From NCBI GenBank assembly GCA_937943575.1, contig CALEAV010000037.1:1-54569 (forward strand): DNA of 54,569 nt, in the 5' to 3' direction. Position numbers and translations under genes: made by a program. Numbering within the stretch: position 1 is the first letter of the stretch; every line of letters begins with the position of its first letter. Shown here one piece after another: positions 1 to 54,569 of the stretch. The DNA comes from an uncultured bacterium (GTDB lineage Bacteria > Desulfobacterota > Desulfobaccia > Desulfobaccales > 0-14-0-80-60-11). The notes beneath the pieces were generated by a model that saw only the letters and a list, made by a program, of their open reading frames with translations, had not been told where the DNA came from and ran no database searches.

Positions 1-1
1 C

Positions 2-142
2 AGCCCCATTGTCTTTTCCTGGCGCCGGGAAGTGAAGCGGGTGGAGGTCAAACGGGAGAAGGTCATCGAGCTGGCGGCCCAGAAGCAGAGGCGGGAGGAA
101 AAGAAGGCCGCTCCCGGCAAGAAGAGGGGCGGCCGGAAGTAG
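2..142 (+). CDS. C-terminal end of an unknown protein (partial)
   Basis: An open frame enters from the left edge and stops at TAG 140-142, leaving 46 codons. The visible tail is very rich in Lys and Arg (it ends near KKRGGRK) and looks like a disordered basic extension. There is not enough sequence to name a family. It reads in the same direction as the purQ-like gene that follows after about 180 bases. Confidence 0.5.
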   Translation, partial: SPIVFSWRREVKRVEVKREKVIELAAQKQRREEKKAAPGKKRGGRK

Positions 143-325
143 GGAAGGGCGGCAAGCTGCCTGCCCCAGCTCCATCCCCCAGGGAGCTTACCCCTTCCCG
201 GGCCGGGACGCTTCTTTGATCATGTCCCACGGGGCTTCCTTTAATCAAAACCGATAACCTGGCGGCCAGATGATTTCAGGGCGGCACAGGTGTCCCGGGG
301 TTGCCAGCTTGCCGCTTCGTGGAGT

Positions 326-1201
326 ATGAAAGCCCAGATTACCCCTGAATCCGCAGCCCATGACCCGATAACCGCAAGCCCGGTCTCCAGGCCTCGGGCG
401 GTGGTCCTGTATGGCTACGGGCTGAACTGTGATCACGAGACCGCCTTTGCCCTGCAGCTGGCCGGGGCGGCGGCGGAGCGGCGGCATACCGGCGAGCTCC
501 TGGAGCGGCCCGAACTCCTGTGGGATTACCATCTCCTGGCCATCCCCGGGGGGTTTTCCTGGGGGGACGACCATGGGGCCGGGGTCATCCTGGCCCTGCG
601 CCTGAAGCTGGCCCTGGGCCAGGCGTTGCAGGAGTTTGTGGACGCCGGCCGTCTGGTCATCGGCATCTGCAACGGCTTTCAGGTGCTGGTGAACCTGGGG
701 CTCCTGCCGGGGCTGCCGGGCCGCCCGTTGAGCCGGGAGGTGGCCCTCCTCCCCAACGACTGTGGCAACTTCCGGGATGCCTGGGTGCACTTGGCGGCGC
801 CGCCCTCCCGCTGTGTCTTCACCCAGGGGCTTCAGCATTTCACGCTGCCCATCCGCCACGGCGAGGGGAAATTCTATGCGCCGCCGGAGATCCTGGAGGA
901 GATTGTGGCCCGGCAGCAGGTGGCCCTGGTGTATGCCACCCCGGCAGGCGAGCCGGCGGGGGGGCGCTTTCCCGACAACCCCAACGGCTCAGCCCTGGAC
1001 ATCGCCGGCATCACCGATGCTACGGGGAGGGTGCTGGGGCTCATGCCGCATCCGGAGGCCTTCATTTCCTCGTTTCAGCATCCCACCTGGACTTGGGAGA
1101 AAGAGGCCTGGCGCCGGGCCGGCCTGCCCTACCCGGAGGCGCCGGGCCCCGGCCTTACCCTGTTCCGCAACGCCCTCCGCTCGCTGGAAGGCCAGCTCTG
1201 A
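326..1201 (+). CDS. purQ: Phosphoribosylformylglycinamidine synthase glutaminase subunit (PurQ-type)
   Basis: Class I glutamine amidotransferase that would release ammonia from glutamine for the PurL-catalysed step of purine synthesis. The family-typical N-terminus carries the NCDHETAF motif, followed by the oxyanion segment PGGFSWGDD. The nucleophile is Cys115 in GICNGFQ and the His/Glu pair is H242/E244 in MPHPEAF. At 291 aa it is somewhat longer than usual because of an N-terminal extension of about 20 residues. A GTG at 290 would add 12 more residues; ATG 326 was preferred, although neither has a good ribosome site. No purL or purS is visible nearby, so the partner subunits must lie elsewhere. 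Confidence 0.85.
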   Translation: MKAQITPESAAHDPITASPVSRPRAVVLYGYGLNCDHETAFALQLAGAAAERRHTGELLERPELLWDYHLLAIPGGFSWGDDHGAGVILALRLKLALGQALQEFVDAGRLVIGICNGFQVLVNLGLLPGLPGRPLSREVALLPNDCGNFRDAWVHLAAPPSRCVFTQGLQHFTLPIRHGEGKFYAPPEILEEIVARQQVALVYATPAGEPAGGRFPDNPNGSALDIAGITDATGRVLGLMPHPEAFISSFQHPTWTWEKEAWRRAGLPYPEAPGPGLTLFRNALRSLEGQL

Positions 1202-1423
1202 TCTCCTCGGGATCTTCTTCGCCGGAGTTGCTTAAAAGAAGATTTTGGGCGCAATCACCCGGGGTGGGGGGCTTCCCTGCCTCCCTCTCTTTCCCCGATC
1301 TGACCCGGCCTCCCTCCCCAGGGTTGGAACCGGGCTGAAGAGCGCCGGAGCGAAGGATTCTCCGGCGGTCGGAAGCCGGGAAGGACGCGGCCGCCGTAAT
1401 AAAGGGCCTGCAGGCACACGACC

Positions 1424-1636
1424 GTGGCGGCGAGGGCTGCCGGAACCTCCGCATGGCCCAAGGGGTGGGCCGATGACAGCCATCCCCTGCCGAGCTTCAA
1501 GGGGCCTTTGCCCTGCCTGTATGACGGCCGCCTCCTCACCCTGGAGGACACGGTGGAGTTCTTCAATCTGGTGCAGGGGCTGAAGCTGAGCGACCAGGAA
1601 AAGAAGGACCTGGTGGCCTTCCTCAGGGCCCTGTAA
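1424..1636 (+). pseudogene. C-terminal remnant of a dihaem cytochrome c peroxidase (MauG/CcpA family)
   Basis: From about 1487 the translation reads like the last 50 residues of bacterial dihaem cytochrome c peroxidases: a YDGRLLTLEDTVEFFN segment followed by a KLSDQEKKDLVAFLRAL ending. These proteins are normally above 300 aa with two CxxCH haem sites. No CxxCH and no upstream homologous frame can be found in 1202-1423 in any frame. There is no convincing ribosome site. The piece is best read as a decayed relic that kept its 3' end, although a short expressed protein cannot be excluded. Confidence 0.55.
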
Positions 1637-1657
1637 AGTCGAGCGGCACAAGGAGGG

Positions 1658-1689
1658 AGGAGGGGCCGGGAATGATGCCCGCCCCTCCT
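1658..1689. terminator. GC-rich hairpin between the peroxidase relic and mrp
   Basis: AGGAGGGGC (1658-1666) pairs with GCCCCTCCT (1681-1689), with an inner GGG/CCC pairing. It lies between the end of a plus-strand frame and the 3' end of the minus-strand mrp gene, so it could act as a bidirectional transcription barrier. No strong T tract follows on either strand, so confidence is low. Confidence 0.35.
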
Positions 1690-1820
1690 TTGAGGTCAGG
1701 GAGGACACAGGTTCGGGCTGATGAGGGGCAGCCCTTCATGCCCACGTGGCCAGTAACCAGGGCCGGGCGGGAGGGAGGCCAGGGGCAGGGCTCCCCGCCC
1801 TCCTCCCCCATGTCAGGCGG

Positions 1821-3035
1821 TCAGGCGCCGCCGGCCTCGGGAAGGCCGGCCAGATACCGGCTCACCAGGGCTTCGGGCTCGGCCTCCGAAAGGTCGGTCA
1901 CCACCTCGATGCCCTTTTTCCTGAGAAGATCCCTGGCCTTGTCCCCCAGGGCCCGGGTGAGGAGGTGGGTCACCCCCTGCTCCTCCAGCCATAAGGGGAG
2001 GGCCCCTTCTTCAGGGGAGGGCGCCGGCCGGGTCTCCCGGGCCACGATTGTGCCCTCCTTCACCGTCAGCAGGGCGAAGTCCCGGGCCTCGGACAGGCGG
2101 GCGGCGGGGCGGCCGTCGTCTGTGGGCACGGCGAATTTCCACACTCCGGGCTCCCGGGTGAGGGGTGGTCCCGGGGGCAGGAGCTGCACCAGGAAGTTGA
2201 CCATGGGCCGGAGAGCCCGGAAGAAGGGGCTGTTGTCCTCGGTCATCTCCAGGAGCCGGCCTTCGTCTGCGGCCTCCACCATCTGCGGGTCAAAGGGCAG
2301 GGTGCCCACCAGGGGGACTTTGTAGGCCTGGGCGGTCTTTTGGCCGCCCCCCTTTTTGAAGAGGGGCACCTCCTTCCCGCAGTGTGGGCAGACGTAGCCG
2401 CTCATGTTCTCCACCAGGCCCAGGACTTCCAGGTTGACTTTCTGGCAGAAATTGAGGGACTTGCGCACGTCGGCCAGGGAGATCTCCTGGGGGGTGGTGA
2501 CGATGAGGGCCTTGGCCTCGGGGATGGTCTGGGCCACGCTCATGGGCTCATCGCCGGTGCCGGGCGGCGCGTCGATGACCAGATAATCCAGCTCCCCCCA
2601 CTGGATGTCGCTGAGAAACTGCCGGATGAGCTGGTGCTTCAGGGGGCCCCGCCAGATGACGGCGATCTCCCGGTTCTTCATCACCGCTTCGACGGAGATC
2701 ACCTTGAGGCGGTGGAAAAGCTCCGGGGGCAGCCGGAACTGGGCGTGCTGCAGGTCGAAGGCCTCCTTGAGGCCGAGCATCCGCAGCACATTGGGGCCGT
2801 GGATGTCCACGTCCATGAGGCCCACCCGGTGGCCCCGGCGGGCCAGGGCCAGGGCCAGGGCCACGGCCACGCTGCTTTTGCCCACCCCGCCCTTGCCGCT
2901 CATCACCAGGATCTTGTGGCGGATCTGGCGCAGGGTGCGGCAGAGGGCCAGGTCTTCAGCGGATTTCTGTTCCTTTCTGGCTACATCACAGGTGGCGCAA
3001 GCCTTGGCGTCACCTTCGTGGGGGCACTTTTCCAT
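1821..3035 (-). CDS. Mrp/NBP35-family Fe-S cluster carrier ATPase with C-terminal NifX/NafY-like domain
   Basis: P-loop ATPase of the Mrp/ApbC/NBP35 group, which binds and transfers 4Fe-4S clusters in the cytoplasm. The deviant Walker A GKGGVGKS is at residues 47-54, DVDIHGPN near 75-82, and the cluster-binding CxxC is C216/C219. Two additions are visible. An N-terminal cysteine group (C4, C13, C16) recalls eukaryotic Nbp35. A tail from about residue 298 resembles the dinitrogenase Fe-Mo cofactor-binding (NifX/NafY) fold. ATG 3035 has AAAGGAGAG about 12 bases upstream and gives 404 aa; an in-frame upstream extension to 3122 lacks family similarity. It is transcribed alone. Confidence 0.88.
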   Translation of the reverse strand: MEKCPHEGDAKACATCDVARKEQKSAEDLALCRTLRQIRHKILVMSGKGGVGKSSVAVALALALARRGHRVGLMDVDIHGPNVLRMLGLKEAFDLQHAQFRLPPELFHRLKVISVEAVMKNREIAVIWRGPLKHQLIRQFLSDIQWGELDYLVIDAPPGTGDEPMSVAQTIPEAKALIVTTPQEISLADVRKSLNFCQKVNLEVLGLVENMSGYVCPHCGKEVPLFKKGGGQKTAQAYKVPLVGTLPFDPQMVEAADEGRLLEMTEDNSPFFRALRPMVNFLVQLLPPGPPLTREPGVWKFAVPTDDGRPAARLSEARDFALLTVKEGTIVARETRPAPSPEEGALPLWLEEQGVTHLLTRALGDKARDLLRKKGIEVVTDLSEAEPEALVSRYLAGLPEAGGA

Positions 3036-3275
3036 CGCCGGATCACTCTCCTTTGCTCTCCTGCGCTGATGGGGGTACTGTATCCCAAGCTCTCGGAAAA
3101 GCCAAGATTTCCCTCGGCGCACTTCACCTTATTATGCACTAAGGATAATAAGAATGGTCGGACACCCCTGGCGGGGGTGGGAGAGGGACCGCGCCGCCCC
3201 GTCTTTTTCCTGGCCCGGGGCGGGGAGGGGGGCAGGCGGAGGGGGGAATTCCCTGATCCCCCCAGAGGAAGCGGC

Positions 3276-3992
3276 TCAGCCGCCCAGGTAGGCGGCCTGG
3301 ACCCGGGGGTGGTTTCTCAGGGCGGCGGCGGGGCCCTCGAGAGTGATCTCCCCGATCTCCAAAATATAAGCCCGGTGGGCGATCTCCAGGGCCAGTCGGG
3401 CGTTCTGCTCCACCAGGAGGAGGGTGGCGCCCGCCAGATTGAGGCGCAAAAGCACCCGGAAGATCTCCCGCACCAGCAGGGGGGCCAGCCCCATGGAGGG
3501 TTCATCCAGCAGCAGGAGGCGGGCCCGGCTCATGAGGGCCCGGCCCACGGCCAGCATCTGCTGCTCCCCGCCGGAGAGCGTCCCCCCCAGCTGGTGGCGG
3601 CGCTCCGCCAGTCGGGGGAAGAGCTGGAAGACCCGGTCCACGTCCGCGTCGATCTCTGCATCCCGCCTTGCGTAAGCGGCGAGACGGAGGTTCTCCCACA
3701 CCGTCAGGGTGCCGAAGATGCCGCGGCCTTCAGGCACCAGGGCCAGGCCCCGCTGGGTGCGGAGGTGGGCGGGCAGGGCCAGGAGGTCCTCCCCGGCGAA
3801 GAGCACCCGCCCCCGGGCCGCGGGCTGCAGGCCCGCCAGGGTGCGCAGGATGGAGGATTTGCCGGCGCCGTTGGCGCCGATGAGGGTGACGATCTCCCCC
3901 TCGGCGATGGCAAAGGACACCCCCCTCACCGCCTGGATGCGGTCATAGGCAATCCACAGGTCCTCCACGGAGAGCAGCACCGGGCGGGTCAT
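3276..3992 (-). CDS. livF: Branched-chain amino acid ABC transporter ATP-binding protein LivF
   Basis: ATPase of a high-affinity hydrophobic amino acid (HAAT/Liv) importer on the cytoplasmic face of the inner membrane. It has Walker A GANGAGKS, signature LSGGEQQ and Walker B LLLLDEPSMGLAP, the last being a typical LivF form. ATG 3992 gives 238 aa, the usual LivF length, and has AGGGAGA upstream. It is the last gene of livM-livG-livF. The binding protein and LivH permease of the same system type lie at 22116-24293 on the other strand. Confidence 0.93.
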   Translation of the reverse strand: MTRPVLLSVEDLWIAYDRIQAVRGVSFAIAEGEIVTLIGANGAGKSSILRTLAGLQPAARGRVLFAGEDLLALPAHLRTQRGLALVPEGRGIFGTLTVWENLRLAAYARRDAEIDADVDRVFQLFPRLAERRHQLGGTLSGGEQQMLAVGRALMSRARLLLLDEPSMGLAPLLVREIFRVLLRLNLAGATLLLVEQNARLALEIAHRAYILEIGEITLEGPAAALRNHPRVQAAYLGG

Positions 3993-4053
3993 GGGTCTCT
4001 CCCTGGGAGGCGGCGGGGGCGGGGTTCTGCCGCTTGCCAAAGGAAAGGGCGCC

Positions 4054-4851
<798 letters not shown>

Positions 4852-4857
4852 CAATGC

Positions 4858-5835
4858 TCAGCCCCTCTGGGCAGCCTGGAACCCTTCCGGGGGGAGGTCG
4901 TCTGCCTCCCTGAGCCAGCGGGGGTCCCGAAAACCCATGAGGCCCTGGGGCCTGAAGATCATGAGCAGGACCAGCAGCAGGGGCCCCACCACCCAGCGCC
5001 ACAGTCCCAGGGGCCGCAACACCTCCAGAAGCACGGTAAAGAGAGTGGCACCCAAAAGGGAACCCAGGAGCGACCCCACCCCCCCCAGGTAGACCATGAC
5101 CAGCATGTCCGTGGACTTGAGGATGGAGAAACTGCGGGGGTTGATGAACTGCAGGACGTGGGCGTAGAGCCCGCCCGCCACGCCGGCCAGGAAGGCGGAG
5201 ACGAGGAAGGCATAGAGCTTCACCCGGCGGGTGTCCACCGAGGTCAGGGCGGCGGCCACCTCGTCCTCCCGGATGGCCACCACCCCCCGGCCGACGTTGG
5301 AATAGACCAGATTGCGGCACAGGACCAGGGTGAGGAGGACGAAGGCCGCCACCCAGGGGAGGGTGGTGAGGCGGGGCATGCCGAGAAACCCCCGGGGGCC
5401 ACCCAGGACTTCCAGGTTCTCCAGGGCGCTTTTGACGATCATGTTGAAGGCCAGGGTCACGATGGCCAGGTAGTCCCCCCGGGTGCGGAAGGAGGGGAAG
5501 GCCACCACCAGGCCGGAGAGGGCCGCCGCGGCCCCCCCCGCCAGGAGCACCGCCGGGAAGAGCCAGGGCGCCAGGGAGGCCGGCACCACCCACACCGTGA
5601 GCACTGAGGCGGCATACGCCCCCACGGCCATGAAACCGGCGTGCCCCACGGAGAATTCCCCCATGTAGCCGTTGACCAGGTTCAGGGAGAGGGTGAGGAT
5701 CATGTTGATCCCCACATACATGCAGACCAGGACCACATAAGGGTTGAGGAGCCCCGAGGCGGGGAGAGCCCAGGCCAGGGCCAACAGTCCCGCCGGCAGG
5801 ATGAGGCGCCTCAGGAAGGGGTGGGCGTGGGACAT
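4858..5835 (-). CDS. livM: Branched-chain amino acid ABC transporter permease LivM
   Basis: Inner-membrane permease of the Liv importer, 325 aa, with about ten hydrophobic segments. It carries the family pattern NLVNGYMGEFSVGHAGFMAV near the N-terminus and the GGVGSLLGSLLGA loop near the C-terminus that contacts the ATPases. It leads the livMGF unit and has a sigma-70-like promoter immediately upstream. Its normal dimer partner LivH is not adjacent; a LivH gene is at 23382-24293. Confidence 0.94.
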   Translation of the reverse strand: MSHAHPFLRRLILPAGLLALAWALPASGLLNPYVVLVCMYVGINMILTLSLNLVNGYMGEFSVGHAGFMAVGAYAASVLTVWVVPASLAPWLFPAVLLAGGAAAALSGLVVAFPSFRTRGDYLAIVTLAFNMIVKSALENLEVLGGPRGFLGMPRLTTLPWVAAFVLLTLVLCRNLVYSNVGRGVVAIREDEVAAALTSVDTRRVKLYAFLVSAFLAGVAGGLYAHVLQFINPRSFSILKSTDMLVMVYLGGVGSLLGSLLGATLFTVLLEVLRPLGLWRWVVGPLLLVLLMIFRPQGLMGFRDPRWLREADDLPPEGFQAAQRG

Positions 5836-5862
5836 AACTCAGCGTCCGGGCGTAAGTTTCAG

Positions 5863-5891
5863 ACTATAGCATAAACGCTGAGCCCTGGCAG
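5863..5891 (-). promoter_or_regulatory. Sigma-70-like promoter for livMGF
   Basis: On the minus strand CTGCCA (5886-5891) and TATAGT (5863-5868) are separated by exactly 17 bases, about 28 bases before the livM start. The -10 matches consensus at 5 of 6 positions and the -35 at 4 of 6. Confidence 0.55.
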
Positions 5892-6264
5892 GGGAAAATG
5901 TCCGGTCCGGCCCGGAGAGACGGCTGTCCTGTCCGGATTTCACAGAAAAACAGGCGGGCAGGTGAAAAGTCTCCCCCTTCGTCCGGCAGACCCTCTTCCC
6001 CCTTGGAAAAGGGAGGGGTTTGGGCTGGTTACCTGAGGCGGGGGGCCCGGGGAAGGGGGCCGCCCGGGGAGACCGGAGGCTCTTTCCCCCTCTGGCGCTT
6101 CCGAAGGGTGCCGCAGAGGCGCCCGGCGTGCCCATGCCGCCTCGGGCGGGAGAGGCTGGCAGGGGAGGCGGGCTCAGGCATGCCGGCCCGCCCGCCACGA
6201 CCCGCCCCCCTCAGGAAAACCAGCCCTGAGGCAGAGGCCTGAGGGCAAGGGGGCTGCCCTGGCA
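5892..6264. other. Intergenic region upstream of livMGF
   Basis: No credible gene. The sequence is GC-rich, with several CCTCAGG/CCTGAGG inverted copies between 6208 and 6245. These could fold just downstream of the small minus-strand gene that ends at 6265 and may serve as its transcription end, but there is no proper T tract. Confidence 0.4.
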
Positions 6265-6522
6265 TTACTGCCTGAGTTCCTGGAAGAGGCGGGGGGGGTA
6301 TTCGTTTGCCAGGCGGGCCACCACCTCATAATGCAGGTCCCAGGCCTCGTCTTTGGTGTGGGTTTCCTTGGCCACCGCCGGCCGGGAGAGGCTCTTGGGA
6401 AAATAGAAAAAGGTGGCCTCAAAGACCGCCGTTTCATACACCCCCTCGGCCTTCTTGATGGTGGAGACCACATAGCGCTGCCGGGTGACGGCGTTGCGCA
6501 CCTTGTTGAACAGGCCCTTCAC
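6265..6522 (-). CDS. Uncharacterised 85-aa protein downstream of the carboxypeptidase
   Basis: A GTG start at 6522 lies 4 bases after the stop of the dacA-like gene, with AAAGGGGGAT 11 bases upstream. Together these suggest translational coupling. The translation opens with KGLFNKVRNAV and continues through YVVSTIKKAEGVYETAVFEA. It is soluble-looking, with no signal peptide, membrane segment or cysteine. No family was recognised. The longer frame up to 6660 runs inside the carboxypeptidase tail and is unlikely to be used. Confidence 0.6.
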   Translation of the reverse strand: MKGLFNKVRNAVTRQRYVVSTIKKAEGVYETAVFEATFFYFPKSLSRPAVAKETHTKDEAWDLHYEVVARLANEYPPRLFQELRQ

Positions 6523-6526
6523 GCCT

Positions 6527-7558
6527 TTATGATCCCCCTTTGTAGCGGGAGGGTTTCTTTTTCCGGGTCTGGCTGATCTTTTTCCCGCCGCTGCCGGTGA
6601 CCGAGGCGGCCACCACTTTGGCTTTCGCCCCCTTTTTGCTGCGCACCCCGGCCTGGGCATACCGGCCGGTGTGCTTTTTGGCGAACCACAGGCGCTCTTC
6701 CAGGGGCTCCATTTTGGCGATGGGGGCGCCGCTCAGCTCAAAGCCCTTTTCGATGAGGGTGCGCATGTCGGCCCACTTCTGGGAGCTCCCCAACATGGCA
6801 ATGATGATTTCCTGATCGCCGTTTTTGAAGCGGCCCACGTAGGTGTGCCGGGAGGCCCGGGTGAAGCCTGTCTTGCCGCCCTGCGCCAGAGGGGTGGTGA
6901 AGAGGAAGCGGTCGTGATTGCGGAGTTCCCGGTCGCCGGGGATGGTGTAATACTTGGTGGCCATGATCTCCGCCAGCACCGGGTGCTGGATGGCCCGGCG
7001 GAAGAGGAGGGCCAGATCCTCGGCGGTGGAGTACTGCCCTTCGGCCGGCAGGCCGTTGGCGGTGGCCAGCCGGGTGCGGTAGGCCCCCCAGGCCCGCATC
7101 TGGCGGGTGGCTTCGGCGGCAAAGGCCTCCTCGCTGCCGCTGATCTTTTCTGCCAGGGCCCGGGCGCCGTCGTTGGCCGAGGACAACAGGAGGGCATACA
7201 GCAGGTCCCGGACGGTGAGGGTTTCGCCGGGCTGCAGGTTGATCTTGGAGGCCGGGGCGGCGGCGGCGTAGGGGCTCACCGTCACCTTGTCGTCCAGGTG
7301 GAGCCGCTCCACCACCATCAGGGCGGTCATGACCTTCAGGGTGCTGGCCGGGGGCAGCATGAGGTGGGGATTGAGGGCCAGCAGGGTGCGGCCGCTCTTG
7401 GCGTCCATGATGACAAAGGCCTTGGCGGTCACCAGGCCATCGTCGTCCCCGACCGCCTGCACCCCCGGGGCCCCCAGGAGAACGGTCACCACCGCCGCCA
7501 GCAGGATGGCCCTCCCCCCGGAAAAAATCCCACGCCGTGGTCTGTTGGTGCTGGTCAT
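6527..7558 (-). CDS. D-alanyl-D-alanine carboxypeptidase family protein (peptidase S11, PBP5-like)
   Basis: Periplasmic serine peptidase that trims the terminal D-Ala of peptidoglycan stem peptides. A signal peptide spans about residues 16-35. The catalytic motifs are SxxK at S72/K75 (ASTLK), SxN at S127-N129 and KTG at 229-231. At 343 aa it lacks most of the usual PBP5 C-terminal beta domain. Instead it ends in a strongly basic Lys/Arg/Ser-rich tail of about 50 residues, which may bind wall polymer or membrane. ATG 7558 follows a G-rich ribosome site. The open frame continues upstream to 7975 but overlaps the thioredoxin gene and has no family similarity. Confidence 0.88.
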   Translation of the reverse strand: MTSTNRPRRGIFSGGRAILLAAVVTVLLGAPGVQAVGDDDGLVTAKAFVIMDAKSGRTLLALNPHLMLPPASTLKVMTALMVVERLHLDDKVTVSPYAAAAPASKINLQPGETLTVRDLLYALLLSSANDGARALAEKISGSEEAFAAEATRQMRAWGAYRTRLATANGLPAEGQYSTAEDLALLFRRAIQHPVLAEIMATKYYTIPGDRELRNHDRFLFTTPLAQGGKTGFTRASRHTYVGRFKNGDQEIIIAMLGSSQKWADMRTLIEKGFELSGAPIAKMEPLEERLWFAKKHTGRYAQAGVRSKKGAKAKVVAASVTGSGGKKISQTRKKKPSRYKGGS

Positions 7559-7740
7559 CTTTCCCCCCCCCAATGCATCACAACCGGCGGGCACTCCGCC
7601 ACCCCCGCGGTCGCCCGGAGGCCTCGGCCCAAGCGGGCCGGACTGCATGGCTGATGGCCCATAAGCCCGCCCTTCCGGAGGGCGGCACCCCCCCGCGGCC
7701 TTCCCCCCTTCGGAGCCGCAGCCGGGCAGAGCGGGTGCGG

Positions 7741-8082
7741 TCAGGCGACCTTGTTCAGCTCCGCCAGATATTCTTCGGGGGTGTGAAACCCGACGAGGCG
7801 GGCCATTTCCTTGCCGGTGCTGTCCACAATCAGGGTGGTGGGGGCCCCCCGGACGCCGAATTTCTGCACCAGATCCATATGGTGGCGGCCTTCCAGGCGC
7901 ACCGGCACAAAGCGATCGTTCAAGGCGGCGGCTACCCGGGCATCGGTGTGGGTTTCCTCGGCCAGCCGCCGGCAATGGGGGCAGCCCTCCAGGTAGAATT
8001 CCACCACCAGGGGCCGCCCGGACTCCTTGGCCTCCCCCAAAGCCGCCTCGTAATCGGCCCGCCAGGCCACAGCGCTGCTCAT
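7741..8082 (-). CDS. Thioredoxin-fold protein with CPHC active site
   Basis: A 113-aa cytoplasmic thioredoxin-like protein without a signal peptide. The redox pair is C34-P-H-C37, the dithiol sequence typical of DsbA and some thioredoxin_7-type proteins rather than the CGPC of classical thioredoxin. The cis-Pro segment GVRGAPTTLIVDS is intact. It probably reduces or isomerises protein disulfides. The HAD gene at 8139 lies 56 bases upstream on the same strand and may be cotranscribed. Confidence 0.85.
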   Translation of the reverse strand: MSSAVAWRADYEAALGEAKESGRPLVVEFYLEGCPHCRRLAEETHTDARVAAALNDRFVPVRLEGRHHMDLVQKFGVRGAPTTLIVDSTGKEMARLVGFHTPEEYLAELNKVA

Positions 8083-8138
8083 GCTCTCTCCTTTCAGGCG
8101 GAGCCGTCTCGTTGATGGGAGGGCCGCCTGCGATGTGT

Positions 8139-8849
8139 TCAGGTATTATACCGGTTCTGCAAAAAGGAGGGAAGCTCCCGGAGGTCGGAAAGGACGGGGA
8201 CCGGCACGTCGGCGGGCAGAGTGCCCCGGTCCACCAGCACCACCGGCATCCCCAGACTCAGGGGGCCGGGGACGTCATTGTCCAGGTCGTTGCCGACATA
8301 CAGCGCCTGGAAGGGCTTCAGCCACAGGGCTTTCAGGGCGTGGGCGTAAATCTGCGGGCTGGGTTTGCGGACGAAGTAGCGGGAGGACAGGATGATGGTG
8401 TCAAAGAAATCGCCGATCTTCAAAAAATGAATCTCCGGCTCGCTGAAGACCCACTGGGCGTCGGTGACCAAGCCGAGGCGATAGGTCCGCCTCAGCTCCA
8501 CCAGGGTCGGCCGGGCATCGGGAAAGAGGCGGAAGCGCTTGCGGCTGAGGGAGCGGAAAAGCCGGGCCACGGCCAGGGTCAGGCTGCGCTCCGGCTGCTT
8601 CCCCAGCCCCTCCAGGAGGATGGCCTCGAAGACGAGATAGACGTCGATGTCGCCATAAGGGCTGGGGCGCTCCCGAAGCTGCGCGGCGGCATAATGTTGA
8701 TATTTGTTCGCCAGCTCCTCGGGGGCCAGGCGGATGCCGTAGTAGCCCAGGAATTTGCTCAGCTCCAGATACAGTCCCGGGTCCCCTTCATCGGTGAAGA
8801 TGTCCACCAGGGTCCCGTAGAGGTCGAAGAGAACCGCCTCCAGCGGCAT
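8139..8849 (-). CDS. HAD-superfamily hydrolase (haloacid-dehalogenase-like)
   Basis: 236 aa. Nucleophile Asp9 sits in FDLYGTLVD, motif II is the Thr in GLVTDAQ, the motif III Lys is in RKPSPQIY, and the acidic motif IV is GNDLDNDVPG. The residue two after the nucleophile is Tyr rather than Asp, as in L-2-haloacid dehalogenases (DxYGT), whereas most HAD phosphatases have Asp there. The helical cap between residues 15 and 95 fits subclass I. The substrate cannot be inferred; a phosphatase role remains possible. Confidence 0.85.
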   Translation of the reverse strand: MPLEAVLFDLYGTLVDIFTDEGDPGLYLELSKFLGYYGIRLAPEELANKYQHYAAAQLRERPSPYGDIDVYLVFEAILLEGLGKQPERSLTLAVARLFRSLSRKRFRLFPDARPTLVELRRTYRLGLVTDAQWVFSEPEIHFLKIGDFFDTIILSSRYFVRKPSPQIYAHALKALWLKPFQALYVGNDLDNDVPGPLSLGMPVVLVDRGTLPADVPVPVLSDLRELPSFLQNRYNT

Positions 8850-8876
8850 GATAGCCTCCCGCGCTCCCCCTTTATC

Positions 8877-8905
8877 TTGGTTATCGGCTCTTCCTTTAGT
8901 ATAAA
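8877..8905 (+). promoter_or_regulatory. Sigma-70-like promoter for the GT21 gene
   Basis: TTGGTT (8877-8882), a 17-base spacer and TATAAA (8900-8905) precede the glycosyltransferase start at 8925. The spacing leaves a very short leader. The divergent HAD gene starts at 8849. Confidence 0.5.
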
Positions 8906-8924
8906 TTAAGCGGGATTCCCGGCG

Positions 8925-10064
8925 ATGCTCACTTTATGCTTCATCCTGTGGCTGGCGTCTCTGGCCTATCAGGCGGGGGCCTGGGTGTGTCTGCGGCGCT
9001 TTTTTGCGCTCTCCCCCCCGGCCGCCGCGGCCTCGGGCCCCGGGGTGACGGTGTTCAAGCCGGTGAAGGGCTGGGAGCCGGGCGCCCGGGAGTGCCTGGA
9101 GAGCTTTCTGACCCAACGCTATCGCCCCTATGAGGTGCTCTTCGGGGTGGCGGACCCGGAGGACCCGGCCCTGCCGCACCTGCGGGAGCTGGCGGCCACC
9201 CATCCGGGGGTGACGGTGGTGGTGTGCCCGGAAGACCGGGGCCGCAACCCCAAGGTGAGCATCCTCCAGCAACTGGCCCCCCTGGCCCGCTATGACCTCA
9301 TGGTTATTGCCGATGCCGATGTGCGGGTGGGGGCGGATTTCCTGGCCGTGGCGGCGGCCGCCCTGGCCCGGCCGGGGATGGGCCTGGTCTCCTGCCCCTA
9401 TCGGGCCTGCGAGCCCCGCACGTTGGGGGCAGCCCTGGAAAGCCTCACCATTGCCGGGGATTTCATCCCCTCGGTCACGGTGGCCCGGTGTCTCCAGGGG
9501 GTGGATTTCGCCCTGGGCGCGGCCATGGCCTTCACCCGCCGGGCGTACGAGGCCATGGGCGGCTTTGCCCCCTTGGCGGACCATCTGGCGGATGATTACC
9601 AGTTGGGGCATCGCATCCGCCGGGCCGGCTTTCAGGTGGATCTGTTGCCGTATGTGGTGGAGACCGGGGCCCCCGCCATGGGCCTGAAGGACTATGTGCT
9701 GCACCAGCTCCGCTGGAGCCGCACCTACCGGGTCTGCCGGCCCAAGGGGTATCTGGCCTATGGCGTTACCCACATCATGATGTTTGCCCTTGGGGCGTGG
9801 TGGCTCAGTGGCTGGGCAGGCTGGGGTGCCCTGCTGGTGGCCGCCACCCTGATGCTGCGCCTGGGGCTGAGCTGGGACGCCCTGAGGCGGTGCCTGCGGG
9901 GGAGGCTTCCGGGGCACGCATGGCTGCTGGTGCCGGTGAAGGACCTGCTGGCCGTGGGATTTTGGTTTCTCAGCTTTCTGGGAAATACCGTCACTTGGCG
10001 CGGCCGGCGTTTCCGGCTGATGCCGGACGGGCGACTGGAGCCCCTCCCGGCGGCGTCAACCTGA
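8925..10064 (+). CDS. GT21-family glycosyltransferase (ceramide glucosyltransferase/HpnI-like)
   Basis: A 379-aa membrane glycosyltransferase with an N-terminal hydrophobic anchor, a GT-A catalytic domain and two or three C-terminal membrane spans. The family D motifs are visible: FKPVKG near 45, D130-A-D132 metal-binding motif, D223/D224 in ADDYQLGH, and HQLRW at 260-264 in place of the (Q/R)xxRW motif. Bacterial members include HpnI, which adds N-acetylglucosamine to bacteriohopanetetrol, and glycosphingolipid synthases. No other hopanoid (hpn) or sphingolipid gene is visible, so the acceptor lipid is unknown. Confidence 0.8.
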   Translation: MLTLCFILWLASLAYQAGAWVCLRRFFALSPPAAAASGPGVTVFKPVKGWEPGARECLESFLTQRYRPYEVLFGVADPEDPALPHLRELAATHPGVTVVVCPEDRGRNPKVSILQQLAPLARYDLMVIADADVRVGADFLAVAAAALARPGMGLVSCPYRACEPRTLGAALESLTIAGDFIPSVTVARCLQGVDFALGAAMAFTRRAYEAMGGFAPLADHLADDYQLGHRIRRAGFQVDLLPYVVETGAPAMGLKDYVLHQLRWSRTYRVCRPKGYLAYGVTHIMMFALGAWWLSGWAGWGALLVAATLMLRLGLSWDALRRCLRGRLPGHAWLLVPVKDLLAVGFWFLSFLGNTVTWRGRRFRLMPDGRLEPLPAAST

Positions 10065-10083
10065 TCCCCTGGCCCGCCAGCGG

Positions 10084-10114
10084 GCCGGCGGCACAACTTT
10101 AATGGGCCGCCGGC
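10084..10114 (+). terminator. GC hairpin between the GT21 gene and larB
   Basis: GCCGGCGGC (10084-10092) and GCCGCCGGC (10106-10114) form a perfect 9-bp stem after the GT21 stop. There is no T tract, so it may be a weak or Rho-assisted terminator, or only a structured spacer. Confidence 0.35.
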
Positions 10115-10153
10115 GGGCAGGAAGGGGTCGTCAGCCCGGGAACAGGCGTAACC

Positions 10154-10915
10154 ATGGATGCCACGCATATTGAGGACATCTTGAAGGAGGTGCAGGCCGG
10201 GCGCCTCACGGTGGCCGAGGCCATGGAGCACCTGCGGGCTTTGCCCTTTGAGGACCTGGGTTTTGCCCGGGTGGACCACCACCGCTCCCTGCGCCAGGGC
10301 TTCCCGGAGGTGGTGTTTGCGCCGGGGAAGGAGACGGCCCAGCTCAAGGCCATCCTGCACGCCCTGTGGGCCCGGTCGCCGCACGTGCTGGTGACCCGGC
10401 TGGCGGCGTCCCAGGCCGAGGAGCTGCGGGAGGATTTTCCGACGGCCGTCTATCATCCTGCTTGCGGAGCTCTCACCTTAAGTCGGGGGGAGATTCCGGA
10501 CCGGGGCCGGGGGCTGGTGCTGGTGCTCAGCGCCGGCACCTCCGACATCCCGGTGGCGGAAGAGGCGGCGGTCACCGCCCGCATCATGGGCAACCGGGTG
10601 GAGACCGTCTACGATTGCGGGGTGGCCGGGTTACACCGGCTTCTCTCATACCGCCACCTCTTCCGGGAGGCCGGGGTCCTGGTGGTGGTGGCCGGCATGG
10701 AGGGGGCCCTCCCCAGCGTGGTGGCCGGGCTGGTGGACCGGCCGGTGGTGGCGGTGCCCACCAGTATCGGCTATGGCGCCAGTTTCGGGGGCCTGGCGGC
10801 GCTTTTGGCCATGCTCAACTCCTGCGCCAACGGCGTGGCGGTGGTGAATATTGACAACGGCTTCGGGGCCGGCTATCTGGCGGCCCTGATCAATCGCAAG
10901 GAATGGGGAGACTGA
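10154..10915 (+). CDS. larB: Nickel-pincer cofactor biosynthesis protein LarB
   Basis: LarB carboxylates and hydrolyses nicotinic acid adenine dinucleotide to pyridinium-3,5-biscarboxylate mononucleotide, the first step to the nickel-pincer cofactor of lactate racemase and related LarA enzymes. The 253-aa length is typical. The N-terminal helical part carries the DLGFARVDHHRSLRQGFPEV signature. The C-terminal PurE/AIR-carboxylase-like domain includes SAGTSDIPVAEEAA, the conserved Cys in YDCGVAGLHRL and PTSIGYGASFGG. larA, larC and larE are not in the window. Confidence 0.93.
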   Translation: MDATHIEDILKEVQAGRLTVAEAMEHLRALPFEDLGFARVDHHRSLRQGFPEVVFAPGKETAQLKAILHALWARSPHVLVTRLAASQAEELREDFPTAVYHPACGALTLSRGEIPDRGRGLVLVLSAGTSDIPVAEEAAVTARIMGNRVETVYDCGVAGLHRLLSYRHLFREAGVLVVVAGMEGALPSVVAGLVDRPVVAVPTSIGYGASFGGLAALLAMLNSCANGVAVVNIDNGFGAGYLAALINRKEWGD

Positions 10916-10985
10916 GCAGCCGAAAGAGGCAAGGTATTCCGGTGTCCCAAGGGCGCCTGCGAGCCTTCGGCACTTCCACACGCCG

Positions 10986-12473
10986 ATGACGGAGCCGAGC
11001 GACCAATTCCAGCGAAGGAGGGCCAAGCCCCTGATCCGGGAGTGGCGGGGGGAGGCGGCCGGTTCCTGCCATCGGTATTTCCTGACCTCCGGGGAGCGCC
11101 CCGGGCCGTGGCCGGAGCGGCCGGAGGTGCGGGTGGAGGTGGCGGTGGTGGGGGCCGGGCTCTCCGGCCTCACCGCGGCCTACCATCTCCGGGACCGGGA
11201 AGTGGCGGTGCTGGAGGCCGGCCCACATCCCGGCGGGGTCTGCCTGACGGAGGACTATGAGGGCATCCCCTACCCTGCGGGTTCGGCCTACTCCTACTAT
11301 CCCTGGAACGAGGCCTGGGCCGCCTGGTATCGGGATCTGGGCCTCAACGTGGAGGGCGCGGTGGTGGAGCCTCCGGCCAGCGCCCTCCACTACCGGGGGC
11401 AGTGGTTTGCGGACTGTTACAGTGCCGCGGGGGTGCGGGGACTGCCATTCCCGCCGGCGGTGCGGGAGGGGCTGGCGCGCCTGGCGGAGGACCTGGCGGC
11501 CTGGGAGGAGGAGTGGGACCCCCTGGGGGAGGAGGGCTTCAGCCGCCCGGAGCTGGACCGGCTCACCTTGGCGGACTATCTGGAGCGGGAGCGGGGGCTG
11601 CCCCCGGTGGCCACCGCCTTTTTTGCCCCGTACTGCGCCTCCTGCCTGGGGGCCCTGCCCCACCAGGTGTCCGCCTGGGCGGGCTTGAGTTTTCTCATGT
11701 CGGAATTTTCCGCTTCGGCCCGGATCATTGCCTTTCCGGAGGGGAACGCCCGCCTGGTGGCGGCCCTGGTGGCGGCTCTGCCCCGGCCGCCGCTGTTGGG
11801 CCAGGTGGTGGTGGAACTGCACCCAGGCCGGGACCGGGTCCGGCTCCTGGCCCGGGGGGCAAGCGGGGAGGCGCTCTGCGTGGAGGCCCAGGCCGTGATC
11901 CTGGCGGGGGGCAAGTTCGCCATGCAGCACCTCCTGCCCCCGGAGAGCGGCTGGCAGGGGGAAGACTTCCGCCACTTCCGCTACAGCAGCTATGTGGTGG
12001 CGGCCCTGCTCGGCCCCCTGGAGATCCAGGCCCCGGGCTATGAAAACTGGGTGATGGAAGAGGAGGCCTTCTCGGATTTCATCCTCTCCCCCCGGGTGGC
12101 AGCGGCGGGAACCCTAAGGGCCATGGTGCTCTATGCGCCCCAGCCCTTCCCCACGGGCCGGCGGCAGCTCCTGGAGCAGCCGGCGGAGGCGCAGGCCCGG
12201 CGGCTCCTTGCGGCGGTGGCCCGGCGCTTTCCGGAAGCGGCGGCCGCGGTGGAGGAGGTGCGCCTCTACCGCTTCGGGCACGCCCAGGTGGTGCCGTATC
12301 CGGGTTTTCTTACCCTGCTCCGGCAGGAGGGCCGGCCCCGGCCGGTGAAAGGCCGCCTGATCCTGGCCCACTCCGATTTGGCGGGCCTGCCGTGCGTGGA
12401 GGCGGCCATCCTGGAGGGGCAGAGGGCGGCCCGGCGGGCCCGGGAGGTGCTGTCCCTGGGGGAAGGAAAATGA
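10986..12473 (+). CDS. FAD-dependent amine oxidase/phytoene desaturase-type oxidoreductase
   Basis: 495 aa. A Rossmann FAD-binding fold begins near residue 52 with VVGAGLSGLTAAYHL, followed by the Glu that contacts the FAD ribose (VLEAG) and GGVCLTED. The C-terminal FAD-binding segment resembles the amine oxidase family. An N-terminal leader of about 45 residues has no clear hydrophobic core, so the protein is probably cytoplasmic. Substrate unknown. It starts 70 bases after larB on the same strand; a functional link to the nickel cofactor pathway is only possible. Confidence 0.75.
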   Translation: MTEPSDQFQRRRAKPLIREWRGEAAGSCHRYFLTSGERPGPWPERPEVRVEVAVVGAGLSGLTAAYHLRDREVAVLEAGPHPGGVCLTEDYEGIPYPAGSAYSYYPWNEAWAAWYRDLGLNVEGAVVEPPASALHYRGQWFADCYSAAGVRGLPFPPAVREGLARLAEDLAAWEEEWDPLGEEGFSRPELDRLTLADYLERERGLPPVATAFFAPYCASCLGALPHQVSAWAGLSFLMSEFSASARIIAFPEGNARLVAALVAALPRPPLLGQVVVELHPGRDRVRLLARGASGEALCVEAQAVILAGGKFAMQHLLPPESGWQGEDFRHFRYSSYVVAALLGPLEIQAPGYENWVMEEEAFSDFILSPRVAAAGTLRAMVLYAPQPFPTGRRQLLEQPAEAQARRLLAAVARRFPEAAAAVEEVRLYRFGHAQVVPYPGFLTLLRQEGRPRPVKGRLILAHSDLAGLPCVEAAILEGQRAARRAREVLSLGEGK

Positions 12474-12691
12474 GACGGACGGGGGGAGGGGTGCCGGGAC
12501 TGCGGATTTCCGCCCCCTGTGGCCCAGGGCAATCAAAGCCTTGGCCGGGTAAAGGGGGAGCTTGGGGGTGGGGACACCCCCCGGCCCTGCTCCCGGGGTC
12601 ACAAATCCATGGAACGCCACCAACCACCGACACTGCTGCCGCACCCCTCCCCCGGGAGGGGCGGCCACCTCACAGCCGGGGACACGACACG

Positions 12692-12979
12692 ATGGCCCAT
12701 GTCAGTTCGGTGACGCCCCCGACTTGGGAGCAGCTGCACGAGAGTTACGAGCAGGTGAAAAGGATCATCCAGGCGGAGGATTTCTGGGAGCGGGTGCCGG
12801 AGCAGGCCCGGGAGTTCTCGCCGGAAAACCTGGAAAATCTGGTGAAATTCGCCTATTTCGCCGGCTTCATTGACATGAGCCGGGTGCTGCGCCTGCTGTT
12901 TCTCGGGAAGCAGGACCGAGGGCCGCTGCTGCAGAAGTGGTATGAGCAGATAAGGCGGGACGGCTGCTGGCTGTGCTGA
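12692..12979 (+). CDS. Uncharacterised 95-aa protein with C-terminal CWLC
   Basis: A helical, soluble-looking protein that starts at ATG 12692 and ends in GCWLC. The terminal Cys pair could bind metal or be modified, but it does not match a recognised motif. The central segment ENLVKFAYFAGFIDMSRVLRLLF is amphipathic. No good ribosome site is seen, and the frame stays open upstream to 12392 without recognisable content. No family is recognised. Confidence 0.5.
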   Translation: MAHVSSVTPPTWEQLHESYEQVKRIIQAEDFWERVPEQAREFSPENLENLVKFAYFAGFIDMSRVLRLLFLGKQDRGPLLQKWYEQIRRDGCWLC

Positions 12980-13229
12980 CGGCCGCGCTCGGGACCGGCT
13001 TTTCCCGGGAGTCTCTCAGGCGGCCCTCTCCAAGGTCTGCCCGCCCGGCTCTGATCCCGGCCGCCTCTTCCCGGGAGGGCCCCCCAGGAGGGCGGGCCGA
13101 AACCGGGCCTCCCCTGGGGCCGGCAGGGCCCTGCCCCATGCCCGCCGGGTGGCGTCCGGCTGGGGGTCCCTCTCCTTCGGCTTCCGGCGTGCCCTCTTCC
13201 GGAGGGGGCGGGGCACCGCCCTCAGGGCC

Positions 13230-13433
13230 TTAAATCAGGGGCTTTTCCTTTTTGGCCTCCAGGACGCCCCGCAGGCGGTCCCGCTCCTTGACGGCTTCGG
13301 CCAGCTCGGCCTCCAGCCGGCTCCACTCCGGGGAGGGCTCGCCCCGCTCCCGGAAGCTTTGCAGCTGCTTTTCCAGCTCCTCCACCCGCCGGGTGAGGCG
13401 GTAGAGCTCCTGGGCCAGATACTTGATGGACAT
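13230..13433 (-). CDS. Small coiled-coil protein (67 aa)
   Basis: Almost the entire protein is a heptad-rich helix: hydrophobic positions recur through YLAQELYRLTRRVEELEKQL and again around LEAELAEAVKERDRLRGVL, with a break at GEPSPEW. This suggests a helical hairpin or oligomerisation module. GGGAAACGCC precedes the ATG. It is followed upstream on the same strand by the sensor kinase gene after about 120 bases. Function unknown. Confidence 0.6.
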   Translation of the reverse strand: MSIKYLAQELYRLTRRVEELEKQLQSFRERGEPSPEWSRLEAELAEAVKERDRLRGVLEAKKEKPLI

Positions 13434-13556
13434 GGCGTTTCCCGGGTCAGGCAGTGGGCTGGGGCTAGGCCGGGGCTCCCCTTTTTCGGCTTTCCCTGGG
13501 CAGGAAAGGCCGGCCGGAGCGGCTCCTCCGGGGGACCCGGCCGGCGCCGGATGGCG

Positions 13557-14945
13557 TCAGGCGGTGGCGGCCCCCTGGACGTCCCCGCCCCTCAGCCTGG
13601 CTGCAAAGGGGGCTTCCGAGACCTCCATCATGGGCAGGATGAAATAAAAATTGTTGCCGCCGGCGGTGGGTTCATAGCCCACCTGGCCGCCGTGGGTCTC
13701 GATGACGTTGCGCACAAAATAGAGGCCCCGGCCGGTGCCCACCTCGCCATTGACATTGTGGCCCCGGTAGCCCTCCTCAAAGATGTAGGGCACATCCTGC
13801 GGCGGAATATGGGGGCCGGTGGAAAAGACGTTGAACTTGCAGCCGTGCTTCCCCGGCCCGAAATAGTCCCGCAGGATCTCCCGCCCGAAAGAAATGTATT
13901 TGCGGCCCTCGTGGTTGGGGCGGGTGTATTTCACCGCGTTGGAAAAGAGGTTGGCATATACCTGGGCCATGAGGCCCTTGTCCACGGACAGGAGGATCTC
14001 CTCATCGGGCACCCCCCCCAGGGCCACGTCAATCTCGATGCCCCGCTCTCTCAGGCGGGGGAGGAAGAGCTGCAACTGGGGCTGGATGATGTCGCTCATC
14101 ACCCGGTGGGGCCGCCGCCGCAGCACCAGTTGGCCCCGCTGGAAGTGGGAGGGCCGGAAGAGGGACTCGATGAACAGGCTGATGCCCTTGTATTGCTGCT
14201 CCAGGGTGTGGTAATCCTCCTTCAGGCCCTGGATGAGGTTGCGGAAGGTCACCTGGGCCTCCGGAAATTTCCCGCATTTTTCGGCGCGCACCTCACAGGC
14301 GCACTCCAGTTCCTCCAGGGTGCGGATCTTGTCCCGGAGATGGCGCAGATACAGGCTTAAAGTGATATTGGGGACGATGACATTGTGCTCAATATCCGCC
14401 ACCAGGCTGTTGATAAAGCGGATGTGCTGGATGTTCTGCCAGTAGATCACCTTGGAGTGCAGGTTGTAGCCCAGCCGGTTGGCGTATTTCTCCAGGAAGA
14501 AGCGATTGTGTTCCGTAAGGGCGGAGGCGGGGGCGACCTCCAGCATGCCGATGAGCTGCTCCTTGGCGTAAAAGGGCAGGCGCTCCACCAGGAGGAGGTT
14601 GCCCCGGATGGGAACCAGCCAGGCATCGTCGACCCCGTAGGCCTGACCGGCCAGCTGGATGCGGGCGGGGGCCAAGGGGCGGTGGGGCAGGACCCCCTCC
14701 CGGCTGTCCACCACTGTCTCCAGCCGGCCGTCCTGGCGCAGAAGGTAGAGGCGGGTCTCCCAGCCGAAGAATTCCTTCAGGACGGTCACCGCCACCCGGT
14801 AAAAGTTGTCCAGGGTTTCGTATTCCTGGGCCAGGTCAAAGAAGGTCTTCAGGGCGTCGTTTTCCAGTTCCGTGAAACGGTATTCCTGGAAGGACTGCCG
14901 TTTTTCCCTCACCCGGGCGGCGATTTTGTCCAAATCGGGGGGCAT
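13557..14945 (-). CDS. Sensor histidine kinase-like protein with divergent dimerisation domain
   Basis: 462 aa and no membrane segment, so cytoplasmic. Residues of roughly 40-190 look like a GAF-type sensor region. The C-terminal HATPase_c domain has an N box (NLFSNAVKYT), an F-box-like IFEEGYRG and a G2 box (GTGRGLYFVRNV). The G1 box is atypical: NVFSTGPHIP replaces DxGxG. The only candidate phospho-acceptor is His in ADIEHNVIVPN, which does not match a standard HisKA sequence. No response regulator is adjacent. ATG 14945 is preferred to an in-frame start at 15011, which adds a basic, unconserved leader. Confidence 0.75.
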   Translation of the reverse strand: MPPDLDKIAARVREKRQSFQEYRFTELENDALKTFFDLAQEYETLDNFYRVAVTVLKEFFGWETRLYLLRQDGRLETVVDSREGVLPHRPLAPARIQLAGQAYGVDDAWLVPIRGNLLLVERLPFYAKEQLIGMLEVAPASALTEHNRFFLEKYANRLGYNLHSKVIYWQNIQHIRFINSLVADIEHNVIVPNITLSLYLRHLRDKIRTLEELECACEVRAEKCGKFPEAQVTFRNLIQGLKEDYHTLEQQYKGISLFIESLFRPSHFQRGQLVLRRRPHRVMSDIIQPQLQLFLPRLRERGIEIDVALGGVPDEEILLSVDKGLMAQVYANLFSNAVKYTRPNHEGRKYISFGREILRDYFGPGKHGCKFNVFSTGPHIPPQDVPYIFEEGYRGHNVNGEVGTGRGLYFVRNVIETHGGQVGYEPTAGGNNFYFILPMMEVSEAPFAARLRGGDVQGAATA

Positions 14946-15058
14946 AGGATGTCGGCTCTCAGGGGTTCGCCGGCACGGCGGCCGGAGTTTTCGTGTCGCT
15001 GACGCCGTCATGGCCGCGGCGGCAGCCTTGCCCCCGGCAGGGTGGTGCAGCGCCGGTC

Positions 15059-15619
15059 TCAGGCCGTGCGGGCGTAGCGGCGCAGCCCCTCGTCATACAG
15101 ATCCCGGCCGGCACAGTCGTTGATGACGATGGTGGGCAGATCCTCCACCACCAGGCGGTGGATGGCCTCCGGCCCCAGATCCTCGAAGGCCACCACCTCC
15201 GCCTGCCGGATGCATTGGGAGATGAGGGCCCCGGCCCCGCCGGTGGCTCCCAGATACACCGCCTGGTATTCCTTCAGGGCGGCGATGACCTCGGGGCTGC
15301 GGCGGCCCTTGCCGATCATGGCCTTGAGGCCCAGCCGGAGCAGGGTGGGGGTGTAGACATCCATGCGGGTGGCGGTGGTGGGGCCGGCGGCGCCGATGAC
15401 CCGGCCGGGGCGGGCCGGCGAAGGCCCCACATAGTAGAGGATCTGGCCCTGCAGGTCCACCGGCAGGGGCTGACCCGCGGCCAGCAAGTCCATGAGCCGC
15501 CGGTGGGCGGCATCCCGGGCGGTGTAGATCACCCCGCTCACCAGCACCCGGTCGCCGATCTCCAGGGCACAGACATCGGCGGCGGTGAGGGGGGGCGTCA
15601 ACCGGACCTCTTTGGACAT
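15059..15619 (-). CDS. Fumarate hydratase class I, beta subunit
   Basis: Small subunit of the two-subunit, oxygen-sensitive 4Fe-4S fumarase (or L(+)-tartrate dehydratase type) that interconverts fumarate and malate. It carries GDRVLVSGVIYTARDAAHRR near the N-terminus, GAAGPTTATRMD, and KGRRSPEV in the substrate-binding region. 186 aa is normal. It follows the alpha subunit after a 49-base gap on the same strand. The fumarase or tartrate dehydratase assignment cannot be settled from sequence alone; fumarase is favoured in a sulfate reducer. Confidence 0.92.
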   Translation of the reverse strand: MSKEVRLTPPLTAADVCALEIGDRVLVSGVIYTARDAAHRRLMDLLAAGQPLPVDLQGQILYYVGPSPARPGRVIGAAGPTTATRMDVYTPTLLRLGLKAMIGKGRRSPEVIAALKEYQAVYLGATGGAGALISQCIRQAEVVAFEDLGPEAIHRLVVEDLPTIVINDCAGRDLYDEGLRRYARTA

Positions 15620-15668
15620 ATTTCCCTCGAGTCAGTCATCTCTCCTGTCGGCCGCCGAAGGCTGGACT

Positions 15669-16508
15669 TCAGAGCTCCACCTCCCGGTGCCGGGAGGAGT
15701 GGCACTGGATATTCACCGCCACCGGCAGACTGGCGATGTGGCAGGGCTGCAGGAGGATGTGCACCCCCAGGGCGGTGAGGCGGCCTCCCAGCCCCTGGGG
15801 GCCGATCCCCAGGTCGTTGATGGCCTTGAGCAGTTCCTCCTCCCGGGCCGCCAAATCCGGGTCCGGGTTTTGGCTCCCCAGCTCCCGGAGGAGGGATTTT
15901 TTGGCCAGGAGGGCGGCGCGCTCGAAGTTGCCCCCGATGCCCACCCCGACGATGTAGGGGGGGCAGGCGTTGGGCCCCGCCTCCCGCACGGTGCCGACCA
16001 CCGCCTCCTTGATGCCCTCCCAGCCCTGGGCCGGCTTGAGCATGAAGAGGCGGCTCATGTTTTCGCTGCCCCCGCCCTTGGGCACCACCCAGAGCTTGAG
16101 GCGGTCGCCGGGGACGATCTCGGTGTGGATCACCGCCGGGGTGTTGTCGCCGGTGTTGGTGCGGGTGAGGGGATGGCAGACGGACTTGCGCAGATAGCCC
16201 TCCTGGTAGCCCTGGCGCACGCCCTCCTGCAGGGCCGCCTCGAAGTCCCCGCCCACAATGTGCACTTCCTGGCCCACCTCGGCGAAGATGACGGTGAGCC
16301 CGCAGTCCTGGCAGAGGGGGACGCACTCTGTCTCGGCAATCCTGGCGTTGTCGATGAGCTGGCGGAAGATCTCCCGGCCGCTGGCGGACTCCTCCTCGGC
16401 CAGGCCGCGCCGGAAGGCGGCCAGAAGATCCGGGCCGATGACATAATTGGCGGTGATGGCGGCCTGCCTGACGGCCGCGATGATGTCACTCACATGGAGG
16501 TCACGCAT
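15669..16508 (-). CDS. Fumarate hydratase class I, alpha subunit
   Basis: Large subunit carrying the catalytic 4Fe-4S cluster. Conserved cysteines appear in PLCQDCG, GPNACPP and near the C-terminus in NIQCHSSRHREVEL. The KGGGSENMSRLFML substrate segment and RTNTGDNTPA are typical of the family. 279 aa is the usual length for split class I fumarases. It forms an operon with the beta subunit and probably serves the C4 branch of central carbon metabolism. Confidence 0.93.
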   Translation of the reverse strand: MRDLHVSDIIAAVRQAAITANYVIGPDLLAAFRRGLAEEESASGREIFRQLIDNARIAETECVPLCQDCGLTVIFAEVGQEVHIVGGDFEAALQEGVRQGYQEGYLRKSVCHPLTRTNTGDNTPAVIHTEIVPGDRLKLWVVPKGGGSENMSRLFMLKPAQGWEGIKEAVVGTVREAGPNACPPYIVGVGIGGNFERAALLAKKSLLRELGSQNPDPDLAAREEELLKAINDLGIGPQGLGGRLTALGVHILLQPCHIASLPVAVNIQCHSSRHREVEL

Positions 16509-16694
16509 GGAAGTTCAGGCCTCGTCAATGACTAAAGCGGGCGGGAGGCAACGGTTTGGGAGGGGGGAGATGCCGTCCCGGACGTGGTGCCGGCAGGACC
16601 GGCTTCCCCACCGGGGCCCCCTGTGTCGGTTCCCCCCTCTTTGGCCGTCGGCTGTCTCATTCCACTGTAACCGAAGCAGAGGGGCAAGGCAAGC

Positions 16695-19055
16695 TTAACC
16701 GTCCAGGTCGCTTTTGAAAAACTGCCGGGGGGACACGGGAGCCTTGGGGGCGGCCGGGACCTCCGTCAGGGTGGCGTCCTCCTCCGGGTAGTATTCCTCG
16801 ATTTCGTCGGCGTCGGCTTCGTCGTCGTGCTCCACCGCCTCCTGCCCGCGGGCCAGGGTGGTGCCGCCCAGGGCCGGGAACTGTTCCGGCGGCCGGCCTT
16901 TGAGGGCTTCCTTCATGTAGGCGATGAAGATGGGGGCCGCCGCCTGGCTGCCCGTCTCTTTGGGCCCCAGGCTGCGCTCCTCGTCCATCCCCACCCACAC
17001 CCCGGTGATGACCGAGGGGGTGAAGCCGATGAACCAGGCGTCCTTGGTCTTGTTGGTGGTGCCGGTCTTGCCGCCCACCGGCCGCCCCAGCACCTTCACC
17101 CGGGTGGCGGTGCCCCGCTCCACCACGCCCACGAGGAGCTGGGTCATGATGTCGGCGCTCTGGGGGGTGAGGGCCTGGCGCATCTGGGGCCGGCCTTCGT
17201 AGAGCACCCGGCCGTCCCGGTCTTCGATGCGCTCAATGAAGAGGGGCTCCACCAGGGCGCCCCGGTTGGGGAAGACCGAATAGGCCCGGGTGAGCTCCAG
17301 CAGGGTCACCTCCGAGGCCCCCAGGGCGGAGGCGTAGTTGGGGTAGATGGGGGAGGTGATGCCCAGTTTTCTGGCCATCTCCAGGGTGGCGTTCACCCCC
17401 AGGCTCATCATCATGCGCACCGCCGGCACATTCCGGGACTTGGCCAGGGCGGTGGCCAGGGTGATGGGGCCGCTGAAGGTGTGGTCGTAGTTCTGGGGCG
17501 ACCACACCTGGCCAGCCCGGCCGCCGGGCAGGGAGAGGGGCTCATCCAGCAGGATGGAGTTGGGGCCGTAGCCCCGCTCCACCGCCGCGGCATAGATGAT
17601 GGGCTTGAAGGCGCTCCCGGGCTGGCGGCGGGCCTGGGTGGCCCGGTTGAAGGTGCTGTCGGTGAAGTCCTTGCCGCCCAACAGGGTGCGCACCTTGCCG
17701 GTCTCCAGCTCCATGGACAGCAGGGCCGCCTGCACCAACGGCGCCGGCTCCAGCGCCGCCCGCCAGAGCTTCTGGGCCTTGTCCTCCTCCAGCAGCCTCA
17801 CCGCCACCACGTCCCCCGGCCGGAAGCCCGAAGGGGCGGCCGGGGTTCGGCCATCCGGGCGCACCAGCACCGCCCCGTAGCTCCCCAGCTTCAGGTGCAC
17901 CTGGCCGGTCCGGCGGTCCAGGTGGGTCACCAGGGCGTTGACCAGCTGGCCTTTTCTGGGGGGATACTTCTGATAGTAGCGCTCCAGGCGCTGCTGATAG
18001 GCCAGGCGCTCCCTGCCCTGCACGTGGCGCAGCGGGCCGCGGTAGCCGTTGCGGCGCACCAGCCCCTCAATGCCCTCCCGGATGGCCTGCTGGCCGAGGC
18101 GGTGCAGGTCCACATCCGCGGTGGTGTAGACCCGCAGGCCCAGATTCAGGACCCGGTCCCGGCCGAAGCGTTCCTCCAGCAGGCCCCGCACATGCTCGGT
18201 GAAATAGCCGCACTCCTTGATCCAGCCCGGCCGCTGGGGTTTGAGCCGGATCTCCTGGCGCAGGGCGGCCTGGGCCTCCTCCTGGCTGATGAAGCCCACC
18301 TCGGCCATGCGCTTCAGCACATAGGCCTGGCGCTCTTTGGCGTGGCGGGGGTTCATGTAGGGGGAGTAGCGGCTGGGGGCCTTGGGAATGCCCGCCAGGA
18401 GGGCCGCCTCCGCCAGGGTGAGGTCCTCCACATGCTTGGAGAAGTATTCCTGGGCTGCGGCCTCCACTCCATAGGCGCCGTGCCCCAGAAAGATCTGGTT
18501 GAGGTAGAGCTCCAGGATCTCCTCTTTGGTGAGGTAGTTGTCAATGCGGTAGGCCAGCACCGCCTCCTTGATCTTGCGGCCGAAGCTCTTTTCCGAAGTG
18601 AGGAGGATGCGCTTCACCAGCTGCTGGGTGATGGTGCTCCCCCCCTGGACGATCTCCCCGGCCTCCAGATTGCGGAAGAAGGCCCGGATGATGCCGAAGA
18701 TGTCCACCCCGGGGTGTTCGAAGAACCGGGCGTCCTCGGCGGCCACAAAGGCCAGGATGAGGTGCCGGGGCAGGCGGCTGTAGGGCACCTCAATGCGCCG
18801 CTCGGCGTAGAACTCCCCCATCTGGCGCCCGTCCCGGGCGTAGATGCGGGTCACCACCGGGGGGCGGTACTCCTTGATGGAGGAAATCTCCGGCAGGTTC
18901 TGGAGATGGTAATAATAGACATACCCCCCCACCCCGAGCCCGCCCAGGAGGCCGGCGGCGATAAGGCCGTAGAAAATGGCCCCCAGCCAGCGGGCCCGGC
19001 GGCGGCGCTGGCGGAATTTTTCCACCCGCGGCAGGTTGGGGCGTGAAAACGGCAT
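16695..19055 (-). CDS. Class A penicillin-binding protein (PBP1A family)
   Basis: Bifunctional peptidoglycan synthase anchored in the inner membrane. A basic N-terminus precedes a membrane segment at about 24-48. The glycosyltransferase 51 domain has catalytic Glu107 in AAEDARFFEHPGVD, GGSTITQQLVK at 138-148 and LYLNQIFLGHGAYG near 183. The transpeptidase domain has SxxK at S481/K484, SRN at 540-542 and KTGTT from K663. An OB-like insert lies between the two. The tail from about 730 is acidic (DEADADEIEEYYPEEDA). 786 aa is normal. GGGAGG precedes ATG 19055. Confidence 0.94.
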   Translation of the reverse strand: MPFSRPNLPRVEKFRQRRRRARWLGAIFYGLIAAGLLGGLGVGGYVYYYHLQNLPEISSIKEYRPPVVTRIYARDGRQMGEFYAERRIEVPYSRLPRHLILAFVAAEDARFFEHPGVDIFGIIRAFFRNLEAGEIVQGGSTITQQLVKRILLTSEKSFGRKIKEAVLAYRIDNYLTKEEILELYLNQIFLGHGAYGVEAAAQEYFSKHVEDLTLAEAALLAGIPKAPSRYSPYMNPRHAKERQAYVLKRMAEVGFISQEEAQAALRQEIRLKPQRPGWIKECGYFTEHVRGLLEERFGRDRVLNLGLRVYTTADVDLHRLGQQAIREGIEGLVRRNGYRGPLRHVQGRERLAYQQRLERYYQKYPPRKGQLVNALVTHLDRRTGQVHLKLGSYGAVLVRPDGRTPAAPSGFRPGDVVAVRLLEEDKAQKLWRAALEPAPLVQAALLSMELETGKVRTLLGGKDFTDSTFNRATQARRQPGSAFKPIIYAAAVERGYGPNSILLDEPLSLPGGRAGQVWSPQNYDHTFSGPITLATALAKSRNVPAVRMMMSLGVNATLEMARKLGITSPIYPNYASALGASEVTLLELTRAYSVFPNRGALVEPLFIERIEDRDGRVLYEGRPQMRQALTPQSADIMTQLLVGVVERGTATRVKVLGRPVGGKTGTTNKTKDAWFIGFTPSVITGVWVGMDEERSLGPKETGSQAAAPIFIAYMKEALKGRPPEQFPALGGTTLARGQEAVEHDDEADADEIEEYYPEEDATLTEVPAAPKAPVSPRQFFKSDLDG

Positions 19056-19156
19056 GGCTGAACAACCTCCCCAGAGGCGACGGCCGGAAACCGAAAAGGG
19101 AGGGCCCGGCTGGCGCGGCCCGCCCCTTTGTGGATCTCACCCCTGGGCCGACGCGG

Positions 19157-19507
19157 TCAGAAGGTGATGATGGTGCAGCCCCGGTCCAGGAAGCCGCCCA
19201 TGCCGGCGTGGCCCTGCATGTCGGCCAGCAAAGGCAGGCCCTGGGCCTCGGCGGCGGCCAGGGTCCCGAGCTTGGCGGCGCAGGCCCGGCAGACCCCCGC
19301 CACCAGGCCCTTTTCCCGGGCCTGGGCCCACAGGGGGGCCAGGGGGCTGCCCGCCTCCGTGAACCTGGGGACCAGCCCACAGGCGGCCCCCTCCACCACC
19401 ACCTGCACCTCATGGCCCCGGGCCGCCAGGTCCAGGGCGTTCAGGAGCACATGCACAAAGCACATGGCTTCGCCGTTGAAGGCGAACAGCGCATATCTGC
19501 CGGCCAT
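19157..19507 (-). CDS. DsrE-family protein
   Basis: A 116-aa cytoplasmic protein with a DsrE/DsrF-like alpha/beta fold: N-terminal YALFAFNGEAMCFVHVLLNAL, a conserved cysteine pair VCRACAAKLG in the position where DsrE-like sulfur carriers have their active Cys, and a C-terminal GHAGMGGFLDRGCTIITF. Family members bind or transfer sulfur or act as redox partners. It follows the 85-aa gene by 37 bases. A role in sulfur relay is plausible in this organism but not demonstrated by sequence. Confidence 0.7.
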   Translation of the reverse strand: MAGRYALFAFNGEAMCFVHVLLNALDLAARGHEVQVVVEGAACGLVPRFTEAGSPLAPLWAQAREKGLVAGVCRACAAKLGTLAAAEAQGLPLLADMQGHAGMGGFLDRGCTIITF

Positions 19508-19544
19508 GGTTCCCCCTGGTCCTTTGAGGCGAAATCCCCGGGGT

Positions 19545-19802
19545 TTATTTCTCCTGGGCCTCGAAATTCTTGATGAACTGGCCGATCTGCACCCCGAGGT
19601 AGACGCACTTCTGCCCCTCCATGCAGGCGTCGGCGTCCGCCTTCTCCAGGTGGGTGGTGAGTTCGTGATGGTCCTTCTTGAAATGCACAATGTAGGCGTT
19701 TTTGGCCTCGTCGAAGGTGACGCTGCAGACGATGCCGTGCCGGACGATTTCCGGATACATCTCTTCGATCTTGTTTTTCAGACCCATCAGCGTGTAGCCC
19801 AT
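19545..19802 (-). CDS. Uncharacterised 85-aa protein upstream of the DsrE-like gene
   Basis: A strong ribosome site (GAGGAGG, 6 bases before ATG 19802) supports expression. The protein has three Cys (in HGIVCSVTF, DADACMEGQKC) and a mixed alpha/beta pattern, with no signal peptide or membrane span. It forms a two-gene unit with the DsrE-family gene behind a TATAAT-type promoter, so the two may share a role. No family is recognised. Confidence 0.65.
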   Translation of the reverse strand: MGYTLMGLKNKIEEMYPEIVRHGIVCSVTFDEAKNAYIVHFKKDHHELTTHLEKADADACMEGQKCVYLGVQIGQFIKNFEAQEK

Positions 19803-20111
19803 GTCCGCCTCCTCTGCAGGATGCGCCGGCGGCCCGGTGGCCCCGCCGGCTCAGGCCCGCCCCCGGGGCGCCTTCGGGGCGTGACCCTGCGCCCGGGTGG
19901 GGGCTTGGGGTCCGGTGCAGGAGTCCAAGCCCCCGCCTTGGCCCCCCACCTCGTTGTCTATTATACCCCCCCGGGGGCGGCTTTGGTAAGGCGCCGGGAC
20001 AATTTCCCCCGGCCCGGTGGGAACCCGGGGGATGCCTGTCAATTCCAAGTTAACGTGGGAACCGCCCCCCTGCAAGGCAGCCCGGGAATTTTCCCCAGCC
20101 GCCCGGGGGGC
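19803..20111. other. Intergenic region between cdd and the DsrE-like pair
   Basis: No gene seen. It holds the minus-strand promoter at 19960-19989, a long GC-rich leader of about 150 bases with several short inverted repeats (for example GGGGCGCCTTCGGGGCG), and the tail region of cdd. Confidence 0.5.
19960..19989 (-). promoter_or_regulatory. Sigma-70-like promoter with perfect TATAAT
   Basis: Minus strand: TTACCA (19984-19989), an 18-base G-rich spacer and TATAAT (19960-19965). It drives the 85-aa gene and the DsrE-family gene. The spacer is almost pure C then G, which could affect DNA shape. Confidence 0.55.
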
Positions 20112-20531
20112 TCACCGCGGCCGGAGGTGGAAGCCCTCGGGCAGGAGGTCGGAAAGCCGCCTCTCTTCCAGGCCCTCCTCACCCGGGTAGAGGATGAGGG
20201 CCTGGGGCCCGAATTCCGCCAACACCTGGCGGCAGGCGCCGCAGGGGGGGAAGGGGCCCGGGTGGTGGCTTGCCACGGCCACGGCGACCAGGCGCAAATT
20301 CCCCCCGCCCAGGGTGGCGGCGGCATGGGCCACGGCCACCCGCTCGGCGCACAGGGTGAGGCCATACGAGGCGTTCTCCAGGTTGGCGCCGGAAAAGATC
20401 CGCCCCTCGGCGGTGAGCACCGCCGCCCCCACCCGGATGCCGGAATAGGGGGCATAGGCTTTGGTTAGCGCAGAGGTGGCGGCCTGAAGGAGCCGGCGGC
20501 GTTTTGCCGCTGTCATGGAGGCCTCGTGCAT
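20112..20531 (-). CDS. cdd: Cytidine deaminase
   Basis: Zinc enzyme that deaminates cytidine or deoxycytidine to (deoxy)uridine for pyrimidine salvage. The zinc ligands and catalytic Glu are C61-A-E63 and C97-G-A-C100 (PCGACRQ), and the substrate motif is SGANLENASYG near 47-57. 139 aa is typical of the homotetrameric type. ATG 20531 was chosen; an internal ATG at 20516 is an alternative. A strong terminator upstream isolates it from the mucR gene. Confidence 0.93.
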   Translation of the reverse strand: MHEASMTAAKRRRLLQAATSALTKAYAPYSGIRVGAAVLTAEGRIFSGANLENASYGLTLCAERVAVAHAAATLGGGNLRLVAVAVASHHPGPFPPCGACRQVLAEFGPQALILYPGEEGLEERRLSDLLPEGFHLRPR

Positions 20532-20574
20532 CGGTCCCCCTGGCGACGGTCGGTCCGGGGTGAGGGCGCCGACG

Positions 20575-20604
20575 AAAAAAGAAGAGGGACGGCAAGCCCC
20601 TCTT
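20575..20604 (-). terminator. Rho-independent terminator after the MucR-family gene
   Basis: On the minus strand AAGAGGG (20598-20604) and CCCTCTT (20582-20588) form a stem with an additional G:C opportunity in the loop, followed by a run of six T (20575-20580). It lies about 60 bases beyond the mucR stop and before the cdd start. Confidence 0.85.
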
Positions 20605-20662
20605 CCACTCCGGCGGCGCCTTTATAGGCCCTCCGGATCAGGATCCCCATAGACTGTCCCGT

Positions 20663-21106
20663 TCATTTGGCGGCTTTCCGCCGGGCTGCGCCCTTTTCGC
20701 CCAGGCCCTTCTCTTTGGCCAGCACCCGGCGCTGTTCTGAATACTCCCGGCAGACCAGGGGATATTTCTTGGGGTCCAGGCCGTAACGGCGGAAGTATTC
20801 CTGGGGCGTGAGACCATGGGCCTTGCGGATGTGGGCCTTGAGGGTGCGCATGCGCTTACCGCATTCCAGGCAGACGACAAACTTGTCCTGAACGATCTCC
20901 TCCAGGGGGATGGGGGGTTTCTTGACTTCCTGCGGCATGACCGGCTTCTCCACCGGTGCCACTTCAGCCGGAGCCCCGGCCTCCAGAGAACTGAGGAGGT
21001 GGTACACGTCCCGAATTTCTTCCACCAGTTCTTTAGGAGTAAGTTCACTCATGGAGGCATGGGAGATGACAATCTGGGCCGTCAATTTCAGGATTTCCGT
21101 CGCCAT
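20663..21106 (-). CDS. MucR/Ros-family zinc-finger transcriptional regulator
   Basis: 147-aa DNA-binding protein. The Ros/MucR-type finger is C79-x2-C82-x9-H92-x4-H97, followed by the family sequence GLTPQEYFRRYGL. The N-terminal helical part (MATEILKLTAQIVISH) is the typical MucR oligomerisation segment and a proline-rich linker joins the two. The C-terminus is basic. In alphaproteobacteria MucR proteins silence AT-rich DNA; the role in this lineage is unknown. It has its own strong promoter and terminator. The promoter region, strikingly AT-rich within a GC-rich window, may itself be a target. Confidence 0.88.
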   Translation of the reverse strand: MATEILKLTAQIVISHASMSELTPKELVEEIRDVYHLLSSLEAGAPAEVAPVEKPVMPQEVKKPPIPLEEIVQDKFVVCLECGKRMRTLKAHIRKAHGLTPQEYFRRYGLDPKKYPLVCREYSEQRRVLAKEKGLGEKGAARRKAAK

Positions 21107-21171
21107 GGGATGTGAATCCTTTCAGTGGTTTTTACTGCCGACAGCTAAATCTTCACCCCTTTTTTCAATTT

Positions 21172-21200
21172 ATATAATGAGGAGAGATTATTTTTGTCAA
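21172..21200 (-). promoter_or_regulatory. Strong sigma-70 promoter for the MucR-family gene
   Basis: Minus strand TTGACA (21195-21200), exactly 17 bases, then TTATAT (21172-21177). The -35 is a perfect match. Predicted transcription start is about 60 bases before the ATG at 21106. The surrounding 100 bases are unusually AT-rich. Confidence 0.75.
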
Positions 21201-21256
21201 GACAATTTTTGACATTTTTATTTTTTCACCAAGGTCAGTTATGTCATATCTTGACA
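21194..21256. repeat. Cluster of TGTCA/TGACA inverted half-sites over the mucR promoter
   Basis: TTGTCAAGACAA (21194-21205) is a palindrome covering the -35. TGTCAA (21195-21200) and TTGACA (21209-21214) form an inverted pair 8 bases apart. TGTCA-N5-TGACA (21242-21256) is a further inverted pair at the end of the crp-like gene. The grouping suggests an operator for a dimeric regulator such as the neighbouring Crp/Fnr protein, or autoregulation by MucR. Confidence 0.4.
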
Positions 21257-21942
21257 CCCCGGGCGATGTTCTCCAGCAGATGGGGATCCTTGATGGTGAT
21301 GCGGCCCTTTTCTTCGCTGATGACACCCAGAGCCTTGAGACGGGTCAGGGTGCGGGAGAGCGTTTCGCTAATGGTTCCCAGATAGGAGGCCAGGTGAGTT
21401 TTGGAGATATTCAGTTCAATCACCAGGTCCGGGGCCACCTCACCGTGAATTTCCCGGCATTTCTCCAGGATGAAGCGGGCCAGTCGGGCGGAGACCTCTT
21501 TTAGGGACAGATCCTCCAATTGCCGGGTCAGGTGGTAGAGGAGGCGGCTCATGGTGGCCAGCATGTTCCGGGCCAGGCGGGGGGAGGAGGTGAGGAGGGC
21601 CAGAAACGGTCCTTTGGGGAAGTAGAGGGTGCGGCTGTCGCTCAAGGCCACCGCGGTGGCGGGGTAGACATCCTCCGCCAGCACCGCGGCCTCGCCGAAG
21701 GTCTCCCCCGGGCCCACCAGGCGCAGGATGTACTCCTTGCCGTCCGGGGAGCTCTTCATCAGCTTGACCTGACCCGCCAGCAGGATGAAAAAACCCGCGG
21801 CCTCCCGGCCCTCCCAGAAGATGATGGCGTCCTTGGGGAAATCCCGGTGAAGGGCCAGCCTGGCCAGCGCCGCCAGGTCCTCCTCGGTCAGGCCGGAAAA
21901 CAGGTAGATCCGCCGCAAGATCCCCGCCTTGTCCTCTGCCAT
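21244..21942 (-). CDS. Crp/Fnr-family transcriptional regulator
   Basis: 232 aa. An N-terminal cyclic-nucleotide-binding-type beta barrel (about 1-120) is followed by a long dimer helix and a winged helix-turn-helix. The recognition helix GTISETLSRTL has the E-x-x-S-R pattern of the FNR branch. FNR's N-terminal cysteines are absent, and the cAMP-contacting Arg-Ser pair of Crp is replaced (DVYPATAVAL), so neither an Fe-S cluster nor classical cAMP binding is supported. HcpR-like or haem-binding regulators of sulfate reducers are an alternative. It lies upstream of and on the same strand as the MucR gene. Confidence 0.87.
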   Translation of the reverse strand: MAEDKAGILRRIYLFSGLTEEDLAALARLALHRDFPKDAIIFWEGREAAGFFILLAGQVKLMKSSPDGKEYILRLVGPGETFGEAAVLAEDVYPATAVALSDSRTLYFPKGPFLALLTSSPRLARNMLATMSRLLYHLTRQLEDLSLKEVSARLARFILEKCREIHGEVAPDLVIELNISKTHLASYLGTISETLSRTLTRLKALGVISEEKGRITIKDPHLLENIARGVKI

Positions 21943-22115
21943 CGTCCTGTCCTTTCCGGGATGAGAAGGGGTGCATTGCGATTGTGGCAGAGAACCTGGC
22001 CGGACGGAAGAGTGGAGGAGGAGGCGGAAACTTTTTCGATTTGACCGTGCGGCCGGCTTTCTGCTAAGGTGCGCCCAAAGAGGCTGTGAATATGCGTGGC
22101 CGGAGGGCAGCGGGA

Positions 22116-23267
22116 ATGAAATGTGTGAGGATGGGTGCCGGGGTCATGGCACTCCTGTGGTGCCTGGCAGCCCTGGGGGGGTGTCCCCGGCCGGAGGCCA
22201 CCGAGGTGCGGCTGGGGGTCAACGCCGAGCTCACCGGCAGCAAGCCGGCGGTGGGAGCCTCCTGCAGGAACGCCGCCGAACTTCTGGCCGCCCAGGTCAA
22301 TCAGGCCGGCGGCATCAGGCTGGGGGACAAGGCCTACCAACTGACCCTCTTCATTGAGGACAACGAGGACAAGGCGGAATCCGCCGCCGCCGCGGCCCAG
22401 AAGCTCATCACCCAAAACGGGGTGGTGGCGGTCATCGGCCCCAACGCCTCCGGGAACGCCATCCCCGCCGCCCGCATCTGCGAGGATGCCAAGACCCCCA
22501 TGGTCTCCCCCTGGTCCACCAACCCCAAGACCACCGAGGGCAAGCAGTATGTCTTCCGGGCCTGCTTCATCGACGACTTTCAGGGGCAGGTGATGGCCAA
22601 GTTCGCCCGGGAGAACCTCAAAGCGGAGACCGCCGCGGTGCTCTATGATGTGGCCTCGGAATACAACAAGGGCATCGCCGAATTTTTCAAAAAATTCTTT
22701 GAAGCGGCCGGGGGCCGGGTGGTGGCCTTTGAATCCTACACCAAGGGGGACATGGATTTCTCCTCCCAGCTCACCAAGATCAAGGGGGCCAACCCCCAGG
22801 TGCTCTTCCTCCCCAACTACTACAACGAAGTGCCCCTGCAGGTGCAGCAGGCCCGGCGGCTGGGCCTCACCTGCCCCATCATCGGCTCCGACTCCTGGGG
22901 GAGCGAGGAGCTCCTGAAGCTGGGCGGCCCGGACCTGGAGGGAACCTTCTTCAGCACCCACTATGCCCCCGACATCGCCACGGAGAAGGCCCGGAAATTC
23001 ATCCGGGACTACCAGGAGCGTTACGGCAAGACCCCCGATGACGTGGCGGCCCTGACCTACGACGCCGGCAGCCTGATCCTGGCGGCCCTGGCCCAGGCCG
23101 GGGCGCCGGACCGCCAGAAGCTCCGGGACGCCCTGGCCGCCATCCGGGAATTCGAGGGCGTCACCGGCAAGATGAGCTTCAAAGACACCGGCGACCCGGT
23201 GAAGAGCGCCGTCATCCTCCAGATCAAGAACGGCAGATTCACCTACCACGCCAGCGTGGCGCCGTAA
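22116..23267 (+). CDS. Branched-chain amino acid ABC transporter substrate-binding lipoprotein (LivK-like)
   Basis: Periplasmic binding protein type I that captures the amino acid ligand for the Liv importer. A lipoprotein signal peptide ends in the lipobox LAALGGC, so it should be tethered to a membrane by the acylated Cys. The mature part has VRLGVNAELTG, the ligand-loop GPNASGNAIPAARI and SPWSTNPKTTEG, typical of Leu/Ile/Val-binding proteins. ATG 22116 has GGAGG 9 bases upstream and gives 383 aa. A TTGACC at 22041 may be part of its promoter. It is followed by livH. Confidence 0.9.
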   Translation: MKCVRMGAGVMALLWCLAALGGCPRPEATEVRLGVNAELTGSKPAVGASCRNAAELLAAQVNQAGGIRLGDKAYQLTLFIEDNEDKAESAAAAAQKLITQNGVVAVIGPNASGNAIPAARICEDAKTPMVSPWSTNPKTTEGKQYVFRACFIDDFQGQVMAKFARENLKAETAAVLYDVASEYNKGIAEFFKKFFEAAGGRVVAFESYTKGDMDFSSQLTKIKGANPQVLFLPNYYNEVPLQVQQARRLGLTCPIIGSDSWGSEELLKLGGPDLEGTFFSTHYAPDIATEKARKFIRDYQERYGKTPDDVAALTYDAGSLILAALAQAGAPDRQKLRDALAAIREFEGVTGKMSFKDTGDPVKSAVILQIKNGRFTYHASVAP

Positions 23268-23381
23268 AACAGGGGAGCGGGGGGCCGGGGCTCACGCCCC
23301 TGGCCCCAGTCCCCCCCCATCCCCGGGGGAGGGACAGGGCCGGAGCTGATCGCCTTCGCCCCCGACCATGGCCACCCCGCC

Positions 23382-24293
23382 ATGATCGGAACCCTGGCCC
23401 AGCATGTCCTCAATGCGGTGCAGTTGGGGAGCGTCTATGCCCTCATCGCCCTGGGCTACACCATGGTGTATGGCGTCCTCACCATGATCAACTTCGCCCA
23501 CGGCGACATCTTCATGGTGGGGGCCTACCTCAGTCTGGCCGGGGCGCTCTTTCTCCTGGGGCTGCCGTCCCAGCTGCCGCCGCTATTGGTGTTCCTGGGC
23601 GCCCTCACCTTCAGCATGACCCTGACGGCGCTTTTGGGGGTGCTGATTGAACGGCTGGCCTACCGGCCGCTCAGGGGGGCGCCCCGGGTGTCCGCGGTGA
23701 TCACCGCCCTGGGGGTGGGGCTGTTTCTGGAAAATTTCACCCTGGCCATGCTGGGTCCGGAACCGCGGCAGTTTCCCGCCCTCATTCCCCCCACCGTGCT
23801 GCAGCTGGGGGGCCTGGCCGTCACCCCCCTTAACCTCCTCATCATCCTTGTGGCCGTGGCCATCATGGTCTTTTTGGATCTCCTGGTCAGACGCACCCTG
23901 CTGGGCATGGCCATGCGGGCCATCTCCTACAACCGGGCGCTGGTACCCCTGATGGGGGTGCCGGTGGACCGGGTCATCTCCCTCACCTTTGCTTTGGGCT
24001 CCGCCATCGCCGCCGCCGGGGGCCTGACGTACGGGCTGGCCTATCCGGTCCTGGACCCCTATATGGGCATCCGCATCGGCTGGTGGGCCTTCATCGCCGC
24101 GGTGGTGGGCGGCATCGGCAACATCCGGGGGGCCATGCTGGGGGGCTACATCCTGGGGCTGGTGGAGATCTTCACCCCGGTCGTCCTGCCCTCCTCCACC
24201 TACCGGGATTTCGTTGCCTTTTCCCTGCTCCTGGTGCTGTTGATCTTCCGGCCCACGGGTTTGCTGGGCCGGCCCCTGTTTGAGCGGGTCTGA
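23382..24293 (+). CDS. livH: Branched-chain amino acid ABC transporter permease LivH
   Basis: Inner-membrane permease of 303 aa with eight or more hydrophobic segments. It carries the LivH patterns SVYALIALGYTMVYGVLTMI and NFAHGDIFMVGAY near the N-terminus and WWAFIAAVVGGIGNIRGAMLGG in the ATPase-contacting loop. It lies 114 bases after livK. Its heterodimer partner LivM and both ATPases are encoded at 3276-5835 in the opposite orientation, so the transporter is assembled from two loci. Confidence 0.94.
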   Translation: MIGTLAQHVLNAVQLGSVYALIALGYTMVYGVLTMINFAHGDIFMVGAYLSLAGALFLLGLPSQLPPLLVFLGALTFSMTLTALLGVLIERLAYRPLRGAPRVSAVITALGVGLFLENFTLAMLGPEPRQFPALIPPTVLQLGGLAVTPLNLLIILVAVAIMVFLDLLVRRTLLGMAMRAISYNRALVPLMGVPVDRVISLTFALGSAIAAAGGLTYGLAYPVLDPYMGIRIGWWAFIAAVVGGIGNIRGAMLGGYILGLVEIFTPVVLPSSTYRDFVAFSLLLVLLIFRPTGLLGRPLFERV

Positions 24294-24471
24294 GCCCCAC
24301 AACCACGGCCGGGCTCACCGGAAAAGGGCAAAAATTATCCCCTTCCCTTCTGCCGCCGATAAAGGGAATGAGGCAGGGCGGACGCGCTTGGAGGGAAGGG
24401 CCACGGCCAGGAGGCGGGAGGTCCCCCGGCTGGCGACCGCCCCACCATGAGGGAGAAAAGGAGTGACAGCT

Positions 24472-25707
24472 ATGAAGGAACAGCGTCTGAAACTGCACCG
24501 CCTCACCGGCCTGGCTCTGGCCCTGGCGATCCTGTTCTTCGGCCTCCCGGCCCTGGCGGACGAGCTGGCGGACCTCCAGGCGGCCCTCAAGGCCCGGGGG
24601 GCCCGCTGGCAGGCCGGCGACAACCCCATTGCCCGCCTCCCCAAGGAGAAGCGCCGGGCCCTGGTGGGCCTGATCAAGAAACCTGAACCGGAGGGCGAGG
24701 AGCTTCTCAGCGCCGCCCGGGAACCTTTGACAGGCCTGCCTCCCGCCCTGGACTGGCGCAATAACAACGGCAACTGGGTCACCCCGGTGCGCAACCAGGG
24801 CAGCTGCGGCAGCTGCTGGGCCTTCGCCACCGCCGGCGCCCTGGAGTCCTACCAGCTGCGGCTCCGGAACACCCCGGGGGTGGATCTCAATCTGGCGGAA
24901 CAGATCCTCGTCTCCTGTTCCGGGGCAGGCTCCTGCAGCGGCGGCTTTATCGGCTCGGCCTCAAACTATCTCCGGGACACCGGCCTGCCGGTGGAGTCCT
25001 GCTACCCCTACACCGCCACCAACGGCAGCTGCAGCAATGCCTGCAGCACCGCCTTCACCAGCACGTATGAGATTGACGCCTGGGCCTATGTCTGCACCAC
25101 CTCCCCCACGGTGACCGCCCTGAAAAACGCCCTTTACACCTACGGGCCGCTGGTCACCACCATGGACGTCTATTCCGATTTTTACTATTACAAGACCGGC
25201 GTCTACCATTATACCTCCGGCAGTTATCAGGGCGGCCACGCCATCCTGCTGGTGGGCTATGACGACGGCAGGCAGGCCTTTCTGGCCAAAAACAGCTGGG
25301 GCACCGGCTGGGGGGAGAGCGGCTATTTCTGGATCGGCTATGATCAGCTGGCCCCCAACACCGCCACCCCCAGGGGCTGCGAGTTCGGCTACTACACGAT
25401 TGCTTACCAAAGCACCAGTCCCCCGCCGTCGCCCAGCTGCACCTACAGCGTCAGCCCCACGAGCTTCAGCATCCCCCGCAGCGGCGGGACGGGCTACACG
25501 ATCACCGTCACCGCCTCCGGCACCAGCGGCTGCAGCTCCTGGAAGCCCACCACCAGCGCCTCCTGGATCACCATCACCTCACCCACCGGGTATGTGACGG
25601 GGAGCGGGAGTGTGGTCTTCAAAGTGGCCCCCAACCTGACCCGGCGGACCCGCACTGCCACCATCTCCGTGGCCGGGGTGACCGTTACGGTGACCCAGAG
25701 GAGATGA
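24472..25707 (+). CDS. Secreted papain-family (C1) cysteine peptidase with C-terminal BACON-like domain
   Basis: 411 aa. A signal peptide spans residues 1-29 (cleavage after FGLPALA). A short propeptide-like segment of about 60 residues lacks the eukaryotic ERFNIN pattern. The peptidase domain has oxyanion Q109, nucleophile C115 (GSCGSCWAF), H256 and N274 (NSWGTGWGESGY). A proline-rich linker precedes a beta-sandwich (about 324-408) with SPTSFSIPRSGG and SASWITI, features of BACON domains that bind glycans or proteins. AAGGAG lies 8 bases before ATG 24472. It should act outside the inner membrane. The adjacent TadE/TadG-like genes suggest a cell-surface role. Confidence 0.9.
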   Translation: MKEQRLKLHRLTGLALALAILFFGLPALADELADLQAALKARGARWQAGDNPIARLPKEKRRALVGLIKKPEPEGEELLSAAREPLTGLPPALDWRNNNGNWVTPVRNQGSCGSCWAFATAGALESYQLRLRNTPGVDLNLAEQILVSCSGAGSCSGGFIGSASNYLRDTGLPVESCYPYTATNGSCSNACSTAFTSTYEIDAWAYVCTTSPTVTALKNALYTYGPLVTTMDVYSDFYYYKTGVYHYTSGSYQGGHAILLVGYDDGRQAFLAKNSWGTGWGESGYFWIGYDQLAPNTATPRGCEFGYYTIAYQSTSPPPSPSCTYSVSPTSFSIPRSGGTGYTITVTASGTSGCSSWKPTTSASWITITSPTGYVTGSGSVVFKVAPNLTRRTRTATISVAGVTVTVTQRR

Positions 25708-25990
25708 GGCGCACCGCCCAGGGGAGGAGAGCGGGCCCCTCTCCTCCCCTGGGGTGCCGCCGGGGGTCGGCCGGGCCCCCCAGAGGGGGAGAAGCCCTGG
25801 GTCTCCCCCGGAGGTGTCCCTCCCTTCCTCCCGCCCCCGCCCGTCTTAAAGTTTTTGGCTCCTCATGCCGATACATAAGCTGAACCCTGCCGGCGGCGGC
25901 CGCATGAGTCCAGCAGGTCTCCAAGCGCCGGCAAAGGGCGGTCCGGGCCACCCCACCGCATCGGTGGCACCACGGAGGCTGGAGGAAGAG

Positions 25991-26494
25991 ATGGCCCCCC
26001 ACACGGTCAACACATGCCGACGGCCCCGGCAGGCCGGCAACGTCACCCTGGAACTGGCCCTCATCCTGCCCCTCCTGCTCCTCATCCTGGGAGGGGCCCT
26101 GGATCTGGGAATGCTCTTCTGGGAGAAGCAGGTTCTCACCAACGCCACCCGGGAAGGCGCCCGGGCCGCCAGCAAGGTGGACGGCCCCAGCGGCGTGGGG
26201 CCCGCCCGGGTGCGCCAGATCGTCCAGGATTACCTCACCCAGCATCGCATCAAGGATGCCAACGGCCAGCCCCTGGTGCTGAGCGACAGCCAGTTCAGCT
26301 ACACCTGGGAGTACACTGCCACCGGCACCCTGGTAACCGTTGCCCTGCAGCAGATCCCCTACCGGATGATGCTGCTCCCCAACTTCCGGTCCTTTTTCGG
26401 CTACACCCGGCAACCCGGGGACCAGACCTTTTTCCTCCAGGCTCGCACCGTGATGGCGGCGGAGTGGCATGTCAGTGTGCCGCCGTCTCCGTAG
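25991..26494 (+). CDS. TadE-like pseudopilin-type protein
   Basis: 167 aa. The N-terminal region resembles TadE: QAGNVTLELALILP with the conserved Glu, followed by a hydrophobic helix LLLLILGGALDLGMLF and NATREGARAAS. TadE-type proteins are processed by a prepilin peptidase and act in Tad/Flp pilus assembly or in surface structures. ATG 25991 has GGAGG 5 bases upstream; earlier in-frame starts lack similarity. No tadA, tadB, tadC, rcpA or flp gene is visible, so this is either a satellite cluster or part of a different assembly. Confidence 0.78.
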   Translation: MAPHTVNTCRRPRQAGNVTLELALILPLLLLILGGALDLGMLFWEKQVLTNATREGARAASKVDGPSGVGPARVRQIVQDYLTQHRIKDANGQPLVLSDSQFSYTWEYTATGTLVTVALQQIPYRMMLLPNFRSFFGYTRQPGDQTFFLQARTVMAAEWHVSVPPSP

Positions 26495-26536
26495 ACATGG
26501 CAGCGGCTAGGCCGGCAACTCAGCAGGAGAACGCCT

Positions 26537-27537
26537 ATGAGACGCGGGATCTTTTGGCGGGACGAACGGGGGGTGGGGCTCCCCCTCATGGGCGTCGCCC
26601 TGGCGGCGGCCCTCGGCATTCTGGCCGTCACCGTCGACCTGGGACGCCTCTACATGGTGAAAAGCGAGCTGCAGCGGGCCGCGGACGCCGCCGCCCTGGC
26701 CGGGGCCCATCGGCTCTTTGTGGCGCCGGAGAACGCGGGAAAGGTGATGCCCATCTCCCTGGACTGCACCCGGGCCGTCAACGCCGCCCTGGCCCTGGGA
26801 ACCTCCAACCCACGGATGCCAACCCCCTCCCGGGAGGGAACCTGAACATCCAGGTGGGTTACTACGATCTGAACACCCAGGCGTTTACTGAAACCGGCTG
26901 CGGCAATCCCCTCACCGTCAATGCGGTGCAGGCGGTGGCCACCAAGCCGGTGGCCCTCTATGTGGGCGGGATCATCACCGGCTCCTCCACGGTGACCCTG
27001 ACGGCCCGGGCCATCGCCCTGAGCGGCGCCGTGGGCCAGGTGCCGCCGGGCACCAAGACCCTGCCCCTGGCGGTGGACAACGACAAGCTCCCCTCCATGG
27101 GCCAGAAACTGGTCATCCACCTCAACCCCACCCCCGGGGATGACGGCTGCTGGCACACCTTCTTCTGGCAGAACCCCGCCTCCTCCCTCATCCGGGACAT
27201 CATCGAGGACAAGGTGCAGACCCCGCCCCTGAAAGTGGGGGACTTTATCAAGGTCAAGGAGGGGGTGGATGACGCCAGCCTCAAGAAATTGGGGAATGCC
27301 CTGAGAGACAGGGGGGGCACCTGGGATGTGATGCTGCCGGTGATCCAGGCGGAGTCCCACACCGGATGGGTTGAAGTCCTGGGCTTTGCCGCCATCCGCC
27401 TCACCCTGGTGGATGCCTCCGGAAAGGACAAGCGCCTCGAGGCGGAAACCCTGAACTACTATGTGGCCCCCGGGGCCCAGCCCGGCGGCCCCTCCTACTA
27501 TGGGCTGCTGGCCGGCTCCCCCTCCCTGGTGCAGTAG
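26537..27537 (+). pseudogene. TadG-like (TadE/G N-terminal domain) gene with a frameshift
   Basis: The first frame (26537-26845) begins with a TadG-type N-terminus: RDERGVGLPLMGVALAAALG, a membrane helix, then DLGRLYMVKSELQRAADAAALAGAH, the classic Tad_N pattern. It breaks after TSNP near 26810. The rest of the protein continues in another frame from PTDANPLPGGNLN to the stop at 27537, with a beta-rich C-terminal region of about 240 residues. Adding one C in the CCC at 26809-26811 restores a 333-aa protein. This is either a recent frameshift mutation or a homopolymer sequencing error. It lies 43 bases after the TadE-like gene. Confidence 0.72.
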
Positions 27538-27916
27538 GCCGGGGTAAAGGAATGCCCTAAACGGCCGACTGCCGGGGGGAGACGGGGGGAGGAGGCGGAC
27601 GCGGGGACGAGGGGGCGGAGGATTCGGGGGAGGGGAACTTCGCAGATGCCCGGGGACAGGGGGGCCGGGGGGTCGGCCGGCCACCATCCCGTCAGCGCGC
27701 CCATCAAAGCGATGCGGGGATGCCGGGGAGAGGGGGCGAAGGGGTGCTAAGGGGGCGGCTGGCGGCGGAGGCCCTCCGGAGGCGCCTCACGGGGAGGGGG
27801 CCCGAAGAGGGCCAGCCGCGCAGGTTCTCACCGATCTTTGGTCATGCGTCCCAGGCGCCCCGGGGAAAGCTGAGCTTGGAGGCGCCGGCGGCTTTGGGGG
27901 GAGATTCCTTTGCCCC
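27538..27916. other. G-rich intergenic region between the TadG-like gene and lpxI
   Basis: No gene seen on either strand. The plus strand carries many G tracts: between 27573 and 27639 there are at least six runs of four or more G, and further runs follow to about 27760. No terminator with a T tract is seen for either converging gene. Confidence 0.5.
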
Positions 27917-28762
27917 TCAAGAGGCCTCGCCCTGGCCGGGCTGCCCCGAAGGGGGGGCGGCGATGCCCCAGACCGCAATGCCCTCCCGCTCGGCCCGGCC
28001 CAGCATCTCCTCCCGGTCGAAGATGATGGTGGTCCCGGCCTCGATGGCCAAGACCCGGGCCCCCACCTCGGCCATGGTGGCGATGGTGCCCGCCCCCACC
28101 GCCGGCTGGTCGAAGCGCAGATCCTGCTGGGGTTTGGCCACCTTCACCACCACCGCCCCGGGCCCGGCCAGGCGGCCCCCCCGCCGGATGGCCTCATCGG
28201 TACCCTCCACCGTCTCCACCGCGGTCACCACCTGATTGCGCACCACCACGCACTGGCCCAGATCCAGCCGGCCGATCTCCTTGGCCATCTGGTAGCCGAA
28301 GGCGATGTCCGCCTGCTGCCGGCGGTTGGGCCGGTGCCGGGTGAGGGGCCCGGCCGGGGCCAGAAGCTCCTCCTGGAAGAGGGTGGCGGGCGCAATGACG
28401 ATCCCCTCCCGCTCCAGTTCGTCGGCCACCGCCCGGAGGAGGCGGTCATCCCTGCCCGGGCCCACCCGGCGCAGGATGCTCAGGGCCCGAAGATCCGGCC
28501 GGAAATGGGAGAAGAGGCGGCCCCGGTTCACCGCCCCGGCCATGAGGGCCTGGGTGACCCCGGCGGCCTTGAAGATGCGGATGATCTTCCCCAGCTGCCC
28601 CACGTAGACCCAGTGCAGCTCATCCACCAGCTCCGCCAGGGCGGGGTCGGTCTCCTGCCGGTGGGCCACGGCGATGACCCTGAGGCCCCGGCTCCGGGCG
28701 GCTTGGGCACAGAGGCGGGGAAACTGGCCGCTACCCGCGATGAGTCCGATTTTCCCGGCCAT
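27917..28762 (-). CDS. lpxI: UDP-2,3-diacylglucosamine pyrophosphatase LpxI
   Basis: Metal-dependent enzyme that cleaves UDP-2,3-diacylglucosamine to lipid X and UMP in lipid A synthesis, replacing LpxH. The N-terminal domain starts KIGLIAGSGQFP. The C-terminal catalytic domain contains GQCVVVRNQVVTAVETVEGTDEA, VVVKVAKPQQDLRFDQPAVG and GTIIF, all family hallmarks. 281 aa is normal. It overlaps the 3' end of lpxA by 32 bases and ends the operon. Confidence 0.93.
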   Translation of the reverse strand: MAGKIGLIAGSGQFPRLCAQAARSRGLRVIAVAHRQETDPALAELVDELHWVYVGQLGKIIRIFKAAGVTQALMAGAVNRGRLFSHFRPDLRALSILRRVGPGRDDRLLRAVADELEREGIVIAPATLFQEELLAPAGPLTRHRPNRRQQADIAFGYQMAKEIGRLDLGQCVVVRNQVVTAVETVEGTDEAIRRGGRLAGPGAVVVKVAKPQQDLRFDQPAVGAGTIATMAEVGARVLAIEAGTTIIFDREEMLGRAEREGIAVWGIAAPPSGQPGQGEAS

Positions 28763-29543
28763 TGGCGGGGGTGATGCCTCGCTCGGAGGTCTCCACGAAG
28801 GCGAGGAGGTGCTGCACCTCGGGGACGTGGCCCCATTCCTGCCGAACCCTGGCCAGCGCCTCCTTCAGGGGGCCGGTGGGGGAGAGGAACAGGGCGTCAA
28901 AGGCCTGACGCAGGGCCTGGAGGGTGGCGTCGCTGAACCCGGCCCGCTTGAGGCCCACCAGGTTGAGGCCCATGAGCTTGGCTCGGTTGCCGTACACCAG
29001 GCTGTAGGGCGGCACATCCCGGGCCACCGCCGAGGCGCCTCCCACGAAGGCATGGCGGCCGATGCGGCAGAACTGGTGGATGGCGGCCAGGCCGCTGATG
29101 ATGGCCCGGTCCTCCACCAGGATGTGGCCCGCCAGGGTGGCGGCGTTGGACATGATCACGCCGTTGCCGATGATGCAGTCGTGGGCCACGTGGGTGTAGG
29201 CCATGAAGAGATTGCCGTTGCCCACCCGGGTGACGCCGCCGCCGGCGCCGGTGCCCCGGTGCAGGGTGGCATACTCCCGGATGGTGTTGTCATCCCCGAT
29301 GATGAGTTCGGTGCGCTCACCCTGGAATTTCAGATCCTGGGGAATCTCCCCCACCGAGGCGAACTGGAAGATGCGGCAGCGGGCCCCGATGGTGGTGAAC
29401 TCTTTGATGACCACATGGGGGCCGATCTCGGTGTCGGCGCCGATGACCACCCGGCCGGAGATGATGCTGTAGGGGCCCACCGTGACCCCGTCTCCCAGCT
29501 CCGCCGCGGGGTCCACAATGGCGGTGGGGTGGATGCGGGCCAT
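28731..29543 (-). CDS. lpxA: UDP-N-acetylglucosamine acyltransferase LpxA
   Basis: First enzyme of lipid A synthesis, transferring 3-hydroxyacyl from ACP to UDP-GlcNAc. It has a left-handed beta helix of hexapeptide repeats from IHPTAIVDPAAELGDG onward, the catalytic His in YTHVAHDCIIGN, and the C-terminal helical part starting NLVGLKRAGFS. ATG 29543 gives 270 aa and the typical MARIHPTAIV start; a GTG two codons upstream overlaps the fabZ stop. Cytoplasmic homotrimer. Confidence 0.95.
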   Translation of the reverse strand: MARIHPTAIVDPAAELGDGVTVGPYSIISGRVVIGADTEIGPHVVIKEFTTIGARCRIFQFASVGEIPQDLKFQGERTELIIGDDNTIREYATLHRGTGAGGGVTRVGNGNLFMAYTHVAHDCIIGNGVIMSNAATLAGHILVEDRAIISGLAAIHQFCRIGRHAFVGGASAVARDVPPYSLVYGNRAKLMGLNLVGLKRAGFSDATLQALRQAFDALFLSPTGPLKEALARVRQEWGHVPEVQHLLAFVETSERGITPANGRENRTHRG

Positions 29544-29545
29544 CC

Positions 29546-30001
29546 TCACTCCCCTCCGCTGCCCACGGCGGCCATGATCTCCCCCTCCGCCACCAGGGTC
29601 TGATTCACGAAGGCCTTGCCCGCCATCTTGTAAAACCTCTTGCCCCCCCGGATGGTGGTGAGCTCCATGATCAGCTGATCCCCGGGAATGACCGGTTTGC
29701 GGAAGCGCATCTTGTCCACCCCCATGAGGTAGATGGCGGCCTCCTCCTGGAGATCCGGGGTGGACAGCAAAGCCAGGATCCCCCCCACCTGGGCCATGGC
29801 CTCAATGATGAGCACTCCGGGCATGATGGGGTTGTTGGGGAAGTGGCCCGGGAAGAAGGGCTCATTCAAGGTGACGTTTTTCAGGCCCACCACCCGCTTG
29901 CCGATCTCCAGCTCCAGGATGCGGTCCACCAGGAGAAAGGGATACCGGTGGGGCAGCAGACGCTTGATGGCGGCCAAATCCAGGGACGTGGGTGCGCTCA
30001 T
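29546..30001 (-). CDS. fabZ: 3-hydroxyacyl-ACP dehydratase FabZ
   Basis: Hot-dog fold dehydratase of type II fatty acid synthesis. The active site is His in [23 protein letters not shown] with the Glu of the last helix. [14 protein letters not shown] is the N-terminal signature. 151 aa is normal. The ATG at 30001 overlaps the lpxD stop by 4 bases (ATGA), and its own stop lies 2 bases before the lpxA ATG. The gene competes with LpxA and LpxD for the same 3-hydroxyacyl-ACP pool, which explains its usual place between them. Confidence 0.95.
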
Positions 30002-31041
30002 GACTCCGTCTCGGGAGGGGGGCCGCCGGTGAGGGCGGCCATCTGTTGTTCCAGTTTTTTCAGGCGCTTGTAGATCTCCGGCAGTTTGACCATGACGCCG
30101 TGCATGGCCAGAAATTCTTTGTAGGGGCGGGCGGGGGAGCCCAACATCACCTGGCCGGGGCCCACGGAGTGGGTGAGGGCGCTTTTCCCCCCCACCTGGA
30201 CCCCATCCCCCACCTCCAGATGGCCCACTACCGCCGCCTGGCCGCCCAGGACCACCCGCTTCCCCAGCCTGGCGGAGCCGGCGATCCCCACCTGGGCCAC
30301 CAGAATGGAGTGCTCCCCCACCACCACATTGTGGCCCACCTGCACCAGGTTGTCGATCTTGGTGCCCCGGCCGATGCGGGTCTCGCCCAGGGCGGCCCGG
30401 TCGATGGTGGTGTTGGCGCCGATCTCCACGTCGTCCTCGATGACCACGATGCCCAGTTGGGGAATCTTTTCGTGGCCCTGGGGGGTGGGGACGTAACCGA
30501 AGCCGTCGGCGCCGATGACTGCGCCGCTGTGGATGATGACCCGGGCCCCCAGGCGGCAGCGGTCCAGGATGGTGACCCGGGGGTGGAGATAGCTGTCGGG
30601 CCCGATTTCCACCCCCTGGCCCAGGACGCACCCCGGCCCGATGGTCACCCGGTCCCCCAGGCGGCAGCCGTCGCCGATGAAGGCGAAGGGCGCCACGGAG
30701 ACCTCCGCCCCCAGTTGGACGCCCTCCCCCAGACAGGCCTGGTCGCTCACCCCCGGCCAGCGCCAGGGCGGGGGCGCAAAGAGGGCCGCGGCCCGGGCAT
30801 AGGCGAGATACGGCTGGGGCACCACAATGCAGGGCCGGCCCAGATCAGCCCATTCCGGCGCCACGAGGAAGGCCGCCGCCCGGCTGCCGGGGACCTTTTT
30901 CAGATACCTCTTCTGGGCGATGAAACTCAGATCCCGGGGGGTGGCCTGATCCACCGCCGCAATGCCGGAAATCCGCAGATCACCGGGGCCTCTGAGCTCT
31001 CCGCCCAGGCGGGCCGCCAGTTCCGCCAGGGTGTATTCCAT
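29998..31041 (-). CDS. lpxD: UDP-3-O-(3-hydroxyacyl)glucosamine N-acyltransferase LpxD
   Basis: Third lipid A enzyme, adding the N-linked 3-hydroxyacyl chain. The N-terminal uridine-binding domain includes [19 protein letters not shown] hexapeptide-repeat beta helix follows, with the catalytic His in [13 protein letters not shown]. The C-terminal helix [15 protein letters not shown] trimerises. ATG 31041 gives 347 aa; an upstream in-frame start at 31074 adds 11 unconserved residues. Its stop overlaps the fabZ start. Confidence 0.95.
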
Positions 31042-31123
31042 GGGGGGCTCGGCTGTGGGCCCGGAGGCGGCCACGGCCGGAGCCCGGCCGCCCCGCAGCC
31101 CTCATGCCTCCAGGCGAAGGCGG

Positions 31124-31624
31124 TTACTTGAACCGGGCCCGGACCTTCTCGGTGATGTCCAGGTTCTTGTTGCGCACGAAGATGCCGGCCTTGGGGAGGA
31201 CCAGGTCCAGCTTCTCCTCGTTGGCCACCGCCTCCACCGCCTGCTCCAGTTTCTTCATCAGGGGCCCCAGTTCCTGCTCCTGGAGTCTGGCCAGGGCCTT
31301 GTCGGCCTCCTGGGCGGATTTCTGCAGGTCGCTGGCCTTTTTCTGGAGCTCCTCTTCCTTGCGCTTGCGGGCGTCCTCCTTCATGACCCCCTTTTGCTTT
31401 TCAAATTCCTCAATCTGCCGGGCCAGCTCCTGGCGCCGCTGCTCCAGGGGACGCCCCATTTCCTCCATCTTGCGCTTCAGGGTGTCCTGAACCCGCTTGC
31501 CTTCCGGGGACTTGCCAATGATGTCGTTGACATCCACCACCCCGATCTTCACCTGGGCCTCAGCCCCGGCCGGGGAGAAGGCCAGCAGCGCCGCCGCTGC
31601 CAGCACGATGCACCATGCGTACAT
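31124..31624 (-). CDS. OmpH/Skp-family periplasmic chaperone
   Basis: 166 aa with a signal peptide ending near AEA (about residue 22). The mature protein starts QVKIGVVDVNDIIGKSPEGK, then has two long Lys/Glu-rich helices (about 50-125) that form the tentacles of the jellyfish-like trimer, and a C-terminal strand VLPKAGIFVRNKNLDITE. Skp holds unfolded outer-membrane proteins for the BAM complex. AAGGAGGAAGTGC precedes the ATG. The place between bamA and lpxD is conserved in many Gram-negatives. Confidence 0.92.
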   Translation of the reverse strand: MYAWCIVLAAAALLAFSPAGAEAQVKIGVVDVNDIIGKSPEGKRVQDTLKRKMEEMGRPLEQRRQELARQIEEFEKQKGVMKEDARKRKEEELQKKASDLQKSAQEADKALARLQEQELGPLMKKLEQAVEAVANEEKLDLVLPKAGIFVRNKNLDITEKVRARFK

Positions 31625-31707
31625 GCACTTCCTCCTTAAGGTTTTTCCGCCATGAATATCCCCGGAGGGCAATCCGGGGGTGAGGGGAATCGCCGGCGGC
31701 AGGGCCC

Positions 31708-34362
31708 TCAGAAGGTGCCGCCCATGGTGAATTCCCAGTTGCTCTGCCGTTCCCAGGGTTTGGGGGAGATATTGTAGCCCCATTCGATCCGCAGCGGCCC
31801 CAGGGGGGAGTACCAGCGGATGCCCGCCCCCACGCTGGTGCGGAGAAAGGGCGGAGTGGAATAGGTCCCATAGACATTGCCGGCGTCGAAAAAGGTCACC
31901 CCGGTGATGCCGTATTTCTTCATCAGGGGCATGGGGAAGCGGTACTCCAGGTTGAACTGCAGGAACTTGTTGCCGCCCACCCGCTGGCCGGTGACGGGAT
32001 CCCGGGGGCTGATATCGGCGAAGGTGAAGCCCCGGACACTGTCGATGCCGCCCAGGTAGAATTTTTCATAGGCCGGCAGGGCGCCCCAGGGGAGGACGTT
32101 CATGTAGCCGCCCCGGAAGTGCACCACCCCCACATGTCCCCACCACAAGGGGAAATACCAGCCGGATTCCAGGATGTAGCGCATATAGGCGGTATCCCCT
32201 CCCAGCCCCGCCATTTCGATGGCGATGCTGTTGTCCGAGCCCCGGGTGGGGGTGAAGAGGGCGTCCCGGGAATCCCGCCGCAGCATGAAGGACATCGCAC
32301 TGGTGTTCCGGATCTCGGCGGCCTCCTTGAGGATGGGCGAGGCAAAGGGCGAGAGATTGGAGATCTTGACGTTTTCAAAGCGGTAGGAGCCGTAAATCCG
32401 GGTATATTTCCAGCGCAGGGGGTGAGAGAGCCTGAGAGAGCCGCCGATACTGCGCCGGGTGTACTCATCAAATTCCCGTTCCCAGTTGAAGACGTCGAAG
32501 CCCACCGCCAGGGGCCGGTCGAGAAAATAGGGCTCGGTGAAGCTGAGCCGGAGCCGGGTGGAGATGGAGCCGATGATGCCCTGGACCTTGAGCTGCTGAC
32601 CCCGGCCGAAGAGGTTGGCCTGGCTGACCTCGATCATGCCCACCAGGCGGTCCTGGGTGCTGTAGCCCATGCCCACCCCGAAGGTGCCGGTGGGCCGCTC
32701 CTTGACGGAGATCTTCAGGTTGATGCGGTCCGGGGCGCTTCCCGGCGAGGTGCTGAAATTGACGTCCTCGAAATATTCCAGCCGCCGCAGGTTGCGCACG
32801 CTCTCCTTGAGCTTGGTGGCGGAGAACTGCTCCTGCTCGTAGACCCTCAGCTCCCGGCGGATGACCTTGTCCCGGGTCTTGACGTTGCCCGTCACCTCAA
32901 TGCGCTCGAAGTAGACCTTTTCCCCTTTGCGGATGTCAAAGATGAGATCCACCCGGCGGGCCTCGTCGTCCTCCTTGATGAGGGGGGTGACGTCGGCGTT
33001 GGCATAGCCCTGGTCGGCGTAGAGGTCGCTGAGGGTGGTGATGTCATTCTGGATGATCTCCCGGCTATAGGTCTTGCTCTTGCGGATGGCCAGGCGTTTG
33101 AGGAGCTTGTCCTTGTCCTCCAGGAGATCCCCCTGAATGTCCACCTGCCCCATCTGGTATTGGGGGCCTTCCTGGATGGGGATGGTGATGTAGAGGTTGC
33201 CGCCCTTGATGTCGATTTTGGGCTCGCCCACCTTGGCCTTGATGTAGCCCTTGTTGTAGTAGGCCGCGGTGATCTTCTCCACATCCCGCTCCAGGACCTC
33301 CCGGTTCAGTTTGCCGGTCCCGGTGATGAAGGCAAACAGGCTCTTCTCCTTGGTCTCCATCACCTTTTTCAGGTCCTTGGACTTGATGGCGGTGTTGCCC
33401 TCAAACCTGATCTGTTTGACAAAGACCTTGCCCCCTTCGTTCACCAGGAAGGTGAGGTTCACCTCCGTGGGGGTAACCGGGTCCAGGCGGTAGTCCACCG
33501 TGGCCTCGGCAAAGCCTTCGTCGCTGTAGAGCTTGAGGATCTTGTTGACGCTCTGCCGGATGGCGGCCTCCGAGGCGATGCTGAAGGGCTTTAGGTCCAC
33601 CACCTCCAGGATCTTTTTCTGCTTCAGCTTGCGGTTGCCCTGCACCCGGATCTCCCGGATGGCGGGCTTTTCCTCCACGATCACCGTGAGCACCCGGCCG
33701 GCGGGGGTGTCGCTGACATCCAGCTTGACGGTGGTGAAGTAGCCCAGCTTGTAGATGGCCTTGAGGTCCTCCCGGAGGCGGGCCGGGGCGAGGATGTCGC
33801 CTTCCCGGGTCTGCATCACCCCCAGGACGGCGTCCTTCTCGATGCGGCGGTTGCCCTTCACCTCGATGCGGGCGATCTTCTCCCGGCCGACGATCTTCTG
33901 GGCGGTGTCCTGGGCCAGCTGGCGGCTGACCCCGGTGAGGGCCCTGAGCCCGGGCCCCTCGGCCTTCAGGGTGGCCGGGGGGGTGCGGCCGCTCACATCC
34001 ACGATGCGGGCCTCCACCGTCAGCAGGTCCCCCACCACCAGCAGCCGGCCGGAGACCACCACGTCGGCATTCAGCTTCTGCCCCGCCTCCCGGGCGGCGG
34101 GGTCGGGCAGGATATCCGCCGGCCGGGGCACCGCCTTGTCCACCTCCTCAGGCGGGAGGACGGTCAGGCCCTCGGCCTTGAGGCGCTCCTGGAACTCCTC
34201 CCGCACCTTGCGGCCCCAGAGTTCCTGGGGTTCCCTGGCCAACACCGGGAAAGGCAGCACCGCCACCTTCTTGATCACGATATCGTCCTGGGCCCACGCC
34301 GGGGCCGTGGCCGTGACGGCCAGCAGTATCGCCAGCAACAGTGGGAAGAGGGGTTGCGCCAC
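31708..34362 (-). CDS. bamA: Outer membrane protein assembly factor BamA with extra N-terminal domain
   Basis: Core of the BAM complex, inserting beta-barrel proteins into the outer membrane. GTG 34362 sits 4 bases after the lolD stop with GGGGAGG 8 bases upstream, giving 884 aa. A signal peptide ends near PAWA (residue 24). Residues 26-158 form a domain not found in E. coli BamA. It resembles TolB-N/FlgO-like folds: KKVAVLPFPVL, LNADVVVSGRLLVVGD and VEARIVDV. Five POTRA repeats start near 162 (ARIEVKGNRRI). The barrel fills roughly 560-884, with the lid-lock-like RGF motif in DSVRGF and a C-terminal Phe. Confidence 0.95.
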   Translation of the reverse strand: MAQPLFPLLLAILLAVTATAPAWAQDDIVIKKVAVLPFPVLAREPQELWGRKVREEFQERLKAEGLTVLPPEEVDKAVPRPADILPDPAAREAGQKLNADVVVSGRLLVVGDLLTVEARIVDVSGRTPPATLKAEGPGLRALTGVSRQLAQDTAQKIVGREKIARIEVKGNRRIEKDAVLGVMQTREGDILAPARLREDLKAIYKLGYFTTVKLDVSDTPAGRVLTVIVEEKPAIREIRVQGNRKLKQKKILEVVDLKPFSIASEAAIRQSVNKILKLYSDEGFAEATVDYRLDPVTPTEVNLTFLVNEGGKVFVKQIRFEGNTAIKSKDLKKVMETKEKSLFAFITGTGKLNREVLERDVEKITAAYYNKGYIKAKVGEPKIDIKGGNLYITIPIQEGPQYQMGQVDIQGDLLEDKDKLLKRLAIRKSKTYSREIIQNDITTLSDLYADQGYANADVTPLIKEDDEARRVDLIFDIRKGEKVYFERIEVTGNVKTRDKVIRRELRVYEQEQFSATKLKESVRNLRRLEYFEDVNFSTSPGSAPDRINLKISVKERPTGTFGVGMGYSTQDRLVGMIEVSQANLFGRGQQLKVQGIIGSISTRLRLSFTEPYFLDRPLAVGFDVFNWEREFDEYTRRSIGGSLRLSHPLRWKYTRIYGSYRFENVKISNLSPFASPILKEAAEIRNTSAMSFMLRRDSRDALFTPTRGSDNSIAIEMAGLGGDTAYMRYILESGWYFPLWWGHVGVVHFRGGYMNVLPWGALPAYEKFYLGGIDSVRGFTFADISPRDPVTGQRVGGNKFLQFNLEYRFPMPLMKKYGITGVTFFDAGNVYGTYSTPPFLRTSVGAGIRWYSPLGPLRIEWGYNISPKPWERQSNWEFTMGGTF

Positions 34363-34366
34363 TGAG

Positions 34367-35080
34367 TCAGCCTCCCCTGAGGATTTCGGCCTTGCCGTCT
34401 TTGAGGGTGATCTCCCGGTCCAGCTCCCGGGCCAGATCAAAGTTGTGGGTGACGATCACCGAGGTCAGGCCCCGGGTGCGATTGAGGTTCAGGAGGAGCT
34501 CCTGGACCTGATGGGCGTTTTTGGGATCCAGGTTGCCGGTGGGTTCGTCGGCCAGGAGCACCTCGGGCTTGAGCACCAGGGCCCGGGCCACCGCCACCCG
34601 CTGCTGCTCCCCCCCGGAGAGGGTGGACACCCGGTGGCGCAGGCGGTCCTTGAGACCCACCTGCACCAGGATCTCCTCGGCCAGCTCCTGGGCCTCCCGC
34701 CGGGGCAGCCGGGCGATGAGGGCCGGCATCATGGTGTTTTCCAGGGCATCGAATTCCGGCAGCAGATGATGGAACTGGAAGACGAAGCCCACCTTGCGGT
34801 TGCGGAAGGCGGCCAAGGCGGTGTCATCCAGCTGGAAGACCTCCTGTCCGTCCCAGAGGAGGCTCCCGGCGGTGGGCCGCTCCAGGGTGCCCAGAATGTG
34901 CAGGAGGGTGGATTTGCCCACCCCGGAGGCCCCCACCACGGCCAGGGTCTCCCCGGCATAGATGTCCAGATCCAGGCCGGTGAGGACCTCCACCACATTG
35001 CCGTTGGTGATGAAATGTTTCACCAGCCCCCGGACCTGGATCTTCACCGGCCGGGAGCCCTCCTGCCCTGACATGCTCAT
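34367..35080 (-). CDS. lolD: Lipoprotein-releasing ABC transporter ATPase LolD
   Basis: ATPase that powers extraction of lipoproteins from the inner membrane for transfer to LolA. Walker A GASGVGKS, a LolD-type Q-loop region ([15 protein letters not shown]), signature [15 protein letters not shown] and Walker [13 protein letters not shown] are present. 237 aa is normal; either of two ATGs, at 35080 and 35074, could be used. It lies 78 bases after lolC and is coupled to bamA. A single permease gene is present, suggesting a homodimeric LolF/LolC-type transporter. Confidence 0.93.
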
Positions 35081-35158
35081 CGTGCCTTTCCCGGCAGGTA
35101 TCCCACCTTATCACGTTCCCCCGGGGCCGTCAAAATTTTTGGGGCCGGATGCCCAGGA

Positions 35159-36403
35159 TTACTCATAGCGGATGGCCTCCACCGGGTCCAGGCGGGAGGC
35201 CTGCCAGGAGGGGTAGAGGGTGGCCAGAAAACTGATGCCCACCGCCGCAGCCACAATCATGGCCACATCCCCGGCCTGCACCTGCACCGGCAGGGTGGAG
35301 AGGCCGTAGACGTAGCCCGGGAGCTTGATGAATTCATAGCGCTTGAGGAGGGCGCAGGCCCCCAGCCCCAGGACCAGCCCCGCCAGGGTGCCGACGGCGC
35401 CGATGATGAGGCCGTTGACGATGAAGATCTGCATGATGCTGCGCCTTGTGGCCCCCATGGACTTGAGAATGGCGATCTCCTTGGTCTTCTTCATCACCAT
35501 CATGAACAGGGTGCTGGCAATGCCGAAGGCCGCCACCAGGATGGTGAGGGTGAGGATGATGAACATGGCCACCTTCTCCAGCTTCAGGGCGGAAAACAGG
35601 GTGGCGTTCATGCGCATCCAGTCGCGGGTGTAGAAGGGGGGGCCCAGCTTGTCGGCGATCTGCTGGGCGATGCGGTCCGCCCTGTAGATGTCGGCCACCT
35701 GCACCTCCAGTCCGGTGACCTTGTCCCCCAGGCCCAAAAAGGCTTGCAGGCGGGGAATGCTGACATACACCAGGCTGGCGTCGAATTCATACATGCCGGT
35801 GTGGAAGACCGCCGCCACCTTGAAGGATTTCATCCGGGGCAGGCGGCCCATGGGGGTGAGGGTCCCCAGAGGCGAGATGATGTTGAGATAGTCCCCGGGG
35901 TGCAAATTGAGATTGCGGGACATCTCATTGCCGATGGCCACCGGTGGGGGGTCGTCGGGGCCGCCCTCCGCCAAGGCGGTGAAATCCCCCTCCACCACCT
36001 GGAGGCCCTTGGGGCCGCCGGCCTTGATGACGCCCGGGTCCACGGCCCGGAGCACCCCCCCGGCGATGTTCCCCGGGGCGGAGAACATCACCTGGGTGTA
36101 GATGAAGGGCTCGGCCTGGGTGACTCCCGGAAGTTTGCGGATCGCCGCCGCCACCTCCTGGTAATTCTCCACCGGCTGGCCGTGCTTCAGGACCAGGACG
36201 TGGGCGTTGACGCTGAGGATTTTCTTTTTCAGGTCCTGAGTGAAGCCGGTCATCACCCCGATGACGATGATGAGGGTCATGACCCCCACGGCCACCCCCA
36301 GGGTGGAGATGAGGGTGGAGAGGGAGATGAAGCCTTTCTGGCGCCGCACCCCCCTAAGCAACCGGAGGGCCACAAAATTTTCGAAGAAACCCACGGACCT
36401 CAC
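35159..36403 (-). CDS. Lipoprotein-releasing ABC transporter permease (LolC/LolE family)
   Basis: 414 aa inner-membrane protein with one N-terminal span (about 28-52), a periplasmic domain of about 210 residues and three C-terminal spans starting near 270. The family segments FVALRLLRGVRRQKGFIS and GVMTGFTQDLKKKILSVNAHV are clear, as is the coupling motif MKKTKEIAILKSMGAT. The GTG start at 36403 overlaps the lysS stop; a second GTG at 36394 is possible. No second permease is present, so it probably pairs with itself. Confidence 0.92.
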   Translation of the reverse strand: MRSVGFFENFVALRLLRGVRRQKGFISLSTLISTLGVAVGVMTLIIVIGVMTGFTQDLKKKILSVNAHVLVLKHGQPVENYQEVAAAIRKLPGVTQAEPFIYTQVMFSAPGNIAGGVLRAVDPGVIKAGGPKGLQVVEGDFTALAEGGPDDPPPVAIGNEMSRNLNLHPGDYLNIISPLGTLTPMGRLPRMKSFKVAAVFHTGMYEFDASLVYVSIPRLQAFLGLGDKVTGLEVQVADIYRADRIAQQIADKLGPPFYTRDWMRMNATLFSALKLEKVAMFIILTLTILVAAFGIASTLFMMVMKKTKEIAILKSMGATRRSIMQIFIVNGLIIGAVGTLAGLVLGLGACALLKRYEFIKLPGYVYGLSTLPVQVQAGDVAMIVAAAVGISFLATLYPSWQASRLDPVEAIRYE

Positions 36404-37884
36404 CTCTCGGGGCGCAGTTGCGGAAAGAGGATGACATCCCGGATGGAGGGGGAGTCGGTGAGGAGCATCACCAGCCGGTCGATGCCGATGCCTTCGCCCG
36501 CCGCCGGGGGCATGCCGTATTCCAGGGCGGTGAGGAAGTCCTCGTCCACCGCGTGGGGGCTCTCCTCGTCCCCGGCCAGGTGGGCGGCGAGCTGGGCCTC
36601 GAAGCGCTGCCGCTGGTCCAGGGGGTCGTTCAGCTCGGAGAAGGCATTGGCCATTTCCCGGCCGGCGATGAAGAGCTCGAAGCGGTCCACCACCTCGGGG
36701 TCGTCGTCGTTGCGCCGGGCCAGAGGCGAGGTCTCCGCGGGGTAGCCCACCACAAAGGTGGGCTGGATGAGCCTGGCCTCCACATGCAGGTCGAAGAGCT
36801 TGGTGAGGGCCCGGCCATACCCCTCCCCGGGGCGCAGCACCACCCCCTCGGCTTGGGCCCGGGCGATCAAGGCCTCCTTATCCCGCACCACCTCCGCGGG
36901 GATGCCCCCCACCTCGGTGAGGGCCTGCCTCAGGTCCAGGCGCCGCCAAGGCGGGGTCAGGTCCACGGCCTGGCCCTGGTAAACCAGGCGGCAGGTCCCC
37001 AGGAGCTCCCGGGCCACCCAGGTGAACATCTCTTGGGTGAGCTCCATCAGGTCCTCATAGGTGGCGTAGGCCTGATAGAACTCCAGCATGGTGAACTCGG
37101 GGTTGTGCAAGGTGGAGAGGCCTTCGTTGCGGAAGTTGCGGTTGATCTCATAGACCCGGTCGAAGCCGCCCACCAGCAGGCGCTTGAGGTAGAGCTCCGG
37201 GGCGATGCGTAGATACAGCTTGGTGTCCAGGGCGTGGTGGTAGGTCTCGAAGGGCCGGGCGGTGGCCCCCCCGGGGATGGGCTGCATCATGGGGGTCTCC
37301 ACCTCCAGAAAGCCCCGATCGTCCAGGAACTGGCGGAGGAGGCGGATGATACGGGCCCGCTGGATGAAGACCTGCCACACCGAGGGGTTGACGATGAGGT
37401 CCAGGTAGCGCTGGCGGTAGCGCCGCTCCACGTCGGTGAGGCCGTGATACTTCTCCGGCAGGGGCAGGATGGCCTTGGTGAGGAGGACAAAGTCCTGCAC
37501 CGCCAGGGTGAGCTCCCCGGTCTTGGTGCGGAAGAGCGTCCCCACGAAGCCCACGATGTCCCCCAGATCCAGGCGGCGGAAGAGGCGGAAGCGCTCCTCT
37601 CCCACCACCGGCTTCTGGATGAAGGCCTGCAGGCGGGCGGAGCCGTCCTGGAAGTGGCAGAAGGCGGCCTTGCCGAACTCCCGCATGAGCATGAGGCGCC
37701 CGGCCAGCCGGAAGGTGTGGGGCAGGGCCTCCAGCTCCTCGCCGCTCAGGCCGCCGAACTCGCTTAAGACCTGGGCCAGGGTGTGAGTGGGTTTGAAGCG
37801 GTTGTTATAGGGCTCGAGGCCCATCTCCCGGAACTGTCTGAGCTTTTCCAGGCGCTGGGCGACAAGGCGATCCACCGGCTGCAT
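36400..37884 (-). CDS. lysS: Lysyl-tRNA synthetase, class II
   Basis: 494 aa, normal length. An OB-fold anticodon-binding domain (about 55-150) is followed by the class II catalytic core: motif 1 in [13 protein letters not shown], motif 2 around [20 protein letters not shown] and motif 3 [12 protein letters not shown] near the C-terminus. It heads the lysS-lolC-lolD-bamA-ompH-lpxD-fabZ-lpxA-lpxI unit. In the 249-base upstream gap a weak minus-strand CTACAA-N17-TTTATT near 38051-38079 could be its promoter. Confidence 0.96.
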
Positions 37885-38133
37885 GGTTTACCCGAGGCGC
37901 AAAATCATGAGGGTCGTGCACATGTTTCCGGGAGAAGGGCCTGGGGTCGGCCCCTCCTCCTCCCCCGATTCCCCCCGGGGTCAGGGGGGAATCTCCCGGG
38001 CGGGGCGGGGCTGCAGCCCTCAGGCTTGCGCTGGCCCCGGCGGGAATAAAAGTCTCAAACTGTATGTTTGTAGATTTTTCCTGGCATGACGTCAAGGGCA
38101 GAAAGGCGAAAGAATGCTGCCGGCCCTCGGCGG

Positions 38134-39603
38134 TCAGGGCCAGAGGCGCTCCCGGCAGCCCTGAACGGCCCGGGACAGGGCTTGCAGACGGGCCGGGGAG
38201 AGGCGGTGGAAAGTGCGCACCAGGGGGGCCAGCCGGGGGTGGCGGGCGAGATAGTCCCGGTGGGCGGCGACAAACTCCCACAAAAGGCCGTCCCAGATAG
38301 CGCACCAGGGGCCGGGGGGGAAGTCGCTCATGCGCAGCAGATAATGGCTGCCGGAGAAATACGGCTTGGTCATCATGCGGCCGCCGTCGGCGAACTGGCT
38401 CATGCCGAAGATATTGGGCACCATAACCCAGTCATAGGCATCGATGAAGAGCTCCATGAACCAGCGGTAGACCTCGGCGGGGGCCACCCGGGCCAGGAGG
38501 AGGAAATTCCCCAGCACCATGAGGCGCTCGATGTGGTGACACCAGGCCAGGGACAGGACTCGGCGGAGGACTGTATCCAGAGGCGCGAGACCGGTGTCGG
38601 CGGTGTAGAAGGCCGCCGGCAGGGGGCGGTCGTGGCCGAAGAAGTTGGCCCGGCGCTGCTCCTCCCCGATGAGGAGGTAGGCCGCCCGCACATATTCCCG
38701 CCAGCCCAGCACCTGGCGCACAAACCCCTCCAGGGAGTTGAGGGGCACCGGGTGCTCCCGGGCGAAGGCCAGGGCCTCCTCCAGGACCTGCCCCGGGGTG
38801 AGCAGGCCCACGTTCAGCAGGGGCGAGAGGAGGGAGTGGAAGAGCACCGGCTCCTTATGGGAGATGGCGTCCTGATAGTCGCCGAACAAGGCCAGGCGCT
38901 GCCTGAGGAAGTCCATGAGCCAGGCCCGGGCCTCCTCATGGGTCAGGGGCAGGCGGGGAGCTCCGGCCCCGCCGGGGTGATCCGGGAAGCGCCTCTCCAC
39001 CCATTTCCAGGCTGCGTCCCACTCCGGGTGCGGGGGGAGCTCCGGCAGGGGCGGCACGGCCAAGCCCTGGGGGAGACGGCGGCGGTTGAGGGTGTCATAA
39101 GTCCAGCGGCCGCCCACAGGCTTGCCCCCCTCCAGGAGAATGCCTCGGCGCCGGCGCTGCTCCACATAGAAGGCGGTCTGGGAGAGGCGCCGGCTGCGGG
39201 CGCCGTAGTCCTCCACCTCGGCCACGCTCAAAAGGAAGCCGGGGGAGTCCAGGAAGGTGAGGCGCAGGCCATGGTGGGCGGCCAGGTGCCGCAGGCGGGC
39301 GGTGAGCTCTGTGTCAGCCGGATCCAGGGTCACCACAGCGGTGGCGCCCACCCTGGCCAGCTCCCGTCCCAGCCATTTCGGGTCAGGGGTGCCGGGGCAC
39401 TCCAGGTAATGCACCTGATAGCCCCGCTCCTCCAGGCGCCGGCGATAGACCTGCAGGGCGGCCCGCCGGAAGGCCAGGGTACGCCGATGGTAACGGAATT
39501 CCAGAAAGAAGCGGGGCTCCTCCGCCAGCACCACCGGCCGCCGCCGGGCCAGGGCCGGGTGGGGGTCAAAGAGCTGGTGGGGGAAGATCAGGGTGACGTC
39601 CAT
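38134..39603 (-). CDS. Cryptochrome/photolyase-family protein (deoxyribodipyrimidine photolyase-related)
   Basis: 489 aa. The N-terminal segment (LIFPHQLFDPHP, EEPRFFLEFRYHRRTLAFRRAA) and the C-terminal FAD-binding region (GNFLLLARVAPAEVYRWFMELFIDAYDWVMVPNIFGMSQFADGG) place it in the FeS-BCP/PhrB-like photolyase lineage, which repairs (6-4) photoproducts or acts as photoreceptors. The four cluster-binding cysteines expected in PhrB are not in place: the region after RMSDF is shortened to PPGPWC and only C355 and C434 lie in the FAD domain. It is the first gene of a three-gene minus-strand stretch. Function in a mainly anaerobic host is uncertain. Confidence 0.83.
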   Translation of the reverse strand: MDVTLIFPHQLFDPHPALARRRPVVLAEEPRFFLEFRYHRRTLAFRRAALQVYRRRLEERGYQVHYLECPGTPDPKWLGRELARVGATAVVTLDPADTELTARLRHLAAHHGLRLTFLDSPGFLLSVAEVEDYGARSRRLSQTAFYVEQRRRRGILLEGGKPVGGRWTYDTLNRRRLPQGLAVPPLPELPPHPEWDAAWKWVERRFPDHPGGAGAPRLPLTHEEARAWLMDFLRQRLALFGDYQDAISHKEPVLFHSLLSPLLNVGLLTPGQVLEEALAFAREHPVPLNSLEGFVRQVLGWREYVRAAYLLIGEEQRRANFFGHDRPLPAAFYTADTGLAPLDTVLRRVLSLAWCHHIERLMVLGNFLLLARVAPAEVYRWFMELFIDAYDWVMVPNIFGMSQFADGGRMMTKPYFSGSHYLLRMSDFPPGPWCAIWDGLLWEFVAAHRDYLARHPRLAPLVRTFHRLSPARLQALSRAVQGCRERLWP

Positions 39604-39674
39604 GTCCCGGGAGTCGGCTGGGGGAAGCGGAGAATCGGGCCGGCATGAGGGGGTCGGGAAAGCCCACCTTGTCT

Positions 39675-40559
39675 TTACTCTTCGGCAACCGGCCGGGAGC
39701 CGGGCGCCTCTGCCGGCTGATCCAGGTAAATCACCACCGGCTGGCCCACCGCGGCCTTGAGCAGCCGGGCGGCATTGCCCCGGTTGACGGCGATTTCCAG
39801 ATACCCGTGGCTGCCCAGAAGGGCCAGGGGCTCTCCGGGGCCCACCTCGGCGTAGGTGGGGCTGAGGCGGCGCAACACCACCCCGGCCACCTGCAGCCGG
39901 AAAGCGGGACTATTCCCCAACCAGGAGAGGAGGGCCGCTCCGGGCAGGTTGGTGATGAGGTTGCCGAAGCGATCGATGTAAATCACCTGGCCCTGGGCCA
40001 CCCCGGGGGAGAAGCCAGGCTCCGGCAGGGGCAGGGGCACCGGGTTCAGAAGAAGAGGACCCAGCTGGCCCAATTCCACCCCCAAGGAGAGGTGGGCCGC
40101 CACCGGTGCAAAGACGTCCCGGCCGTGGAAGGTGGTGGAGATGTGGGGGCGAAAGAAGGCCGGGCTTTCCAGGGAGACGATGGTGCACTCCGGGAGGGAG
40201 CTGTCCCAGGTGGCGGCAGCCGGGTTGGTGCCGGCGAAAACGAAATGGAACAACCCGTTGTCGGGCCCCACCCAGAACTGCCCCCGGCAGCGGGCCGCCA
40301 GCCCCCGGCGGTGGGTGCCCACCCCGGGATCCACCACCGCCAGGTGGATGGTGCCGGGGGGAAAGTAGGGGGCGGCCTCCGCCAGCACGAAGGCGCCGGC
40401 GACGATGTCCTGGGGGGGCACCTCGTGGCTCAGGTCCACCAGGGTGACCTCGGGATTGAGCCCCAGGATAACCCCCTTGAGGCTGGCCACATAGTGATCC
40501 CGGGTGCCGAAGTCGGTGAGGAGGGTGATGATGGGTCTTTGCCTGCGGGGCTCGGACAT
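39675..40559 (-). CDS. S-adenosyl-L-methionine hydroxide adenosyltransferase family protein
   Basis: 294 aa of the SAM hydrolase/halogenase family (formerly DUF62), which splits SAM to adenosine and methionine using water. The signatures are LLTDFGTRDHYV (metal- and ribose-binding Asp), HEVPPQDIVAGAF, VVDPGVGT, GPDNGLF and FHGRDVFAPVAAHL. The C-terminal beta barrel has YIDRFGNLITNL. ATG 40559 was chosen because it gives the typical short leader. Archaeal and bacterial homologues are widespread, with unclear physiological role. Confidence 0.9.
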   Translation of the reverse strand: MSEPRRQRPIITLLTDFGTRDHYVASLKGVILGLNPEVTLVDLSHEVPPQDIVAGAFVLAEAAPYFPPGTIHLAVVDPGVGTHRRGLAARCRGQFWVGPDNGLFHFVFAGTNPAAATWDSSLPECTIVSLESPAFFRPHISTTFHGRDVFAPVAAHLSLGVELGQLGPLLLNPVPLPLPEPGFSPGVAQGQVIYIDRFGNLITNLPGAALLSWLGNSPAFRLQVAGVVLRRLSPTYAEVGPGEPLALLGSHGYLEIAVNRGNAARLLKAAVGQPVVIYLDQPAEAPGSRPVAEE

Positions 40560-40720
40560 GCGGCAGCTCCCTGGTGTTCCTCTGGGCGGAGGGGACAGTG
40601 GACGCCTCCCCTGTCCCACGCCATCCCCCCACCTCTCCCAGGGGGTGGGGGAGGGCCGGTCTCACATTAGCACAAAGCCGGCCACCTCACAAGGATCGGA
40701 ACACCGGCCGCGCCGCCTGG

Positions 40721-41107
40721 TCAGCCGGGTGGCCCCGGGGTCCGGGTCCCGAGGAGCTCCGCCACCTCCTGGCGCACCCGCTCCACCGGCAGGGCTCCGG
40801 CAAACCGTCCCCGGCCGTTGATGTAGACCAGAGGCGGGGGGTAGGCGAGGGAGAGGAGCAGCCTGGCCTGGGGCAGATGCCGGGCGTTGGGGTCCTTAAG
40901 GACGTTGATGTATTCCACCCGCACCCGGCCGGGGAAGTCCTTCTCCAGGGTCAGGGCCAGGGCCCGGGTTTCATACTCCAGGCTGAGGCCGCTGGTATGG
41001 CGGTGGGAATGCCCGGGGCCATGGTGGTGGTCGCAGCCGCAGCCGCAGCCCCCGGAAGCCGGGGTGGGGGCGTCATAGACGATGATTTCCACCTCCGGGG
41101 CGTGCAT
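40721..41107 (-). CDS. Cys/His-rich thioredoxin-fold protein
   Basis: 128 aa. After a first strand (EVEIIVYDAP) a loop carries alternating cysteines C21, C23, C25 followed by a His stretch (DHHHGPGHSHRH, 26-37), a likely metal-binding site. The remainder has a thioredoxin-like arrangement: EYINVLKDPNARHL, then PPPLVYINGRGRFAG with a cis-Pro-type turn, then a helix. GGAGG lies 5 bases before ATG 41107; a start at 41119 is less well supported. It resembles small YuzD- or glutaredoxin-like proteins, but the Cys/His loop replaces a CxxC site. Function unknown; a metallochaperone is one possibility. Confidence 0.68.
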   Translation of the reverse strand: MHAPEVEIIVYDAPTPASGGCGCGCDHHHGPGHSHRHTSGLSLEYETRALALTLEKDFPGRVRVEYINVLKDPNARHLPQARLLLSLAYPPPLVYINGRGRFAGALPVERVRQEVAELLGTRTPGPPG

Positions 41108-41422
41108 ATGATCCTCCATCAGCAGCACCCGGCAATCAGCCGGGCAGGGAGCTGAAAACGATGACCAGGTCATGGCCCCCCCAAAGCGGGGGGAGCGGGG
41201 GGCCGGAGTCGCTGCAGGCTGCCTGACCCCTCCCTCATGATGGCATTGTCGCGCCGGGCATTCTTGCCCCCAAAAGAAATTTTCCCCCGGCAAGCGGTTC
41301 AATCCTCTATAATAACGACATTCCCCCTTAAGGAGGTGGCTGCGGACGGAGCCCGGTGAGAGGAGATCCGGAGAGAGACGGAGTCAAGGAGCTGTGCACC
41401 CCGGGAGAAAAGGAGGTCGCCC
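41108..41422. other. Divergent intergenic region before the second C1 peptidase
   Basis: No gene is supported. The minus-strand frame continues to 41302 without recognisable content or ribosome site. The plus strand holds a perfect -10 at 41308 and the AAAAGGAGG ribosome site of the peptidase. Confidence 0.45.
41308..41313 (+). promoter_or_regulatory. Perfect -10 element (TATAAT) upstream of the cytoplasmic C1 peptidase
   Basis: TATAAT at 41308-41313 lies in a local AT-rich patch about 110 bases before the ATG. No good -35 hexamer is found at the right distance, so an activator may be required. Confidence 0.4.
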
Positions 41423-42343
41423 ATGTATCAGATGTACAGGCCAGTGGTCAGTTCCGAAACCGGCGAGCGACTGGGCACCGGCTGGCTGCCGCCCGTCCCC
41501 GATCTGCGGGATTACACCGAGGTCTACCCTGCGGTGGCCGAGCTGGCCAAAAAGCTGAAGGTCCCCCGGGGCCCCGCGGAGCTCAAGGGCCTGCCCCCGG
41601 CGGTGGACCTCCGGGCCTGGTGCTCCCCCGTGGAAAACCAGAAGAGCCTGGGGTCCTGCACCGCCCACGCGGCGGTGGGCATCGTGGAGTATTTCCAGCG
41701 CCGGGCCTTCGGCAAGCACCTGGAGGGTTCCCGGCTCTTCGTCTACAAGGCCACCCGCAACCTCATGCAGGTGACGGGGGACACCGGCGCCTGGCTGCGG
41801 AACACCATGGCCGCCCTGGTGCTGTGCGGGGTGCCGGAGGAGCGCTACTGGCCCTACACCGACAAGGACCCGGACTTCGACAAGGAACCCCCCAGCTTTG
41901 TCTATGCCATCGCCGACAACTATGAGACCCTGACCTATTTCTGCCATGACCCCCAGGGGGCCAATCTTCCCGGAAGCGAAGTCCTGGCCAGCGTCAAGAA
42001 GTATCTGGCTGCGGGCATCCCCGCCATGTTCGGCTTCTGGGGCTTTCCCTCCTTTGAAAGCACGGACGTCAAAGGCGGCATCCCCTATCCCTGCCCGGGG
42101 GAGAAGGCGGAGTGGGGCCACGCCGTGGTGGCGGTGGGCTATGACGAGGCCAAAAAGGTAAAGAACACCAAATGCAACAAGACCACCACCGGGGCCCTGC
42201 TCATCCGCAACTCCTGGGGCACCACCTGGGGGGACAAGGGCTACGGCTGGCTTCCCTATGACTACGTGCTGAGCAAGCTGGCGCTGGATTTCTGGTCCCT
42301 CCTCACCATGGGCTGGGTGGACAGCGGCCAGTTCGGGCTCTAA
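41423..42343 (+). CDS. Papain-family (C1) cysteine peptidase, cytoplasmic form
   Basis: 306 aa with no signal peptide. Catalytic residues: oxyanion Q73, nucleophile C79 (NQKSLGSCTAHA), H233 (WGHAVVAVGY) and N263 (RNSWGTTWGDKGYGWLPYDYV). The N-terminal RPVVSSETGERLGTGWLPPVPDLRDYT segment is typical of bacterial C1A-like proteins with little or no propeptide. AAAAGGAGG precedes the ATG by 6 bases. It is only distantly similar to the secreted C1 peptidase at 24472. A terminator-like hairpin separates it from the cyclase gene. Substrate unknown. Confidence 0.87.
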   Translation: MYQMYRPVVSSETGERLGTGWLPPVPDLRDYTEVYPAVAELAKKLKVPRGPAELKGLPPAVDLRAWCSPVENQKSLGSCTAHAAVGIVEYFQRRAFGKHLEGSRLFVYKATRNLMQVTGDTGAWLRNTMAALVLCGVPEERYWPYTDKDPDFDKEPPSFVYAIADNYETLTYFCHDPQGANLPGSEVLASVKKYLAAGIPAMFGFWGFPSFESTDVKGGIPYPCPGEKAEWGHAVVAVGYDEAKKVKNTKCNKTTTGALLIRNSWGTTWGDKGYGWLPYDYVLSKLALDFWSLLTMGWVDSGQFGL

Positions 42344-42353
42344 TCCTTGAAGG

Positions 42354-42394
42354 GGGCATCCTGCCGGCGGGGCCGGGGATGCCCGTCCTTTTGT
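42354..42394 (+). terminator. Terminator-like hairpin after the C1 peptidase
   Basis: GGGCATCC (42354-42361) pairs with GGATGCCC (42377-42384) around a GC-rich loop and is followed by GTCCTTTTGT. The T tract is short. It ends just before the cyclase start at 42412. Confidence 0.55.
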
Positions 42395-42411
42395 GAGTAC
42401 CGGAACCCACC

Positions 42412-43251
42412 ATGACCGAGAAGCTGGATATCGTCCAGGCCATTGAACTGGCCATCGCCCACGAGCTGGAGGCCCGGCGCAGTTACCTCACCCTGGCGGA
42501 GGAGGCCGACGATCCGGAGCTGAAAAGACTGCTCATCGAGATCGCCCAGGAGGAGGCGGGCCACGAGGCCAGCCTGAGGAGCCGCCTGAGGCTCTATGAA
42601 CAGAAGCAGCTCCTCCGGGAGACCATCTGCCGCTACGTCAGCGACCGGGTGGTGGAGGAGATCCTGAAAAACCCGGAAGCCCTGCGCCTGGGGGGGGAGC
42701 GGCGGCATCTGACGGTGCTCTTTGCCGACATCAAGGGCTTCACCACCCTCTCGGAGACCATGGACCCGGCCCGGGTGGTGGAGGTCCTGAACGACTACTT
42801 CACCGAGATGGTGGACCTCATCTTTGCCCATGAAGGCACTCTGGACAAGTTCCTGGGGGACGGCCTCTTTGCCTTTTTCGGGGCGCCCCTGGCGGTGCCC
42901 CGGGCCGCCAGCCAGGCGGTGGCCTGCGCCCTGGCCATGCACCGGCGCCTCAAAGAGTTGCAGGCTGCGGGCCGGACCCCCATCGCGGGGATGCGCATCG
43001 GCATCAACACCGGGGAGGCCATCGTGGGGAACATCGGCCATGCCCGGCGCATGGACTTCACCATCATCGGGGACATGGTGAACGTGGCGGCGCGCCTGTT
43101 GGAGGTGGCCCGGGACCTGGAGGCCGGCATTGTCATCAGCGAGGCCACCCAGCGGGAGGTGGCCGGGCAGTTCGAGACCGTGCCCGGCCCGGCGGTGGTG
43201 CTGAGGGGCCGCCGGGAACCCACGGTGAGCTTTCTGGTGCCGGTGGCCTGA
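42412..43251 (+). CDS. Half-ferritin-like domain fused to a class III adenylate cyclase
   Basis: 279 aa, cytoplasmic. Residues 5-62 form two predicted helices with E18 (AIAHELEARRSY) and E48-x-x-H51 (EEAGHE), the metal ligands of rubrerythrin/ferritin-like diiron sites but in a single half-domain. A signalling helix (65-95, RYVSDRVVEEILKNPEALRLGGE) leads to a complete cyclase catalytic domain: metal-binding D106 and D150, base-recognition K146 and D221, transition-state N224 and R228. These point to ATP as substrate. Dimerisation, needed for cyclase activity, would also bring two half-domains together to build a four-helix diiron site. It lies directly upstream of the sat promoter. Confidence 0.85.
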   Translation: MTEKLDIVQAIELAIAHELEARRSYLTLAEEADDPELKRLLIEIAQEEAGHEASLRSRLRLYEQKQLLRETICRYVSDRVVEEILKNPEALRLGGERRHLTVLFADIKGFTTLSETMDPARVVEVLNDYFTEMVDLIFAHEGTLDKFLGDGLFAFFGAPLAVPRAASQAVACALAMHRRLKELQAAGRTPIAGMRIGINTGEAIVGNIGHARRMDFTIIGDMVNVAARLLEVARDLEAGIVISEATQREVAGQFETVPGPAVVLRGRREPTVSFLVPVA

Positions 43252-43297
43252 CAGGTGCCTGCTGCTCCGGCAGGGAAAATTTTGTGAAATTTTTCTA

Positions 43298-43326
43298 TTG
43301 ACATTCCCCGCCATCTAGTCTAATTT
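43298..43326 (+). promoter_or_regulatory. Promoter of the sat-apr operon
   Basis: TTGACA (43298-43303, perfect -35), 17-base spacer, TAATTT (43321-43326). An A/T-rich block at 43276-43296 just upstream resembles an UP element, as expected for a strongly expressed operon. Predicted start about 43333, leaving a leader of about 170 bases before sat. Confidence 0.7.
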
Positions 43327-43350
43327 CCGTTCTTGGCATCCTAGGGAAAA

Positions 43351-43366
43351 TGTGAAGAAATTCACG
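43351..43366 (+). promoter_or_regulatory. Crp-type palindrome in the sat leader
   Basis: TGTGA-N6-TCACG matches the Crp/HcpR consensus TGTGA-N6-TCACA at 9 of 10 positions, with extra symmetry (GTGAA-N4-TTCAC). It lies roughly +19 to +34 relative to the predicted start, a position that would suit repression. In RNA it could instead fold into a GAAA-loop hairpin. Confidence 0.45.
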
Positions 43367-43376
43367 TAAGCACATA

Positions 43377-43394
43377 AGGGCTGAGAGCAGCCCT
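43377..43394 (+). other. Leader hairpin upstream of sat
   Basis: AGGGCTG (43377-43383) and CAGCCCT (43388-43394) form a perfect 7-bp stem with an AGAG loop, 110 bases before sat. It could stabilise the mRNA or be part of a regulatory leader; it lacks a T tract, so it is not a terminator. Confidence 0.45.
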
Positions 43395-43504
43395 GGCGGC
43401 CGGCGGACCACCGCCCCACCCCTCCCTGGGAGCCCGTCCCGAACCCCGGGGCCAGCGGCAGCAGCAGAGCAGATTCGGCCAGAACTTCAAGAAAGGGGAT
43501 CAAC

Positions 43505-44782
43505 ATGGAAATGATCGGCCATGGTGGGAAACCACTGGTAGAACGGGTCATTGCCGACAAAACCGAAGCCAAGAAGAAGATCGCCGGCCTGAAGACCATG
43601 CCCGCCAGCCGGCAGATGGCCACCGAGTGCATCAGCATCGGCTACGGCTTTTTCTCACCCTTGGAAGGCTTCATGAAGCGGGCCGACGTGGATGCGGTCT
43701 GCAAGAAGATGGAGCTGGCGGACGGCACCCTGTGGAGCATTCCCATTGTCTTTGACATTTCGGACAAGGAGATCGCCGACTACGGGGTCAAGGAGGGGGA
43801 GAGCATCCTCCTCACCTATGACGACAATCCCCTGGCCATCTTCGAGGTTGAGGAGATCTTCACGTATCCCAAGGACGAGATGGCCTTTGACGTCTATGGC
43901 ACCAAAGAGGACAAACACCCCGGGGTGGCCCGGACCTATGCCTACAAGGACAAATTCCTGGGGGGCAAGATCACCCTGGTGAACGAGCCCAAGATCCGGG
44001 AGCCCTTCACCCCCTACTTCCTCACCCCGCGGCAGCACCGCATGAAATTCAAGGAGCTGGGGTGGCAGCGCATTGTGGCCCACCAGACCCGGAACGTGCC
44101 CCACTCGGGCCATGAGTGGCTGATGAAGCACGCCTACATCGCCGCCCACGGCGAGCTGCCGGTGGAGTCCATGGAGGTCATCGGCAAGGCCATCAGCGGC
44201 GTGCTGGTGAACTGCATCGTGGGCGAGAAGCGGGCCGGGGACTACATCGACGAGGCCATCGTCCTGACCCAGGACGGCCTGAAGAAGCACGGCTACTTCC
44301 GGGAAGACATCCACATGACCACCATGACCTTCTGGGATATGCGCTATGCCGGTCCCAAGGAGGCGGTGCACCACTCCATCATCCGGGCCAACCTGGGGCT
44401 CACCCACCACATGTTCGGCCGGGACCACGCCGGGGTGGGCACCTATTATGAATCCTACGAGGCCCACCGCCTGCTGATGAGCATCCCCCGGGAGAAGCTC
44501 TTCATCACCCCCATCTTCGTGCTGGAATGGGTCTATTGCCCCCACTGCGGCGAGGTGACCTGCATCGGCCTGTGCGGCCACTGGAATGAGCACCAGAAGT
44601 TCAGCGGCACCAAGATCCGCTCCATCCTCATCGACGAAGTGAAGCCCACCCGGCTCATCTTCCGGCCGGAGATCTTTGACATCGTCATGGACGCGGCCAA
44701 GAAGTACGGCTTCGGCTCCCCCTTTGTGACGCCGGAGTATCTGGCCAAGGCCAAGCCGGCCTTCAGCATCGAGCCTCTCTAA
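43505..44782 (+). CDS. sat: Sulfate adenylyltransferase (ATP sulfurylase), dissimilatory type
   Basis: Makes adenosine 5'-phosphosulfate and pyrophosphate from sulfate and ATP in the cytoplasm. It is the homo-oligomeric single-chain enzyme: 425 aa with the active-site segment HQTRNVPHSGHEWLM (QxRN and HxxH equivalents) and GRDHAGVGTYYESYEA. The C-terminal Cys-containing VYCPHCGEVTCIGLCGH region can bind zinc in SRB enzymes. GAAAGGGGAT precedes the ATG. First gene of the sat-(111 aa)-aprB-aprA unit. Confidence 0.97.
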   Translation: MEMIGHGGKPLVERVIADKTEAKKKIAGLKTMPASRQMATECISIGYGFFSPLEGFMKRADVDAVCKKMELADGTLWSIPIVFDISDKEIADYGVKEGESILLTYDDNPLAIFEVEEIFTYPKDEMAFDVYGTKEDKHPGVARTYAYKDKFLGGKITLVNEPKIREPFTPYFLTPRQHRMKFKELGWQRIVAHQTRNVPHSGHEWLMKHAYIAAHGELPVESMEVIGKAISGVLVNCIVGEKRAGDYIDEAIVLTQDGLKKHGYFREDIHMTTMTFWDMRYAGPKEAVHHSIIRANLGLTHHMFGRDHAGVGTYYESYEAHRLLMSIPREKLFITPIFVLEWVYCPHCGEVTCIGLCGHWNEHQKFSGTKIRSILIDEVKPTRLIFRPEIFDIVMDAAKKYGFGSPFVTPEYLAKAKPAFSIEPL

Positions 44783-44824
44783 ACCCCAGGCTGCATACGG
44801 TCATCACGCTGAGGAGGAAGGGAC

Positions 44825-45160
44825 ATGGCAGAGACATACCCCATCAACATATGGATCAACGAAGAGCGCTTCAAAGAGCTGCAGGCCGCCGGCCTGGCGG
44901 ACCTCCTGAAGGAGGAGCTGGCGGGCATGAAGGTGCTGGCCGTGCCCTGCACCGCCGAGGAGCGGGACAAGGTGCTGAAGCTCTTCCCCATGGCGAAATT
45001 CGATGCCGCCACCACCAAGTCCATTGAGCTGTTGCCCAAGTATGTCAAGGACAAGATCTACGAGATGGTGGTGAAGCGCAAGAAACTGCAGGTCATGAGC
45101 GAGTTCTGCCAGCTGTTCGAGAAGGCGGGGGACGCCTTCTGGAACCAGGAGATCGCCTGA
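44825..45160 (+). CDS. Uncharacterised 111-aa protein between sat and aprB
   Basis: GAGGAGG 7 bases before the ATG and codon use like its neighbours argue for strong expression. The protein is soluble, helical and Lys/Glu-rich: NIWINEERFKELQAAGLADL, a strand-turn around MKVLAVPCTAEERDKVLKLF, and KSIELLPKYVKDKIYEMVVK. Two cysteines (in VPCTA and SEFCQLF) do not form a motif. It lies 42 bases after sat and 109 before aprB on the same strand. It may assist the Sat or Apr enzymes, but no family is recognised. Confidence 0.8.
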   Translation: MAETYPINIWINEERFKELQAAGLADLLKEELAGMKVLAVPCTAEERDKVLKLFPMAKFDAATTKSIELLPKYVKDKIYEMVVKRKKLQVMSEFCQLFEKAGDAFWNQEIA

Positions 45161-45269
45161 GGATGGCCAACCGCCCCCAACGGCGGCGGGAGATATTGGG
45201 AAAGGCGGCGTGGGCCCCTTTCCTGGGGACAGCTAACCACCATTCAACCCTAAACAGGAGGTTTTTCCC

Positions 45270-45692
45270 ATGCCGAGTTTTGTGATTGTGGAAAAATGTG
45301 ACGGCTGCAAAGCCCTGGACAAGACTGCGTGCCAGTACATCTGCCCCAATGACCTCATGGTCTTGGATCCGGAGAAGAAGAAGGCCTACAACCAGGAACC
45401 GGAGCAGTGCTGGGAGTGCTTCAACTGCGTGAAGATCTGCCCCCAGCAGGCCATTGAGGTGCGGCACTATGCCGACATCATGCCGCTGGGCTCCAGCACC
45501 TTCCCGCTGCGGGGCACCGACTCCATCATGTGGACCATCAAGTTCCGGGACGGCAAGACCGTGAAGCGGTTCAAGTTCCCCATCCGGACCACCCCGGAGG
45601 GCTCCATCGACGTGTTCAAGGGCAAGACCCTGCCCAGCGTTGATGACCTGAAGAAACCCGGCTTCTTCACCGGCCCGGCCCGGACCGAGTAA
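45270..45692 (+). CDS. aprB: Adenylylsulfate reductase beta subunit AprB
   Basis: Electron-transfer subunit of APS reductase, carrying two 4Fe-4S clusters. Ligand sets are C10, C13, C21, C25 and C47, C50, C53, C57. A C-terminal region of beta strands and a tail wraps around AprA. 140 aa is normal for SRB. ACAGGAGG precedes the ATG. It passes electrons from QmoABC to the FAD in AprA. Confidence 0.96.
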   Translation: MPSFVIVEKCDGCKALDKTACQYICPNDLMVLDPEKKKAYNQEPEQCWECFNCVKICPQQAIEVRHYADIMPLGSSTFPLRGTDSIMWTIKFRDGKTVKRFKFPIRTTPEGSIDVFKGKTLPSVDDLKKPGFFTGPARTE

Positions 45693-45725
45693 CCACGCTG
45701 CCCAAATTCAAGGAGGGATAACATA

Positions 45726-47690
45726 ATGGCTCTGGAAAGAGAATTCTGCAAATGGTCGTATTGTCAGAAGCCGCCGGTGGAAACCATTGAGACCGACTTC
45801 CTCATCGTGGGCGGCGGCATGGCGGCCTGCGGCGCGGCGGTGGAGGCCTCCGCCTATGCCAAGCAGCTGGGCCTGAAGGTCACCCTGGTGGACAAGGCGG
45901 CCCTGGACCGCTCCGGCGCCGTGGCCATGGGCCTGTCGGCCATCAACACCTATGTGGGCCCGGAAAACAAGGTGGACGACTACGTCAAGTATGTGCGCAC
46001 CGACCTGATGGGCATCATCCGGGAAGACCTGGTGCACTCCCTGGGTTGCCATGTGGACCAGAGCGTCTATGACTTCCAGGAATGGGGCCTGCCCATCTGG
46101 CAGAAGGACAGGGAAGGGCACACCGTGGACGGCCAGGTGGCCCGGGATGAGGGTCTGCCCATGCTCAAGGACGGGGGCGTCCCCTGCCGGTCCGGCCGCT
46201 GGCAGATCATGATCAACGGTGAGTCCTACAAGGTCATCGTGGCCGAGGCCGCCAAGAACGCGCTGGGCATGGAAAACATTTACGAGCGCGTCTTCATCGT
46301 CAAGCTCCTGACCGACAAGAACAACCCCAACCGGGTGTGCGGTGCGGTGGGCTTCAGCGTCCGGGAGCAGAAGTGCTTCGTCTTCAAGGCCAAGGCCATC
46401 CTCATCGCCTGCGGCGGCGTGGTGAACGTCTTCCGGCCCCGGTCCGTGGGTGAAGGTCAGGGCCGCGCCTGGTACCCGGTGTGGAACGCCGGCTCCACCT
46501 ATGCCATGCCCGCGGAGATCGGCGCCAAGATGGTGCTGATGGAAAACCGCTTCGTCCCGGCCCGGTTCAAGGACGGCTACGGCCCGGTGGGCGCTTGGTT
46601 CCTGTTCTTCAAGGCCCAGGCCACCAACGCCTACAATGAAGACTACATGACCAAGAACTGGGAGCGGGTGAAGCAGGAATACCCCGGCTACGCCGACTCC
46701 CCCGGCACCTGCCTGCGGAACCATGCCGCCATGATCGAGATGCGGGAAGGCCGCGGGCCGATTCTGATGCACACCGACAAGGCGATGCAGGAGCTGGCCA
46801 AGGTGCTCTCCAAGAAAGAGCTGAAGCACCTGGAAGCGGAAGCCTGGGAAGACTTCCTCGACATGTCCATCTCCGCCGCCTCCCTGTGGGCCTCCATGAA
46901 CATGGAACCCGACAAGGTGCCCTCCGAGATCATCCCCTCGGAGCCGTACCTCCTGGGCTCCCATGCCGGCTGCGCCGGTCTGTGGGTCTCCGGGCCCTCC
47001 AAGAACTATCTCGGCGCTCCCGATGACTGGTTCTGGGGCTATGACCGCATGACCACCGTGGAAGGCCTGTTCACCGCCGGCGACGGCGTGGGCGCCTCCG
47101 GGCACAAGTTCTCCTCCGGCTCCCATGCCGAGGGCCGCATGGCTGCCAAGGCCGCCATCGCCTTCATCCTGGACCACAAGGATGACAAGCTCGAGCCCGG
47201 GCAGAACATCGACGAGGTCATTGCCGAGATCTACCTGCCCTTTGAGATCTACGAGAAGTACAAGGACTACACCACCGCTCCCGACATCAACCCCAACTAC
47301 CTGCGTCCCAAGCAGATCCAGACCCGCCTGCAGAAGATCATGGACGAGTACGTGGGCGGCATCGCCACCATGTACATGACCAACAAGCCCATGCTGGAAG
47401 AGGGCCTGCGCCGCCTCACCTTCCTCAAGGAAGACGCCCAGCGCATGGCCGCGGCGGATCTGCATGAGCTGATGCGGGCCTGGGAGCAGTATCACCGCAT
47501 CCTGGCCGGTGAGGCCCACCTGCGCCACATCCTGTTCCGGGAAGAGACCCGTTATCCGGGTTACTACTATCGGGCGGACTTCCCGAAGATCGATGACGAC
47601 AAGTGGCGCGTCTTCACCATCTCCCAGTATGATCCCAAGACCAACGAGTGGAAGTTTGAGACCAAGCCCTACGTGCAGCTGGTGAAGTAA
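45726..47690 (+). CDS. aprA: Adenylylsulfate reductase alpha subunit AprA
   Basis: FAD-containing catalytic subunit that reduces APS to sulfite and AMP. 654 aa, normal. The FAD-binding start is FLIVGGGMAACGAAVEA, followed by DRSGAVAMGLSAINTY; later segments RNHAAMIEMREGRGPI and SGHKFSSGSHAEGRMAAKA carry substrate and flavin contacts of the fumarate reductase-like fold. AAGGAGG precedes the ATG, 33 bases after aprB. A strong terminator follows the stop. Confidence 0.97.
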   Translation: MALEREFCKWSYCQKPPVETIETDFLIVGGGMAACGAAVEASAYAKQLGLKVTLVDKAALDRSGAVAMGLSAINTYVGPENKVDDYVKYVRTDLMGIIREDLVHSLGCHVDQSVYDFQEWGLPIWQKDREGHTVDGQVARDEGLPMLKDGGVPCRSGRWQIMINGESYKVIVAEAAKNALGMENIYERVFIVKLLTDKNNPNRVCGAVGFSVREQKCFVFKAKAILIACGGVVNVFRPRSVGEGQGRAWYPVWNAGSTYAMPAEIGAKMVLMENRFVPARFKDGYGPVGAWFLFFKAQATNAYNEDYMTKNWERVKQEYPGYADSPGTCLRNHAAMIEMREGRGPILMHTDKAMQELAKVLSKKELKHLEAEAWEDFLDMSISAASLWASMNMEPDKVPSEIIPSEPYLLGSHAGCAGLWVSGPSKNYLGAPDDWFWGYDRMTTVEGLFTAGDGVGASGHKFSSGSHAEGRMAAKAAIAFILDHKDDKLEPGQNIDEVIAEIYLPFEIYEKYKDYTTAPDINPNYLRPKQIQTRLQKIMDEYVGGIATMYMTNKPMLEEGLRRLTFLKEDAQRMAAADLHELMRAWEQYHRILAGEAHLRHILFREETRYPGYYYRADFPKIDDDKWRVFTISQYDPKTNEWKFETKPYVQLVK

Positions 47691-47705
47691 ACTTCCGAGC
47701 CATTC

Positions 47706-47730
47706 CCCGGGGCCCGTTATGGGCCCCGGG
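47706..47730 (+). repeat. Perfect 10-bp hairpin after aprA
   Basis: CCCGGGGCCC (47706-47715), loop GTTAT, GGGCCCCGGG (47721-47730). No T tract follows. It probably protects the 3' end of the apr mRNA or helps the terminator that follows 12 bases later. Confidence 0.6.
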
Positions 47731-47741
47731 CCCGTAACGCC

Positions 47742-47779
47742 ATGGCCGTGGTCTTGTCTGCACCGCCACGGCCATTTTT
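47742..47779 (+). terminator. Rho-independent terminator of the sat-apr operon
   Basis: ATGGCCGTGG (47742-47751) pairs with CCACGGCCAT (47766-47775) around a 14-base loop, followed by TTTT and CTC. Together with the preceding hairpin it separates apr from qmo transcription, fully or partly. Confidence 0.8.
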
Positions 47780-48000
47780 CTCAGGAGAGAGGTGCACGGG
47801 CGCCTGAAGGAAGCGGGAGGCGGAGGACTTTTGGCCCAGGCCTCTCCCGTCCCTGGACCCACCGCCCGGCCCCCCTTGGGAGATCGATGAAATCCGCCGC
47901 AACTATCCCCCAACCGAACCCACAACTCCGGTCTGAGCCACGGACCCCGGAATTCCCCTCACGCACATGAGGCATCCGGAATGTCTGAAGGAGGATTGGT

Positions 48001-49260
48001 GTGAACGCCGCTGATCAAAAGATTCTGGTCATCGGGGGAGGCATGAGCGGCCTGACCGCGGCTCTGGAAGCTGCGGAAGCCGGCACCCAGGTGATCCTGG
48101 TGGAAAAGGAACCCTATCTGGGCGGCCGGGTCGCACAGCTCCACCGATATTTTCCCAAGCTCTGCCCGCCCACCTGCGGTCTGGAGATCAATTTCCGCCG
48201 GATCCGGGAGAATCCCAACATCACCTTCTACACCCTGGCGGAAGTGACTCAGATCTCGGGCACCGCGGGCAACTTTGACGTCACCGTCACCCTCAAGCCC
48301 CGCTACGTCAACGACCGCTGCGTGGCCTGCAACGCCTGCGCCGAGGCCTGCCCGGCGGAGCGGGTCAACACCTTCAACTACGGCCTGGACACCACCAAGG
48401 CGGCCTACCTGCCCTACGACATGGCCTTCCCCTTCAAGTACGTCATCGACCCCGAGGCCTGCGTGGGGGACTGCGGCCAGAAGTGCAAGGAGGCCTGCGC
48501 CTACGAGGCCATCGAGCTGGACATGCAGCCCCAGACCCTGAATGTCAAGGTGGGGGCCATCGTCATCTCCGGCGGCTGGGACCTCTATGACATCAGCCGG
48601 GCGGACAACCTCGGCTTCGGCCGGGTGAAGAACGTCATCACCAACATGCAGATGGAGCGGCTGGCGGCCAGCAACGGCCCCACCGGCGGCAGGATCCTGC
48701 GGCCCTCGGACGGCCAGGCCCCCAAAAAGGTGGCCTTTGTGCAGTGCGCCGGCTCCCGGGACGAGAACCACCTGCCCTACTGCTCCTACATCTGCTGCAT
48801 GGCCTCCCTCAAGCAGGCCACCTACCTCCTGGAGCAGGACCCGGAGGCCGAGGCCCATATCTACTACATCGACCTGCGCTGCCCCGGCCGCTACGAGCAG
48901 TTCCTCTGGAAGGTCAGGGACATGGCCGGCGTCAGGCTCATCCGGGGCAAGATCGCCAAGGTGGAGCAGGAGGTGGGCAGCGACAACGTGGTGGTGACCG
49001 CGGAAAACACCCTGGGGGAGGGGAAACTCACCGCCGCCTATGACCTGGTGGTGCTGGCGGTGGGCATGGTGCCGTCCACCAAGAAGGCGCCCCTGCCCCT
49101 GCCCCTGTCCTACACCCCGGAAGGCTTCATCATTCCGGAGCTCCTGCCCGACGGCGTCACCGCGGTGGGCAGCATGAAGAGCCCCTTGGATGTGGCCAAA
49201 TCGGTGCAGGAGGGCACCGGGGCCGCTCTCAAGAGCCTCATCAGTCTGGGCGGGAGGTAG
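48001..49260 (+). CDS. qmoA: Quinone-interacting membrane-bound oxidoreductase subunit QmoA
   Basis: HdrA-like flavoprotein of the complex that links the menaquinone pool to AprBA. FAD-binding VIGGGMSGLTAALEAAEAG at the N-terminus, LGGRVAQLHRYFPKLCPPTCG, then cysteine groups RCVACNACAEACP and DCGQKCKEACAYEA, and VAFVQCAGSRDENHLPYCSYICC. 419 aa, normal. The start is GTG at 48001 with AAGGAGG 6 bases upstream. Two bases separate its stop from the qmoB start. Confidence 0.95.
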   Translation: MNAADQKILVIGGGMSGLTAALEAAEAGTQVILVEKEPYLGGRVAQLHRYFPKLCPPTCGLEINFRRIRENPNITFYTLAEVTQISGTAGNFDVTVTLKPRYVNDRCVACNACAEACPAERVNTFNYGLDTTKAAYLPYDMAFPFKYVIDPEACVGDCGQKCKEACAYEAIELDMQPQTLNVKVGAIVISGGWDLYDISRADNLGFGRVKNVITNMQMERLAASNGPTGGRILRPSDGQAPKKVAFVQCAGSRDENHLPYCSYICCMASLKQATYLLEQDPEAEAHIYYIDLRCPGRYEQFLWKVRDMAGVRLIRGKIAKVEQEVGSDNVVVTAENTLGEGKLTAAYDLVVLAVGMVPSTKKAPLPLPLSYTPEGFIIPELLPDGVTAVGSMKSPLDVAKSVQEGTGAALKSLISLGGR

Positions 49261-49262
49261 TC

Positions 49263-51428
49263 ATGGCACTGGAAGAACGGAAATACGCGGCATATCTGTG
49301 CAAAGGCTGTGGCATCGGGGCCGCCCTGAACTTCGAGAGTCTGGCCAAGACCACCAGAAAGGAAGGGAAGATCCCGGAGGTCAAGGAGCACGACATCCTC
49401 TGCAGCCCCGACGGCCTGGAGATGATCAAAAACGACCTCGCCGAAGGGGTCAACTGCGTGCTCATCGGCGCCTGCTCCCCCCGGGTGAAGTATGAGGAGT
49501 TCGACTTCCCCGGCGTTCTGGTGGAGCGGGTCAACCTCCGGGAGCTGGTGGCCTGGACCCAGGAGCCCAACGAGGAGCCCACCCAGATGCTGGCGGAGGA
49601 TTACCTCCGCATGGGCGCGGCCAAGCTCAAGAAGGCGGATCTGCCGGAACCCTGGCAGACCGAGGAGATCTCCAAGACCATTCTGGTCATCGGCGGGGGT
49701 GCGGCGGGCCTGTCCGCGGCCCTCACCGCCGCCCGGCAGGGCTATCCGGTGGTGCTGGTGGAGAAGGAGGCGCAACTGGGTGGCTATGGCGCCAAAATTT
49801 ACAAATCCACCCCCACCAGCTACCCCTATTCCTCCCTGGTGGACTCCCCGGTGCACGCCCTGGTGAAGGAGGTCCTGGCCGAGCCCAAGATCAGGGTGAT
49901 GACCGGCACCGAGCTCATCAGCTCCGCCGGCCAGCCGGGCCTGCTGGACGTCACCGTCAGCCGCAACGGCGAGGAGGAGACCTTCCGGGCCGGGGCCATC
50001 GTCCTGGCCGCGGGCTGGCGGCCCTACGACGCCAGCAAGCTGGACAGGCTGGGGTACGGCCTCTCGCCGGATGTGGTCACCAACGTGGAGCTGGAGGAGA
50101 TGGCCAGGAAGGGTCAGATCACCCGGCCCTCCGACGGCAGGGCGCCCCAGAGCGTGGTCTTCATCCAGTGCGCCGGCTCCCGGGATCCGGAGCACCTGCC
50201 CTACTGCTCCGATTTCTGCTGCGCCACCAGTTTGAAGCAGGCCCTCTATGTGCGCCAGCAGAACCCGGAGGCGGTGGCCATGATCCTCTACAAGGACATG
50301 CGGGTGCCGGGGGTGGCGGAGCTCTTCTACAAGGAAGCGCAAAGCGACCCGGGCGTCATGCTCACCAAGGCCGAGGTCACCGGGGTGGAGCCCAAGGGCG
50401 GCAAGCTCCTGGTGAAGGCCACTGACAGCCTCCTGGGCCAGAACGTGGCCTTTGAGGCGGACCTGGTGGTATTGGCCACCGGCATGGTGCCGGCCACGGC
50501 GGACAACCCGGTCCTCAACCTGGACTACCGCCAGGGCCCGGGCCTGCCGGATTTGGACCTGTTCAACGGCTTTGCCGACTCCAACTTCATCTGCTTCCAG
50601 TATGAGACCCGGCGGACCGCCATCTATGCCGCCGGGGCGGTGCGCCAGGCCATGCGGCTGCCGGCGGCCATCGAGGACGGCGCCGGGGCGGCCATGAAGG
50701 CCATCCAGGCCCTGCAGCACATCGAGGCGGGGATGGCGGTGCACCCCCGGGCCTGGGACCTCACCTTCCCGGATCCCTTCATGCAACGCTGCACCCAGTG
50801 CAAGCGCTGCACCGAGGAATGCCCCTTCGGCGCCATCGAAGAGGACGAAAAGGGCACGCCCTACTACAAGATCAACCGCTGCCGGCGCTGCGCCACCTGC
50901 ATGGGGGCCTGCCCGGAGCGCATCGTCAACTTCAAGGACTACAGCGTGGACATCATCGGCTCCATGATCAAGGCCATTGAGGTGCAGGAGATCGAGGACG
51001 AAGAGGATCCCAAGGCACCCTTCATGATCGTGGGGCTGGTGTGCGAAAACGACGCCTACCCGGCCCTGGACGCCCTGGCCCAGCACCGGCTGAAGCTGCC
51101 GCCCAACATCCGCTTCATTCCCTTGCGCTGCATGGGCTCCTTCAACCTGGTGTGGGTGTCCGACGCCCTCTCCCGGGGGGTGGATGGCATGGTGCTTCTG
51201 GGCTGCAAATACGGGGACGACTACCAGTGCCACTTTGCCAAGGGGAGCGAGCTGTGCGCCTACCGGCTCACCAAGCTGTCGGAGACCCTGGACAAGCTGG
51301 GGCTGGAAGCCGACCGGGTGCAGCAGTTCCAGATCGCCATCTCCGAGTTCGATCGCCTGCCCAGCCTCCTGCAGGAGTTTGTGGACCGGGTGAGAGAAAT
51401 CGGCCCCAACCCCTTCAAGGAATTTTAG
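49263..51428 (+). CDS. qmoB: Quinone-interacting membrane-bound oxidoreductase subunit QmoB
   Basis: 721-aa HdrA/MvhD-like subunit. The N-terminal part has YLCKGCGIG and a second FAD-binding fold (LVIGGGAAGLSAALTAARQG near residue 140). VFIQCAGSRDPEHLPYCSDFCC matches QmoA. Two 4Fe-4S motifs follow near 515-560 (CTQCKRCTEECP and CRRCATCMGACP). The last 130 residues resemble MvhD, with conserved Cys in GLVCEND, PLRCMGS and GCKYGDDYQCHF. This subunit is the likely contact with AprBA. Confidence 0.95.
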   Translation: MALEERKYAAYLCKGCGIGAALNFESLAKTTRKEGKIPEVKEHDILCSPDGLEMIKNDLAEGVNCVLIGACSPRVKYEEFDFPGVLVERVNLRELVAWTQEPNEEPTQMLAEDYLRMGAAKLKKADLPEPWQTEEISKTILVIGGGAAGLSAALTAARQGYPVVLVEKEAQLGGYGAKIYKSTPTSYPYSSLVDSPVHALVKEVLAEPKIRVMTGTELISSAGQPGLLDVTVSRNGEEETFRAGAIVLAAGWRPYDASKLDRLGYGLSPDVVTNVELEEMARKGQITRPSDGRAPQSVVFIQCAGSRDPEHLPYCSDFCCATSLKQALYVRQQNPEAVAMILYKDMRVPGVAELFYKEAQSDPGVMLTKAEVTGVEPKGGKLLVKATDSLLGQNVAFEADLVVLATGMVPATADNPVLNLDYRQGPGLPDLDLFNGFADSNFICFQYETRRTAIYAAGAVRQAMRLPAAIEDGAGAAMKAIQALQHIEAGMAVHPRAWDLTFPDPFMQRCTQCKRCTEECPFGAIEEDEKGTPYYKINRCRRCATCMGACPERIVNFKDYSVDIIGSMIKAIEVQEIEDEEDPKAPFMIVGLVCENDAYPALDALAQHRLKLPPNIRFIPLRCMGSFNLVWVSDALSRGVDGMVLLGCKYGDDYQCHFAKGSELCAYRLTKLSETLDKLGLEADRVQQFQIAISEFDRLPSLLQEFVDRVREIGPNPFKEF

Positions 51429-51440
51429 GAGGTATGATCC

Positions 51441-52553
51441 ATGGCTGACGAAATCCTCATCAAACCGGATCTGAAGTTCGTCCAGCGGATCATGGCCGCC
51501 GGGGGGCAGGACGCCAAGAAATGCTATCAGTGCGACACCTGTTGCGTGGTCTGCAATCTGACCCCGGAAAACCACCCCTTCCCCCGCAAGGAGATGCTGC
51601 AGGCCCAGTGGGGGATCAGGGACGTCATCACAAGCCCGGACATCTGGCTGTGCCACCAGTGCAGTGACTGCACGGTGCACTGCCCCCGGGGCGCCAAGCC
51701 CGGGGAGGTGCTGGGGGTGCTGCGGCAGATGTGCATCGAAAATTACGCCATCCCGCCGCAGTTGGCCCGTATGGTGGGGGATATCCGCTTCCTGCCCCTG
51801 TTGGTGGCCTTCCCGGTGCTGCTGCTCCTGGCCGCCCTCAAAATCACCGGCCGCCTGGCCATCCCCGAAGGGCCCATCGTCTTCTCCAAGATGTTCCCCT
51901 GGTGGATGGTGGACATCATCTACATGGCCGCGGCGGGCTTTGCCGTCTTTGTCCTGGCTCAGGGCGTGATCCGCTACTGGCGGGACATCAACACCAGCCC
52001 CTGGGCGGTGAAACTGCAGGGGGGCGTGCTGGCGAACCTGATCCCGGTATTGCAGGATATTCTCCTGCACAACCGCTTCAAGAAATGTGAGACCACCTAC
52101 GCCCGCAGCCTCAACCACCTCCTGGTGGTCTTTGGCTTCATCACCCTGGGGTTGGTGACCGCGTGGGCCTTTGTGCGGGAGTGGGTCTTCCATTGGCCGG
52201 GGCCCTATCCCTTCTTCAGCCCCTTCAAGATGCTGGCCCTGTTGGGCACGGCCTTGTTGATCTACGGCATCTACCAGATCATCGTGGCCCGGCAGGCCAA
52301 CGCCGACAAGGCGGGCTTCGGCACCTACTTTGACTGGCAGCTCATCTACATCGTGGCGGCGGTGGGGATCACCGGCGCGGCCTCCTGGCTCTTCCGGCTC
52401 ACCGGGATTGCCTCGCTGGCCTATCCGGTCTATTTCCTGCACCTGACCAGCGTGTTCATCCTGTTCTTCTTTGCGCCCTACACCAAGCTGGCGCACCTGG
52501 TCTATCGCACCGTGGCCATGTTGTATGCCCGCATGTCCGGTCGCGGGTTTTAG
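51441..52553 (+). CDS. qmoC: Quinone-interacting membrane-bound oxidoreductase subunit QmoC
   Basis: 370 aa. The N-terminal HdrC-like part has cysteine groups CYQCDTCCVVC and LCHQCSDCTVHCP for two Fe-S clusters. About six hydrophobic helices follow from near residue 110, forming a cytochrome b-like (HdrE/NarI-type) membrane domain with His residues in SLNHLLVVFGF and FLHLTSVFILFFF positions suited to haem b. It takes electrons from quinol. TAGGAGG, overlapping the qmoB stop, is the ribosome site. Confidence 0.95.
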   Translation: MADEILIKPDLKFVQRIMAAGGQDAKKCYQCDTCCVVCNLTPENHPFPRKEMLQAQWGIRDVITSPDIWLCHQCSDCTVHCPRGAKPGEVLGVLRQMCIENYAIPPQLARMVGDIRFLPLLVAFPVLLLLAALKITGRLAIPEGPIVFSKMFPWWMVDIIYMAAAGFAVFVLAQGVIRYWRDINTSPWAVKLQGGVLANLIPVLQDILLHNRFKKCETTYARSLNHLLVVFGFITLGLVTAWAFVREWVFHWPGPYPFFSPFKMLALLGTALLIYGIYQIIVARQANADKAGFGTYFDWQLIYIVAAVGITGAASWLFRLTGIASLAYPVYFLHLTSVFILFFFAPYTKLAHLVYRTVAMLYARMSGRGF

Positions 52554-52567
52554 GCTGGGGCAGCGGG

Positions 52568-52596
52568 CCTCCCGGGACCGGATATCCCCCGGGAGG
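52568..52596 (+). repeat. Hairpin after qmoC
   Basis: CCTCCCGGG (52568-52576) pairs with CCCGGGAGG (52588-52596) and lies 12 bases before the terminator hairpin. The arrangement repeats the double hairpin seen after aprA. Confidence 0.55.
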
Positions 52597-52606
52597 ATGA
52601 GATGGA

Positions 52607-52643
52607 GGGGGAGGGAAGGCCGAGGGCGCCCTCCCCCTTTTTT
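52607..52643 (+). terminator. Rho-independent terminator of qmoABC
   Basis: GGGGGAGGG (52607-52615) and CCCTCCCCC (52629-52637) form a 9-bp stem followed by six T (52638-52643). Textbook form. Confidence 0.9.
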
Positions 52644-52800
52644 GCGGCACTTTCCTGACAGTTCCGTTACAATAAGACCAACCCTGAACCGGGGGGCCGA
52701 AACCCCGGTCTCCCCCAACTCCGGCAGCGTCGGCGGGCAGCCGGCCCGCAGGCTGCCGTTTCCCCAACGTCAGACGCCTGATTTTTTGAGGAACCCGACC

Positions 52801-53589
52801 ATGGTTGATCTGAATATGAAGGTGGTGCGGCCGGTGAAGATGACCCCGGAGAGCCGCTTCCGGTTCAAATGCCATCCCGGGGTGCCCTGCTTCACCGAGT
52901 GCTGCGGCAGGACCACCATCATCCTCACCCCCTATGATATTTTGCGCCTCAAGGGCCGCCTGGGGATTGACTCCGGGGACTTCCTGGAGCGCTACACCCG
53001 CCGGGAGGAGCATGAGCAGTCGGGTCTGCCCCTGGTGATCATGGACATGCCCCGCTACGGCGGCAAATGTCCTTTCGTGCGGCCGGTCACCGGCTGCCTG
53101 GTCTACAGCGACCGCCCCGCCACCTGCCGCTACTATCCGGTGGGCCAGGGAGTGCTCATCACCGAGGAGGGCCTGGATGAGTTCTACTTCCTGGTCAAGG
53201 AGCCCCACTGCAAGGGCTTTGAGGAGCAGGATGAGTGGAATGTGGAGACCTGGCGCAAGGACCAGGGGGCGGATTACTACGACGAGATGAACCGGGAATG
53301 GAAGGCCATGATGTTGAGGCGTTCCAGCTTTGGCAAGCCGGACATCACGGAAAGGGAACAGGACCTGTTCTACATGGTCATGTACGACCTGGACCAGTTC
53401 CGGCGCTTTATCTTCAAGAGCCGCTTCCTCAGCGTCTTCCAGGTGGACGACGACACCCAGCAGCGCATCTGGGAGGACGACCTGGAGCTGTTGCGCTTCG
53501 GCTACAAATATATCAAGATGGTCTTCAGGATCTCCGACGACAAGAGCCTCTCCCTGGCCCCCCAGGAGGCGGTGCCTGCGGCCCCCTGA
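52801..53589 (+). CDS. YkgJ-family cysteine cluster protein
   Basis: 262 aa. The zinc- or iron-binding cysteine cluster is visible: FKCHPGVPCFTECCG near residue 25, then GKCPFV, TGCLVYSDRPATCRYYPVG and EPHCKGF, as in YkgJ/UPF0153 proteins. The C-terminal half is helical and acidic and specific to this longer subgroup. ATG 52801 was chosen because the family begins just after it; the frame is open upstream across the qmo terminator. It may share its promoter with the two genes that follow. Function unknown. Confidence 0.82.
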   Translation: MVDLNMKVVRPVKMTPESRFRFKCHPGVPCFTECCGRTTIILTPYDILRLKGRLGIDSGDFLERYTRREEHEQSGLPLVIMDMPRYGGKCPFVRPVTGCLVYSDRPATCRYYPVGQGVLITEEGLDEFYFLVKEPHCKGFEEQDEWNVETWRKDQGADYYDEMNREWKAMMLRRSSFGKPDITEREQDLFYMVMYDLDQFRRFIFKSRFLSVFQVDDDTQQRIWEDDLELLRFGYKYIKMVFRISDDKSLSLAPQEAVPAAP

Positions 53590-53666
53590 GGGGGGAGAGG
53601 GCCACGGAAGGATGGCACGGGCTTCGTTTCCCGGGTCGGAGGCCAAGCGGCAGAGGAGGGGAAGGG

Positions 53667-54104
53667 ATGACGCCAGAGGCGCAGGAAGCCTGGCACAGCA
53701 CTCCGGAGATCATCCGCCGGATTCTCCAGGACTACCGGGTGGTGGCGGTGGTGGGGCTGTCCCCCCAGCCCGACCGGCCCAGCTACCAGGTGGCCCGCTA
53801 TCTCAAGGACCATGGCTACCGCATCGTGCCGGTGAGGCCCGGCTGTTCGGAGATCCTGGGGGAGCGTTGCTATCCCAGCCTGAGGGACGTGCCCTTCCCG
53901 GTGGAGGTGGTGGACATCTTCCGCAATGTGGAGGCCATCCCCGGGGTGGTGGAGGAGGCCATCGCCGCAGGCGCCAAGGCGGTGTGGATGCAGCTGGGGC
54001 TGGCGGAGCCCGCCGCCGGCGCCAGGGCGAAGGATGCCGGGCTGCTGGTGGTGATGGACCGCTGCATGAAGATGGAGCACAGCCGTCTGGCGGAGGAGAG
54101 GTAA
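53667..54104 (+). CDS. CoA-binding domain protein (YccU-like)
   Basis: 145 aa with a Rossmann-like CoA-binding fold: VVAVVGLSPQPDRPSYQVARYLKDHGYRIVPV at the N-terminus, SLRDVPFPVEVVDIFRN in the middle, and the C-terminal VWMQLG and DRCMKMEH that close the site. These small proteins are widespread and of unknown role. GAGGAGGGG precedes ATG 53667. It lies 77 bases after the YkgJ-type gene. Confidence 0.88.
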   Translation: MTPEAQEAWHSTPEIIRRILQDYRVVAVVGLSPQPDRPSYQVARYLKDHGYRIVPVRPGCSEILGERCYPSLRDVPFPVEVVDIFRNVEAIPGVVEEAIAAGAKAVWMQLGLAEPAAGARAKDAGLLVVMDRCMKMEHSRLAEER

Positions 54105-54150
54105 GCCCTTTTCGGGGCCCGACAAAGGGCAGGAACGGCGGTGATCCCGC

Positions 54151-54516
54151 ATGGACACGACCCTCTTCAACCGGGAAGGCAAGCCGGTGGCCTATATCGC
54201 CGAGGACGGGGAATCCATCTATACCTGGGACGGCCGCCCGGTGGCCTATATCTTCCAGGACAAGCTCTACGGCTGGAACGGCCGGCACCTGGGCTGGTTT
54301 CAGGATGGCACCGTCTTTGACATCTTCGGATACCGGGCCGGATTCGTGAAGAGCAAATCCCCGGTGCCGGTGCAGCTGGAGCCGGTAAAATTGCCCCGGA
54401 GGCCGGCGCCGCCCCGGCAGAACCGCCAGGAAGCGGCGGTCAAGCCCCCCTCCATGCACTACGGCTATTCTTCCAAACTCCTGGAAGACCTGCTGGAGCG
54501 GGGCGCCGCGGTCTGA
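54151..54516 (+). CDS. 4-fold beta flower-type protein
   Basis: 121 aa. The first 65 residues contain four related beta units, each ending in a G-x-x-(V/L) pattern: FNREGKPVAYI, YTWDGRPVAYI, YGWNGRHLGWF and FDIFGYRAGFV. These repeats match the small bacterial '4-fold beta flower' proteins. The C-terminal half is proline-rich and probably disordered, ending in a short helix (SSKLLEDLLERG). It starts 46 bases after the CoA-binding gene. Function unknown. Confidence 0.72.
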   Translation: MDTTLFNREGKPVAYIAEDGESIYTWDGRPVAYIFQDKLYGWNGRHLGWFQDGTVFDIFGYRAGFVKSKSPVPVQLEPVKLPRRPAPPRQNRQEAAVKPPSMHYGYSSKLLEDLLERGAAV

Positions 54517-54569
54517 GAATTGAGGGGAGGGCCGAGGGATCACGGACCCCCCGCCCTCCCCTCAAACTC

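Follow-up and report, generated by a model that had tools for sequence, protein, structure and literature searches.

The window, by which we mean the whole stretch of DNA that was analysed (54,569 nucleotides), contains a gene whose product joins a half-ferritin to an adenylate cyclase in a single chain (FtnAC; Table 1), and the locus raises the question of what a ferritin-like domain does in front of a signalling enzyme. Half-ferritins described so far are encapsulin cargo and relatives of storage ferritins. The best explanation is that FtnAC is a soluble class III adenylate cyclase with a half-ferritin of the EncFtn/EncB type as its N-terminal input domain and, as far as sequence and models allow, we hold the identity of the half-ferritin and the intactness of the cyclase to be established with very little doubt. 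The initial annotation of this locus, made from the letters, knew of no described cyclase with such a sensor; likewise, no published description of a ferritin-like or rubrerythrin domain fused to an adenylate cyclase or a sensor kinase was found in a search of the open-access journal literature, and absence there is not proof.

Table 1. FtnAC, its domains and ligand residues, and the features upstream of sat (window positions).
Feature	Position	Strand	Basis
FtnAC (half-ferritin/adenylate cyclase fusion)	42412..43251	+	279-aa ORF, ATG start; Pfam Rubrerythrin and Guanylate_cyc
Half-ferritin hairpin, residues 6-62	42427..42597	+	PF02915, E = 8e-8; AF2; Foldseek
E18 (= EncFtn Glu32)	42463..42465	+	Gapless profile alignment, ligand list, invariant
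Y25 (= EncFtn Tyr39)	42484..42486	+	Gapless profile alignment, ligand list, invariant
E48 (= EncFtn Glu62)	42553..42555	+	Gapless profile alignment, ligand list, invariant
H51 (= EncFtn His65)	42562..42564	+	Gapless profile alignment, ligand list, invariant
Stalk and transducer, residues 63-95 (last part of helix 2, helix 78-86, then an LGG motif ahead of the catalytic domain)	42598..42696	+	AF2 model
Class III catalytic domain, residues 96-276	42697..43239	+	PF00211; Foldseek to 6fht, 2w01, 3r5g, 1wc1
sat promoter-like TTGACA-N17-TAATTT	43298..43326	+	Read from sequence; TTGACA at 43298, TAATTT at 43321; kept in family loci
Palindrome TGTGAA-GAAA-TTCACG (TGTGAAGAAATTCACG), probable Rex (NADH) operator	43351..43366	+	3' of the sat promoter, before sat
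sat (ATP sulfurylase), at the head of the sulfate reduction genes 3' of FtnAC	43505..44782	+	PF01747, E = 5e-66

Input and output domains of FtnAC

A Pfam search of the N-terminal region, as had been proposed initially, returned Rubrerythrin (PF02915) at 33.1 bits against a gathering score of 22.8 (E = 8e-8, hmmscan), with residues 11-67 of FtnAC matching positions 3-61 of the 137 in the profile, i.e., its first half. No Hemerythrin domain was found among the Pfam matches listed up to E = 10. The best ferritin-type matches in NCBIfam were two encapsulin cargo families, EncB_fam (2.6e-8; 33.9 of 90 bits) and ferrit_encaps (1.9e-7; 31 of 125 bits), which like EncFtn-like (14.7 of 27 bits) stayed under their curated cut-offs. 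In the AF2 models the chain provides two helices only and not a complete four-helix ferritin domain, and at the C terminus, where encapsulin cargo carries a targeting peptide, FtnAC has its catalytic domain. When residues 1-77 were modelled alone, AF2 gave a helical hairpin (pLDDT 93), for which the first 12 Foldseek matches in the PDB were all encapsulated ferritins (EncFtn/EncB/EncC), and the hairpin superposed on EncB (7s5c) at 0.5 Å over 54 residues. VIA-align placed many unrelated helical hairpins at the same Z, and a proof of the half-ferritin by fold alone was dropped because these fit equally well. Since the fold by itself is not decisive, the assignment rests on the sequence profiles and on the ligand pattern.

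In EncFtn of Rhodospirillum rubrum, two irons are bound through Glu32, Tyr39, Glu62 and His65 of two chains (PMC5012862). A profile built from FtnAC and its relatives aligned with this protein (Rru_A0973) without a gap, profile positions 12-58 falling on residues 28-74 (offset 14 in window numbering), and the four EncFtn ligands fell on E18, Y25, E48 and H51 of FtnAC. The 30-residue distance between E18 and E48, initially given as that of EncFtn, proved correct, both from the gapless alignment and from the published positions of Glu32 and Glu62 (PMC5012862). The profile match above cut-off and the complete, invariant ligand set likewise bear out the reading of the N terminus as a two-helix ferritin-like half-domain closest to encapsulated ferritins. 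EncFtn (Rru_A0973, 5da5; PFC_05175, 5n5e) and EncB/EncC of Myxococcus share with FtnAC the two-helix half-ferritin and the Glu/Tyr/Glu-x-x-His ligands at identical spacing, but they are free-standing encapsulin cargo, whereas the second helix of FtnAC runs on into the cyclase. The iron exporter MbfA and the two-domain rubrerythrins of PF02915 (2fzf) have ferritin-like helical pairs related in sequence to that of FtnAC; they are full four-helix ferritin domains or membrane transporters and, unlike FtnAC, have no signalling output.

The remainder of the protein matched Guanylate_cyc (PF00211) over residues 99-274 (89.3 bits against a cut-off of 21.9, E = 3e-25, hmmscan). The full-length AF2 model (pLDDT 87, pTM 0.79) consists of helices 4-31, 35-72 and 78-86 followed by a class III fold, and its best structural matches by Foldseek were a phytochrome-cyclase chimera, Cya2, CyaB, CyaC and photoactivated cyclases; the stalk and transducer of FtnAC align with the pre-catalytic segment of the chimera (6fht). 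In the alignment, every complete sequence has the metal-binding aspartates D106 and D150, the adenine pair K146/D221, and the transition-state residues N224 and R228 unchanged. In class III cyclases, these metal, adenine-pair, Asn and Arg residues are the marks of an active adenylate-type enzyme, and because all six are invariant, FtnAC is expected to be one. In the guanylyl cyclase Cya2 (2w01), Glu takes the place of K146. All of the residues named initially (E18, E48-x-x-H51, D106, K146, D150, and D221) lie where they had been placed, and the description of a complete class III cyclase of the adenine type agrees with the PF00211 match and with the presence and invariance of K146/D221 and D106/D150. 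bPAC (5mbb), OaPAC (4yus), CyaC (1wc1) and CyaB (3r5g) resemble FtnAC in catalytic fold, catalytic residues and the short helical transducer between sensor and catalytic domain; their sensors are BLUF, GAF, PAS or similar domains, and among these cyclases only FtnAC has a ferritin-like one.

Distribution of the fusion and of half-ferritin kinases

An orthologue of FtnAC is present in 28 of 29 genomes of the sulfate-reducing Desulfobaccales, that of the window included, and among the carriers is the cultivated type strain Desulfobacca acetoxidans (ASRB2; fusion gene at G024:C1:1494322-1495131, L028); the single genome in which it is missing is 84% complete. Within the order, the orthologues are 62-99% identical to the query and extend from its residues 2-6 to residues 272-279, except for one that ends at a contig end. 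A further copy was found outside the order, in a genome that belongs to a different family of the phylum (G137, the record that also holds locus L037), perhaps through transfer or mis-binning. Beyond Desulfobaccales and this genome, no other cyclase fusion was found in 395 genomes sampled from the phylum, and no relative of FtnAC was found in IMG/VR or PLSDB. Two 688-aa frames (L113 and L114) that match the cyclase from residue 6 were set aside as response-regulator cyclases that have no half-ferritin. The survey of cyclases with this architecture and of their neighbours that had been suggested initially thus gives the 28 genomes of the order and G137, with sat adjoining the fusion gene in one family only (see below).

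In an alignment of 28 orthologues, full-length or almost so, E18, Y25, E48 and H51 are invariant. Loss of the ligands in close homologues, which the initial annotation had named as evidence against its reading, was looked for and not seen, as all four are kept in 28 of 28 sequences. The half-ferritin is also, judged by sequence, the most constrained part of FtnAC: mean pairwise identity is 80% for residues 6-62, 73% for residues 63-95 and 66% for the catalytic domain. Because 31 of the 57 half-ferritin positions are invariant across this alignment, the invariance of the ligands is in itself modest evidence, and it spans a limited divergence (one order and one further genome of the phylum).

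The search of the phylum brought up, in addition, a 340-aa protein that carries this half-ferritin ahead of a histidine kinase. Such fusions were found in three genera (3 of 8 genomes) of one other family of the phylum, at loci L107, L108 and L122 (G109:C32, G074:C26, and G278:C70), and each has the layout of a soluble histidine kinase. Rubrerythrin, HisKA and HATPase_c were over the Pfam cut-off in all three, the four ligand residues are present with the same spacing in every one of these diverged sequences, and a profile made from the kinase version retrieves the cyclase version in turn (E around 1e-9). The kinase fusions are an independent second case of the module and, as the best and the only independent support for it, point to the half-ferritin as a portable sensor domain. 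We tentatively extend this to a broader proposal, in which EncFtn-type half-ferritins would be a portable sensory module of bacteria: depending on metal, two chains would build a symmetric diiron site that gates signalling enzymes working as dimers, namely the adenylate cyclases of Desulfobaccales and the histidine kinases of a second family; this general form may well be right, although we would not yet favour it. At locus L078, a short NifU-like frame lies on the minus strand 5' of a half-ferritin kinase, at about 1820 (between 1977 and 1737); it is interrupted by one TGA directly after a Cys of the cluster-binding motif and could be either a selenocysteine gene or a broken one.

A proposed metal site between chains and its alternatives

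Metal-controlled cyclase activity is, on balance, the best explanation for FtnAC, as judged from its sequence and predicted structure. EncFtn is a monomer when metal-free and assembles on Fe(II), and also on Co and Zn, its diiron site sitting within an antiparallel four-helix bundle (PMC5012862). By analogy, the half-domains of two FtnAC chains would meet around metal, most likely two irons; this assembly, or oxidation of the site by O2 or peroxide, would be relayed by the unbroken helix 2 and the transducer to the catalytic dimer, whose altered geometry would set the cAMP output. A half-domain whose metal site is completed only with a partner chain is well suited to act as a switch: metal governs whether it assembles, and its assembly in turn governs signalling enzymes that work as dimers. 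As Fe(II) drives the assembly of EncFtn, iron availability would be the likeliest stimulus of FtnAC, with oxidant sensing second.

The initial annotation had proposed that dimerisation of the cyclase could itself assemble the diiron site, and in this simple form the idea found no support: the antiparallel bundle of EncFtn and an unbroken helix 2 do not suit one dimer with straight stalks. In the AF2 model, helix 2 continues without a break to residue 72, about 21 residues or roughly 31 Å past H51. Taking the helix length from this single-chain model and the arrangement from published EncFtn, an antiparallel pair of FtnAC chains would send out its stalks in opposite directions with some 60 Å between them, whereas adjacent stalks are what the catalytic dimer requires. 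Because straight stalks cannot serve both the site and the catalytic dimer, either a bent stalk or a dimer of dimers is required. We favour a dimer of cyclase dimers, in which the stalks would cross antiparallel and two diiron sites would clamp the tetramer, because the predicted helix is continuous and shows no break, and this arrangement would suit a histidine kinase dimer equally. In the alternative, the stalk would bend near residues 62-72 within one FtnAC dimer.

Among described systems, the closest in concept are the diiron sensors of the hemerythrin family, DcrH, Bhr-DGC and Bhr-HD-GYP (PMC9388753), which share with our reading of FtnAC the use of a diiron input domain for signalling, in anaerobes among others. 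Their fold is different and their ligands (five His, one Glu, and one Asp) lie within one chain, whereas the site of FtnAC would, by analogy with EncFtn, be shared between chains; their outputs are chemotaxis and c-di-GMP (PMC9388753), and that of FtnAC is predicted to be cAMP. If the favoured reading is true, FtnAC would be a direct switch from iron or oxidant to cAMP, unlike known heme, hemerythrin or Fe-S sensors, and the fusion would couple the iron or oxidant state of strict anaerobes to cAMP, a molecule whose roles in such organisms are little known. The idea is directly testable, as the protein is small and present in a cultivated type strain.

Since hemerythrin-type diiron sensors answer to O2 or redox state (PMC9388753), and Zn and Co oligomerise EncFtn as well (PMC5012862), the half-ferritin might sense a different ligand or metal (nitric oxide or zinc, for instance) or else just the NO/O2 state of a permanent diiron centre. 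We consider this unlikely, though worth keeping in mind, as the ligand set of FtnAC is that of an iron ferroxidase centre and nothing in the gene neighbourhood points to zinc or NO.

It is also conceivable that the half-ferritin acts as an enzyme, for example as a ferroxidase or peroxidase, or serves to handle iron, with the cyclase just reporting turnover or tethered to it for some other reason, so that iron chemistry rather than iron binding would matter. EncFtn is a ferroxidase (PMC5012862), and the genome of the window also encodes rubrerythrin relatives, so that diiron peroxide chemistry is used there. We nevertheless give this reading a rather low probability: the module also occurs on a histidine kinase, which fits sensing better than catalysis, and small N-terminal domains as a rule regulate soluble class III cyclases. 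Such regulation is established for the photoactivated cyclases, which are the closest complete structures to FtnAC.

Finally, the hairpin fold is generic and other soluble cyclases carry plain helical stalks, so the half-ferritin could be a mere dimerisation or stability module that keeps ancestral residues but binds no metal. This is improbable given that none of the four ligands varies among 28 cyclases or is lost from the three diverged histidine kinases, and that they are buried charged residues which in EncFtn, as judged by mutagenesis, destabilise the assembly unless metal is bound (PMC5012862).

Gene neighbourhood and a candidate cAMP effector

Downstream of FtnAC follow sat and a DUF6955 gene, both identified by Pfam, and then genes which we take, from reading their sequences, to be aprB, aprA and qmoABC. 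The fusion gene lies outside the sat operon, since a 253-bp gap holding the sat promoter separates the two; the -35 hexamer starts 46 bases past the stop codon of the fusion gene, much as the initial annotation had it (about 45 bases), and the promoter-like sequence is absent from the listing of a strict promoter scan. Inspection by eye 5' of the fusion gene revealed no conserved operator, and the gene seems to form a transcription unit by itself. In one family of the order (f1), sat lies directly 3' of the fusion gene in all 18 loci with enough sequence. In the second group (family f2 and G137), it is next to the fusion in none of the six loci read, and the sequence 3' of the fusion in f2 reads as other genes, e.g., a TsaA-like ORF. 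As sat adjacency is limited to f1, the neighbourhood is not needed for FtnAC function. The placement of the fusion beside the sulfate reduction operon, to which attention had first been drawn, therefore stands for the window and the f1 loci, but the functional link is weak, as f2 has sat elsewhere, and a functional tie to sulfate reduction by synteny was rejected.

The palindrome between the sat promoter and sat is kept as TGTGAA-N4-TTCAC in 18 of 19 sequences (window plus 17 loci) with sat after the fusion gene; in the form TGTGAA-N4-TTCACA, just 3' of the sat promoter, it is highly conserved in the window and the intergenic regions of loci L034-L058. It equals a consensus that was once assigned to HcpR (PMC545781), and Rex has been reported to bind sites identical to that consensus (PMC5701242); in Desulfovibrio vulgaris, Rex represses sat in response to NADH (PMC7531388). 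On the basis of this literature and of a Rex gene in the genome of the window, the palindrome is probably a Rex operator; as such it would be no part of the fusion mechanism and no evidence for a cAMP circuit.

That the cyclase controls sat-apr-qmo through cAMP and a Crp-type protein bound at this palindrome is very improbable, for although sat follows directly in 18 of 18 f1 loci, nearly all of which have a palindrome of the TGTGA-N6-TCACA type, and the window encodes a Crp/Fnr-type regulator (21244-21942), the palindrome has the form TGTGAA-N4-TTCACA, the genome encodes Rex, which is the NADH-responsive repressor of sat in D. vulgaris (PMC7531388), HcpR-type factors recognise this consensus independently of cAMP (PMC545781, PMC5701242), the cAMP-pocket arginine is missing from the Crp-type protein of the window (PATA instead of the Arg-Ser/Thr of cAMP binders), and family f2 keeps the fusion while its sat sits elsewhere. 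The candidate role of the palindrome as a cAMP receptor site is overturned by the Rex and HcpR literature, the Rex gene and this altered pocket.

Three proteins with a cyclic-nucleotide domain are encoded in the genome of the window, of which the Crp-type protein is one and another is degenerate. The remaining one is a membrane protein that combines a cyclic-nucleotide domain with rhodanese and MauE (G000:C2:55654-57090, L089) and has the pocket motif FGEVALVTGQPRTAS. Each of the 29 Desulfobaccales genomes encodes it, the FGE...PR(T/S)A pocket is kept in all 10 of the proteins examined, and within the phylum sample the complete fusion occurs only in Desulfobaccales, with split forms (separate genes) elsewhere. 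These split forms are also found in families that have no FtnAC, which counts against an effector role. By its pocket sequence and distribution, this protein is the best candidate for the cAMP effector.

Some further features of these loci were recorded. A gene for a papain-family (C1) cysteine protease lies directly 5' of the fusion gene (window 41423-42343) and, among the compared loci, occurs only in the genus of the window. In several genera (L043, L046, L049-L054, L056, and L058), sat has been swapped in place for a version only about 30% identical to that of the window; at these loci the operator and the apr/qmo genes remain, and no match is obtained for the DUF6955 gene that in the window separates sat from aprB. 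Where sat of the window type is kept, the DUF6955 protein (window 44825-45160, between sat and aprB) is 76-96% identical.
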